A DNA stretch of 47,829 nt, from the NCBI GenBank assembly GCA_002746975.1, contig NVXE01000011.1, positions 24,090 to 71,918 of the forward strand. The letters run 5' to 3'. Both the position numbers and the translations under genes were made by a program. Shown here piece after piece: positions 1 through 47,829 of this stretch. The notes below the pieces were generated by a model that had not been told where the DNA came from, made no database searches, and saw nothing but the letters and a program-made list of their open reading frames with translations. Position 1 is the first letter of the stretch. Each line of letters opens with the position of its first letter. The stretch is from Bacteroidota bacterium. GTDB taxonomy: Bacteria > Bacteroidota > Bacteroidia > Flavobacteriales_D > Sanyastnellaceae.

Positions 1-32
1 AAAAAAAGGAAGGGGCTTAGGCCCCTTTTTTT
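1..32. terminator. Bidirectional intrinsic terminator
   Basis: A stem AGGGGC (11-16) / GCCCCT (21-26) with loop TTAG is flanked by an A-run on the left and a T-run on the right, so it can stop transcription from either direction. On the minus strand it closes the two-gene unit that ends at position 31. The window starts inside it. Confidence 0.8.
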
Positions 33-465
33 AATTGCTTATTTTCTTCGTCTCCTCAAATTTCTCCTTTAACTCTTCAGACCAAATCCCATCACTCTTT
101 CTTGCAAATTTCTTTAATTTCCTCAATATTCTATCAGCGTTGTAATCTCGTCCTTTTAATTCTTGAAGAGCCATTATTTGAATCAATGGTCCCTGTAATT
201 TAGGTTCTGCTGTAAATATCGGCCATTTCTCAGTTTGAATTTCAACTCTAATTTCAGCACTATTTGCTATCCACTCTAGCGTCCATGCATCGATTACTGG
301 CGTAAGGTCTTTGCACCCATCTACTCCCCTATCTAACCTCCATTCTAAAGCTTCTACAACCCATTCACGGTTAGCAACTCCCCCTTCAGGCCACTCAGGA
401 ACACCACCACAGATGACGCATGCAAAACACCACCAAGGTGCTAGAGATGTTGCTGAGAAAATCAT
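31..465 (-). CDS. Small Trp/Cys-rich protein of unknown function
   Basis: I do not recognise this 144-residue protein. It has nine tryptophans and four cysteines, three of them near residues 13-19. The N-terminus is hydrophobic but is not a clear signal peptide. The C-terminal third is Lys/Glu-rich and probably helical. Its ATG shares one base with the stop codon of the upstream saccharopine dehydrogenase gene (TAATG at 463-467), so the two are almost certainly co-transcribed and translationally coupled, and the terminator at 1-32 ends the unit. The coupling suggests a role linked to the dehydrogenase, but nothing in the protein shows what that is. Confidence 0.65.
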   Translation of the reverse strand: MIFSATSLAPWWCFACVICGGVPEWPEGGVANREWVVEALEWRLDRGVDGCKDLTPVIDAWTLEWIANSAEIRVEIQTEKWPIFTAEPKLQGPLIQIMALQELKGRDYNADRILRKLKKFARKSDGIWSEELKEKFEETKKISN

Positions 466-1805
466 TAACTAATGGTGCGCAAGCTTTCTTTAAAAACTAT
501 TCCTAATTCTTTAAGTTTGGGTAGTAATGGCTGATAATAAACTGAAGATACGGGGATATCAACACCTACTCGACCAAAGCCTCCCTCTACAAGCATGTGC
601 TCTGCAGCTAACGCCATAGGTAGACCTACAGTGTCAGACATTGCCGTATAAACTGAATCAGTACCCTCTAATGCAAATTGAGAAGTCTTTTCATATCTCT
701 TGCCATCTTTTTCGTACTCAAATCTATGCCACATAACGACCATATCTCTGTCTCCTTCATCTAAAACCCACTTATCTATTAAAAGAGCTTCTATGATTTG
801 AGCTGGAGAACCGCTTGCTTTTGATGGGCCTGTTTCTATATCGAAAAGGCCAAGCCATTCTAGGCGTTTATTAGTTTCGTGGTCACTTACGACTGTTGAA
901 TTAATGGCCTCTGACACTGTCATTGAGGCTGTTGATGCCGGAAGAAATGATCTAGTCCATTCACTCCACGAAATCCCCTCATCCCAAACAAGATGCACAT
1001 CATCTCTAACCATACCCAACTGTACTAAGATATCCCACGACCTACAGAACCCATCAACTCTAAGAGTGCCTCTAATCAAGGTCTTAACGCCCTCTAGGTT
1101 ATATGTTTTCTCATAAGCCAAAGAATCCCGGTTAGGGTAACCTTTATATAAACAGCCATCAATATCTACTGGTCTTAAACGACGAAACACTCTATGAGGT
1201 GGTTCGAGTTTAATTCTCCCATTATCCTTAAATGTTGCTGAGCCACCTTGGCCTGCTAAAACTATATTTCTTGGGTTCCACGAAATTTTATAATGCCATG
1301 GATTATTGTCAGATTCTGTAGCAACCAGTCCACCACAATAAGATTCGAAACCTATCATCTTACCTCCATCGGCCTTAATCTCGTCTATAATCTGCATCGC
1401 ACTCATGTGATCTATACCCGGATCGAGTCCTATTTCGTTAAGAACAAGCACTCCTGCCTTCTTTGCAGATTCGTCCAAAGCTTCCATTTCTGGACTTAAA
1501 TAGCTTGGAGTTATTACCGAAACGCCTGCTGCAATTGCAACTTTGGCGACACTTACATGAAGAAATGGAGGGACCATAGACATAACCAAGTCGGATTCAC
1601 ATATTCTTTTATCGCGCTCAATGTTATCTGTCGAAGAAAGCTTAAATGCCTCTCCCATAGGGTGATTCGCTATTTTCTGTCTTGCGATAGCAAGATCAAT
1701 ATCACCAACGACAACTTTCCAATCACAATCTTCAGATCTCTCTAGAAGATGTTTAATTAGTGTACTGCAAGATCTTCCAGCTCCTAAAACCAAAATCGAC
1801 TTCAT
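465..1805 (-). CDS. Saccharopine dehydrogenase family protein (LYS9-like)
   Basis: A cytosolic oxidoreductase of the saccharopine dehydrogenase family, 446 residues, which is the normal length. It has an N-terminal Rossmann domain with LGAGRSCS at residues 7-14 and an acidic residue in VVVGDID that would contact the nucleotide ribose. The family signature GLDPGIDH is at 126-133, followed by ESYCGGLVA (about 154-162) and an NPWHYKISW stretch, as in glutamate-forming LYS9-type enzymes. Family members interconvert saccharopine with 2-aminoadipate semialdehyde plus glutamate in lysine metabolism. Homologues also act on carboxynorspermidine, so the substrate is inferred. The small unknown gene downstream overlaps its stop codon. 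Confidence 0.85.
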   Translation of the reverse strand: MKSILVLGAGRSCSTLIKHLLERSEDCDWKVVVGDIDLAIARQKIANHPMGEAFKLSSTDNIERDKRICESDLVMSMVPPFLHVSVAKVAIAAGVSVITPSYLSPEMEALDESAKKAGVLVLNEIGLDPGIDHMSAMQIIDEIKADGGKMIGFESYCGGLVATESDNNPWHYKISWNPRNIVLAGQGGSATFKDNGRIKLEPPHRVFRRLRPVDIDGCLYKGYPNRDSLAYEKTYNLEGVKTLIRGTLRVDGFCRSWDILVQLGMVRDDVHLVWDEGISWSEWTRSFLPASTASMTVSEAINSTVVSDHETNKRLEWLGLFDIETGPSKASGSPAQIIEALLIDKWVLDEGDRDMVVMWHRFEYEKDGKRYEKTSQFALEGTDSVYTAMSDTVGLPMALAAEHMLVEGGFGRVGVDIPVSSVYYQPLLPKLKELGIVFKESLRTIS

Positions 1806-1933
1806 AAAAGAAAGTTTATCATATTAATTTAACTCAGCAAGATACATTTCACTCTGCTCATATAACTATGGCACGCATATTGTTTTCTTAACAAAAGCTA
1901 CAGGGCATATATTGCCGACGCAATTAAATCACT

Positions 1934-3319
1934 ATGGATAACAAATTATCAGTCTTTACCGTTATTATTTCTATTTTCATGCTGAGCTTGAGCATCTCCG
2001 GATGCAATGGGGCCAAGGCTTACGCTAAAAGGGGAGCTCAAATGGAAGCCGCGGGAATGATTGACCAAGCCGCTGACAATTATTTCACTGCGTTGAAAAA
2101 AAAGCCTTACAACATTGATGCGATGACTGGTTTGAAGCGTACAGCCCAAATTATTCTTGCTCGACACCTAGTCGCATTTGATGAATCTCTCATGAGAAAC
2201 GACAAGGAATCAGCTATCATGAACTTTAAAAAAGCAGAACGGTTTTATAAAAAAGTTGAAGATGCTGGAGTGGTTATTGCATTTCCTGAAGCAAAACGTG
2301 ATTTATATAACAACGTAAAGAATGCTCATGTAGAAGAGCTCTACAACGTTGCAAACGAATATTTAGAATCTAGTAACTATTCTCAATCTCTAAGTCTCTT
2401 TGAAGAAATAACATCGCTAGTCCCAGGATATAAAGATGCTGAACAACTTGGTGATTACTCCTATTGCAAACCTAAGTACGAAGCTGCAAACGAGGCTATG
2501 TCGGAAGGGTTGTTTAGGACTGCATACAAAGCTTACAATGATGTGATCAATCGCGATTCTTCATTTGAAGATGCGAAAGAAAGACGTGATGAAGCACTTA
2601 TTTCAGGACGCTATACTATCGCACTGATGAAGTTTGAAAATGGCTCTAATCGAAGGAACGTACACACGAAACTCAGTTCGTACGTAGAGCAGTCTTTGTT
2701 AGAATCTGACGATCCCTTTTTAACCATAGTCGATAGAGAGTCGCTCGAATTAATTCTACAGGAGCAACATTTAGAACTTACGGGCCTTACAACTGGGTCA
2801 GAGCTTGAGATCGGATCGCTCATCGGCGCTAAAGCGATTTTAAAAGGAACCATAACTGAGTGTCGAGTTTCTACCACACCACTTAGACACGATAATAAAA
2901 GAGGCTACGAAAAGTATAGAATAGAAACTGTAGATTCTGAGGGCAAAAAACATTACAAAACTAAATATAGATCAGTCGGATATACCGAATACTATCAGTC
3001 ATCAGATGTCTCAATGACCTTTACTCTAAAACTCATTTCGATGGAAACTGGGGCCATAATTTCTAGTAAATCGATTAGCTCCAACTCATCAGACAATATT
3101 CGTTACATAAAATATGGAGGAGAATCCCGATATCTATATGGAGCACGAACTAATGGTTCCGTTAACTCATCGAGCAGTTCACATAATCAACTACTGGCTT
3201 TGATAGGTGAGCGAAGAGATTTGAAAAACGATAATGTCATGGTCGATATAGTTACGCATGATATTGCATCTAAAGTTTTACTCGAGGTAGAGTCTATCCT
3301 CAGAGATAGAATAAAGTAA
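1934..3319 (+). CDS. Outer-membrane lipoprotein with TPR-like repeats and a CsgG-like domain
   Basis: 461 residues. A lipoprotein signal ends in LSISGC, so Cys24 would be lipidated. Residues about 30-220 are helical and TPR-like, with repeated patterns such as AAGMIDQAADNYFTALKKKP and YSQSLSLFEEITSLVPGYKDAE. From about residue 226 (IALMKFENGS) the protein resembles the CsgG/HfaB fold, including RESLELILQEQ (268-278) and LIGAKAILKGTI (296-307), both typical of CsgG relatives. A Ser/Asn-rich loop lies near residues 400-420. It starts a plus-strand run of three lipoprotein genes, 10 bases before the next one. No curli genes (CsgA, B, E, F) are nearby, so an export-pore role is not supported. A structural or scaffold role in the outer membrane is more likely. 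Confidence 0.75.
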   Translation: MDNKLSVFTVIISIFMLSLSISGCNGAKAYAKRGAQMEAAGMIDQAADNYFTALKKKPYNIDAMTGLKRTAQIILARHLVAFDESLMRNDKESAIMNFKKAERFYKKVEDAGVVIAFPEAKRDLYNNVKNAHVEELYNVANEYLESSNYSQSLSLFEEITSLVPGYKDAEQLGDYSYCKPKYEAANEAMSEGLFRTAYKAYNDVINRDSSFEDAKERRDEALISGRYTIALMKFENGSNRRNVHTKLSSYVEQSLLESDDPFLTIVDRESLELILQEQHLELTGLTTGSELEIGSLIGAKAILKGTITECRVSTTPLRHDNKRGYEKYRIETVDSEGKKHYKTKYRSVGYTEYYQSSDVSMTFTLKLISMETGAIISSKSISSNSSDNIRYIKYGGESRYLYGARTNGSVNSSSSSHNQLLALIGERRDLKNDNVMVDIVTHDIASKVLLEVESILRDRIK

Positions 3320-3329
3320 GCCGATTTAC

Positions 3330-4721
3330 ATGAAACTAACATTATTAAATCTTTCGTTCTCGAGAGCGTTTACACTTCTACTCTTAATCACAATAGGTAG
3401 TGGATGTACGGTAAGCAAAGGGGGGAGTGAGATAATTCCGGTTTGGACTTACGAAAGACCTATAGACTCTTCCTACTACATAGGAATAGCAGGAGTTTCT
3501 AAGGCTGATTTTCCATACAATGCAGTAGAAGTCGCCAAGGAGAATGCTCTAAATGCACTTGCAAGAGAGATCCGAGTTAAAATATCATCTTCATCCGTTT
3601 TATCAACTCTGCAAGTCAACAAATGGGTAGAAGAGAGCTTTGTATCTAACATAGAATCTGCAGTAAGTGAAAATCTTGAAGGATATACACTTGTGGATCA
3701 ATTCGAAAACGAAAGTGAAGTGTTTGTCTATTACAGACTTTCTAAATCTGAGTACTTAAGGATACTTTCGGAGAGGAAACGAGTTGCTTTAGGTATATCC
3801 TATGGACATTATTTAGATGCCGAACGTAAAAAATCTGAAGGTGCAATTTCAAGCGCTATCGAAAGGTACTTAATGGGGCTAGATGCTATGTCAAAATATC
3901 TTGGAGAGCTTAATCCATACACCGACGAAAATGGGAGAGAATTCAATCTAGACAGAGCTCTATTAAATGGAGTTTCAGACGGAATTTCTAATTTAAAGAT
4001 TTCTTCTAAACCTGAGATTAGACTTACTCTTGCCGATGGTTATACGGGTGAGATTGAAGTTGAAGTGAAATCAGAGGATTTAGTATCGGGTATGCCGCTT
4101 AAATATTCATACAGTCGAGGTAAAGTCAGTGCTAGAGGACGCACCTCAACTTCCTTAAACGGAAAGGCAATTATCTTACTCAATGGTTTCGATCCGGGCA
4201 CTTTGAGGAGTGAGCTAAGGGTAGAAGTAGACGTTTCTAGTTTGGCACAAGTATTAACCCCCATGAGTCCACTTGCGCCTATGGTGAAAAGCATGAATTC
4301 CACACCTCTTATTTTACCTATAACGCTTGACCCGCCAAAGGTTATTGTCATTGGTGATGAAAAAATGTTTGGGAGAACTACACAAAACGGACAACTAACA
4401 TCTACTTTAAGAGCAGCTCTTATGGAAAAGGGAGTAGAGATTGTTGATGATTTTAGCACAAACTCCCCAGACGTTATTACTCTTTCAGTACAGTCTGACA
4501 CTAAAGCTGGAGGAGAAGGAGCGGGATTTTATACGGCATATTTAAACGCAACTATTGAACTTATAGACCCTCATGGAAAACTCATTCTTCAAAAGAATCT
4601 TGAAAGAATTAAAGGAGTACAACTAAACCGCATAACGGCTGGAAATGAAGCATATAGAAAGGCGCAAAAAGAAATAAAAGGAAGATTTATCGAAACTTTT
4701 ATGGAGGCGCTATATAAATAA
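3330..4721 (+). CDS. LPP20-family lipoprotein with an extra C-terminal domain
   Basis: 463 residues with a lipoprotein signal ending in IGSGC (Cys26). Residues about 37-145 match the LPP20 pattern: a P-x-W start (37-39), YYIGIAGVSKAD, then a long helix of repeated Ala/Glu/Arg (AKENALNALAREIRVKIS) and a VFVYYRLSKSEY strand. The middle is less clear. The last ~130 residues form an alpha/beta region (LTSTLRAALMEKGVEIVDDF onward) resembling small periplasmic lipoprotein folds. The LPP20-plus-extra-domain layout recalls FlgT/FlgP-type proteins of Vibrio, but there are no flagellar genes here. It follows the CsgG-like gene by 10 bases, so the two are presumably one operon. Confidence 0.7.
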   Translation: MKLTLLNLSFSRAFTLLLLITIGSGCTVSKGGSEIIPVWTYERPIDSSYYIGIAGVSKADFPYNAVEVAKENALNALAREIRVKISSSSVLSTLQVNKWVEESFVSNIESAVSENLEGYTLVDQFENESEVFVYYRLSKSEYLRILSERKRVALGISYGHYLDAERKKSEGAISSAIERYLMGLDAMSKYLGELNPYTDENGREFNLDRALLNGVSDGISNLKISSKPEIRLTLADGYTGEIEVEVKSEDLVSGMPLKYSYSRGKVSARGRTSTSLNGKAIILLNGFDPGTLRSELRVEVDVSSLAQVLTPMSPLAPMVKSMNSTPLILPITLDPPKVIVIGDEKMFGRTTQNGQLTSTLRAALMEKGVEIVDDFSTNSPDVITLSVQSDTKAGGEGAGFYTAYLNATIELIDPHGKLILQKNLERIKGVQLNRITAGNEAYRKAQKEIKGRFIETFMEALYK

Positions 4722-4725
4722 ATTG

Positions 4726-4745
4726 TAGTTTGGCACAGTCTATGC
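4726..4745 (+). promoter_or_regulatory. Possible sigma-54-like promoter before the third lipoprotein gene
   Basis: TGGCAC (4731-4736), five bases, then ATGC (4742-4745) gives GG-N10-GC spacing and one mismatch to TGGCAC-N5-TTGC. It would start transcription near 4757, about 19 bases before the ATG. The same stretch contains TAGTTTGGC, also seen before two other genes in the window. This is one site read by eye, so it is tentative. Confidence 0.3.
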
Positions 4746-4775
4746 CTATTCATTTAAGAAATAAAATTATTACTC

Positions 4776-5351
4776 ATGAAAATTAATACAAAAATTCAAA
4801 CAGTAGGAATAGCAGTATTCGCCATTTCCCTCGGATTAGCTGGTTGCAAAAATTCTAAAGCAATTACACCTTCACAAAATGGTGAAGTTGAAATAATTGA
4901 ATACTGTACTGGATCTGATTACAACAGTGACAACAAGCATTTTAGAGCTACTGCTACAGGAGAGAGTCTTAGTCGAGAAACTGCAAAGAAGATGTCACGT
5001 TCTAATGCCGAGAATCGTTTATCTAGGACTATTTCTGCAACACTTTCTGTAGTCACTGACAACTACGTAAATTCTACTAAATTTAACAATAAAGAAGAGG
5101 TCACTGAAACTTTCAATGATTTGGCAAGAACAGTAGTTGAACAAGAATTACGTGGCGCAATAATTATGTGTGAGAAGCTCACACAAAAGCCTAATGGCTC
5201 ATTCGTAAGCTACATCGCAATCGAGCTTAGCGGTGAAGAAGTAGCCCAAGCATACAATGAACGCCTAGCTAAAGACGAACGTATCATGGCAGAATACAAT
5301 TACGAGAACTTCAAGGAAACTTTTGAAGCTGAGATGAATAAACTTCACTAA
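4776..5351 (+). CDS. Small LPP20-like lipoprotein
   Basis: 191 residues. The signal peptide ends in LGLAGC (Cys24). After a short linker, residues about 50-160 follow the LPP20 pattern: FRATATGESLSRETAKKMS leads into a helix rich in Arg/Ser/Ala, then a TISATL segment, then GAIIMCEKLTQKPNGSFVSYIAIEL as the paired strands. The C-terminus is charged and helical. It is third in the lipoprotein series, but the 54-base gap upstream holds a promoter-like sequence, so it may be separately expressed at a higher level than the two larger proteins. Function unknown; outer-membrane location is inferred from the lipobox. Confidence 0.75.
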   Translation: MKINTKIQTVGIAVFAISLGLAGCKNSKAITPSQNGEVEIIEYCTGSDYNSDNKHFRATATGESLSRETAKKMSRSNAENRLSRTISATLSVVTDNYVNSTKFNNKEEVTETFNDLARTVVEQELRGAIIMCEKLTQKPNGSFVSYIAIELSGEEVAQAYNERLAKDERIMAEYNYENFKETFEAEMNKLH

Positions 5352-5354
5352 AAC

Positions 5355-5384
5355 AATTGGCTAAAGGATTTCATTTAGCCAATT
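5355..5384. terminator. Terminator hairpin shared by convergent genes, overlapping trpG coding sequence
   Basis: An 11-bp perfect stem, AATTGGCTAAA (5355-5365) / TTTAGCCAATT (5374-5384), with a 8-base loop. Read on the minus strand it is followed by GTTTT. The right arm and loop encode the last residues (NWLNEIL) and stop of the amidotransferase gene, so the terminator is partly inside the coding region. It also lies just after the stop of the lipoprotein gene on the plus strand. Confidence 0.6.
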
Positions 5385-5975
5385 ATTTAACATCACCCGC
5401 CCATCCGGGGTGAGAATTGACTCAGGATGGAATTGGAGGCCCGATATGGGCAGGGATTTGTGACGTAAAGCCATAATAAATCCCTGTTCGGATCGGGCTT
5501 CTATATTTAAAACTATAGGCATTTTATCTTCCACACATACCCAGCTGTGATATAAACCCACTACGCATGGAGATTTCACGTTTTCAAACAAACCTCTTCT
5601 CTCGTTTACCTTTCCAGACCAAACCACTTTCGTCGTCCTTCCATGCATCACTTCGTCCATATTAATCAACTCTCCTCCGAAGTGTTCTACAATAGCCTGT
5701 AAACCTAGACATATCCCCAGAATAGGCTTTCTCAAGTTTATTGCAATCTCCAAAAGCTCCATTAACATTGGCGACTCATTTGGCATTCCAGGCCCTGGCG
5801 ATATCACCACGCCATCAAACTCGGAAATGAAATTACTAACTGTCGAATTAAGTTTGGCAACCTTACGATTTAGCTCTTCTGCCCTAAGCACACTCACCAT
5901 TACTCCTGCTCGCTCAAGATCATGAGCGAGATTCCAAGTGAAAGAATCGTGATTATCGAAGAGAAGGATGTGCAT
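5361..5975 (-). CDS. Anthranilate/aminodeoxychorismate synthase glutamine amidotransferase subunit
   Basis: A class I glutamine amidotransferase, 204 residues. It releases ammonia from glutamine for chorismate amination in tryptophan (TrpG) or folate (PabA) synthesis. The start FDNHDSFTWNL is typical of the family. ISPGPGMP (59-65) is the oxyanion region, GICLG carries the nucleophile Cys89, and QFHPES supplies His183 and Glu185. No trpE/pabB, trpD or other trp gene is nearby, so it stands alone and may serve both pathways. The gene faces away from ridA across 62 bases that contain a good minus-strand promoter box. Confidence 0.88.
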   Translation of the reverse strand: MHILLFDNHDSFTWNLAHDLERAGVMVSVLRAEELNRKVAKLNSTVSNFISEFDGVVISPGPGMPNESPMLMELLEIAINLRKPILGICLGLQAIVEHFGGELINMDEVMHGRTTKVVWSGKVNERRGLFENVKSPCVVGLYHSWVCVEDKMPIVLNIEARSEQGFIMALRHKSLPISGLQFHPESILTPDGRVMLNNWLNEIL

Positions 5976-6003
5976 CTAACCGGATTTTACCCCAAATTTG
6001 TCA

Positions 6004-6011
6004 CAAAGATA
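6004..6011 (-). promoter_or_regulatory. TAnnTTTG (-7) box for the amidotransferase gene
   Basis: TATCTTTG on the minus strand, 28 bases before the ATG at 5975, exactly matches the Bacteroidota -7 consensus. I see no convincing TTG at -33. Confidence 0.5.
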
Positions 6012-6037
6012 TTAGTAATTCTAGTTAAAGTTTCATT

Positions 6038-6418
6038 ATGACAAAACACCTTCACACAGATGATGCGGCTTCTCCTGTGGCATCGTATTCACAGGCTGTA
6101 AAAGCAGGAGACTTGGTCTTTGTTAGTGGCTGCATACCTCTTAATCCCGAAACCAGACTTCTTGAGGAAGAAACTATTGAGGAAGCAACTGCACAATGTC
6201 TTGATAATGTGAAAAATATTCTTATAGGTGCCGGATTAGGTCTTGAGGATATTGTGAAAGCATCGGTTTTTATGATTAACCGAGAGGATTATTCCGGAAT
6301 GGATAAAACTTATGCTTCAATACTTACGAAACCTTATCCCGCACGAGAAGCTGTTTTTGTAGCTGGACTTCCTAAAGATGCTAGAGTAGAGATTTCTGTG
6401 ATTGCTAAATCACGATAG
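6038..6418 (+). CDS. RidA family protein (enamine/imine deaminase)
   Basis: 126 residues, full length for the family. RidA proteins hydrolyse reactive enamines and imines such as 2-aminoacrylate made by PLP enzymes. Conserved features seen are YSQAV (17-21), the FVSG loop, Arg103 in PAREAV (substrate carboxylate binding) and Glu118 in VEISVIAK. The usual SGQ motif reads SGC here (Cys32), and the usual GPYSQ reads ASYSQ, so the entrance to the active site differs. RidA beside LptD and the amidase is, from memory, a common neighbourhood in Bacteroidota. The gene converges on lptD with seven bases between stops. Confidence 0.88.
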   Translation: MTKHLHTDDAASPVASYSQAVKAGDLVFVSGCIPLNPETRLLEEETIEEATAQCLDNVKNILIGAGLGLEDIVKASVFMINREDYSGMDKTYASILTKPYPAREAVFVAGLPKDARVEISVIAKSR

Positions 6419-6427
6419 AAGTGATTT
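6407..6427. terminator. Short hairpin between ridA and lptD stops
   Basis: A 7-bp stem, AAATCAC (6407-6413) / GTGATTT (6421-6427), spans both stop codons of the convergent genes. The T-run is short, so termination efficiency is uncertain. Confidence 0.35.
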
Positions 6428-8816
6428 AAAATAAGAAATTCCCGTTAGATCCTCTTGCTTCTATTTTTATATCCTTCAAAAGTGAGGATTTGATATTAAG
6501 CTTTAATGCGAAACTCTGACGAGCTCCAAACGGAATCCAGTTGAAAGTAAGTTCCCAACAATGTAAATCCCAATGGATATTGACTGCTGTAGGAGTAAAT
6601 TCACGCAGAATAATATCATATCCCGTTCTGATATCAAGATCCCACTTAGTAAACAACTTGATCCCTCCACTCATAGCGATTCCATGCCTTAGATTAGAAG
6701 TGTCAGATTGTATTTCCGTGTCGAAAACTTTATTTAGATTCATTGTATAATCGAGACGTGCATTCCATGGAAAGCCACCTTCTGTACCACTTTTAAATGT
6801 AGTACCTACAGATGCTGTTGCTCCTTTCAGTCTAAGTAATTTACCTCCCCCATAACTTGCTATAAAAGTAGATATTTCATTACCAAGGCTGTCTCGAGCG
6901 TATGCATTGTGTATAGATGTGACATTAAGATCTATGCGATTAAACAAACTAGTGAATCCTCTGGAAGAAATGTTTGAAAGCTGTAGAGAATCGGCCAAAA
7001 AGTTATAGCTGGCTGAGGAGGAAAAACTATCAATTATCTTAATTTTTCGGGTTTTTCCTGTTGAAGAGTCCAGAATTTTTGCTTCAAGATTTTGGCCTAA
7101 AGAAAAATTTAAAGAGCCTGATTCGCGAAGATCTAAAGGAGTGAACCTTCCAAGTTCCCAAGGATTCCAAGTTATAGATTCGCTATTTAAGCTTGTCGTT
7201 TGCAGACGATTACGTTCGGGAGTATAGCTTAAAGAAATGCTGGGTGAAAGAACATGGCGAATCGCCTTAATTTTACTCGAATTTTTAAAATTATAAAGAC
7301 CATAAATTCTCGTATTTGCACTTATTGAGGTACTCCAATCTCTATCCGAAACAAAACCTCCAACTGTATCTGAAAGCTCAACGATATTTCCCTCAACATC
7401 ATATCCTAATGACTTGTTCAGACTACTAAAAGCCATAAACTCATCGTAATGAAATGACGGTGCGAAGGTGATAAAACCTAGGGAGCCACTTGTTGAAGCA
7501 GAAATGCTATGCTTGAGTCCATTTTTTATATCCATCTCTCGAAAATCAAAAGCCGCTAATGCCGAATCTGATATTTCTGCAACATTTTCAAATTGAGAAT
7601 TATAACTAACAGAAACTCTCTCAAGTAATTTACTCCTCCCCTTTTCCAGTCCGACTAAATCACTTATAGTACTCCTGCTCATAGTAAGTGTAGCCGAAGG
7701 AAGGGTTAAACTTACATTTCCCGTTATCGAGTTTTGAGAATGACGTGCACTAGTAGTGAGTGAGAATGGTGATCGAGGAGACGTATAACTCCATTGGGCA
7801 CTTGATTGGAAAGTATTTGATAAATAGTCTTCCATACTAGAGTTTAAATTCTCTTGAAAAATGTCTGTCGAACCGAAGTTTAGAGAGGCGCTAAATCTTC
7901 TATTTGGCCTATATCTGACATCTTGAGTGTGACTCCATTTAACAAAGAAGTTATTCTCTACACCGAAGCCAGGCATTCCGGTAAATCCGTTTACCCTCCT
8001 ATTATAACTAAGAATGAAGTTTCCATTGGATCTATATCTGTAGCTATACTGAGAAATATTTTTAATAGCCCAGCTACCTCCAGAGTATATATCAAATAAG
8101 ATTCTGGTGTCTAAATTCTCCCCTATGGGTAAGTAATAGCCCAAGTCCTTTAGAAAAAACCCCAGATTACCACCATCCCCATAACTTGGCAATAAAATAC
8201 CGTGTGATCGTTTTTCTTGATTTAATGGAAACCAAGCAAATGGTAGAGCGAGCGGAGTAGGTATTTTTCGAAATTTCATATATAAAGGCCCAGCGATAAC
8301 CTTATCGTCAGGATAAAGAATCGCTTTTGTTAAGTGAAAATGGAAATGAGGATTTTCTGCGTCACAAGTGGTGAACTTACCATTGAGAACGTGTATTTGG
8401 TCTCCAGGAAGACGCTTAGACGTTTCTGCATGAAAGACAAGTTCACCTTCAGAAGTCACAGCATGATGGCTAAAGCCCTTCTGACTCTTAAAATTATAGC
8501 ACAACTGATCTTGTGTAAAAACAGAGGTTCCCTGCTTAAAAACTGGGCGGCCTATCCAATTTCCTAGAGAATCTTGCGTTCCATAAGCACACACTTCTTT
8601 TAAATCTGTTTTATAAATTACCCTATGTGCTGTAAGTTCAATATCTCCACTCAAGACTATTACATCGTCAAAAAGTAATACCAGGTTACTATCTGGAACT
8701 AAGATGATACTTCCAGATGCTGTATAAGTCACCTTATCACCCTGTGCATTGATCACCTCGTTTTTCAACACAAGCAATAGGAAAAGGAAGGTGATACCTA
8801 CCTTAAAACCTCTCAT
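6426..8816 (-). CDS. lptD: LPS-assembly outer-membrane protein LptD (Bacteroidota type)
   Basis: Outer-membrane beta-barrel that inserts lipopolysaccharide into the outer leaflet. I chose the ATG at 8816, giving 796 residues and a clean signal peptide (residues 1-25, ending INAQ); the open frame runs further upstream, but that part overlaps the divergent amidase gene and is not signal-like. Residues about 28-130 form the OstA/LptA-like beta-jellyroll (VTYTASGSIILVPDSN, ELTAHRVIYKTD). The rest alternates aromatic and polar residues as in a barrel and ends in Phe, the usual assembly signal. FPLNQEKRSHGILLPSYGD is typical of the family. Its start lies 25 bases from the divergent amidase start. 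Confidence 0.87.
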   Translation of the reverse strand: MRGFKVGITFLFLLLVLKNEVINAQGDKVTYTASGSIILVPDSNLVLLFDDVIVLSGDIELTAHRVIYKTDLKEVCAYGTQDSLGNWIGRPVFKQGTSVFTQDQLCYNFKSQKGFSHHAVTSEGELVFHAETSKRLPGDQIHVLNGKFTTCDAENPHFHFHLTKAILYPDDKVIAGPLYMKFRKIPTPLALPFAWFPLNQEKRSHGILLPSYGDGGNLGFFLKDLGYYLPIGENLDTRILFDIYSGGSWAIKNISQYSYRYRSNGNFILSYNRRVNGFTGMPGFGVENNFFVKWSHTQDVRYRPNRRFSASLNFGSTDIFQENLNSSMEDYLSNTFQSSAQWSYTSPRSPFSLTTSARHSQNSITGNVSLTLPSATLTMSRSTISDLVGLEKGRSKLLERVSVSYNSQFENVAEISDSALAAFDFREMDIKNGLKHSISASTSGSLGFITFAPSFHYDEFMAFSSLNKSLGYDVEGNIVELSDTVGGFVSDRDWSTSISANTRIYGLYNFKNSSKIKAIRHVLSPSISLSYTPERNRLQTTSLNSESITWNPWELGRFTPLDLRESGSLNFSLGQNLEAKILDSSTGKTRKIKIIDSFSSSASYNFLADSLQLSNISSRGFTSLFNRIDLNVTSIHNAYARDSLGNEISTFIASYGGGKLLRLKGATASVGTTFKSGTEGGFPWNARLDYTMNLNKVFDTEIQSDTSNLRHGIAMSGGIKLFTKWDLDIRTGYDIILREFTPTAVNIHWDLHCWELTFNWIPFGARQSFALKLNIKSSLLKDIKIEARGSNGNFLF

Positions 8817-8841
8817 ATGTTCTTTAATTTCGGTGAAATAC

Positions 8842-9939
8842 ATGAAGTATCTGAAACAACATTCAAAGCTACTGAAACCAACGGTTCTTGCACTAGCTAT
8901 TATTGCAGTTTTCGCATCCGCCGCTTTTTCTCCTCTAGAGCCTGCTATGGTTGTAGTAATTGATGCTGGACATGGAGGGAAAGACCCAGGAAATTTAGGT
9001 ACTGGGAGATATTCTCTCACCGAAAAAGACGTTACGCTTGATGTTTCTAACAAATTAGCCGCTTATATCCGCGAGAAAATGCCTGATGTAAAGGTCATTC
9101 TTACGAGAAAAGATGATTCATTTCCTAAACTCACTTCAAGAGTAAATATTGCTAACAATGCTGAAGCAGATGTTTTCATTTCTATACATTGTGATGCATT
9201 CGCAAAATCTAGCGCTAGTGGATGTGGTACGTATGTTATGGGTATGCATAAATCTGAGCAAAGTTTGAAAAGCGCTATGATGGAAAATGCAAGTATTTAC
9301 AAAGAGGATAATTATGAAGAGGATTACGCCGGTTTCGACCCTAATGACCCTGATACATATATTGCTCTCTCTTTACGCCAAAACGTTTTCCTTGACAATT
9401 CTCTTCAGCTGGGATCAATGATTCAAAGTCAATTTAGAGACAGAGTGGGCAGAAAAGACAGAGGTGTAAGACAGGCTGGGTATTACGTTATTTCTTTTAC
9501 GTCCATGCCTAGTGTACTCGTTGAACTGGGCTTTCTAACTAACCCTGAAGAAGAGGACTTTTTACAGGGTGAAAAAGGACGAGATTACATGGCCTCGGCA
9601 CTTTTTCGTGCATTCAGGGATTACCGAGACCTTCAAATTCATGAAGATCATGTCGATAAAAATAAGCCTCAAACTACTGACAACGTAGTGTTTAAGGTTC
9701 AAATAGCCACTTCCCCTACCGAACTTGCAAAAACCGACCCTATTTTTAGAGGTCTGCAAAACGTAGACATGTACCTTAGTAGCGGTCAATTCAAATACAC
9801 AACCGGAATGTTTGGCATAGCAGAGGAAGCGCACGCATTAAAAAACAAGTTGCGAAAGCAAGGTTTTACAGGTGCATTTGTCGCTGCTTTTATCGATGGA
9901 AAGCGAGTACCTATGACGAACATTAATAGTGAAAAATAG
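8842..9939 (+). CDS. N-acetylmuramoyl-L-alanine amidase with C-terminal SPOR-like domain
   Basis: Periplasmic zinc amidase that cuts the stem peptide from muramic acid, 365 residues from the ATG at 8842; the longer frame from 8749 would run through lptD's start. A signal/anchor segment occupies residues 12-30. The Amidase_3 domain has VIDAGHGGKDPG (His44), Glu61 in LTEKDV, SIHCDA (His116) and VELGFLTNPEE (Glu228), which are the zinc ligands and catalytic Glu. Residues about 285-355 (VFKVQIATS ... AHALKNKLRKQGFTGAFVAAF) look like a SPOR domain, which binds denuded septal glycan. This points to daughter-cell separation. The downstream MCE gene starts within five bases of its stop. Confidence 0.9.
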   Translation: MKYLKQHSKLLKPTVLALAIIAVFASAAFSPLEPAMVVVIDAGHGGKDPGNLGTGRYSLTEKDVTLDVSNKLAAYIREKMPDVKVILTRKDDSFPKLTSRVNIANNAEADVFISIHCDAFAKSSASGCGTYVMGMHKSEQSLKSAMMENASIYKEDNYEEDYAGFDPNDPDTYIALSLRQNVFLDNSLQLGSMIQSQFRDRVGRKDRGVRQAGYYVISFTSMPSVLVELGFLTNPEEEDFLQGEKGRDYMASALFRAFRDYRDLQIHEDHVDKNKPQTTDNVVFKVQIATSPTELAKTDPIFRGLQNVDMYLSSGQFKYTTGMFGIAEEAHALKNKLRKQGFTGAFVAAFIDGKRVPMTNINSEK

Positions 9940-9943
9940 ACGA

Positions 9944-11002
9944 ATGAGTAATGAAGTAAAAAAGACTACGATTTCGCAAGAATTCAAGATCGGCACCCTG
10001 ATGATTTTAGGGGTAATACTTCTATTTCTTGGAATTAACTATCTAAAAGGTATGAATCCATTCAGCAAACAGATTCATCTTTATGCTGTTTACGATAGAA
10101 TTGAAGGTCTCGCAATTTCTAACCCGGTCCTTGTTAACGGTTTTAAAGTAGGTCAGGTCTCAAATGTTACTTTTTCTTCAAAAGGAGACGGTTCGCTATT
10201 AGTTGAGTTTACAATCGAAGAGGCAAAGCTGAAGGTTCCAATTGATTCCGAAGCGAGAATTTATTCTTCAGATTTGTTTGGCACTAAAGCGATTAAAATT
10301 GAGCCTGGAATAACTAAATCGTATGCTCAGCAAGGAGATACATTACTGTCATCAGTAGAAATGGATATCACTTCGGCGGTAAGGAAAGAATTAGAGCCTC
10401 TTAGGAAGAAAACTGAAGAATTGATAAAGGGTGTAGATGATATCCTCGTTAATATGAAGGCTGTATTTGAAGATGACGCTACTCAGGGTCTACCATCGGC
10501 TTTTGAAAGCCTACATAGAACTGTTATTACTTTAGAAAACACAGCAGCTAATTTGGATGGTTTGGTAGAAGAAAACAGAGCCGTTTTTAAGAATGTCATG
10601 TCAAATGTCGATGCTATCGCTGAGAACTTGAATGATAATAACAAGCAGATAAACAACATTATTAAAAACTTTTCTAATCTAAGTGACTCTCTAGTAGAAG
10701 TAGATATTACCTCTACTCTATCTAAAGCCGATAAGGCACTTGTTGATATAACTCAAATCACCGATAAACTTAATAAGGGTGAAGGAACGCTAGGGAAACT
10801 CTTGACAGATGACTCTTTATACCAAGGTTTATTAATTTCGAATACTGAGGTTCAAGAGCTACTTGACGATATTCAGTTAAATCCATGGAAATACGTAAGA
10901 GTAAGTTTATTTGGTCGTAAGCAGACCGCTAAAATGTCTAAGGGAGACATCAAACGAATGGAGAAGATGATTCGTGAGGAGATGGATAAACTGGAAAAAT
11001 AA
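9944..11002 (+). CDS. MCE/MlaD-family lipid transport protein
   Basis: 352 residues from ATG 9944, four bases after the amidase stop; a GTG at 9929 would overlap it. One transmembrane helix (about residues 15-35) anchors the protein in the inner membrane. A single MCE domain follows (LYAVYDRIEGLAISNPVLVNGFKVGQVSN), then a long helical region with repeated Asn/Asp and Leu, ending in a charged tail. MCE proteins form hexameric rings that move phospholipids between membranes. The partner ATPase (MlaF) and permease (MlaE) are not in the window, so it must join subunits encoded elsewhere. The next gene starts at its stop (TAATG). Confidence 0.87.
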   Translation: MSNEVKKTTISQEFKIGTLMILGVILLFLGINYLKGMNPFSKQIHLYAVYDRIEGLAISNPVLVNGFKVGQVSNVTFSSKGDGSLLVEFTIEEAKLKVPIDSEARIYSSDLFGTKAIKIEPGITKSYAQQGDTLLSSVEMDITSAVRKELEPLRKKTEELIKGVDDILVNMKAVFEDDATQGLPSAFESLHRTVITLENTAANLDGLVEENRAVFKNVMSNVDAIAENLNDNNKQINNIIKNFSNLSDSLVEVDITSTLSKADKALVDITQITDKLNKGEGTLGKLLTDDSLYQGLLISNTEVQELLDDIQLNPWKYVRVSLFGRKQTAKMSKGDIKRMEKMIREEMDKLEK

Positions 11003-12348
11003 TGATTGCACAATTGATATTCGCCTTAATATTTGGCGCAGGGATTTTCTTTTTCTCTAAACGCATTGCTTTTATCTCGCGGAACATCAATATGGGACGT
11101 GATATTGACTTAACTGACCGTAAGATTGAGCGTTGGAAAACTATGGCTCGTGTTGCTGTAGGTCAAAGCAAAATGGTCACTCGTCCTGTTGCTGGCATCC
11201 TACATATTTTAGTTTATGTCGGGTTCGTTATAATAAACTTGGAGATGCTGGAGATAGTTATCGATGGTCTATTAGGCACACATAGGATTTTCTCGGATCT
11301 AGGTTCGATATATGGAGTGCTTATCGGAGCATTCGAATTTTTAGCACTGGGTGTCCTTGTTGCTTGTGGGGTGTTTTTAATCAGACGAAATTTGATAAGA
11401 CTTAAGAGGTTTAAGTCGAAAGAAATGGATGGATGGCCCTCGCTCGACGCGAATATTATCCTAATAACCGAAATTTTACTCATGTTTGCTTTCCTGAGCA
11501 TGAATGCTGCAGATTCAATAGCAATTTCAAGAGAATTTGAACATTATGTGGGAACTGCGAACCTATCTGGTGCTTTCCCCATTAGTCAGTACTTAGTCCC
11601 TTTGTATTCTAGACTAAGCGACGCTGGGGTGATTTTTGCGGAAAGAGGATTTTGGTGGTTTCATATTGTTGGCGTTCTGTCTTTTCTAGTTTACGTACCT
11701 TATTCTAAACATTTCCATATTTTACTAGCATTTCCAAATACCTACTATTCAAACCTAGAAGAAAGTGGGCGATTAAACAACATGGCCTCCGTTAAAAAGG
11801 AAGTTGATTTAATGATGGACCCCACTACGGATCCTTATGCTACTGCTCCACCAAATACAGATAATGGAGAACCAGAGCCACCTCCGTGTTTTGGGGTTAA
11901 AGACGGAGCTGACCTTACTTGGAAACAGATTATGGAGTCGTACTCGTGTACTGAGTGTGGAAGATGTACTTCTGTTTGTCCTGCTAACTTAACAGGTAAG
12001 GCACTTTCTCCGAGAAAGGTTATGATGGATTGTAGGGATAGGATGGATGTTATCGGTGCGAATAGAGATGCTAATGGAGGAGAATATAAAGATGATGGAA
12101 AGAATTTGGTTGGAGATTATGTGAGCGAGGAAGAGATTTGGGCTTGTACCTCATGCCAAGCATGTGTAGACGCCTGTCCTATAAACATCAGCCCTATGGG
12201 AATAATTCTCGATATGCGCCGAAGTTTAATTATGGAGGATAGTAAATCCCCTGACTCAATTACAACAATGTTCAACAACATCGAAAATAATGGAGCACCA
12301 TGGGCTTTTCCAGCTGCAAGCAGAGGTGATTGGATAAAAGATTCATAA
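11002..12348 (+). CDS. Membrane-bound 4Fe-4S dicluster oxidoreductase subunit
   Basis: 448 residues. The N-terminal ~240 residues contain about five membrane helices with histidines at 68, 94, 221 and 237/239 that could bind haem b, as in HdrE/NarI-type subunits. The cytoplasmic part has two ferredoxin-type clusters: C316-x2-C-x2-C-x3-CP and C382-x2-C-x2-C-x3-CP. With the cysteine-rich partner encoded next, it forms a heterodisulfide-reductase-like (HdrDE/DsrMK-type) module that passes electrons between quinone and a soluble carrier. The donor is unknown; an electron-transferring flavoprotein is a reasonable guess because fabG follows, but no etf genes are present. Confidence 0.82.
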   Translation: MIAQLIFALIFGAGIFFFSKRIAFISRNINMGRDIDLTDRKIERWKTMARVAVGQSKMVTRPVAGILHILVYVGFVIINLEMLEIVIDGLLGTHRIFSDLGSIYGVLIGAFEFLALGVLVACGVFLIRRNLIRLKRFKSKEMDGWPSLDANIILITEILLMFAFLSMNAADSIAISREFEHYVGTANLSGAFPISQYLVPLYSRLSDAGVIFAERGFWWFHIVGVLSFLVYVPYSKHFHILLAFPNTYYSNLEESGRLNNMASVKKEVDLMMDPTTDPYATAPPNTDNGEPEPPPCFGVKDGADLTWKQIMESYSCTECGRCTSVCPANLTGKALSPRKVMMDCRDRMDVIGANRDANGGEYKDDGKNLVGDYVSEEEIWACTSCQACVDACPINISPMGIILDMRRSLIMEDSKSPDSITTMFNNIENNGAPWAFPAASRGDWIKDS

Positions 12349-12363
12349 AGGAAAAAAGTTAAA

Positions 12364-13164
12364 ATGAATACATTTAGAGTACCTACTATGGCTGAAATGA
12401 TAGCCGAAGGCAAGAGCCCCGAAGTGTTGTTTTGGGTAGGATGTGCTGGTAGTTTTGACGATAGAGCTAAGAGTATTACTAAAGCAATCGCAAGAATTCT
12501 ACATCATGCTAAAGTAAGTTTTGCTGTTTTGGGCTCTGAAGAGAGTTGCACTGGTGATCCAGCTAAGAGAGCCGGAAATGAATTTCTTTTCCAAATGCAG
12601 GCAGCCCAAAACATAGCCGTTCTAAATGGTTACGGTGTTAAGAAAATCGTAACTGGGTGTCCTCACTGCTTCAATATTATGAAAAATGAGTATCCCGAAT
12701 TAGGTGGTGATTACAGCGTTCAACATCACAGTCAATTTATCGCAACTCTCATATCTGAAGGAAAGCTTACACTAGCTGATGACCACCCTTACAAAGGACG
12801 TAGAATTACATTTCACGATCCATGCTATTTAGGAAGAGGAAATGGAGAATATGATGCTCCCCGGTCTGTAATAGAAGCTCTAGATGCTGAACTTGTTGAA
12901 ATGCGCAACTGCAAATCTAAAGGTCTATGTTGTGGGGCGGGCGGGGCTCAGATGTTTAAGGAAGCCGAAAAAGGAGATAAAGAAATTAATGATAAACGTA
13001 CAGAAGACGTAATCGAAACCTCAGCAAAGGTTGTAGTGACAGGCTGTCCATTTTGCAACACTATGATGACTGATGGAGTGAAGAGTGCTGAAAAAACTGA
13101 ATCAATTGATGTTAAAGACTTGGCTGAAATGATTGCTACAGCGGCGAATATTTTACCCGAATAA
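12364..13164 (+). CDS. Cysteine-rich (CCG-domain) Fe-S protein, HdrB/GlpC-like
   Basis: 266 residues, cytosolic. Two CCG-type cysteine-rich domains are seen. The first has Cys27, Cys62 and C99-PH-C102. The second has Cys154 in HDPCYLGR, C189-C190-GAGG and C228-PF-C231. In HdrB, GlpC and LutA-like proteins such domains bind non-cubane or regular 4Fe-4S clusters at the active site. The first domain lacks an obvious CC pair, so it may be degenerate. The gene follows the membrane Fe-S subunit by 15 bases, and the two surely act as one complex. Confidence 0.85.
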   Translation: MNTFRVPTMAEMIAEGKSPEVLFWVGCAGSFDDRAKSITKAIARILHHAKVSFAVLGSEESCTGDPAKRAGNEFLFQMQAAQNIAVLNGYGVKKIVTGCPHCFNIMKNEYPELGGDYSVQHHSQFIATLISEGKLTLADDHPYKGRRITFHDPCYLGRGNGEYDAPRSVIEALDAELVEMRNCKSKGLCCGAGGAQMFKEAEKGDKEINDKRTEDVIETSAKVVVTGCPFCNTMMTDGVKSAEKTESIDVKDLAEMIATAANILPE

Positions 13165-13174
13165 TTAAATTACA

Positions 13175-13921
13175 ATGTTATTAAAAGGAAAGGTCGCCAT
13201 TATTACTGGCGCGTCAAGAGGAATTGGAAAAGCGATTGCTAAATCTTTTATTGCTCAAGGAGCGATAGTTGCTTTCACATATAGGAGTTCTGAAGAGAAG
13301 GCAAAAGAACTTGAAAAGGAACTTACTTCAAATGGAGGAGTTGCAAAAGGGTTCAAATCTGATGCTTCTAAAATGGATGAAACTGAACTTCTGATAAAAG
13401 AAGTGCTCGAAGAGTACAATGCGATAGATATAGTAGTGAATAATGCGGGGATTACTAACGATACGTTACTTATGCGAATGTCTGAGGAGCAGTGGGACAG
13501 CGTGATTAATGTTAACTTAAAAAGTTGTTTCAACCTTACAAAGTCAGTTCTAAGAACTATGCTGAAAGCTAGATCTGGTTCTATAATAAACATTAGTTCA
13601 GTAGTAGGTGTGCAAGGAAATGCCGGCCAAGCAAATTATGCCGCTTCTAAAGCAGGGATTCTGGGATTTACAAAGTCTGTTGCTCTTGAGTTAGGCTCTA
13701 GAAACATCCGTTGTAATGCTATTGCTCCAGGTTTTATTGAAACAGAGATGACTTCCAAGCTAGACGAAAAAACTGTTCAGGGCTGGAGAGATGCGATTCC
13801 ATTGAAGCGTGGTGGCACTCCAGAAGATGTTGCAAATGCGTGTATATTCCTAGCAAGTGATCTTAGTTCTTACGTTACAGGCCAAACCCTAAATGTCTGT
13901 GGAGGTATGATTACCGCATAA
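13175..13921 (+). CDS. fabG: 3-oxoacyl-ACP reductase FabG
   Basis: Short-chain dehydrogenase, 248 residues. It reduces 3-oxoacyl-ACP with NADPH in fatty-acid elongation. The cofactor loop TGASRGIG (11-18), NNAG (89-92) and the catalytic Ser142, Tyr155 and Lys159 (ANYAASKAG) are all present, and NIRCNAIAPGFIETEMT is typical of FabG. It lies 10 bases after the CCG protein gene, and its TAA is directly followed by the ATG of the vWA-like gene. Many SDR enzymes share these motifs, but length and sequence fit FabG well. Confidence 0.88.
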   Translation: MLLKGKVAIITGASRGIGKAIAKSFIAQGAIVAFTYRSSEEKAKELEKELTSNGGVAKGFKSDASKMDETELLIKEVLEEYNAIDIVVNNAGITNDTLLMRMSEEQWDSVINVNLKSCFNLTKSVLRTMLKARSGSIINISSVVGVQGNAGQANYAASKAGILGFTKSVALELGSRNIRCNAIAPGFIETEMTSKLDEKTVQGWRDAIPLKRGGTPEDVANACIFLASDLSSYVTGQTLNVCGGMITA

Positions 13922-16114
13922 ATGACTATACTTACGATTCTATCAGATTTAATAGTTGATGCACCTCTTTGGAAATGGGGAGTTGCTGGAGCAGTTGCGT
14001 TAGGTCTAGCATTACTTAGATACGCTGTAGGAACTGATGGACCGAGAAAAGCATGGCTAAGGTGGGGACTCGGAATAGTTAGGTTTTTCGTTCTATCAGT
14101 TCTATGTTTTTTACTTCTCGAGCCAATTTTAAGGACATCCGTTCAAGAAGTTGAGCCCTCTACTATACTATTCGTTCATGATGGCACTTCTTCTCAATGG
14201 GTGGGCAAGGACAGTACAGCACGAAAATCCGCTTTAATAAATTGGGCAATGCATGCTCCTGATGTATTTATTGATAATGGTTTTGAAACCGAGAGTTTTA
14301 TCTTCGGAACTCAGTTAATAAATATCGGCAACTCTGACGACCTAAGGAGTGAGGTAGATGATGGGTATCTCATTGACACATCGGCCATTACTATGAACTT
14401 GCCTCGTACTGATATCGGTGACGCACTTGAAGGACTCAACGATAAATTTTCTCACAAAAATATAGCTGGCGTCATTTTCACTACTGACGGCCTTAGTAAT
14501 AGAGGATTAGATCCAGAATTCGGAGCTCAGTTTTTAGAAGTTCCACATTTCTTTGTAGGTACTGGAGACACAACTTCCATTCGAGATATTAGAGTTGATC
14601 AAATTCTTTATAACGAAGTTGCGTACTTAGGAAACGATTTCCCTATAGAAACTATTATTAAAGCTAGAGGTTGTAAGGGATGTTCTGTAAAAACTTCTTT
14701 ATACGTAGATGGAGAAGTACTAGAGGATGATGTTTGGTCTGTGAATTCAGAATTAGACGCAAATAAAATAAGATTTCAAGTACCTGCTACTGTCGTGGGT
14801 ACTGAAAAGATAAAGGTCGTTAGTAGATTGCTTGGAGAAAGCCCAGAAACTAATGAAGCCACGCTGTCGAACAATTCAAAAATAGTTTACGTTGATATCC
14901 TTGAAAGTAAAAGGAAAATTTTAATAATCGCAAACGCACCTCACCCTGATATATCGGCTTTGAAAAATGCGATTTCATCAAATAAACACCAAGAAGTGAA
15001 GGTAGTTTGGGCAAATGATATTGGACGAGATTCATTACCGTCTCATGATATAATTATACTTCACGACCTTCCTAAAGAAGACAAACCATTACCAGATTTT
15101 ATTGCAGGGAAGATCGCTTCTAGCACCCCTATACTTTTTATAGGTGGAGCCGACACCGATTTCACTCAATTGCCTATGGAGAGGACGGGGATAACCTATG
15201 AGCAGTCAAACCTACTAGAATCTGTTGAAGCTTATAAAAACTCCGGTTTTTCTCTTTTCAACACGCCTGAAGGGATGGAACAGTTAATTCTGAATATTCC
15301 GCCGCTTTCCACTGCTCTTGGAAAAGTAAATGCTTCTAACTCATTAGAGGTAATGCTATACCAAAGATTGATTTCTCTCAAAACAGAATGGCCTCTTTGG
15401 GCTTTTAATAGAGACGCCTCAGGAACTAAGAGCGGAATTATTTTAGGAAATGGGCTATGGAGATGGAGGATGGAAGACTATTTACGAAACGATAATTTTG
15501 ACATCTTTGATGCAATGATTAATGGATCAATACAATATCTAGCTAGTCGAGACGATGTTAGACGATTTAGAATTTCTGCTCCTACGATTCTAGATGAAGA
15601 CGAACATCTAAAATTCTCTGCCCAAGCTTATGACGCTTCCCTCAACCCTACTACAGACGTTGAAATATCTCTCACACTAACAGACAAAGACCATAAAGAG
15701 TTCGACTACTCTTTTTCTACCTCATTAAAACACTATGTACTTAACTGCGGCAGACTATATCCTGGAGAATATTCATGGAAAGCGAATTGTATACTAGACG
15801 GAAAACTATATGAGGAGCAAGGGGATATAATAATAAACGCTCTTAAATTAGAGAGGAGCTCTATGCCAGCAGACCATGCTCTTCTAATGAGGCTAAGTGA
15901 TAAAACAGGGGGTAAGTATCTAGGGTCTTTAAGGTCAATAGATGTTAATTCTCCAAATTGGAGTGATAAAGTTTTTGCTAACGTCCAAAAAAGAGACATC
16001 TTGCACGAATTCACTGAGAGACTTGACTTAATACGATATGAATTAATCCTATGGATTTTACTCGGTGCTTTTACCCTTGAATGGGTGGTAAGAAGAAGAC
16101 AAGGGGGCTATTAA
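13922..16114 (+). CDS. vWA-like membrane protein of unknown role
   Basis: 730 residues. Two N-terminal membrane helices (about 18-35 and 50-68), a long extracytoplasmic region and one C-terminal helix (about 703-722) followed by RRRQ. A von Willebrand A-like domain begins near residue 82. Its metal site reads D87-G-T-S-S instead of the usual D-x-S-x-S, Thr163 and the ITDG-like TTDG (188-190, in VIFTTDGLSNRG) are present. The second half (after about 300) has an alpha/beta region resembling a class I amidotransferase fold and then beta-rich segments. This layout is seen in Bacteroidota proteins related to BatA. No batB/batD/moxR genes are adjacent. The ATG abuts fabG's stop. Confidence 0.65.
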   Translation: MTILTILSDLIVDAPLWKWGVAGAVALGLALLRYAVGTDGPRKAWLRWGLGIVRFFVLSVLCFLLLEPILRTSVQEVEPSTILFVHDGTSSQWVGKDSTARKSALINWAMHAPDVFIDNGFETESFIFGTQLINIGNSDDLRSEVDDGYLIDTSAITMNLPRTDIGDALEGLNDKFSHKNIAGVIFTTDGLSNRGLDPEFGAQFLEVPHFFVGTGDTTSIRDIRVDQILYNEVAYLGNDFPIETIIKARGCKGCSVKTSLYVDGEVLEDDVWSVNSELDANKIRFQVPATVVGTEKIKVVSRLLGESPETNEATLSNNSKIVYVDILESKRKILIIANAPHPDISALKNAISSNKHQEVKVVWANDIGRDSLPSHDIIILHDLPKEDKPLPDFIAGKIASSTPILFIGGADTDFTQLPMERTGITYEQSNLLESVEAYKNSGFSLFNTPEGMEQLILNIPPLSTALGKVNASNSLEVMLYQRLISLKTEWPLWAFNRDASGTKSGIILGNGLWRWRMEDYLRNDNFDIFDAMINGSIQYLASRDDVRRFRISAPTILDEDEHLKFSAQAYDASLNPTTDVEISLTLTDKDHKEFDYSFSTSLKHYVLNCGRLYPGEYSWKANCILDGKLYEEQGDIIINALKLERSSMPADHALLMRLSDKTGGKYLGSLRSIDVNSPNWSDKVFANVQKRDILHEFTERLDLIRYELILWILLGAFTLEWVVRRRQGGY

Positions 16115-16160
16115 TAGCTTCTATTTATAAAATAAAACTTAAATCTATAAATAAAATATT

Positions 16161-16997
16161 ATGTCAACACAATACGACGACGAAAAGAAGAAAATTAGAA
16201 TAATTGTTATGGCTGGTTTGATAATACTACCCGTGATATTTTTATGGAGCTCACTAACGGTAACTATTTCATCAGGTCATGCTGGGTTAGTTTTTCATAC
16301 TTTCGGAAACGGAGTGAATCCAGAAGCAGCACCTATGAAAAGTGGGTTTCATTTAAAAGCTCCTTGGGACAAGGTTTACGAATATGAAATTAGGCAACAA
16401 GAGCTTTTTGAAAACTTAGAGGTTCTTTCATCTAACCTGTTAAAAATCAAAATGGATATGACTGTTTTCTATCAGCCGACATATGACAAACTTGGATATC
16501 TTGAGATTGAACGTGGAAACCGTTATGAAGCTAAGGTGATTCAACCTGCTATGAGGTCTGTGGCTAGAGAGGTGATCTCTAAATACCTTCCTGAAGAATT
16601 TAACACTACTAAACGTGAAGAAATCCAACTAGAAATAGAAACTCGTCTGTCTGAAAAGCTAGCTAACAACTACATACAGTTAAACGACGTTCTTATTAGA
16701 AACATTGAGCTACCACTTCCGTTAGAACAAGCAATTGAACGTAAACTTCAACAAGAGCAAGAATCTCTAGAATACGAATTTAGAATTGAAAAAGCTTCTA
16801 AAGAAGCCCAGAGAAAAAGAATTGAAGCTCAAGGAATTAGCGATTTCCAAAACATCATTTCACAAAGTATTTCTGATCAACTTCTGCAATGGAAAGGAAT
16901 TGAAGCTACAATAGAACTTGCAAAAAGCGATAATTCTAAAGTAGTAGTAATAGGCTCAGGCGAAAATGGTCTACCACTTATACTAGGAGGTAACTAG
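16161..16997 (+). CDS. SPFH/prohibitin-family membrane protein
   Basis: 278 residues with one N-terminal membrane helix (about 13-35), an SPFH domain (SSGHAGLVFHTFGNGV onward to about 205) and a charged helical region (LQQEQESLEYEFRIEKASKEAQRKRIEAQ) that would form the coiled coil of a ring. Prohibitin-like proteins form large membrane assemblies and, as HflKC, restrain FtsH; an ftsH gene lies about 4 kb away on the other strand. It probably belongs at the end of the preceding operon, although a 46-base gap allows separate expression. A strong terminator follows. Confidence 0.85.
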   Translation: MSTQYDDEKKKIRIIVMAGLIILPVIFLWSSLTVTISSGHAGLVFHTFGNGVNPEAAPMKSGFHLKAPWDKVYEYEIRQQELFENLEVLSSNLLKIKMDMTVFYQPTYDKLGYLEIERGNRYEAKVIQPAMRSVAREVISKYLPEEFNTTKREEIQLEIETRLSEKLANNYIQLNDVLIRNIELPLPLEQAIERKLQQEQESLEYEFRIEKASKEAQRKRIEAQGISDFQNIISQSISDQLLQWKGIEATIELAKSDNSKVVVIGSGENGLPLILGGN

Positions 16998-17021
16998 AGC
17001 AATAATAATATTTAACACACT

Positions 17022-17054
17022 AAAAAAGGTCAGCTATTTAGCTGACCTTTTTTT
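17022..17054. terminator. Strong bidirectional terminator
   Basis: A stem AGGTCAGCT (17027-17035) / AGCTGACCT (17040-17048), loop ATTT, extended by A5/T5 and with A- and T-runs on both sides. It separates the convergent prohibitin and rpmB genes. Confidence 0.9.
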
Positions 17055-17094
17055 ATTAATTCGTTCTCGATAAATTACTTTATCTATAGAAGTC

Positions 17095-17340
17095 TTATGA
17101 CTTTTCTACTAGGATACCTGCAGCTTTTGCACGATTCATAGCTGAAAGAACACCTATCTTATTGATAGTACGCATTGCAGCTACAGAAACACGTAGTGTT
17201 ACCCATCTATCCTCCTCAACGATATAGAAACGCTTACGTTGTAGGTTAGGGTAAAAACGACGCTTAGTTCTCGCTTTAGAGTGACTCACGTTGTTTCCAA
17301 CCATCACTTTCTTTCCTGTTATCTGACAAATACGGCTCAT
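17095..17340 (-). CDS. rpmB: 50S ribosomal protein L28
   Basis: 81 residues, typical for the family. It starts [21 protein letters not shown] and has the basic [14 protein letters not shown] stretch and the [13 protein letters not shown] segment that bind 23S rRNA. Only one cysteine remains, so it is the zinc-free form. In many Bacteroidota rpmB is followed by rpmG and a DUF4295 gene; here a terminator follows directly. A TTTCTTTG box with GCAC after it lies about 20 bases upstream on the minus strand and is a likely promoter. Confidence 0.95.
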
Positions 17341-17359
17341 GACTCTAAATTTAGGAGTG

Positions 17360-17367
17360 CAAAGAAA
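17360..17367 (-). promoter_or_regulatory. Probable -7 box for rpmB
   Basis: TTTCTTTG on the minus strand followed by CAC, 19 bases before the rpmB ATG. It has one mismatch (T for A) to TAnnTTTG, and the downstream CAC is shared with the ndk, desaturase and helicase promoters here. Confidence 0.4.
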
Positions 17368-17382
17368 CGACTTTTTTCGTAT

Positions 17383-17844
17383 TCAACCAACACTTGATGC
17401 ATGTCTATTTATACTTTTTTCTAAATAGACCAAACAAGCACTAGTCGCTGCCTCAACAACCTCCATCCTATTACCTTCAAAATAACGAGTCCAAGATTCG
17501 CTAATGGTCGGCCCTACTACTGAAATACAGACAGTTCCTACTGGAATTTCAACAGTCCCTCCTCCTGGCCCTGCAATTCCTGATGTCGAAACTGCGAAGT
17601 CAACAGAAAGTGCCTTTATACATCCCTTAGCCATCTCTAATACTACTTCCTCACTTACAACACCGTGTTTTTTTATGATTTCCGGGTTTACACCTAAAAG
17701 AGATGTCTTAATATCTTCAGCATACGCCACAATAGAACCGCGAAAATATTTACTCGAACCTGGAACAGAGCAAATCGTTTTAGCAATAGCTCCACCAGTA
17801 CAACTTTCAGCAGTTCCGATTGAAAATTTTTTGTGATTAATCAA
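17383..17844 (-). CDS. pncC: Nicotinamide-nucleotide amidohydrolase PncC (CinA C-terminal type)
   Basis: 153 residues. It deamidates nicotinamide mononucleotide in NAD salvage. The family core is complete: GTAESCTGG (Ser/Cys region), a GSIVAY strand, GVVSEEV, and STSGIAGPGGGT with PVGTV. It lacks the N-terminal MoCF domain of full CinA, so it is the stand-alone form. No ATG fits; the likely start is TTG at 17844, which overlaps the end of the upstream secreted-protein gene by eight bases. That leaves only nine residues before TAES, shorter than usual; the same frame stays open back to 17886, and an unusual earlier start (ATT at 17871) would restore the missing helix. Confidence 0.82.
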   Translation of the reverse strand: MINHKKFSIGTAESCTGGAIAKTICSVPGSSKYFRGSIVAYAEDIKTSLLGVNPEIIKKHGVVSEEVVLEMAKGCIKALSVDFAVSTSGIAGPGGGTVEIPVGTVCISVVGPTISESWTRYFEGNRMEVVEAATSACLVYLEKSINRHASSVG

Positions 17845-19759
17845 CTGCGAGACGAAAAGTAGTGCGTGAATCTCCTTGAGAAAGCTCTATAATATAAATT
17901 CCAGAAACAAAATCCGTAACGTTAACTACTTCAACCATCGAATTTGTAGCCCACTCTCGAATAACACGACCATTTAAGTCTAAAATTCTAACGTTGTGAG
18001 AACCTGCTCTATCAATCACAATTTCTACAGAAGATGAAGCCGGATTAGGATAAATCATTACTTCTCCATCGGAAAATGGTTCAGAAACACCTACCCAATC
18101 GTTGAATTCAATATCAGCACACCCACCTAGATCAGCGACTGACACTCTTAAGTGAACTATATCATTTAGATCAACAGGGTCTTGATCACCACGAACGTGT
18201 AGTCCTGGCTCAAAGTCTCTTTGGAATATGATTTCTAAGTCATCCATTACATCGGGTGCAATGGAAGCAAAAACCGATTCATATCCATCGAAATCTAAAT
18301 CAGGCGTAAGGTCACATGCATCATCTGAATTCCAAGTACTTCCATTATCTGTAGAATTAACTACGTACAGATGACGATAATTTTGAGAACCCGTAGAATA
18401 ATCCTCACGAATAGCAGAATATGTCACAAACAAATCTCCTGTTGCATTAGAGCCCATACTAGGAATTCCAGCTAAACTCACAAAGTATTCTGCAATGTCG
18501 TCTTCAAGGTCTAAAGTCCCACTCTCATCTATGTCATAAGCGTAAGCTATCGTGAGTGAGCTGTCTACTCCGAAACTTTGGTTCCAGTACTCAAGACCAT
18601 TTGTTCCAGGAAAATAGCTAGTTGTTCCGTCAAGTGTGTCTGCATCCATGTAGTACATGCCACCGAAAACAACATGCACTTGACCGTTTTGATCTACATG
18701 AATATCACCACTTCCATCTGAATTTAGATACTCTTGAAAAATCCCGTCATTATCAAAATCCTCACCGCCATCAATAGGCAAACCGTCGTCAACCATGTAA
18801 TTATCTACAGGGAAATCAATTACAGGCATATACTCCCAATTATCTCCATTATCTTCTGAAATCATAACAAAAGTGTCCATGAAATCATTAAAAACGGCAA
18901 AAGCAACAACACCATCACGAGCGTGAATTGCATATGTATCTCCGTCAAACCCATTGAAATTTGATGAGTCAAGCTGTGTAAATGTACTTTGCTCCCATGT
19001 TACACCTGCGTCCAAAGAACGATAATACAACAAAGCTCCATCTTGCCCTTGATACAGCTCCCCTCCATTTGCTTCAGGAGTTGAAACGCATATAACATGT
19101 ATTGTGTTTCCATCTGGACCTCCTGCGGCAATTCTAGGCCAAACATTTCCATATGGACCTTCAGACGGGATTTCCATTTCTGACCAAGCACTATTTGATC
19201 CTATTTCTCGTGAAGCCATCCAAAGTGGTGTGTCAACTCCAGGATGTGTAACACTCACTTCTATACCTGAACCTGTATGTACTATCGAAGGCCATCCAAC
19301 ACGTACACTTTCAATTCTTTCATAAGGTTGTTCTTCCCAAAGTGAGCCATCGTAAAAATTATACCCCGTACCTCTATCAGAGAAAGGGGTTAATTCCAAA
19401 CTCATTGTCCATGCAGCACTTAATGTTGAGCCACTCCCTACAAGTCTATCATCAATAGAGGCGTTAGATTGAAGATCGTATTGAGTTATACCTATGATTT
19501 GTCTCTCGACAATTAAAGATCTTGTTTGAATGTGATCTACAAATTCCAAATCAGAACCGTCATTGCTGAAAGGCATTTGAGGGTTTTCCGAAAAACCGTC
19601 AACTGCTTTTGTCGGCATTGGTTTTGCAATTCTAGCTTCAACAGCTACTTGGGGTATATCACTGAGTGAATATGAATGCTGAGCTACTTCTTGTTGAGCA
19701 TATATAGAAAACTGAAGGCCTGTGAACAGAAATAACACAAATGGTATTGATCTTTTCAT
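17837..19759 (-). CDS. Secreted Asp-box (BNR) protein with T9SS sorting domain
   Basis: 640 residues from the ATG at 19759, which begins a signal peptide MKRSIPFVLFLFTG ending at IYAQ; the open frame extends nine codons further. At least three Asp-boxes are visible: SLDAGVTW, SEDNGDNW and STDNGSTW, the loop motif of sialidase-like beta-propellers. Acidic Ca-binding-like loops (DIDESGTLDLEDD) sit between them. The last ~80 residues (MIYPNPASSSVEIVID ... GIYIIELSQGDSRTTFRLAVD) are a type A T9SS sorting domain, so the protein is exported and probably surface-attached or released. Catalytic residues of sialidases are not evident, so an enzymatic activity is not claimed. Confidence 0.85.
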   Translation of the reverse strand: MKRSIPFVLFLFTGLQFSIYAQQEVAQHSYSLSDIPQVAVEARIAKPMPTKAVDGFSENPQMPFSNDGSDLEFVDHIQTRSLIVERQIIGITQYDLQSNASIDDRLVGSGSTLSAAWTMSLELTPFSDRGTGYNFYDGSLWEEQPYERIESVRVGWPSIVHTGSGIEVSVTHPGVDTPLWMASREIGSNSAWSEMEIPSEGPYGNVWPRIAAGGPDGNTIHVICVSTPEANGGELYQGQDGALLYYRSLDAGVTWEQSTFTQLDSSNFNGFDGDTYAIHARDGVVAFAVFNDFMDTFVMISEDNGDNWEYMPVIDFPVDNYMVDDGLPIDGGEDFDNDGIFQEYLNSDGSGDIHVDQNGQVHVVFGGMYYMDADTLDGTTSYFPGTNGLEYWNQSFGVDSSLTIAYAYDIDESGTLDLEDDIAEYFVSLAGIPSMGSNATGDLFVTYSAIREDYSTGSQNYRHLYVVNSTDNGSTWNSDDACDLTPDLDFDGYESVFASIAPDVMDDLEIIFQRDFEPGLHVRGDQDPVDLNDIVHLRVSVADLGGCADIEFNDWVGVSEPFSDGEVMIYPNPASSSVEIVIDRAGSHNVRILDLNGRVIREWATNSMVEVVNVTDFVSGIYIIELSQGDSRTTFRLAVD

Positions 19760-19830
19760 AAAAAATAAATTAGTTTCAAATGCCAAACTAATAAATTATT
19801 GAATACAATTGTAAATTTCCCACATTCAAA

Positions 19831-20484
19831 TCACTTCAAAGTAGCTATTAACGTTTCCTTACCCGTTACTTTTTCATCAAGGTTCACATTAATCTTAGCA
19901 TCCAAAGGAAGGTATAAATCTATTCTAGAACCGAACTTAATAAAACCCACTTCGGCACCGCGCTCTAATTTATCACCTGGGGTGATATAGTAGCGGATTC
20001 TCCTAGCTACTGCTCCTGCTATTTGACGAAAAAGCACTTCACCGTGTTCACCCTCAATAACTAAAGTGGTACGTTCATTCTCCGTACTACTCTTAGGATG
20101 CCAAGCCACGAGATACTTCCCTGCATGATATTCTGCGTATTTGACTACTCCTGAAATGGGCGCCCATTGACAGTGAACATTAAGTGGACTCATAAAAATA
20201 CTAACCTGCATTCGCTCATCTTTAAAATACTCCCCTTCAAAAACCTTTTCTATAACAACCACCTTACCATCACTAGGAGCAATCACCTGAGAGCCTATTC
20301 CTTGAGGAGATCTTTTAGGAATTCTAAAAAACTGCGCGAAAAGAATAAAAACAATAGCACAACAAATAGCTACAATTCTAAAAACTATGTTAGGAGCGCA
20401 CAAATATTCTAGTAGACTTAGGGTAATAATCGTAAAAATCAAAACTCCTCCTACGGGTACAAATCCTTCCCTATGTAATGTCAT
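19831..20484 (-). CDS. psd: Phosphatidylserine decarboxylase proenzyme
   Basis: 217 residues, the short PSD-A type. It makes phosphatidylethanolamine from phosphatidylserine. Two hydrophobic segments (about 14-32 and 35-52) hold it at the membrane. IAPSDGKVVVIE (68-79) and IFMSPLNVHCQW (96-107) are conserved, and VGFIKFGSRID holds Gly185-Ser186, where self-cleavage would create the pyruvoyl group. Its ATG overlaps the cdsA stop by four bases (ATGA), making it the last gene of the rsfS-ftsH-DUF2007-cdsA-psd operon. The matching phosphatidylserine synthase is not in the window. Confidence 0.93.
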   Translation of the reverse strand: MTLHREGFVPVGGVLIFTIITLSLLEYLCAPNIVFRIVAICCAIVFILFAQFFRIPKRSPQGIGSQVIAPSDGKVVVIEKVFEGEYFKDERMQVSIFMSPLNVHCQWAPISGVVKYAEYHAGKYLVAWHPKSSTENERTTLVIEGEHGEVLFRQIAGAVARRIRYYITPGDKLERGAEVGFIKFGSRIDLYLPLDAKINVNLDEKVTGKETLIATLK

Positions 20485-21146
20485 ACTAACAAAGATTTAA
20501 TAATTAAAACAACTGGTCCAGCTATTACTAGACCATCAAATCTATCAAGAACACCACCATGTCCTGGCAATAATGAGCCACTATCCTTCACTCCTGCCCT
20601 TCTTTTTGCAGAACTTTCAATAAGATCACCACAAGTAGAAAGAATTCCCGTTATAGTTCCTAATAAAACTCCAAGTTCGCCCATCCAAAACCATCCGGCA
20701 ATTGCTGCACCAAGGGCTCCAATTATAGCTCCCTCCCAAGACTTATTTGGTGAAACCTCAGGAGCTAATCCTGACTTGAAAACTTTTCTGCCTAAAAGCC
20801 TACCTCCAATATAAGCAAAGGTATCGTTAGCCCATATCCACGTCAAAAATGCAACCACTTCCATTCCTGAATAAGAACTATTAATCCCCAAGATTACATC
20901 AATAGGCCTACCTAAACCCCAAACCGACCCCGCTGCAATAACAATAACTCCCACCCCCATCCAAGACCCCATATAACTAGTACCTAACTCTTTCTGTTTC
21001 GACTTTAACCTTAAAAATTCTACGACTCCAAAAACCAAAATCACTCCCCACAAAATAGTCGCACTAAAGAAATTATACATAGAGGCATACACCACTATGA
21101 ATATGAATAATATTCCTGTTATTGACCGTTTTACTAGTTCGTTCAT
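20481..21146 (-). CDS. cdsA: Phosphatidate cytidylyltransferase
   Basis: Inner-membrane enzyme making CDP-diacylglycerol from CTP and phosphatidate. The family signature S-x2-KR-x4-KD-x5-PGHGG-x2-DR-D is complete near residues 178-206 (SSAKRRAGVKDSGSLLPGHG then GVLDRFD). Several membrane helices are visible. At 221 residues it is shorter than the usual 260-300, with fewer N-terminal helices, but the catalytic end is intact. It overlaps both DUF2007 upstream and psd downstream by four bases, and makes the precursor used ahead of psd. Confidence 0.92.
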   Translation of the reverse strand: MNELVKRSITGILFIFIVVYASMYNFFSATILWGVILVFGVVEFLRLKSKQKELGTSYMGSWMGVGVIVIAAGSVWGLGRPIDVILGINSSYSGMEVVAFLTWIWANDTFAYIGGRLLGRKVFKSGLAPEVSPNKSWEGAIIGALGAAIAGWFWMGELGVLLGTITGILSTCGDLIESSAKRRAGVKDSGSLLPGHGGVLDRFDGLVIAGPVVLIIKSLLV

Positions 21147-21342
21147 AATAACGACGCTGCTTTTTCTATGTATTCTTCAGGAACAAGAAGTTCAACCTCC
21201 ACATTTGCGAACCCGACTCCTACATAAGAACTATCCTGGCGATTTAAAACTACACAAGGGATACCTGCCTCTTCTAAAACTGCCTTTCGAATCTCCACAG
21301 ATACAATAAGCGTGTCCTTAAAAACAGTTACCCAACCTATCA

Positions 21343-21343
<1 letters not shown>
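21143..21343 (-). CDS. DUF2007 family small protein
   Basis: 66 residues. The pattern W-V-x-V, then EIRKAVLEEAGIPCVVLNRQ, DSSYVGVGFANVEVELLVPEE and a final helix match DUF2007, a small ferredoxin-like fold found next to other genes in many Bacteroidota. Function unknown; called a putative signal-transducing protein in some databases. Its ATG shares a base with the ftsH stop, and its stop overlaps the cdsA start, so it is translated together with them. Confidence 0.8.
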
Positions 21344-23414
<2,071 letters not shown>

Positions 23415-23418
<4 letters not shown>

Positions 23419-23810
23419 ACTTCTTCAGATTCTTCAGCATGGGTAGAATCAAATTTGCTAATTAAAGCATCTCCCCATAGTTCTTCTAGTCCATATCTGG
23501 TCCTTGCGTCTTGATGAAACACATGTACTATAATATCAAAGTAGTCCAAAATTGCCCACTCTCCATTCCTAAGTCCCTGAACACTTAGAGGTTTTTCATC
23601 TAAAACTTCGTACACAACTTTCTCTACTGAAGCAGCGAGTGCTTCTACTTGAGTATGGCTGTTACCGTGAGCGACAACAAAATGTGAGGCGATAGATGAA
23701 TTAACAGTACTTAGGTCAATGATTGTAATATCATGTCCTTTAACATCATCCAATCCTTTAACAACTGCGTCAAGCAGTATATCAGAGGGAGTTACAGTTG
23801 ATTTCTTCAT
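23415..23810 (-). CDS. rsfS: Ribosome silencing factor RsfS
   Basis: 131 residues from the ATG at 23810; the longer open frame would run into birA on the other strand. RsfS binds ribosomal protein L14 and blocks subunit joining when nutrients are scarce. Conserved features are ITIIDLSTVNSSIASHFVVA, the H-x2-V helix and the GLRNGEWAILDYFDIIVHVF segment with HQDARTRYGLEELWGDA. First gene of the operon with ftsH. Its upstream region, shared with birA, holds a TAACTTCG box on the minus strand 17 bases before the start. Confidence 0.92.
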
Positions 23811-23813
23811 GCA

Positions 23814-23844
23814 TAAATTTGAACGCACGAAGTTACTACTTTTG
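23814..23844. promoter_or_regulatory. Overlapping divergent promoter boxes, birA and rsfS
   Basis: On the plus strand TACTTTTG (23837-23844) lies 38 bases before birA, with TAAATTTG (23814-23821) further up. On the minus strand TAACTTCG (23835-23828) lies 17 bases before rsfS. The boxes interlock, so polymerase at one promoter would probably exclude the other. Confidence 0.45.
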
Positions 23845-23882
23845 CGAACGATGACACCCTCAATCTCTATACTTAATCGGCT

Positions 23883-24722
23883 ATGAATGCTAATATTAGC
23901 CAAATTACCTCAAGTTCGAGAACCATAACCCGAATTTACCTACCGTATATAGGCAGTACGAATGATTATGCGATGAATTTATTGCGTACTAAAAACATGA
24001 TGTCAGAAACTTTAATTGTTACTGATTTTCAAACTGAAGGTAAAGGCCAAAGAGGAAAGCATTGGGTTTCTAGGCCAGGTAAAGACCTGTGTTTGAGTTG
24101 GGTCTTAAAAAATCCGCCTAAGCACCCAACGGTATTTAATATGGCTTGTGCTCTATCTGTACTCGAGGGAATTAGAAAAGTAGATTCATTTTCATCTCGA
24201 CTCTCAATTAAATGGCCAAACGACATTTTATATTCTACTGGAAATTTGAACTTAAACCATTCAAAAAAGCTTGCCGGAATTTTAATAGAGAATCACTGGC
24301 GAGGAGAGATATGGACAGCTGCGATAGTAGGTATCGGAATAAATGTCGGTCGTAATAACAAAATCGTAGGAGAGAAATATAATTTTCCATCGCAAATTGC
24401 TGAGTTTGCTCTACCTCCTATAAGCGTAGCTGAAATATTAGAAACCGAAATTGAACCTTCTATCCTTGAACTTCCAATCCTAGAAGCACTACATAAACGA
24501 ATTCAAACGTTAAATCGCGATAACGGAGTTGAAAAAACTGTCGAGGACTTCAACTCAGAATTGTTTGGTTTGAATCAATCGAGACAGTTTGATATAAATG
24601 GAAAAATTCGATATGGAAAACTGCTCAGGGTAGATAAGGATGGACGAGGAGTTTTCGTTTGGGACGATAACGGTAAGACCTCACATTTAAATTCGTCCGA
24701 AGTAGTTTGGTGCTGGGATTAA
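23883..24722 (+). CDS. birA: Biotin-[acetyl-CoA-carboxylase] ligase
   Basis: 279 residues, cytosolic. It attaches biotin to carboxylase subunits, feeding fatty-acid synthesis. The biotin loop is TEGKGQRGKHW (51-61), followed by SIKWPND (108-114), KKLAGILIE with Lys129, and IVGIGINVG. There is no N-terminal winged helix, so it is a ligase only and not a repressor. A short C-terminal SH3-like domain (RYGKLLRVDKDGRGVFVWDD) follows. Its stop interlocks with the stop of the convergent SRPBCC gene in one TTAA palindrome. Confidence 0.92.
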   Translation: MNANISQITSSSRTITRIYLPYIGSTNDYAMNLLRTKNMMSETLIVTDFQTEGKGQRGKHWVSRPGKDLCLSWVLKNPPKHPTVFNMACALSVLEGIRKVDSFSSRLSIKWPNDILYSTGNLNLNHSKKLAGILIENHWRGEIWTAAIVGIGINVGRNNKIVGEKYNFPSQIAEFALPPISVAEILETEIEPSILELPILEALHKRIQTLNRDNGVEKTVEDFNSELFGLNQSRQFDINGKIRYGKLLRVDKDGRGVFVWDDNGKTSHLNSSEVVWCWD

Positions 24723-25129
24723 ATTGGGAATCGCTTTTTCATCCCTTCCGACATTTCCTCGAATAGGCTTTTGAGTGCGGGTTCGACCATCATTCGCGTG
24801 AATGGGTTAAGATCGGCATCACTACGAACATTGCATTTACAACCGTTTTCCGTTTCTGTAGCTACTACTTCTAGAGAAAACTTGACGGGAGTTGGCACAA
24901 TAGTTCGCATGCGAATCAACACGTTTTCGTGAAGATTTTCAGAGTCTTTCTCGAGATGAATAGAAACTCCTCCTTTAACTTTGAAAGAGCATTTATCCCC
25001 TTTCGAACTAAAGTCTTTTACTGCACCCTCTGGGAGTAATTTTCCAATATTCGCTAAATCTTGAACTTCTGATTTTAAATCTTCTTTAGAAATGCCTAAA
25101 ATGACCTCTGGGCCCTCAAATGCAATCAT
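24719..25129 (-). CDS. SRPBCC-like protein
   Basis: 136 residues. An N-terminal strand-helix (ILGISKEDLKSEVQDLANIGKLLPEGAV) is followed by beta strands (CSFKVKGGVSIHLEK, NVLIRMRTIVPTPVKFSLEVVATE) and a long C-terminal helix (TRMMVEPALKSLFEEMSEGMKKRF), the helix-grip layout of SRPBCC/START-like proteins that bind hydrophobic ligands. No ligand can be named. The start overlaps the pyrE stop by four bases, a pairing I remember as common in Bacteroidota, and it converges on birA. Confidence 0.72.
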   Translation of the reverse strand: MIAFEGPEVILGISKEDLKSEVQDLANIGKLLPEGAVKDFSSKGDKCSFKVKGGVSIHLEKDSENLHENVLIRMRTIVPTPVKFSLEVVATETENGCKCNVRSDADLNPFTRMMVEPALKSLFEEMSEGMKKRFPI

Positions 25130-25782
25130 ATCTTTTGAAATTTATCGCTCCAAGAAACTGGATCGTTTGACCAATCGTCAAGATCTGTTTTTTGGTCTTC
25201 AGTTATATAATTAGACTTAACGGCAACATCTAACATTGTTGGATAATCTGTTAGGGTAAAGAAAGAACAATCTTTCTCCGCAAATCTAGCAATAGAATCG
25301 TTAAACCCATATGTAAAAAACGCCATTAAGCCCGTCACTTTGAGTCCTGATTCACGAATTGAATCTACTGCAGAAAGTGAACTTTTACCTGTAGAAATTA
25401 AATCCTCGATTACGAAAACACTGCTCAAATCACTGAATGCTCCCTCAATTCTTTGACCTGTTCCGTGATCTTTCGCAGCAGCTCTAACGTAGATAAAAGG
25501 AATGCCTAGCTCTTCTGCTATTAATGCTCCTATCGCAATGCCTCCTGTAGCTACTCCAGCAATCGCTTCTGGCTTTCCATAACGATCAACAATAGCCTCA
25601 GTTGCTAACTTTCGTATGTCTGTTCGAACTCTCGGAAAGCTCAATATCCTCCTATTGTCACAATATATAGGAGACTTCCTTCCACTAGCCCATGTAAATG
25701 GCTGTTTAGGCGATAGTTGAACTGCTTTGATTTCCAGCAAAAATTCAGCTACCTTTCGTTGATTCTCATTTCTATTCGACAT
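25126..25782 (-). CDS. pyrE: Orotate phosphoribosyltransferase
   Basis: 218 residues from ATG 25782. It makes orotidine monophosphate from orotate and PRPP in pyrimidine synthesis. KQPFTWASGRKSPIYCDNR (orotate site), the RAAAKDHGTGQRIEG flexible loop and the PRPP motif VFVIEDLISTGKSS are all present. A longer start at 25833 would run into the Nudix gene and has no family support. A minus-strand TACATTTG box ends four bases before the ATG, so the mRNA is probably leaderless. The downstream SRPBCC gene overlaps the stop. Confidence 0.93.
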   Translation of the reverse strand: MSNRNENQRKVAEFLLEIKAVQLSPKQPFTWASGRKSPIYCDNRRILSFPRVRTDIRKLATEAIVDRYGKPEAIAGVATGGIAIGALIAEELGIPFIYVRAAAKDHGTGQRIEGAFSDLSSVFVIEDLISTGKSSLSAVDSIRESGLKVTGLMAFFTYGFNDSIARFAEKDCSFFTLTDYPTMLDVAVKSNYITEDQKTDLDDWSNDPVSWSDKFQKI

Positions 25783-25786
25783 GACA

Positions 25787-25794
25787 CAAATGTA
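25787..25794 (-). promoter_or_regulatory. pyrE -7 box inside the first codons of the Nudix gene
   Basis: TACATTTG on the minus strand, an exact TAnnTTTG match, ends four bases before the pyrE ATG and overlaps the ATG of the divergent Nudix gene. No clear -33 TTG is seen. Confidence 0.5.
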
Positions 25795-26443
25795 CGTTGT
25801 ATTTATGCTGAACCGTAGGGTTTGTTTTACCAAATCTGCTACTGGACTAGCCCCACAAAATGGGGATTCTTTGTCTATTTACAACCCTGATAAAAAGACG
25901 TTAAAAGACCTCCCGCTTTTCCTACGAGCTCACCCAGAACTAGAAACCGTTAATCTTTATAGTAATGATCTTGAAGAGCTTTGGATGAGGTTCTGTATGC
26001 ATTATTACGAGGTGGTTTCTGCAGGTGGGTTAGTTGTCAATTCTAATAATAAAATGCTTTGGATAAATAGAAATAACCACTGGGACCTTCCTAAGGGTAA
26101 AGTGGAGCCTGGAGAGAGTCTTGAAATAGCGGCTATGAGAGAGGTTAATGAAGAAACTGGAATAGGAAACTTGACAATTACGGGAGATCTAGCAACTACT
26201 TATCACACATATGAGATAGATGGAGTAGTTCATCTGAAAACTACTTTTTGGTATTCAATGGTGCACAAAGGAGGTGATACAAAAGGAGTACCCCAAGCTA
26301 TAGAAGGCATCACAGATGTTAAGTGGGTCAAATCACCTATTCCAAGCGAAATCTGGGACTCAACCTATGGGAGTATTAGAATCGTAGTGAACGAGTCCGA
26401 GAAAGTATTAAGTGGGGTTGGCAATACAAATTATAGAAAGTAG
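25790..26443 (+). CDS. Nudix hydrolase
   Basis: 217 residues from ATG 25790 (MYVVFML, the family's usual start); an ATG at 25781 would overlap the pyrE start codon. An N-terminal domain of ~75 residues precedes the hydrolase domain. The Nudix box G-x5-E-x7-REUxEExGU is complete at about 103-125 (GKVEPGESLEIAAMREVNEE then TGI). DLPKGKVEPGE and the following strands suggest a nucleoside- or dinucleoside-polyphosphate substrate, but this cannot be settled from sequence. It stands head-to-head with pyrE. Confidence 0.85.
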   Translation: MYVVFMLNRRVCFTKSATGLAPQNGDSLSIYNPDKKTLKDLPLFLRAHPELETVNLYSNDLEELWMRFCMHYYEVVSAGGLVVNSNNKMLWINRNNHWDLPKGKVEPGESLEIAAMREVNEETGIGNLTITGDLATTYHTYEIDGVVHLKTTFWYSMVHKGGDTKGVPQAIEGITDVKWVKSPIPSEIWDSTYGSIRIVVNESEKVLSGVGNTNYRK

Positions 26444-26444
26444 T

Positions 26445-27884
26445 TTACTGTAATTTAAGTAAATACTCTCCTAGGCCTTGACTCGGAAGAGGAGCTGAAT
26501 ATGAATGTATTTCCAAGTCTGGAGTAAGAATTATGACTTGTGGTACAGATGAAATATACATTCCGTCCATCCACCTTGGATCTGAACCTACCCACCTTAA
26601 GGTTTGATCATATGAAATCCTTTCTTTTATTAGTTTTTCCCATTTTTGCTGAGTACCGTCTATGCTTAGTGCCGTAAAATTAATATCAGTTCTAGTTATT
26701 CGAATTGAATTTTCTAGATAGTACAAAGCAGCCCATTCTCTAATACACGAAAAACAGCCGTCCTTTATTACCATCAACACCGTCCATTTCCCGTAAAGTT
26801 CATCAAGTGAAACTACATCATTAGAAGGGTTTGTCCAATTTTTGCTCTTAAGATCTGAAGCGCTCCATTTATCACCCTTTGATGAATTCATGAGTCCCGA
26901 TAAAGATTCTGTATCGTTATTTCCAAGCCACAAGGAAGCTAATGAGTTGGGCATATTCTTATCCCACCACCACATAGCTAGCTGAATTTCTTCTTTTTTA
27001 CACCCTAAATATTCAGAGATTGAGTCATTTTCACCTTTTTGAATCCACTCATCTAACATGTCTTTATCGCCGAATTCAGAGTACCATTGTCCATTGACCT
27101 CCACCCATGAGGAGCACCACCCAGGCGATAGTATCTTTTCTGACAATCCTCTCGCTTTATCCAACAATTCTTCTTTAGACCAAACCTCTCGCATCTTCTC
27201 GCTAGACCATCCTGAGTCTCTCCTCCACTGCCATCGTCTCGACCTTACTAAATCGCTATAAAAATTAGGCTCATTAAAATATTTCTCTTGCAATACTTCA
27301 TAACAGGCATCTTCAAACAATGTGTTTATCGAGTCCAAATAACTAATATTCACAAGTTTACCACCATTGTTTACGGCTCCAGAAAGTAACATCCTATCGT
27401 ATAATACAAGGTCATCTAAGGTCGAGGCGAGCATACGCAAACTGTCGTATTTAACGGAGGGATGAACTACATCAACATCGCTTTCACCAGAACTCCAACT
27501 AGACCTCGCCATAACTCCGCGAATTCTAGTAGGCCCAGTCTTAGGCTTAAATAATTGTAGAAGATTCGTCTCTAAATCTCCTGGTCTAACAAGTGTTTTC
27601 CAACTCCATGGAGGTGATTCGAACTTATAAACTTCTGTATGAGCCTCTGGGCTAGTAAACTTGAACCTACCATTAACATCTATAGTTATGACGTCAATAA
27701 ATTCACACTGTTCTGTAATTCCATTTACATCCTTGTATAGAAATAAAAACGAAGGGAGTTCAGTAACATCAGAATCCCAACCTACTAATTCTCCATGTAA
27801 AACACTTTGAGAAAAAGACGAATTAAAAATGCAAGAAGTGAGTAGTAAGAGAACTGCGACTCTAAAATATTTTAAATTACACAA
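26445..27884 (-). CDS. Exported thioredoxin-fold (TlpA-like) protein
   Basis: About 479 residues. The C-terminal domain (from about 340) is a thioredoxin fold with CFSC at 377-380 (in VIKDGCFSCIREW), a following helix, and SSVPQ supplying the cis-proline. This would be a periplasmic thiol oxidoreductase. The N-terminal part (residues 30-130) has the beta-rich DUF4369-like look of Bacteroidota thiol proteins, then a helical middle region. I prefer the TTG start at 27884, which gives the signal sequence MCNLKYFRVAVLLLLTSC with a lipobox-like end; the ATG at 27929 would add 15 residues and overlap coaD by 53 bases. Last gene of the coaD operon. Confidence 0.7.
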   Translation of the reverse strand: MCNLKYFRVAVLLLLTSCIFNSSFSQSVLHGELVGWDSDVTELPSFLFLYKDVNGITEQCEFIDVITIDVNGRFKFTSPEAHTEVYKFESPPWSWKTLVRPGDLETNLLQLFKPKTGPTRIRGVMARSSWSSGESDVDVVHPSVKYDSLRMLASTLDDLVLYDRMLLSGAVNNGGKLVNISYLDSINTLFEDACYEVLQEKYFNEPNFYSDLVRSRRWQWRRDSGWSSEKMREVWSKEELLDKARGLSEKILSPGWCSSWVEVNGQWYSEFGDKDMLDEWIQKGENDSISEYLGCKKEEIQLAMWWWDKNMPNSLASLWLGNNDTESLSGLMNSSKGDKWSASDLKSKNWTNPSNDVVSLDELYGKWTVLMVIKDGCFSCIREWAALYYLENSIRITRTDINFTALSIDGTQQKWEKLIKERISYDQTLRWVGSDPRWMDGMYISSVPQVIILTPDLEIHSYSAPLPSQGLGEYLLKLQ

Positions 27885-28338
27885 AGTCCAAAACTGCTTT
27901 AGGAACGAAGCCGCTAACATCCCCATCATTTACTAAAATATCACGAACAACTGTAGAGCTTATGGGTGCAAATTCTGGGTCTGTAAACAGTATTATTGTT
28001 TCAAGTGAAGGACTGAGTTTTTTTGTCATTTGGGCTACAGTTCTTTCATATTCAAAATCACCTCCATTTCTCACACCTCTGAGCATCCAATTAGCTTCCA
28101 TTTTAGCGCAAAACTCAAAAGTAAGACCCTTAAAAGATTCAACTCTTACCTTGGGAGCATTTCCAAACACATTCCTAAGCATCTCAAGCCTTTCCTCTAA
28201 TGTGAAGCGCGTTGTCTTAGAGCTGTTTACACCTATAGCTACTATTATTTCATCAAACATAGGTAATGCACGTCTGATGATATTCTCATGACCTAGAGTG
28301 ATAGGGTCAAAAGACCCAGGGAAAACTGCTCGTTTCAT
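27877..28338 (-). CDS. coaD: Phosphopantetheine adenylyltransferase
   Basis: 153 residues. It joins ATP and 4'-phosphopantetheine in coenzyme A synthesis. AVFPGSFDPITLGHENII (T/HxGH site), LRGVRNGGDFEYE and the nucleotide-binding ISSTVVRD are intact. It overlaps rsmD by four bases (28335-28338), the usual rsmD-coaD pairing, and its end overlaps the start of the TlpA-like gene. Confidence 0.95.
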   Translation of the reverse strand: MKRAVFPGSFDPITLGHENIIRRALPMFDEIIVAIGVNSSKTTRFTLEERLEMLRNVFGNAPKVRVESFKGLTFEFCAKMEANWMLRGVRNGGDFEYERTVAQMTKKLSPSLETIILFTDPEFAPISSTVVRDILVNDGDVSGFVPKAVLDFV

Positions 28339-28874
28339 GAGTCGAAGTTAAAGAAACTAAAGTGTACATGACCAAACTTTCTACTTTCAGTAAAACCTTC
28401 CTCTCCCGAGAAAGCAATATTTTCACCGTGTTCCAAAACAAATAACCCCCCTTCAACTACAAGTTCCGACTTTTTTACAAGCCCTGGAATTTTCGAGAAA
28501 CCCTCCAAATCATACGGCGGATCTGCAAAAACCAAATCGAATTGCGTAGAAGCTCTCTGCATAAACTTAAACGCATCACAACACAAAACGGCAATTCTAT
28601 CAAATTCCAGAATAGCAAATTGTTCCTTAATGTACCTACAAGATGAGTTTTGCTTTTCAACTGAGGTGATTGACTCTGCTCCACGACTTGCACATTCCAT
28701 ACCCAACATGCCCGTTCCAGCAAATAAGTCGAGAACATCCGCACCGCTCAAGTCCACTCGAGTTCTCAGCATATTAAACAACCCTTCTCGTCCAAAATCT
28801 GTTGTAGGCCTACCTTTAAAGCCCTTCATCAGCTTGAGCCTTCTGCCCCTCCAAATTCCTCCCGTTAATCTCAT
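28335..28874 (-). CDS. rsmD: 16S rRNA (guanine966-N2)-methyltransferase RsmD
   Basis: 179 residues. It methylates G966 of 16S rRNA. RLTGGIWRGRRLK at the start, RPTTDFGREGLFNML, the SAM-binding LDLFAGTGMLGMEC and the catalytic FADPPYD are all family hallmarks. It overlaps DUF3822 upstream and coaD downstream by four bases each, so the three are translated as a coupled set. Confidence 0.94.
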   Translation of the reverse strand: MRLTGGIWRGRRLKLMKGFKGRPTTDFGREGLFNMLRTRVDLSGADVLDLFAGTGMLGMECASRGAESITSVEKQNSSCRYIKEQFAILEFDRIAVLCCDAFKFMQRASTQFDLVFADPPYDLEGFSKIPGLVKKSELVVEGGLFVLEHGENIAFSGEEGFTESRKFGHVHFSFFNFDS

Positions 28875-29659
28875 GACGCTAAGGCTTTAAGACCTTCCAT
28901 TTCAGAATTCCCGAGTAATTGTACGTTTTTAAAGAACTTTTTAAAGGTCGATTCTAATTCTACCAAACCCTCACCCGCCAATTTTACTAGCACATCATCT
29001 GGCTTAACGTCTGCTCTATGTAAAGCATTAACTACTGAGTAAAGAACATCTTCAACATCTCCTCCTGAAGTTACCCCACTCCACACTCCTTTACCACAAT
29101 TTGCCGCAACTAAGTCCGCTCCCCTTGTCCCGGCATCTACTATAATAACCCAAGACTCATGATTATGCCTAGATAACCCCACAGCTACATTCATAAGTGC
29201 TGCAGACTGAATGACGGCTTGTGCTTGAGGGAATACGCCCTTAACCGCATCATCCCAGTCTTTATCTACTCCCTCAACAAAAACAGGCTCTCCCTCAACT
29301 GACTCTAGATGAACAACCCTAGTACCATCCTTTACAGATGATGCGTGGTGTAACTTAAACCACTTTTCAGCAGCGCTATTATTATTTTCTAATACTATAG
29401 CAGGGACAATTGTCGAAGGGTTAAATCTTTTTGCATAAACCACCTTATTTAGAGACTTATACCTTCCCTTTAAAGCACGAACTACCTCAGGCAACATAGA
29501 TATTCTAGTTACTTTTCTAGACCCGAAAATATAATCGTGACCTACTAATTTTTGATTCTTTGACAAGAAAGCCCATTGAACTTCACGTCCATCCCAACGC
29601 AATAAAAGCCCCGTAGGATTTATTGTGACAGACGGTATATCAGTTGCGCCAGTTCCCAT
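28871..29659 (-). CDS. DUF3822 family protein
   Basis: 262 residues from ATG 29659, or 271 from ATG 29686; both overlap the end of the upstream gene, by 20 or 47 bases. The layout resembles a duplicated actin/ASKHA-like ATPase fold: VVYAKRFNPSTIVPAIVLE in the first half and SWVIIVDAGTRGADLVAANCGKGV in the second. DUF3822 proteins sit directly upstream of rsmD in many Bacteroidota. Function unknown. Confidence 0.75.
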   Translation of the reverse strand: MGTGATDIPSVTINPTGLLLRWDGREVQWAFLSKNQKLVGHDYIFGSRKVTRISMLPEVVRALKGRYKSLNKVVYAKRFNPSTIVPAIVLENNNSAAEKWFKLHHASSVKDGTRVVHLESVEGEPVFVEGVDKDWDDAVKGVFPQAQAVIQSAALMNVAVGLSRHNHESWVIIVDAGTRGADLVAANCGKGVWSGVTSGGDVEDVLYSVVNALHRADVKPDDVLVKLAGEGLVELESTFKKFFKNVQLLGNSEMEGLKALAS

Positions 29660-30521
29660 CTGTGTGAGCTTCGGCAGTAGATCCAAAGCTTAGAGTATCC
29701 TTCTTCACTTTTTCTCTCCCGAAAGGAGTCGGATCTTGAACATAAATAGTAGGCTGCCATAATCCGCCAGTCTCTACTACCCCTATTTTCATCTTGAAGC
29801 GTTCGCCTGTATTAGGATTAAAAGGCATATCATGTAGGCTGAAGGAAGGGAGCTTAGATTTAGCACGTGCACTTGGAGTCAGATGCTCTGCAAAAAAACT
29901 AGTGTACGTTGTATCTCTAATTTTATATGGGCTATTATCTTCCTCAATATCTTTATACAGCTCATCTCTATCAACATCAAGAACTAAGGCCAAACTATCA
30001 AGATCCATTCTTTTAATTACATACCCCATCCTCAAACTCGACTCTTCATTTAATGTGTCGTGAAAAGACCCCATGTTATATGTCACGGGCATAACCACAG
30101 CATTAATAAAGTGTTCCAAGCTATCAAAATCAGGAGCATATGTGCCATAAACCGATTTGTGAGCTAGTTGAGTCTCTCGAATATCTTTCAACCTTTGAAT
30201 AGTAATCTTTTCAACTGAACGTTTGGTCTCCTGAAACTCAATCTCATCACTCACAGAAGTGATCACGGAATACAAAAGGCCTAAAGAACCCAGCGTGCCT
30301 AAAAGCAGAAGACCTTTATATGTATTACTCGTAATTTTATTCAGAACTTCCGGTAGAGCAATTATTCCTACCAAAATCAGTGCAATTCCAGCAAATAACA
30401 TTGCTAGAGGCTGACTTTCAAGCGAGTCACCCTGTAAATACTTTACAAGTGGTACAATACCTGCAATTAGCAAAAATGCAGAAATAACGTATTTACTGAA
30501 GTCTTTTTTATAGTTTGCCAT
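29640..30521 (-). CDS. Membrane protein of unknown function
   Basis: 293 residues from ATG 30521 (MANYKKDF). I do not recognise it. Three hydrophobic segments (about 12-28, 36-55, 67-85) are followed by a helical stretch and a soluble domain of about 200 residues containing RLKDIRETQLAHKSVYGTYAPDFDSLEHFI. That last piece resembles the region after the pilin-like helix in proteins describing small secreted substrates, but this is weak. It is the first gene of the DUF3822-rsmD-coaD operon. A TAGTTTCG box lies 20 bases upstream on the minus strand. Confidence 0.65.
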   Translation of the reverse strand: MANYKKDFSKYVISAFLLIAGIVPLVKYLQGDSLESQPLAMLFAGIALILVGIIALPEVLNKITSNTYKGLLLLGTLGSLGLLYSVITSVSDEIEFQETKRSVEKITIQRLKDIRETQLAHKSVYGTYAPDFDSLEHFINAVVMPVTYNMGSFHDTLNEESSLRMGYVIKRMDLDSLALVLDVDRDELYKDIEEDNSPYKIRDTTYTSFFAEHLTPSARAKSKLPSFSLHDMPFNPNTGERFKMKIGVVETGGLWQPTIYVQDPTPFGREKVKKDTLSFGSTAEAHTDGNWRN

Positions 30522-30585
30522 CAAAATATTATTTCGAGGTACGAAACTACAACATACTACCCTCATTCCATTAACTCATCGCGCG

Positions 30586-30593
30586 TAACTTCG
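30586..30593 (+). promoter_or_regulatory. TAnnTTYG box close to the helicase start codon
   Basis: TAACTTCG ends six bases before the ATG at 30600. If it is a -7 element, transcription would begin at or next to the start codon. No -33 TTG is evident. Confidence 0.4.
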
Positions 30594-30599
30594 AGGCGA

Positions 30600-32054
30600 A
30601 TGACAAACTCCCCCGAAAAAGAACTAGCTTCCAAACTTAGGTCGCAGTTCCCGCATACGCCTACTACGGGGCAGGAAAGACTAATTTATGCCTTTTCGAA
30701 ATTTGAGCTTTCGGAAAAACCACGGTGTACTCTTGTTATTAAAGGATATGCCGGTACAGGTAAGACTACATCTATCGGAGCGATAGTTCGAACTCTACGG
30801 GAAATGAAAATTCGCACGGTTCTCCTTGCTCCTACGGGTCGAGCCGCGAAGGTCATGGCGTCATACAGTGGAATAAACGCTTCGACAATTCATAGAAGAA
30901 TCTACACTATTGCGAAACGACCTGATGGGTCTGACGGTTATAAATTATCGCCAAATCTCAGCAAAAAAACTACTTTCATTGTTGACGAGGCCTCAATGAT
31001 AGGAGAATCTGGAGGTTTGGTAAACAGCTTACTTGATGACCTACTAAAGTACGTATTTTCTGGAATTAAGTGTCGGTTAGTTCTTGTAGGTGATAATGCT
31101 CAACTTCCTCCTGTGGGATGTGATAGTAGTCCAGCACTTAACGAAGGGAGAATTCGTGCCTCACATGACCTTACAATCGCAACCGTTGAGCTAACAGAAG
31201 TGGTACGTCAAGAGCTAGATAGTAGCATCCTAGCTAATGCTCATGCTTTACGTCTCAATATTGCAAATGCTCACGATTCAAAGAGTTTGGGCTTTCCTAG
31301 AATAGATCTCGGAGCTGGTCCGGACGTAACTCGCTTACCCGGTCTAGATCTTCAAGACACACTTGAAACACTTCACGGCAAATATGGCGAAGAAGGAGTA
31401 ATTATTATTACTAGATCTAATAAAAGAGCCATGCTTTTCAACCAACAAGTAAGGACAAGAGTACTTTGGCAAGAAGACGACATTAATGCCGGAGATAGGC
31501 TTATGGTAGTACGAAATAATTATTTTTGGCTTAAAGAACATAAAGAATTGCCCATTGATTTAATAGCAAACGGGGATGCTTTAGAGGTAGTTCGGATAAG
31601 CTCCAGATTCATTAGATATGGTCATGAATTCGCAGAAGTAGATGTTTCCTTATCTGAATTCCCCGATTACCCCTCGTTCACTGTCACTATACTCCTTAGT
31701 ATATTGAACGACCCTAAACCTTCCCTTACACAGGCAGAGTCGAAAGCGTTATATCATGCTATTGCTGAAGATTATTCGGAATTAAGAACCAAATCTGCTA
31801 TTCACAAAGCAATAATGTCCGACCACTGCTACCAAGCTCTTCAAGTAAAATTCGCATATGCTCTCACTTGCCATAAAGCACAAGGCGGTCAATGGCCTGC
31901 TGTGATTATTGACCAAGGATACTTAACTGATGAAATGCTAAATAAAGAGTGGTTAAGATGGCTTTATACAGCATTTACTCGTGCTGAGAAGACGTTATTA
32001 CTTTTAAACTTTGACGACGGGTTCTTCCATGAAGGCTCATCCTTCGGGGAGTAA
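30600..32054 (+). CDS. RecD-like ATP-dependent DNA helicase
   Basis: 484 residues, superfamily 1. Walker A GYAGTGKTT (49-57), APTGRAAK (motif Ia), TTFIVDEASM (124-133, Walker B), LVGDNAQLPPVG (motif III) and near the C-terminus YALTCHKAQGGQW and LYTAFTRAEK (motifs V-VI). It is shorter than RecD2 (~700 residues) and lacks the N-terminal extension, matching the compact RecD-like helicases common in Bacteroidota. No recB or recC is nearby, so it is probably a stand-alone helicase in repair or replication-fork processing. Its last 18 bases overlap the convergent pspC gene. Confidence 0.87.
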   Translation: MTNSPEKELASKLRSQFPHTPTTGQERLIYAFSKFELSEKPRCTLVIKGYAGTGKTTSIGAIVRTLREMKIRTVLLAPTGRAAKVMASYSGINASTIHRRIYTIAKRPDGSDGYKLSPNLSKKTTFIVDEASMIGESGGLVNSLLDDLLKYVFSGIKCRLVLVGDNAQLPPVGCDSSPALNEGRIRASHDLTIATVELTEVVRQELDSSILANAHALRLNIANAHDSKSLGFPRIDLGAGPDVTRLPGLDLQDTLETLHGKYGEEGVIIITRSNKRAMLFNQQVRTRVLWQEDDINAGDRLMVVRNNYFWLKEHKELPIDLIANGDALEVVRISSRFIRYGHEFAEVDVSLSEFPDYPSFTVTILLSILNDPKPSLTQAESKALYHAIAEDYSELRTKSAIHKAIMSDHCYQALQVKFAYALTCHKAQGGQWPAVIIDQGYLTDEMLNKEWLRWLYTAFTRAEKTLLLLNFDDGFFHEGSSFGE

Positions 32055-32228
32055 AACCCAAAGGACAATATATATGGCAGCACTAAGTCCAGCTCCTAAT
32101 ATTCCTAATAGAACGAAAGCCCATCTTACATTTCTAACTGGCAAATCGAAGTGTTGAGCCAAACCATTACATACACCCGCAATTTTACTACCGGCTGATT
32201 TTCTTCGAAGAGGAGATGAATAGGTCAT
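32037..32228 (-). CDS. PspC-domain small membrane protein
   Basis: 63 residues from ATG 32228. PLRRKSAGSKIAGVCNGLAQHFDLPVRNVRW followed by one strong membrane helix (AFVLLGILGAGLSAAIYIVLWVLL) is a complete PspC domain. Members act in envelope stress sensing. There are no pspA or pspB genes nearby. Its 3' end overlaps the helicase gene on the other strand by 18 bases, and it is divergent from ndk. Confidence 0.85.
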   Translation of the reverse strand: MTYSSPLRRKSAGSKIAGVCNGLAQHFDLPVRNVRWAFVLLGILGAGLSAAIYIVLWVLLPEG

Positions 32229-32279
32229 TAAAGAAATAGATTTGGTATAAAGGTAAGGGGTAATTTGAATGAAAAGATG

Positions 32280-32287
32280 TATTTTTG
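32280..32287 (+). promoter_or_regulatory. ndk -7 promoter box
   Basis: TATTTTTG followed by CAC, an exact TAnnTTTG match 23 bases before the ndk ATG. A TTTG at 32264-32267 is too near to be a standard -33 element. Confidence 0.6.
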
Positions 32288-32310
32288 CACACCATTTAAA
32301 CAATTTTACT

Positions 32311-32730
32311 ATGGCGACAAATCGCACATTTACAATGCTCAAGCCAGACGCAACTGCTGCTGGCAACACTGGAAAGATCATTGACCGCATAATCGAAGCA
32401 GGATTCTCAATTAAAGCTATGAAGTGGACTCAGTTATCAAAAGCTGAGGCTGAATCATTCTACTCAGTTCATTCGGAGCGTCCTTTTTATGGAGAGCTTG
32501 TTGAGTACATGACTTCTGGACCTATCGTTGCCATAATCCTAGAAAAGGATGATGCTGTAGCTTCTTTCCGAGAATTAATCGGTGCCACAAACCCTGCAGA
32601 TGCCGCTCCTGGAACAATTAGAGCTGATTTTGCTGAAAGCATTTCCGCAAACGCTGTTCACGGATCTGATTCAGATGAAAACGCAGCAATAGAAGGACGT
32701 TTCTACTTCAGTGAGCGCGAAGAAGCTTAA
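32311..32730 (+). CDS. ndk: Nucleoside diphosphate kinase
   Basis: 139 residues from ATG 32311 ([14 protein letters not shown]); the frame is open further up but only the short form fits the family. It balances nucleoside triphosphates using a phosphohistidine. His117 in NAVHGSDS is the catalytic residue, and [15 protein letters not shown] and [17 protein letters not shown] are conserved. It is 35 bases ahead of icd, with which it may share a transcript. Confidence 0.96.
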
Positions 32731-32765
32731 ACCCACTAGCAAAACCAATAACTAAAGGATTCGAT

Positions 32766-33998
32766 ATGGAGAAGATAAAAGTTGCAAACCCAGTAGTTGA
32801 GATAGATGGCGATGAGATGACTCGCATCATTTGGCAGTTCATTAAGGACCAGCTAATCCTCCCTTACCTTGACATTGAATTGTTGTATTTCGACCTAGGT
32901 ATTGAGAAGCGTGATGAGACTTTAGACCAAATCACCATCGATGCTGCCGAAGCTATTAAAACTCATCATGTAGGTGTTAAGTGTGCAACTATTACTCCAG
33001 ACGAAGACAGGGTTAAGGAGTTCGGACTTAAGAAAATGTGGCGATCCCCCAACGGAACGCTGCGTAACATCATCGGAGGAACAGTATTTCGTGAGCCCAT
33101 CATTCTGAAGAACGTTCCACGTCTCGTTCCGGGATGGACAGAACCTATATGCATAGGTCGTCATGCTTTTGGCGATCAGTACAAAGCCACAGACACCGTC
33201 ATTAAAGGAAAAGGAACTCTTAAAATGTCTTTCATTCCTGAAGACGGTAGTGAGACTAAAGAGTGGACCGTTTACAATTTCGAAGGTGAAGGAGGAGTTG
33301 CGATGAGTATGTACAACACCGACGAAAGCATTTATGGTTTTGCACACAGTTGTATGAACCAAGCACTGACTAAGAAGTGGCCTCTATACTTGTCAACAAA
33401 AAACACTATCCTCAAGGCATACGACGGACGTTTCAAAGACATCTTCCAAGAGGTTTTTGATGAAAAATTTGCTGAAAAATTTGCTGAAGCCGGAATCACT
33501 TATGAGCACCGACTCATTGATGATATGGTAGCTGCTGCGATGAAATGGAGTGGAGGGTTTGTTTGGGCTTGTAAAAACTACGACGGAGATGTACAGTCAG
33601 ATACAGTCGCTCAAGGTTTCGGATCTTTAGGTCTTATGACATCTGTACTTGTTACTCCAGACGGAGGTACTATGGAAGCCGAAGCTGCCCACGGAACTGT
33701 AACTCGTCACTATCGCGAGCATCAAAAAGGCAACAAGACCTCAACAAACCCTATAGCTTCTATTTTCGCTTGGACCCGCGGACTCAACTTCAGAGGGAAG
33801 CTTGATGGAAATAATGAGCTTAGACAATTTGCAGACACTCTTGAGCAGGTTTGCATCGACGTAGTTGAAAGTGGGCGTATGACAAAAGATTTAGCTCTAC
33901 TAATTCACGGAAAAGACATGACGTCAGAGCATTGGCTCACTACAGAAGAGTTTCTTTCTGCAATTGATAACGATTTGAAATCGAGAATGGAGGCTTAA
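32766..33998 (+). CDS. icd: NADP-dependent isocitrate dehydrogenase
   Basis: 410 residues, the dimeric type related to eukaryotic IDH1/2 rather than the E. coli form. It converts isocitrate to 2-oxoglutarate in the TCA cycle. [14 protein letters not shown], the [19 protein letters not shown] substrate loop, [24 protein letters not shown] (metal site) and [12 protein letters not shown] are all diagnostic. An AAAGGA sequence lies shortly before the ATG, one of the few good ribosome-binding sites here. A strong terminator follows. Aconitase, which makes its substrate, is encoded at 41287. Confidence 0.95.
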
Positions 33999-34027
33999 TC
34001 TCTAAAGTTTTTTAGGAAATTAGTTCT

Positions 34028-34070
34028 AAAAAGTAGAATTCGCAAAAAAGCGAATTCTACTTTTTTATTT
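34028..34070 (+). terminator. Strong terminator after icd
   Basis: A 16-bp stem: A5 GTAGAATTCGC (34028-34043) pairs with GCGAATTCTAC T5 (34050-34065) around an A6 loop, followed by more T. Almost perfectly symmetrical, so it would work in both directions. Confidence 0.92.
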
Positions 34071-34094
34071 TTAATAACACTGTGTTAATAAAAA

Positions 34095-34175
34095 ACACCA
34101 AAAACATCACCCCCGTATCCCTTGCTCTCACTCACTTTTTTATAACAACCCCTAATTTAAGGGGTGTTTTGGTGT
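34095..34175 (+). promoter_or_regulatory. Leader with two competing RNA pairings before the two-component genes
   Basis: GGGGTGTTTTGGTGT (34161-34175) can pair locally with ACCCCT (34048 is not involved; the local arm is 34148-34153) or at long range with ACACCAAAA (34095-34103) plus CACCCC (34108-34113). The two pairings exclude each other. This lies in the 233-base gap between icd and the histidine kinase gene; besides the icd terminator and the TAATTTGG sequence at 34187-34194, I see nothing else in the gap. Whether this region is transcribed into the kinase mRNA is not known. Confidence 0.35.
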
Positions 34176-34231
34176 AAATAAATAACTAATTTGGCCAAGT
34201 CTAAGACAATTAGACTACTGAGAAGTCAAAA

Positions 34232-34987
34232 ATGGAGAACGTAGAATATTCTAGTCGCATAATTACAACTTATCTACCGCTGAGCATATTTTTAGCAACA
34301 GGTGTGATTTGGTTATATTCCCTTTATGTGCAAAAAATGATAAAAGACAAAATCATTCGCAATGATTTTTTCAAAGAACTCGAAGATGAAAGACGTGCTA
34401 TAGCAAGTGAAATTCACGATACCCTAGGTGGTTTTTTAGTTCCTCTTAAACAAATGATTCATGATGGTGCATCGTTTGAATCTAAAGACGTAAAGGAGCA
34501 TTGGATAGATATGATTGAAAAGTATCAGAATGAGATGACCTTTACTAACTCTAAGATTTACCCTGTGGTACTTCAAGAGTCTGATTTATATGAGTCCTTG
34601 GAGTCACTTTCGTCTACATTTACTTCAAGCACCTGTTTTGTTGGAATTACAATTGAAGAGAGAATTAAGCTAACAGATATCTGTAGTATTCATATCTTTA
34701 GAATAATTCAAGAATCAATAGTAAACGCTGTGAAACATTGTGTACCTACATATATTCAGTTAATGGTGACTAGCGATGTTCCAGATGAACTGAATATTAT
34801 ACTTATGTACCCTTCCAATGAGGTTAAGGGCATACAGCGTGTTTCCAAGACAGGTCATAGAGGACAGAGGATATTATCTGAACGGCTATCTTTCGTCGGA
34901 GGCACTAGAACCTTACTTCTTGAAGATGGGTTTGCTACTGAGGAGTTTAACTTCACATTACCAGTTTATGAAAGTACTGATAGCTGA
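34232..34987 (+). CDS. Sensor histidine kinase, NarX/LuxR-partner type (HisKA_3-like)
   Basis: 251 residues. One membrane helix (about 14-33), no recognisable sensor domain. The dimerisation helix is ERRAIASEIHDTLGGFL, with phospho-accepting His62 in the HD-x-LGG form used by HisKA_3 kinases. The ATPase domain has the N-box IIQESIVNAVKH (Asn165), but the G-box region reads GHRGQRILSERL, less conserved than usual. With such a short N-terminus it probably senses through a partner protein or the membrane itself. Its last 20 bases overlap the response-regulator gene. Confidence 0.83.
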   Translation: MENVEYSSRIITTYLPLSIFLATGVIWLYSLYVQKMIKDKIIRNDFFKELEDERRAIASEIHDTLGGFLVPLKQMIHDGASFESKDVKEHWIDMIEKYQNEMTFTNSKIYPVVLQESDLYESLESLSSTFTSSTCFVGITIEERIKLTDICSIHIFRIIQESIVNAVKHCVPTYIQLMVTSDVPDELNIILMYPSNEVKGIQRVSKTGHRGQRILSERLSFVGGTRTLLLEDGFATEEFNFTLPVYESTDS

Positions 34988-35579
34988 AGACCAGCCTCCG
35001 ATAATAATAACCCTTGAAAAAATAATCAAGGATATTTACCCTAGTGCAGAGGTAAGTAGTTCGTTGACCACGACAAAAGCAATCAAGTTATTGAAGAAAA
35101 ATCAATTTAACTTGGTGATTTCAGATTTGGACTTTGAAGAAGGAAAGCGATTTACTGTAGCTGATGAGGCTAGGAAGAAAAAAACTCCATGTATTATCTA
35201 CTCCCTTTATTACAATAAAACTTTGACTGATAAAGCTAAGGAGCTTAAAGCAGTCGCTTACGTATGTAAATTAGGGAAGTTAGACCATATCATTTATGCT
35301 ATTCAATCTTATAGGGAGCTTAGTCACTACCGTTGTCCTGTTACTATAAGAAAGCAAGTAACTACTTCTTCAAAGCCTATTAAACGAATAAAGATTGGTG
35401 GTAGAGAGGAAGAAATGCTGCGTTTAATAATCAGTGGTCAGACTCAAAAGGAAGTTTCTGAAACAATGGGGATAACGATAAATACTGTTAGAAGTAATCT
35501 TAGGGATATTATAAAAAAGAACGAATCTACTCTTCCTCAAATAATCCGTAACTACTTAGAATGGAACCACCCGAAGTAA
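34968..35579 (+). CDS. LuxR-family response regulator
   Basis: 203 residues from ATG 34968 (MKVLIAEDQPP); an earlier frame overlaps the kinase and is not used. The receiver domain (1-120) has acidic Glu7-Asp8, phospho-accepting Asp53 in ISDLDFEEG, Ser79 and Lys101. A LuxR/NarL helix-turn-helix (about 135-190) follows: GGREEEMLRLIISGQTQKEV, then ITINTVRSNLRDI. The usual LTxRE start of this domain is GGREE here. It should be phosphorylated by the kinase encoded just upstream and bind DNA; its targets are unknown. Confidence 0.88.
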   Translation: MKVLIAEDQPPIIITLEKIIKDIYPSAEVSSSLTTTKAIKLLKKNQFNLVISDLDFEEGKRFTVADEARKKKTPCIIYSLYYNKTLTDKAKELKAVAYVCKLGKLDHIIYAIQSYRELSHYRCPVTIRKQVTTSSKPIKRIKIGGREEEMLRLIISGQTQKEVSETMGITINTVRSNLRDIIKKNESTLPQIIRNYLEWNHPK

Positions 35580-35587
35580 TATCTTTG
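35580..35587 (+). promoter_or_regulatory. TAnnTTTG box four bases before the rocD start
   Basis: TATCTTTG begins one base after the response-regulator stop codon and ends four bases before the rocD ATG. If active it gives rocD its own leaderless transcript separate from the two-component genes. Confidence 0.45.
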
Positions 35588-35591
35588 GAGC

Positions 35592-36884
35592 ATGGAATTA
35601 AACGCAAATATGATTGCTGGTCCGAGCACCTCTACTGAGGCTATGGATCTAGAGAACCGACATGGAGCTCACAATTACCACCCACTACCAGTAGTTTTAG
35701 ATAGAGGAAAAGGAGTCCTTGTTTGGGATATCGAGGGAAAGGAGTACTACGACTTTTTGAGTGCATACAGCGCTGTAAACCAAGGTCACTGTCACCCAGC
35801 CATAGTAAAGGCTATGGTAGAACAGACCGAAAAACTCACACTTACTTCCCGCGCTTTTTACTCTTCTAATCTTGGGAAATACGAACAGTTCGTTACTGAA
35901 TATTTCGGTTACGATAAAGTTCTCCCAATGAATACTGGAGCCGAAGCTGTTGAAACAGCAATAAAAATTGCTCGTAAATGGGCCTATGACGTAAAAGGCG
36001 TACCAGCTAATGCCGCTAAAATTATTACTTGTTCGGAAAATTTCCACGGTCGCACTACAACCATTGTTTCGTTTTCGACTGACGACGTAGCCACAGGCGG
36101 GTTTGGACCTTATACTCCGGGCTTCGAAGTTATACCTTATAATGATATAGACGCTCTTCGCTCAGCTGTTGCGGACTCAAACGTCGCTGGCTTCCTCGTT
36201 GAACCTATCCAAGGTGAGGCTGGTGTTAACGTCCCTGATGACGATTATATCCGTGCAGCTCACAAGATTTGTATGGAGGCAAACGTTCTCTTTATGGCTG
36301 ATGAAGTCCAAACAGGAATCGCTCGCACAGGAGCACTCCTAGCTACATGTGGTAACTGTACTTGTTCTGGATCTTGTGAGCGTCAGGCTTCGTTTGTTAA
36401 AGCAGACTTACTCATTCTTGGAAAAGCCCTTAGCGGAGGAGCATACCCCGTATCAGCAGTCCTAGCTGACGAAGCTATTATGTCAGTAATACATCCTGGA
36501 CAACACGGATCGACGTTTGGAGGGAATCCTGTTGCTGCAGAAGTTGCAATAGCTGCTCTTTCAGTAGTCAGAGATGAAGATTTAGCTTTAAATGCCCGAA
36601 CTCTAGGTGCCCATTTCCGTGACGGAATAGAAGATATCGCTTCCGAGTGCTCGTTAATAAAACTCGTTCGTGGACGTGGATTACTAAACGCGGTTATCAT
36701 AAATGATTCTCCTGACTCATCTACAGCTTGGGATTTATGCGTTGCCATGAAAGACAATGGCCTACTTGCCAAACCTACCCACGGAAATATTATCCGATTC
36801 GCACCTCCTTTAGTTATTACTAAAGAACAACTAGACGACTGCCTAGAGATTATTCGTAAGACGTTTAAGGAATTCGAAAAATAG
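35592..36884 (+). CDS. rocD: Ornithine aminotransferase
   Basis: 430 residues, class III PLP aminotransferase. It converts ornithine plus 2-oxoglutarate to glutamate semialdehyde plus glutamate in arginine use and proline synthesis. The FLSAYSAVNQGHCHP start, NTGAEAVETAIKIARKW, FHGRTT, the PLP-contacting DEVQTGIARTG (Asp237) and the Schiff-base Lys278 in ILGKALSGGAYPV are all present. Between DEVQTG and the lysine there is an unusual Cys-rich stretch, CGNCTCSGSC (253-262; C-x2-C-x-C-x3-C). The stop is five bases from that of the convergent cysteine synthase-like gene. Confidence 0.92.
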   Translation: MELNANMIAGPSTSTEAMDLENRHGAHNYHPLPVVLDRGKGVLVWDIEGKEYYDFLSAYSAVNQGHCHPAIVKAMVEQTEKLTLTSRAFYSSNLGKYEQFVTEYFGYDKVLPMNTGAEAVETAIKIARKWAYDVKGVPANAAKIITCSENFHGRTTTIVSFSTDDVATGGFGPYTPGFEVIPYNDIDALRSAVADSNVAGFLVEPIQGEAGVNVPDDDYIRAAHKICMEANVLFMADEVQTGIARTGALLATCGNCTCSGSCERQASFVKADLLILGKALSGGAYPVSAVLADEAIMSVIHPGQHGSTFGGNPVAAEVAIAALSVVRDEDLALNARTLGAHFRDGIEDIASECSLIKLVRGRGLLNAVIINDSPDSSTAWDLCVAMKDNGLLAKPTHGNIIRFAPPLVITKEQLDDCLEIIRKTFKEFEK

Positions 36885-36889
36885 TTTCG

Positions 36890-37882
36890 TTAGCTAATAA
36901 AACCCTGCTCGCGCATCCAGTCGTCGTTGTATATTTTGCCTACGTAACGTGAACCGTGATCGTGGAATAAAACGACTGGAAGATCTGTAGGTGAGAGTTC
37001 GGACTTAAGTTGGCGTAGACCTTCAATGGCAGAACCGCTAGAATATCCGAGTAAAAGACCTTCTTTAAGGGCGAGTTCGCGAGCGGCGAGGGCTGCGGCC
37101 TTGTCTGTGACCTTCTCGAACTTATCGATTAGATCGAACTTCACATTTGCAGGTAGAATATCCTCTCCTATGCCCTCCGTCAAGTAACCGTAAATCTCGT
37201 TTTCGTCAAATTCTCCCGTTTCGAGATACTTTTTAAAGACGGAACCATATGAATCGACACCCCAAATTTGAATATCTGGATTCTGTTCTTTTAGATACTT
37301 CGCTACACCAGAGATAGTTCCTCCGGTTCCGACACCAACAATAAAATGTGTGATTCGACCTTCGGTTTGGGCCCAAATTTCTGGGCCTGTAGAAAGATAA
37401 TGAGCCTTACCATTGCTTAGATTATCGTATTGATTACACCAAAAACTTCCTTCTATTTCCTTATTCAATTTCTCCGCAATACTGTAATAACTTTCAGGAT
37501 GATCGGGGGCCACGGCAGTAGGGCAAATATGCACCTCTGCACCTAAAGCCCTCAACATATCAGCTTTTTCCTTACTTTGCTTACAGTTAGTGGTGCATAT
37601 GAGTTTGTAACCTTTTACTATAGCCGCAAGAGCTAACCCCATGCCAGTATTACCAGAAGTACACTCGATAATAGTCCCACCCGGTTTCAAATCCCCAGAT
37701 GCCTCAGCATCCTCAATCATTTGTAGTGCCATCCTATCCTTCACACTGTGGCCAGGATTGAAATACTCGACTTTGGCATACACATCACAAGGAAAATCCT
37801 CAACTATTTTATTTAGTTTTATTAGAGGGGTATTTCCGATAGCTCCGAGAATGTTATTGTGTACGTTTTTTCCTTTTTCCAT
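36890..37882 (-). CDS. Cysteine synthase / cystathionine beta-synthase-type PLP enzyme
   Basis: 330 residues from ATG 37882; the frame runs far upstream but overlaps the permease gene there. Fold type II PLP enzyme: GNTPL (16-20), FNPGHSVKDR with the PLP Lys48, CTSGNTGMG, VGVGTGGTISG (phosphate loop) and GYSSGSA. There is no C-terminal CBS regulatory domain. It would make cysteine from O-acetylserine, or cystathionine from serine and homocysteine; the sequence alone does not decide. A TACTTTTG box ends four bases before the ATG on the minus strand. Confidence 0.9.
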   Translation of the reverse strand: MEKGKNVHNNILGAIGNTPLIKLNKIVEDFPCDVYAKVEYFNPGHSVKDRMALQMIEDAEASGDLKPGGTIIECTSGNTGMGLALAAIVKGYKLICTTNCKQSKEKADMLRALGAEVHICPTAVAPDHPESYYSIAEKLNKEIEGSFWCNQYDNLSNGKAHYLSTGPEIWAQTEGRITHFIVGVGTGGTISGVAKYLKEQNPDIQIWGVDSYGSVFKKYLETGEFDENEIYGYLTEGIGEDILPANVKFDLIDKFEKVTDKAAALAARELALKEGLLLGYSSGSAIEGLRQLKSELSPTDLPVVLFHDHGSRYVGKIYNDDWMREQGFIS

Positions 37883-37886
37883 GCTG

Positions 37887-37894
37887 CAAAAGTA
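37887..37894 (-). promoter_or_regulatory. TAnnTTTG box four bases before the cysteine synthase-like start
   Basis: TACTTTTG on the minus strand, an exact consensus match, followed by CAGC and the ATG at 37882. The predicted transcript starts at or beside the start codon. Confidence 0.5.
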
Positions 37895-37943
37895 AGTACT
37901 CCGGAAGGGATATTCTGTTCTGCTCGCATTACCTTTCATCCCA

Positions 37944-39386
37944 ATGAATACATCGGGCAAAATTACTAGACGAATTGCACAAAGGATGAGCAGCCCTAGT
38001 AGCTCTTCATCCTCTTGGGCACGTCCAGTTGTTAGAATTGCCACCGCCGGAGTAGCACTAGGACTTGCATTAATAATCGTTTCTACTGCCATCGTTCAGG
38101 GATTTCAAAGTGAGATTCGTGAACTTGTTATAGGTTTTGGCTCACACTTGCAAATAATTCCTAATGACCCAGATAATAATGGCTTAGTCTTAAACGAAGA
38201 TTTGCTCACCGAAATTTCAAGTATCGAGGGCGTTAAATCTATCGCTCCTCTTCATGTTATAACAGGTTTACTAGAAACCAAGAAATCTTTAAAGGGGGTT
38301 ACAGTAAAAGGCATTTCCATTAATCGTAGTGATACGACAATGATTTCAAGCTCTATTATATATGGGAAACTTCCTATAGACAAGTCAGATGTTCTGATTT
38401 CGGCACCTCTCGCATCAAAGCTAGAACTGGATACAAATGACCGCATCTCACTTTATTTGGTCATAAAAAACGAGGAAGTTAAGCCTCGCGTAGTTCGAGT
38501 TTGTGGCATTTATGAAACCGGTCTTCTCGAATATGACGAACGGTTCATCTTCGTAAATAGCAACCTTCTTCAAGAAGTCTCGAATAGAGGGGTTCAAGCC
38601 GTGATTTATTTAAACGAAAGAATTCGTGGAGGCTCATTTGGTAAAACTCTCGAAAACGAAAACCCAAAAGGACGCTGGGAACCCGATTTAGACCTTCAAG
38701 ACACTCTAATCACGTATAACTGGATCGTTGGGGAGAGCGAGAGCTCTATACAAGATACTGCAATTCTTTATTTCCGCAACGGAAAATGGAACGCTGAAGC
38801 TGGAGATGGCTCATGGAATTTATTTTGCGAAGGGTATGAGGTATTTATAGATGAATACAAAGATTTGGCATATCTAGAACAGAAAATTTTGAATACAATT
38901 CCATACACTTTGACAACTCAAAATGTCATACGACAAAGTCCCGAAATTTTTAGTTGGCTGGGAATGCTCGATTTGAATGTCATTGTGATTATCGGACTTA
39001 TGGTACTTATAAGTATCATAAATATGGTGAGCGCTCTGCTCATCGTAATACTTGAAAGGCGATCTCAAGTAGGACTTCTTAAAGCGCTAGGAATGCGTGA
39101 TTCAACAGTTATTCAACTTTTCGTTAGGTATGCCACTAGAATTATTGGGGGAGGTTTTATAGGGGGGAATATTATCGGCTTCGCAATTTGTATAATTCAG
39201 GATCAAACAGGCATAATCACCCTCGACCCCTCTGCCTACTACGTTTCTGAGGTGCCTATATTATTTGACTTCTCACGTATTTTCCTAATCGAAATAATAG
39301 CTTTTGTTGCATGCACCATCGCCATGCTACTTCCAGCGTGGTATAGCACACGAATACAACCATCCACAGCGTTAAGAATTAAATGA
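37944..39386 (+). CDS. LolC/LolE-type ABC transporter permease (FtsX family)
   Basis: 480 residues. One membrane helix near the N-terminus (about 32-52), a long periplasmic domain, and three C-terminal helices (about 345-370, 395-420, 448-470) give the FtsX/LolCE arrangement. RPVVRIATAGVALGLALIIVSTAIVQGFQSEI and MVSALLIVILERRSQVGLLKALGMRDSTV are typical. Such permeases lift lipoproteins from the inner membrane for outer-membrane delivery; the ATPase (LolD) is not in the window. The NamZ gene starts inside its stop (ATGA). A TACCTTTC box ends six bases before its ATG. Confidence 0.85.
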   Translation: MNTSGKITRRIAQRMSSPSSSSSSWARPVVRIATAGVALGLALIIVSTAIVQGFQSEIRELVIGFGSHLQIIPNDPDNNGLVLNEDLLTEISSIEGVKSIAPLHVITGLLETKKSLKGVTVKGISINRSDTTMISSSIIYGKLPIDKSDVLISAPLASKLELDTNDRISLYLVIKNEEVKPRVVRVCGIYETGLLEYDERFIFVNSNLLQEVSNRGVQAVIYLNERIRGGSFGKTLENENPKGRWEPDLDLQDTLITYNWIVGESESSIQDTAILYFRNGKWNAEAGDGSWNLFCEGYEVFIDEYKDLAYLEQKILNTIPYTLTTQNVIRQSPEIFSWLGMLDLNVIVIIGLMVLISIINMVSALLIVILERRSQVGLLKALGMRDSTVIQLFVRYATRIIGGGFIGGNIIGFAICIIQDQTGIITLDPSAYYVSEVPILFDFSRIFLIEIIAFVACTIAMLLPAWYSTRIQPSTALRIK

Positions 39387-40687
39387 TGCCTGTTATAAAT
39401 ACCCTTCGTGCCTTCTCATGTCTTCTGTTTATTTCATTCGTGGGCCTCAATTTATCTACTCTATCAGCCCAAAACACGCTAATTCGAACCTCCCCCCCAT
39501 CTCGCATCTGCCTAGGTAATGAAAATATCGAAGCTATTCTTAATTTAACCGCGGAAAAACGAGTAGCCATAGTAGGTAATCACACATCCGTTCTTTATGC
39601 TGATATAGAAAGATATCCAATACACTTAGTCGACACCTTACTTTCAAGCAAGGTAGATATCGTTAAAGTTTTCGCTCCTGAACACGGATTCCGCGGCGAC
39701 CATGCAAATGGAGATCATATTACAGACGATGTCGATCCTAAAACTGGTCTTCCCATATTATCTCTTCACGGAAAATTTCGCAAACCATCTCCAGAATCTC
39801 TTTCAGATTTAGACATTATCATTTTTGACATACAGGACGTAGGGGCTAGATTCTACACATATCTCAGCACATTACTTCTTGTTATGGAAGCCGCAGCCGA
39901 AAACGATATCGACGTTATCGTACTAGATAGGCCAAACCCTCATGGACATCATGTAGCAGGCCCCATGCTCGACCCTGCATTCAAATCTTTCGTCGGTTGG
40001 GCACCTGTTCCTGTAATACATGGCATGACTTTCGGTGAAATCGCTCTTATGGCAAATGCCGAAGGATGGCTTGAGAACTCTGTTACAACAGGTCTATACG
40101 TTATCCCGTGCGATGGCTATTATCACTCAGATAGATACGCCCTACCTATCGCCCCCTCACCAAACCTCCCTACTAAAATCTCAATAGAGCTATACCCTTC
40201 TCTTTGTTTCCTAGAACCCACAAATGTTAGTATAGGACGTGGAACCCCCACCCCATTTGAGATAGCAGGAATCCCATCAAAGTTGATTTATAATAATCCA
40301 CGACACCTTTCAACACCTTATGACAAAATTTCATTTACGCCAGTTCCCACTCCTATAGCGGCTCCCCACCCTAAACACGAAAACGTACTATGTATCGGGG
40401 AGAACTTTAAAACGACTGGTCTTCAATGGTGGAAAGAAGGCCCGAGCTGGGATATATCAATTCTAGAGGGCTACGCGAACTCATTCCGAAACGAAAATCT
40501 AGAACTCACGGGCTTCTTTACCTCAAAGAGCTTCTTCGATAAATTGGCGGGGACAGATAAACTTCGACTCTGCCTTGAAGAAGGCGAAGGTCTGGATGAA
40601 TTAAAAAAGGTTTGGGCTAAAGAAATTATCAAATTCAAGAAGTCTAGATCGCCGTACCTACTATATCCATCTCAGAGAAAGCTTTAA
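39383..40687 (+). CDS. NamZ-like exo-beta-N-acetylmuramidase (DUF1343)
   Basis: 434 residues with a signal peptide ending LSTLSA (about 1-29). The DUF1343/GH171 pattern is clear: RVAIVGNHTSVL, VKVFAPEHGFRGDHANGD, DIIIFDIQDVGARFYTYLST, LDRPNPHG, PVIHGMTFGEIALMAN and NVSIGRGTPTPFE. NamZ removes terminal MurNAc from peptidoglycan fragments, so this enzyme would act in the periplasm or outside in wall recycling. It overlaps the permease gene by four bases, a pairing that suggests they are made together. Confidence 0.87.
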   Translation: MMPVINTLRAFSCLLFISFVGLNLSTLSAQNTLIRTSPPSRICLGNENIEAILNLTAEKRVAIVGNHTSVLYADIERYPIHLVDTLLSSKVDIVKVFAPEHGFRGDHANGDHITDDVDPKTGLPILSLHGKFRKPSPESLSDLDIIIFDIQDVGARFYTYLSTLLLVMEAAAENDIDVIVLDRPNPHGHHVAGPMLDPAFKSFVGWAPVPVIHGMTFGEIALMANAEGWLENSVTTGLYVIPCDGYYHSDRYALPIAPSPNLPTKISIELYPSLCFLEPTNVSIGRGTPTPFEIAGIPSKLIYNNPRHLSTPYDKISFTPVPTPIAAPHPKHENVLCIGENFKTTGLQWWKEGPSWDISILEGYANSFRNENLELTGFFTSKSFFDKLAGTDKLRLCLEEGEGLDELKKVWAKEIIKFKKSRSPYLLYPSQRKL

Positions 40688-40734
40688 ACATAATTCGAAA
40701 TAATTAAGACTTTTTTAAGAATACAAAAACTAAC

Positions 40735-40742
40735 TATCTTCG
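40735..40742 (+). promoter_or_regulatory. TAnnTTYG box five bases before a lipoprotein start
   Basis: TATCTTCG ends five bases before the ATG at 40748. A T-run at 40711-40716 lies about 18 bases upstream where a -33 element would be. Confidence 0.4.
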
Positions 40743-40747
40743 CAACT

Positions 40748-41245
40748 ATGAAACCTATTTCTACAGCCCTCTTCACATTAGTTGCTTCAATTTTCATCCT
40801 GTCAGGATGTACAAAGCACGAACCATACGTTAATATTGTATACAATTGCGAATGTGGCTCTATGTCTTTAGATGGACGAGACTTGGCTGTTAGGCTAGCT
40901 GAAGGCTATGTTCCTAGCGAAAGTTCTCCAAACTTATTTCGTTACCATGTTGTAGCTGATCTTAGAACTTCAAATGAAGTGGATCATCATAACCCTAGTC
41001 ACGATATAGCATTTACAATAGAGGTGATAACTGATGGCTCATCAACTACTGTTAATGCTGTGGATGTCTTAATGGCAAACGAACTCGAAGCTCCTTCACT
41101 TGATGTAGACTGGAACATCGCAGGCGGAGTAGTTAAAGTTATAAAAACCGATTCTCTACACACTTTAACTTTTTCAAATGTTTCAGCTGGCTCAAGTGGA
41201 AATGGTGGAACTATAGATGCTGAGTTATATATATACCCTCAATAA
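40748..41245 (+). CDS. Small lipoprotein of unknown function
   Basis: 165 residues with a lipoprotein signal ending FILSGC (Cys21). I do not recognise the mature part. It has NCECGS near residue 35, then mostly beta-type sequence (FRYHVVADLRT, DIAFTIEVIT, VVKVIKTDSLHTLTFSNVSAG) ending in AELYIYP, compatible with a small beta-sandwich. Two cysteines besides the lipid one could form a disulfide. It has its own promoter-like box and converges on aconitase. Confidence 0.7.
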   Translation: MKPISTALFTLVASIFILSGCTKHEPYVNIVYNCECGSMSLDGRDLAVRLAEGYVPSESSPNLFRYHVVADLRTSNEVDHHNPSHDIAFTIEVITDGSSTTVNAVDVLMANELEAPSLDVDWNIAGGVVKVIKTDSLHTLTFSNVSAGSSGNGGTIDAELYIYPQ

Positions 41246-41268
41246 AATCCATAGCTAACTCGACTTAT

Positions 41269-41284
41269 TGACAAAAAAACCTCA
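41269..41284 (-). terminator. Weak terminator of the aconitase gene
   Basis: On the minus strand AAAC-TGAG-GTTT forms a 4-bp stem followed by a run of T, shortly after the aconitase stop. The stem is short, so this is tentative. Confidence 0.35.
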
Positions 41285-41286
41285 GT

Positions 41287-43554
41287 TTATTTAGCGTTCT
41301 CAGCTTTAATCATATTTAGAGCAGATCCAGCACGATACCATGCTATTTGTTGTTCGTTATATGTATGCTTTGTCATAACTACGTCCTTCGTGCCATCTGC
41401 ATGAACTACTTCAATAGTAAGAGGCTTTCCTGGAGCGAAGTCTTCAAGGTCTATAAAATTAAAGGTATCGTCCTCCTGAATGAGATTGTAATCGTTTTCA
41501 TTCATAAAAGTTAGTCCGAGCATTCCTTGTTTCTTTAGGTTTGTCTCATGAATTCGAGCGAACGAATTTACAATTACAGCATAAACTCCTAGGTGACGAG
41601 GTTGCATAGCTGCGTGCTCACGAGAACTCCCCTCACCGTAATTAGAATCTCCTACAACGACTGAGGGAATACCTGCAGCTTTGTATGATCGTGCAACTTC
41701 AGGAACTTCTCCAAAAGAACCATCGATTTGGTTTTTTACTTTATTAGTAGCTCCTCCGAAAGCATTTACTGCTCCAGTTAAAGTGTTGTTCGATATGTTA
41801 TCTAAGTGACCTCTATACCTTAGCCATGGACCTGCCATAGAAATATGGTCAGTTGTACACTTCCCTTCTGCTTTTATAAGTAGTTTGGCTCCTAAAATAT
41901 TTTTACCATCCCACTCAGGAAACGGGTCAAGTAGTTGCAAACGCTCAGAATTTGGGTCCACCTTAACCTCTACACCAGAACCATCTACTGCAGGCTCAAG
42001 ATATCCCGCATCCTCAACATCAAAACCTTTACTAGGAAGCTCCTCTCCGACTGGTTCGCTTAGCATAACTTGCTTTCCGTCCTTCGTGTGAAGGTAGTCT
42101 GTTATGGGATTAAACGTTAGGTCACCTGCTATTGCGATTGCCGTTACTAATTCTGGAGATCCGACAAATGCATGAGTATTTGGGTTACCGTCAGCACGTT
42201 TTGAGAAATTTCTGTTAAAAGAATGAACGATTGAGTTCTTTTCCTTCTTATCTGCACCAGATCTAGCCCATTGTCCTATACAAGGTCCACAAGCGTTTGC
42301 GAAAACGTTAGCTCCCAACTCTTTAAAGGTACTAATCATTCCGTCTCGCTCAATTGTGAAACGAACAAGTTCCGATCCTGGAGTGATATTTAAAGTACCC
42401 TTAGACTCTACACCTAATTCTACTGCTTGTTTGGCAATAGATGCCGCACGACTTATATCTTCGTAGCTAGAATTCGTACATGAACCTATAAGTCCGTACT
42501 CTATAGATGTAGGCCAACCATTAGAGGCAGCAGCTTCTTTCATTTGGCTTACAGGAGTAGCTAAATCTGGAGTAAATGGTCCGTTTAAATGAGGTTCTAG
42601 TTCATCTAAGTTTATCTCGATAACTTCGTCGAAATAACGCTCAGGATCGGCATATACTTCAGGGTCACCTGTTAAGTGAGATGAGATCTCATCAGCTGCA
42701 TCAGCAACATCAGCTCGACTTGTAGAACGCAAGTAACGCCCCATGCTATCGTCATATCCAAACAATGATGTTGTAGCTCCAATCTCTGCACCCATATTAC
42801 ATATAGTACCTTTTCCTGTACAAGAAAGCCCTATGGCTCCATCACCGAAATATTCAACGATTGCACCCGTGCCTCCTTTTGTAGTAAGTATACCTGCTAC
42901 TTTAAGAATCACGTCTTTCGCACTTAACCATCCGCTTAGCTTTCCCGTTAGCTTAATTCCTATAAGTTTAGGAAATTTTAATTCCCAAGGAAGTCCTGCC
43001 ATAACATCTACTGCATCAGCACCACCTACTCCCACAGCAACCATACCTAGGCCACCTGCATTAACAGTGTGTGAATCAGTTCCTATCATCATTCCTCCTG
43101 GGAATGCGTAGTTCTCAAGTACAACTTGGTGTATAATTCCAGCACCGGGCTTCCAAAAGCCTATTCCGTACTTATCTGATACGGACTCGAGGAAATTGAA
43201 GACCTCATTATTTTGGTTTATAGCATTCTGCAAGTCAGAAGTTGCCTCAACCTTCGCTTGGATAAGATGGTCGCAATGCACAGTTGAAGGAACACCTACT
43301 TTATTCTTACCCGCTTGCATGAACTGTAGCAAAGCCATCTGAGCAGTAGCATCCTGCATCGCCACTCTATCAGGTGCGAAGTCCACGTAATCAATCCCAC
43401 GCTGATATACTTGCGTAGGCGCTCCATCCCAAAGGTGAGCATTTAAAATTTTCTCTGCTAAAGTCAGAGGCCTTCCAGCTAATTCTCTCGCCGCTTCAAT
43501 ACGCTCAGGAAATCCTGAGTATACTTTTTTGATCATATCTATATCAAAAGTCAT
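41287..43554 (-). CDS. Aconitate hydratase (mitochondrial-type aconitase)
   Basis: 755 residues, 4Fe-4S enzyme that isomerises citrate to isocitrate for the isocitrate dehydrogenase encoded at 32766. It matches the mitochondrial-type branch: [44 protein letters not shown] and [12 protein letters not shown] hold the three cluster cysteines, and [15 protein letters not shown] is the C-terminal substrate loop. The gene symbol is left open because the acnA/acnB names do not fit this branch well. A TATCTTTG promoter box lies 26 bases before its start. Confidence 0.95.
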
Positions 43555-43580
43555 GTTACTGTGATTTTTGTTTCAGGTAG

Positions 43581-43602
43581 CAAAGATAGGGTAGTACCTT
43601 CG
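43581..43602. promoter_or_regulatory. Divergent promoter boxes, aconitase and permease
   Basis: On the minus strand TATCTTTG (43588-43581) lies 26 bases before the aconitase ATG. On the plus strand TACCTTCG (43595-43602) ends four bases before the permease ATG at 43607. The two boxes are six bases apart, so their use is likely to be competitive. Confidence 0.5.
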
Positions 43603-43606
43603 GGGC

Positions 43607-44851
43607 ATGAGGATGTCTAAGTCTGTTTTAATCGAACAAATAAATGTTGCAATCGGATCCATACGTGGACAAGCACTAAGAACCTCTTTAACAGTGGGAA
43701 TCATAGGCATGGGAATCATGGCGCTCATAGCTATGGTAACAGCGACAGAATCACTTAAACAGAATATTCGCACAGAATTCTCCTCTCTTGGAACTAATTC
43801 TTTCTCAATTAAGGCCAAACGACAAGGTGGTTTTTTTAATGGCAGACGAGCAGCACCTACCGAGCCCATTACTTATCGCGAAACAAGACGATTCACTAAA
43901 TTAGTAGGAACTGAACTGACCGTTACCTCTTCTATTTTCGCCTCTGGATCAGCCGTATTAAGTCGAGGCTCAAAACAAACTGACCCAAACATACAAATTC
44001 TGGGTGTCGATGGAAACTACTTACTCGTTTCAAACATCCCTCTCTCAAAAGGACGGGGTTTTACCTTAACGGAAAGTTATGAAGGCGCCTCTTTAATAGT
44101 CATTGGCGCAAATATCGAAAAGAAACTTTTCGAGCCATGGGAAGATGTAGTGGGTTCTAATATTCTACTTTCTGGAACTCGTTATGTTGTTATAGGAGTC
44201 ATAGAATCTAGGGGAGCTAGTTTCGGGATGTCTCAAGATAATCAATGCCTTATCACTATACCCTCGGTTCGGAGACAATTCTCAGATAATAATAGAAATT
44301 ATAACATTACCTGTACAGTAAATAACCCTGAAAAACTTTCTGAATCTTCAGATTTGGCTACAGGAGCATTTAGGATGGTTCGTGGTGATTTACCTGGTGC
44401 CGATAACTCATTCGAATTAAGTAAAAGCGATGCTCTAGTTGAAACACTGCTTGAAGCTACCTCTGGTATTTCAATCGCTGCTAGTGTAATAGGTATTATT
44501 ACGCTATTTGGAGCTGGTATAGGGCTAATGAATATTATGCTTGTCTCAGTTTCTGAAAGAACTCGTGAAATAGGAACTCGAAAATCCTTAGGAGCAAGCG
44601 CTAGAGCTATTAGAACACAATTTCTAGTCGAAGTCATTATTATAGGTCAACTTGGTGGTGCTGTTGGTATTATTGTAGGACTAGCTCTAGGAAATATGAT
44701 GGCATCCTACTTCGAGACACCATTTATTATCCCATGGGGATGGATAGCCATAGGTATGACTTTGTGTATGGCTACAAGTCTGGCAAGTGGATATTATCCA
44801 GCAAGGAAAGCATCATTACTTGACCCGATTGTCGCTCTAGGAAGAGCGTAG
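43607..44851 (+). CDS. MacB-type ABC transporter permease (FtsX family)
   Basis: 414 residues; the start could also be the ATG at 43613. One helix at about 26-46, a periplasmic MacB core domain (about 60-260), then three C-terminal helices. GAGIGLMNIMLVSVSERTREIGTRKSLGASARAIRTQFLVEV is the classic MacB permease signature (the stretch after the second helix), and the end PARKASLLDPIVALGRA is also typical. The ATPase domain is absent and no ATPase gene is in the window, so the partner must be elsewhere. Likely role: mechanotransmission-driven export or signalling, substrate unknown. Confidence 0.88.
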   Translation: MRMSKSVLIEQINVAIGSIRGQALRTSLTVGIIGMGIMALIAMVTATESLKQNIRTEFSSLGTNSFSIKAKRQGGFFNGRRAAPTEPITYRETRRFTKLVGTELTVTSSIFASGSAVLSRGSKQTDPNIQILGVDGNYLLVSNIPLSKGRGFTLTESYEGASLIVIGANIEKKLFEPWEDVVGSNILLSGTRYVVIGVIESRGASFGMSQDNQCLITIPSVRRQFSDNNRNYNITCTVNNPEKLSESSDLATGAFRMVRGDLPGADNSFELSKSDALVETLLEATSGISIAASVIGIITLFGAGIGLMNIMLVSVSERTREIGTRKSLGASARAIRTQFLVEVIIIGQLGGAVGIIVGLALGNMMASYFETPFIIPWGWIAIGMTLCMATSLASGYYPARKASLLDPIVALGRA

Positions 44852-44930
44852 TCATTGAGAAAATCGTGTTATTAACAGTTCGTTGGGACATTTTATGACA
44901 AAGAATGGACATTGGAGCTATGCCTCAGCG

Positions 44931-44938
44931 TAAATTTG
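44931..44938 (+). promoter_or_regulatory. Desaturase -7 promoter box
   Basis: TAAATTTG followed by CAC, an exact TAnnTTTG match 28 bases before the ATG. A TTG at 44912-44914 with 16 bases between could serve as the -33 element. Confidence 0.6.
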
Positions 44939-44966
44939 CACTTGATTATGCCTCAAAATTGAATAT

Positions 44967-46073
44967 ATGAAGCTACCTATTGTAAGATTTGCACGAGATA
45001 ACTCAGGATTTGGAAAAGTCTTGCGTGAACGCATTGAAGAATATTTCTCAAAAACAGGAAAGACTAAATCTGGAGGATTCCAAATGTATTTAAAGACCAC
45101 ACTAATGTTGTCGCTTTATTTCGTTCCTTGGGCCCTATTTACATTTGCAGGCGTAGAAGGCACATGGTTTTGGGTGGCTGAAGTAGCAATGGGATTTGGT
45201 TTAGCTGGAATAGGTCTCAATGTTATGCACGATGGTAATCACAATGCATACAGTAAGAAATCGTGGGTTAATAAAATGATGGGACGTACTGTAGACCTTG
45301 TAGGTGGAAATGCGGAAATGTGGATGATTCAGCATAACGTTCTACATCATACTTTTACAAATATCGATGGTCTTGATGAGGATATAGATCCGGCATCAGT
45401 GCTTAGGTTTAACCCTAATAAGCCGCTTTACAAGATTCACAGATTCCAACACATATATGCTTGGTTTTTATATTCATTGATGACTATTTTCTGGATGCTA
45501 CCTAAAGACTGGATGTCTCTAGCACGTTATCACAAAAAAGATTTAATTAAAACTACGGGAAGAACTACTAAGGGACTTCTATTTCACATGGCTTCGACAA
45601 AGGCTGTTTATTTTACTTATTCTCTAGTTCTTCCTTTGATTTTTAGTGGTCTTTCATGGTATGTTGTCGTACTAGGATGGATGGTTATGCATGGAGTTGC
45701 TGGTTTCTTGATGGCTATTATATTCCAACCAGCTCACGTTATGGAGCATAATTCATTCCCACAAGTTGGTGAAGACGGACTTAATTTAGATTCAACTAGG
45801 CTTGAGCATCAGCTTCAATCCTCTGCTAATTTCGGTGTCAATAATAAATTATTGTCTTACTTATGTGGTGGCTTAAACTTTCAAATTGAGCATCACTTAT
45901 TTCCAAACATCTGTCACGTTCACTATAAAGCACTTTCTGAGATAGTAAAGACAACGGCAGAGGAATTTGGATTACCATATAGAGCGGATATGACATTTAA
46001 GGATGCACTTAGGTTGCACACAAAAACGCTTAAGAATTTGGGAAGAGTAGCACCTAGTTCTTCTATAATTTAA
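44967..46073 (+). CDS. Membrane fatty acyl desaturase
   Basis: 368 residues. The three histidine boxes of front-end-type desaturases are intact: HDGNH (88-92), HNVLHH (123-128) and QIEHH (306-310), which bind the di-iron centre. Hydrophobic segments lie at about 42-62, 66-86, 165-180 and 212-250. There is no cytochrome b5 domain, so electrons come from a separate ferredoxin or flavoprotein. QxxHH is typical of the linoleoyl-CoA/delta-5/6 group, but substrate and double-bond position cannot be told from sequence. The likely role is membrane fluidity adjustment, fitting the neighbouring cold-type helicase. Confidence 0.88.
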   Translation: MKLPIVRFARDNSGFGKVLRERIEEYFSKTGKTKSGGFQMYLKTTLMLSLYFVPWALFTFAGVEGTWFWVAEVAMGFGLAGIGLNVMHDGNHNAYSKKSWVNKMMGRTVDLVGGNAEMWMIQHNVLHHTFTNIDGLDEDIDPASVLRFNPNKPLYKIHRFQHIYAWFLYSLMTIFWMLPKDWMSLARYHKKDLIKTTGRTTKGLLFHMASTKAVYFTYSLVLPLIFSGLSWYVVVLGWMVMHGVAGFLMAIIFQPAHVMEHNSFPQVGEDGLNLDSTRLEHQLQSSANFGVNNKLLSYLCGGLNFQIEHHLFPNICHVHYKALSEIVKTTAEEFGLPYRADMTFKDALRLHTKTLKNLGRVAPSSSII

Positions 46074-46103
46074 TGACTTCGTCGGGAATTAAAGAAACTT
46101 TCG

Positions 46104-46111
46104 TACTTTTG
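46104..46111 (+). promoter_or_regulatory. Helicase -7 promoter box
   Basis: TACTTTTG followed by CACC, an exact TAnnTTTG match. Transcription would start near 46117, leaving a leader of about 92-104 nt before the helicase start. Confidence 0.55.
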
Positions 46112-46116
46112 CACCG

Positions 46117-46208
46117 CGTTAGATAAAACGCATGCGTGCTTCAGCCGTTGTCGGCACGCGCCATCAACAGACTCGGTACGTTAATCGCACACGTTTTCGT
46201 GCGAACAT
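46117..46208 (+). ncRNA. Structured 5' leader of the DEAD-box helicase mRNA
   Basis: A GC-richer stretch than its surroundings. It contains a perfect palindrome ACGCATGCGT (46128-46137). It can fold as GCGTG (46134-46138) / CACGC (46155-46159) closing over an inner stem CCG (46145-46147) / CGG (46152-46154), and as a second hairpin CACG-TTTT-CGTG (about 46190-46201). Long structured leaders before RNA helicase and cold-shock genes often act as temperature- or helicase-sensitive switches. That role is inferred here. Confidence 0.45.
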
Positions 46209-46212
46209 ATGA
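46132..46212 (+). CDS. Upstream ORF (26 codons) before the DEAD-box helicase
   Basis: An ATG at 46132 opens a 26-codon frame (starting MRASAVVGTR and ending FRANI) that closes with TGA at 46210-46212. This stop overlaps, as ATGA, an ATG at 46209 that is in frame with the helicase. It carries six arginines. It covers both hairpins of the leader, so its translation would change the leader's folding. It may be a leader peptide or merely an accidental frame in a structured RNA. The peptide sequence is unfamiliar to me. Confidence 0.35.
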   Translation: MRASAVVGTRHQQTRYVNRTRFRANI

Positions 46213-46220
46213 TTTTATCT

Positions 46221-47829
46221 ATGTCTTTTAAAGATCTAGGATTGAGTGAGCCAGTATTAAAGGCCATTCAACCACTTGGCTATGAAAAGCCGACCCCTAT
46301 TCAGGAACAGTCAATCCCCCACGTTTTAGAAGGGCGCGATATTTTAGGAAGTGCCCAAACAGGTACTGGAAAAACTGCTGCCTTTACACTACCTATGATC
46401 CATGTTCTAGGATCACGACCGTCTAACTCTCAAGGAAGGTCAAAGCCCATTCGCGCTTTGATACTTACTCCTACTAGAGAACTAGCTTCTCAAATTGATG
46501 ACAACGTCCGCAACTACAGTGCTAATTCTAATCTGAAGTCAACAGTTGTTTTCGGAGGTATACCTCAAAGAAGACAAGTTGATGCATTACGTCGTGGTAT
46601 AGACATTTTAGTCGCTACCCCTGGAAGGCTTCTAGACCTTTGCAATCAAGGACACATTCGACTTCAAGATGTTGAATTCCTTGTACTTGATGAGGCTGAC
46701 ACAATGCTTGACATGGGATTTATCCATGATATCAAGAAGATTATAAAGCAGTGCCCTAAAGAGAGGCAGACTCTTTTCTTCTCGGCTACTATGCCCGATA
46801 ATATTAAGACCCTCTCGTCAGATATTCTTACTGACCCTGTTAGAGTCCAAATCGCAGCTGTCAGCTCTGCCGCTGAAACTGTAGATCAACAAGCTTACTA
46901 CGTACGTCAATCAGACAAAAAGGATCTACTAGTTCATATCCTTGAATCTGACGATATTTCAAATGCGCTTGTTTTCACTAGAACTAAGTTTGGAGCTGAT
47001 AAAGTTGTAAGACATTTACAACAAAATAACATCGCATCTGAAGCAATTCACGGAAACAAATCTCAACCTGCAAGGGAGAGAGCTCTAAATAAATTTAGAA
47101 AAGGACGTGTTCGTGTTCTCGTAGCAACAGATATTGCATCTCGTGGAATTGACGTTGATGAACTAACACACGTAATAAATTTCGAATTACCTAACCTTGC
47201 CGAAAGCTACGTTCACCGTATTGGAAGAACTGGTCGTGCAGGTCGCGAAGGAACTGCTATTTCATTCTGTAATGAAGGCGAAGAAAGAAATCACTTGAGA
47301 GGCATTCAGAAACTTATAGGTAAAGAAATAAACTTAGTAACTGACCAGCCTTTCAATATGCCGATGGATCCAGTAGGTATGGTTATGCCTAAAGGTGGTG
47401 GTGGTGGTAAGAAGAAGAGTCGTAATCGTGGCGGAAGCGGATATGGTGGAGGTTCTAGAAACTCTAGCCGTTCTTCATATGGGTCATCTGATTCAAGAGG
47501 TGGAAGAGGTGGTGGTTCTGCTAGACGATTTGACCGTGACAGTCGCGGAAGCGGTAACAGAACTGGAGGCTCTAGAGACGGAGGATCTTCTAGAGGTTAC
47601 GGAAGTCAAACTGCAGCAGCAGAATACAGTAGAGGAGATTCTAGTAGAAGTGATTCGAACAGAGGTGATTCGAACAGAGGTGATTCAGGATACAAAGGTT
47701 CTTCTTTTGGGCCTCCAAGAGAACGTTCATCTTCAAACCGTGGCGGCGGAGGATACTCTCGCGACAGCCGAGGTGGAAACGACAATCGTGGTGGTGGCGG
47801 AGGATACTCTCGCGATAGCCGAGGTGGAA
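46221..47829 (+). CDS. DEAD-box RNA helicase, RhlE-like (3' end outside window)
   Basis: 536 codons are visible with no stop, so the gene is cut by the window end. All core motifs are present: Q motif (PTPIQEQS), AQTGTGKT (45-52), PTRELA, GG, TPGR, DEAD (157-160), SAT (188-190), ATDIASRGID and HRIGRTGRAG. From about residue 388 the protein is Gly/Arg/Ser-rich (RGG-like) with repeated SRDSRGG and SNRGD units, a flexible RNA-binding tail. The start is ATG 46221 (MSFKDLGLSEP, as in relatives); ATG 46209 in the same frame would add four residues and overlaps the upstream ORF stop. It probably unwinds RNA in ribosome assembly or at low temperature. Confidence 0.93.
   Translation, partial: MSFKDLGLSEPVLKAIQPLGYEKPTPIQEQSIPHVLEGRDILGSAQTGTGKTAAFTLPMIHVLGSRPSNSQGRSKPIRALILTPTRELASQIDDNVRNYSANSNLKSTVVFGGIPQRRQVDALRRGIDILVATPGRLLDLCNQGHIRLQDVEFLVLDEADTMLDMGFIHDIKKIIKQCPKERQTLFFSATMPDNIKTLSSDILTDPVRVQIAAVSSAAETVDQQAYYVRQSDKKDLLVHILESDDISNALVFTRTKFGADKVVRHLQQNNIASEAIHGNKSQPARERALNKFRKGRVRVLVATDIASRGIDVDELTHVINFELPNLAESYVHRIGRTGRAGREGTAISFCNEGEERNHLRGIQKLIGKEINLVTDQPFNMPMDPVGMVMPKGGGGGKKKSRNRGGSGYGGGSRNSSRSSYGSSDSRGGRGGGSARRFDRDSRGSGNRTGGSRDGGSSRGYGSQTAAAEYSRGDSSRSDSNRGDSNRGDSGYKGSSFGPPRERSSSNRGGGGYSRDSRGGNDNRGGGGGYSRDSRGG
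47652..47686 (+). repeat. 15-bp tandem repeat in the helicase tail
   Basis: GATTCGAACAGAGGT occurs at 47652-47666 and 47667-47681, and a third partial copy follows. It is in frame and encodes repeated D-S-N-R-G units of the RNA-binding tail. Confidence 0.85.
47745..47829 (+). repeat. 34-bp direct repeats at the window end
   Basis: Two 34-bp copies, 47745-47778 and 47796-47829, differ at one base and are 51 bases (17 codons) apart. They encode repeated GGYSRDSRGG-like units. The window ends exactly at the end of the second copy. Confidence 0.85.

Follow-up and report, generated by a model that had tools for sequence, protein, structure and literature searches.

A predicted knotted leader RNA conserved upstream of an RhlE-type DEAD-box helicase gene in one family of Bacteroidota

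What lies in the short gap between the fatty-acid desaturase gene and the RhlE-type DEAD-box helicase gene of this member of the Bacteroidota, and does it act on the helicase? The gap belongs to a 47,829-nt stretch of DNA, here called the window (G000:C10:24090-71918, from a 2.39-Mb genome in 14 contigs), and consists of a promoter-like box followed by a leader of about 100 nt (Table 1). The initial annotation had described an exact TAnnTTTG box and a GC-rich leader with hairpins and a 10-bp palindrome, and all of these are in the sequence; we take the box to be a promoter of the Bacteroidota -7 type, and the palindrome, ACGCATGCGT at 46128-46137, is the junction of the 3' strand of the hairpin P0 with the 5' strand of the stem S1. 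It had also supposed that the leader is structured and probably regulates the helicase. Covariation bears out the structure, and it is well supported by sequence comparison that the leader just before the helicase gene encodes a conserved knotted RNA; regulation is what we infer from it.

Table 1. Features of the desaturase-helicase gap and its flanks, in window positions
Feature	Position	Strand	Basis or remark
Fatty-acid desaturase	44967-46073		upstream neighbour of helicase
TAnnTTTG promoter box, TACTTTTG	46104-46111	+	read from sequence
P0, 5' hairpin GCGUU/AACGC, highly variable sequence	46116-46131	+	predicted hairpin
26-codon ORF, ATG 46132 to TGA 46212	46132-46212	+	unconserved, regarded as incidental
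S1, GCGUGC 46134-46139 with GCACGC 46154-46159, loop 46140-46153	46134-46159	+	covariation
S2 5' strand (CCGUUGUC), within S1 loop	46145-46152	+	covariation
S2 3' strand (GACUCGG), partner of 46145-46152	46170-46176	+	covariation
Linker ACGU	46178-46181	+	possible partner: P3 loop ACGU 46191-46194 (S3) or, with neighbours, S1 5' strand
P3 hairpin UCGCAC/GUGCGA, stem 46185-46190/46199-46204, loop ACGUUUUC	46185-46204	+	covariation
RhlE-type DEAD-box RNA helicase, RG-rich C-terminal tail	46221-47829, beyond window end	+	PF00270, PF00271

The gene downstream of the leader encodes a protein with DEAD and Helicase_C domains. Its top NCBIfam model is RhlE, at 497.5 bits against a cut-off of 743, the gene being cut by the window end, and among the best 80 of 590 confirmed helicase relatives that are named the majority come from Bacteroidota. 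A long, repetitive RG/RGG-rich C-terminal tail takes up 47390-47829 and extends beyond the window. The helicase most likely starts at the ATG at 46221 (MSFKDLGL), where its orthologues begin. In the initial annotation the TGA of the short ORF overlapped an in-frame ATG from which ribosomes could restart on the helicase. This ATG, at 46209, and the overlap are there, but among the genus's 11 leaders just two have it (L003 from G000 and L004 from G008), and it is not the shared start, because the orthologues begin at the position of 46221. Fatty-acid desaturases and DEAD-box helicases are both cold-type genes. Within the window's genus the desaturase lies directly upstream of the helicase; at the loci of genus g18 that carry the leader motif, another protein is the upstream neighbour.

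The leader is predicted to fold into P0 (in most members), then an H-type pseudoknot made of S1 and S2, and then the hairpin P3. The 5' strand of S2 lies inside the S1 loop and its partner lies downstream of S1; because the two helices use different bases, they can form together. About one base separates the S2 and S1 strands, UUYA (once UCCA) precedes S2 in every genus except g18, and the third loop (L3) is 10-11 nt long in g1, 28 nt in g14, 38-41 nt in g7 and g19 and 47-50 nt in g18. Of the 30 sequences, 24 have a predicted P0, several times a weak one, and none of the six g18 sequences does; it has just 3 bp in L102, L104, L113 and L121, forms a weak 4-bp stem in L114 and takes another register in L111. 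The palindrome keeps its 10-bp form in 7 of 23 leaders, all in the window's genus. P3 is missing from L121 (the L012 leader). Its 3' end lies 13-20 nt from the start codon in all 28 leaders measured, which would place it at the upstream edge of the site taken by the 30S subunit, and in the window an AU-rich stretch follows it.

A search for compensatory changes in orthologous leaders was strongly positive in two alignments. The first, A2, was built from 18 leaders, chosen from the 23 collected by that stage so as to avoid near-duplicates; 96.1% of its S1, S2 and P3 cells were paired and 11 of 19 pairs had changes on both sides. No shuffle out of 500 equalled the real alignment in its share of paired cells, its double changes or its score, and slid versions paired in 22-47%; a measure of further pair types was reached by 142 of the 500. 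The second, A3, comprised 30 matches (27 distinct) and was fitted to S1 and P3, not to S2. Here 94.1% of cells were paired, 12 of 19 pairs had double changes, and further pair types were reached by 10 of 500 shuffles; double-change cells numbered 61 against 14.5 by shuffling, a count of cells and not of independent events, since sequences within a genus are related. Judging from the alignment, changes between genera and those within g19 and g14 would be separate events. The helices contribute differently. S1 is paired in 100% of cells, with changes on both sides in two of its six pairs and four pairs invariant, and P3 in 96.2%, with such changes in five of six. S2 has double changes in five of seven pairs and is paired in 92.7% of cells in A2 and 87.2% in A3, the lower figure arising chiefly because g18 pairs S2 in a neighbouring register; read directly, the g18 sequences have long S2 helices (for example, UCCCGAGUUGA with UUCGACUUGGGA), with one mismatch in L117 and L119.

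Folding of the window sequence on its own gave energies only mildly better than shuffled ones (z -1.26 for 46118-46208, with 25 of 200 shuffles as good, and z -2.05 for 46118-46240, with 6 of 200), so that energy alone shows no structure, whereas comparison does. The S2 energy of individual sequences was reached by between 0 and 41 of 200 shuffled loops. In an energy-only pseudoknot scan most leaders with the motif lay near their own shuffles, a different best pair was chosen in 5 of 23, and the motif-less leaders L034, L053 and L064 were equally low (0/40); run on leaders of other genera the scan was uninformative and was set aside, 17 further upstream regions having been used in it alone. 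The case for structure rests on covariation, conservation and position, and on these we regard the S1-S2 structure as very probably real. A further helix, S3, between the linker and the P3 loop is kept as a possibility. It could form with 3-5 bp in all 20 distinct tails that have P3, but between 22 and 568 of 1000 shuffles of the loop letters did as well; in L107, a seemingly compensated case, the linker pairs longer with the loop of L098.

Given this structure, the conspicuous feature of the window, a short ORF running through the stems, can be considered. The initial annotation had proposed that translation of its 26 codons melts the stems and that ribosomes then re-initiate at the helicase. 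The layout is present in the window, and the frame opening at 46132 was followed through 23 leaders, 11 from the genus and 12 from other genera. Within the genus an ATG is found in 10 of 11 leaders (L012 has none), but the frame and its end differ among these relatives: it ends as in the window in L003 and L004, the only 2 of the 23 leaders with the ATGA overlap; it stops after 12 codons in L005, where S2 has lost one base, and after 25 codons and without overlap in L007, L011 and L025; and it continues into the helicase start in L006, L008, L009 and L010. None of the 12 leaders from other genera has the ATG, though S1 and S2 persist in them. Nine, all from g19, have GTG or TTG instead, and in six of these an 11-codon frame sits at the same place, which would favour the switch, while two frames stop after 18 and 26 codons and one runs to the helicase start. 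The letters that are shared are those of the stems, and the arginines of the ORF derive from the conserved stem sequence. As a conserved device this switch is largely refuted by the comparison, and we consider it very improbable.

The suggestion that the leader holds mutually exclusive hairpins fared better in part. The 5' strand of S1 could pair either with GCACGC, giving the pseudoknot, or with YACG after S2, giving a long hairpin, and the leader might then act as a bistable switch. RNAfold favours the long hairpin in the window, and four or five of its five pairs can form in 21 of the 27 distinct sequences (g1, g7, g14 and g19). Nevertheless, the five pairs show no double change at all, 500 of 500 shuffles are as good, the same helix slid by two still pairs in 74.1%, and the six g18 sequences make just three of the five pairs; such pairing can be a by-product of the conserved GCGUG and of CG-rich bases. 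The rival pairing is available in most sequences but finds no support in covariation, whereas S1 and S2, which covary, can form together; we keep a bistable switch as a rival and think it unlikely.

Another possibility is that the leader is a cold sensor, in which the RNA refolds with temperature and, without the help of any protein, makes the start site accessible when it is cold. The gene next upstream encodes a fatty-acid desaturase, and several bacterial DEAD-box helicases are described as cold-induced in the part of the Caulobacter study available to us (PMC5472812). The temperature dependence put forward for this leader found no support in the comparison, however, as pairing of the start region is not conserved: the helix formed by UAGAUAAAA and UUUUAUCUA in the window is not retained in its relatives. 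This makes a cold sensor improbable. Pairing of the start region with the P0 loop was also tried and rejected; it reaches 8-9 bp in L003 and L004, but in the other leaders swapping the partners gives pairings that are just as good.

Sequence identity indicates that the leader is under selection. When the window's leader (L003, from G000) was compared with six relatives of the genus, identity was 76-88% from P0 to S2 and 84-90% over the linker and P3, giving 76-90% from P0 to P3. By contrast, third codon positions in the first 450 bases were 39-48% identical, and the sequence before the promoter 43-48%. The final 16 nt before the ATG varied between 31 and 81%. The promoter box with its flank was 94-100% identical in the same comparison, and 21 of the 30 motif loci have a TAnnTT(T/C)G box somewhere in the 90 nt that precede S1.

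A search of the window's genus matched the helicase in 13 of 14 genomes, G012 having no match at the threshold, and 11 of the 13 have the leader, including G001, whose helicase copy contains an N run. The remaining two, G006 and G007, have the helicase and no leader. In both (L014 and L013, respectively) the helicase ATG lies at the desaturase stop codon and overlaps it (TAATG), a natural lack of the element; there is perhaps read-through from the desaturase here. Across the family, 94 of 114 genomes had a helicase match that reached the threshold. For 60 genomes belonging to other genera the upstream regions were read by eye, three of them ending at contig ends, and the same leader core was seen in g7, g14, g19 and part of g18. 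Model R1 matched 16 of the 114 family genomes and model R2 gave 31 matches in 399 genomes of the order, 30 of them genuine; the other, in G221 (E 0.067), covers in antisense the beginning of a frame that by eye looks EF-Tu-like, and we dismissed it as a chance match. The 30 motif genomes (11 of g1, 1 of g7, 2 of g14, 6 of g18 and 10 of g19) have one copy each at the search thresholds used, and in all 30 it stands before the helicase, in 29 by reading frame and in G090 at a contig end after the start codon. Model R3, run on 345 genomes of the class, gave seven matches. One is G000; the other six fall within long reading frames (five sense, one antisense) and were rejected. Applied also to the best 80 of the 590 confirmed named RhlE loci it gave three weak matches: L197, inside a reading frame (by eye) upstream of the helicase, with S1 pairs broken, was rejected, L165 lies downstream of the helicase match and L194 is antisense within it. 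As far as the models see, the element is confined to 5 of the 21 genera of one family, with the proviso that stricter filters may miss diverged members. In most of the family's genera no motif can be recognised, which together with the leaderless G006 and G007 makes the element dispensable.

Leaders of other kinds were noticed by eye at some of these helicase genes. In the other g18 sequences (L059, L061, L064, L066, L068 and L074) a shared GAGCGAAACUGCUC-like hairpin is followed by UUUCACGAU or similar, and this may be another small structured leader. In g21, L035, L042, L047, L049 and L063 have GACGCA...UGCGUC-like arms before the helicase, most of them with a GCGUG and a CCGA stretch, a type that is possibly related or convergent. 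Also in g21, L062 has tRNA-Lys and tRNA-Leu genes directly upstream of the helicase (185-346, helicase strand), which may be co-transcribed with it; L072 has similar sequence beside a contig end, and no tRNA was called there.

Is the leader an instance of something already described? Small pseudoknot riboswitches include SAM-II, itself an H-type pseudoknot, and preQ1, and a compact pseudoknot with conserved bases resembles their layout, so that a metabolite- or ion-sensing riboswitch built on the pseudoknot has to be considered. The initial annotation had pointed to Rfam. At gathering scores Rfam 15 gave no match in the window, and at permissive E-values five, all below the cut-off and none on leaders; the leader is therefore without any match, to SAM-II kinds (cmscan) as to other families. 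It stands, moreover, before one gene that lacks a metabolic function, and its L3 ranges from 10 to 50 nt. We consider a riboswitch quite improbable. SAM-II and SAM-II long-loops are likewise found in Bacteroidota leaders, the latter being among the Bacteroidetes motifs listed in PMC2864571, in the main text of which the word 'helicase' does not occur.

Closer parallels come from proteins that bind RNA. In the text available of PMC10931766, pseudoknot leaders are described for the ribosomal proteins S15 and S4, the mycobacterial rpsO (S15) ones being autogenous. The rpsO leader of mycobacteria and Escherichia coli is, like the present one, a 5'-UTR pseudoknot of the gene for an RNA-binding protein, and in mycobacteria it likewise lies upstream of the initiation site (same portion of PMC10931766). 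The helicase leader differs in its gene, in having no Rfam match and in its extra P0 and P3 hairpins, and binding is putative here. The S4 (alpha-operon) leader is likewise a complex pseudoknot near a start codon, as outlined in those pages (PMC10931766); it includes the ribosome binding site, whereas the helicase leader ends 13-20 nt before the start. For Caulobacter crescentus, the accessible part of PMC5472812 reports that rhlE has a 186-nt 5' UTR and that RhlE may regulate its own mRNA, again a structured RhlE leader with suggested self-regulation. That UTR differs in its length, in stem-loops predicted from a single sequence, in that no pseudoknot is named in the part seen, and in belonging to another phylum. 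The uORFC-6-1 motif of Bacillales, upstream of hflX (there termed an RNA helicase), is likewise an RNA motif before the gene of a ribosome-related RNA remodeller; by its description in the available excerpt of PMC8632094, it differs in its predicted uORF, its gene and its phylum. The word 'rhlE' does not occur in PMC8632094 or in PMC11109978, and the feedback treated in the portion of PMC5874925 at hand concerns RNase J and not a helicase. Our literature searches found no paper on such a helicase leader.

Sequence comparison shows, then, that wherever the element was found it has this structure, stands at this position and is tied to the helicase gene. We propose, tentatively and at a little under even confidence, that it is a lineage-specific cis-regulatory RNA that controls translation of the helicase, most likely autogenously, the autogenous part resting on analogy. 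Control of translation initiation would be the simplest reading because no terminator-like site occurs in 46050-46300 (window only) and the distance to the start codon is constant. Autogenous control is the most likely form of it because the element was found at a single gene, the product of which is an RNA remodeller; a leader tied in this way would fit the autogenous-control pattern. The sensed factor would be the helicase itself. When plentiful and free, it would bind the knotted RNA and block initiation; when engaged on rRNA or mRNA that has misfolded, as may happen in the cold, it would release the leader and more helicase would be made. For a comparison of the leader with 23S rRNA as a case of mimicry, 23S rRNA was found in none of the six genomes searched.

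The sequence picture would look no different for a ligand, for cold or for ribosomal protein S1, and the rival explanations are not all exclusive of autogenous control. One is an enhancer or stabiliser, which would raise expression instead of sensing anything: the pseudoknot would shield the 5' end, or serve as a standby site or platform for ribosomal protein S1 beside a start that has no Shine-Dalgarno sequence. P3 stands at the edge of the ribosome site with AU-rich sequence after it, ribosomal protein S1 binds pseudoknots and U- or AU-rich sites with high affinity according to the available part of PMC10931766, and in Caulobacter expression was lower from constructs that lacked the rhlE 5' UTR, as stated in the accessible text of PMC5472812. 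The strongly conserved sequence of the S1 stem strands, on the other hand, suggests specific recognition, and the restriction of the element to one gene per genome also speaks against this role, which we regard as rather unlikely. A bolder version of autogenous control, which we think somewhat unlikely, makes the leader a device dedicated to sensing how much DEAD-box helicase activity is free, with the helicase recognising or remodelling the knot in its own mRNA; it may perhaps tip the pseudoknot to and from the long-hairpin fold, with perhaps a second knot at P3.

If the leader were such a sensor, translation of the helicase would report spare unwinding capacity, and the bacterial RhlE would have a defined RNA target and autogenous leaders a new class. 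Apart from this, the leader adds an RNA family that is absent from Rfam 15, and it illustrates that an overlapping ORF, however striking, may arise merely because the sequence of the stems is conserved. As DEAD-box helicases remodel RNA in general, it is difficult to say what their natural targets are; a compact, conserved and knotted RNA fused to a helicase gene provides a testable candidate for such a target, and for a feedback loop acting on the helicase.
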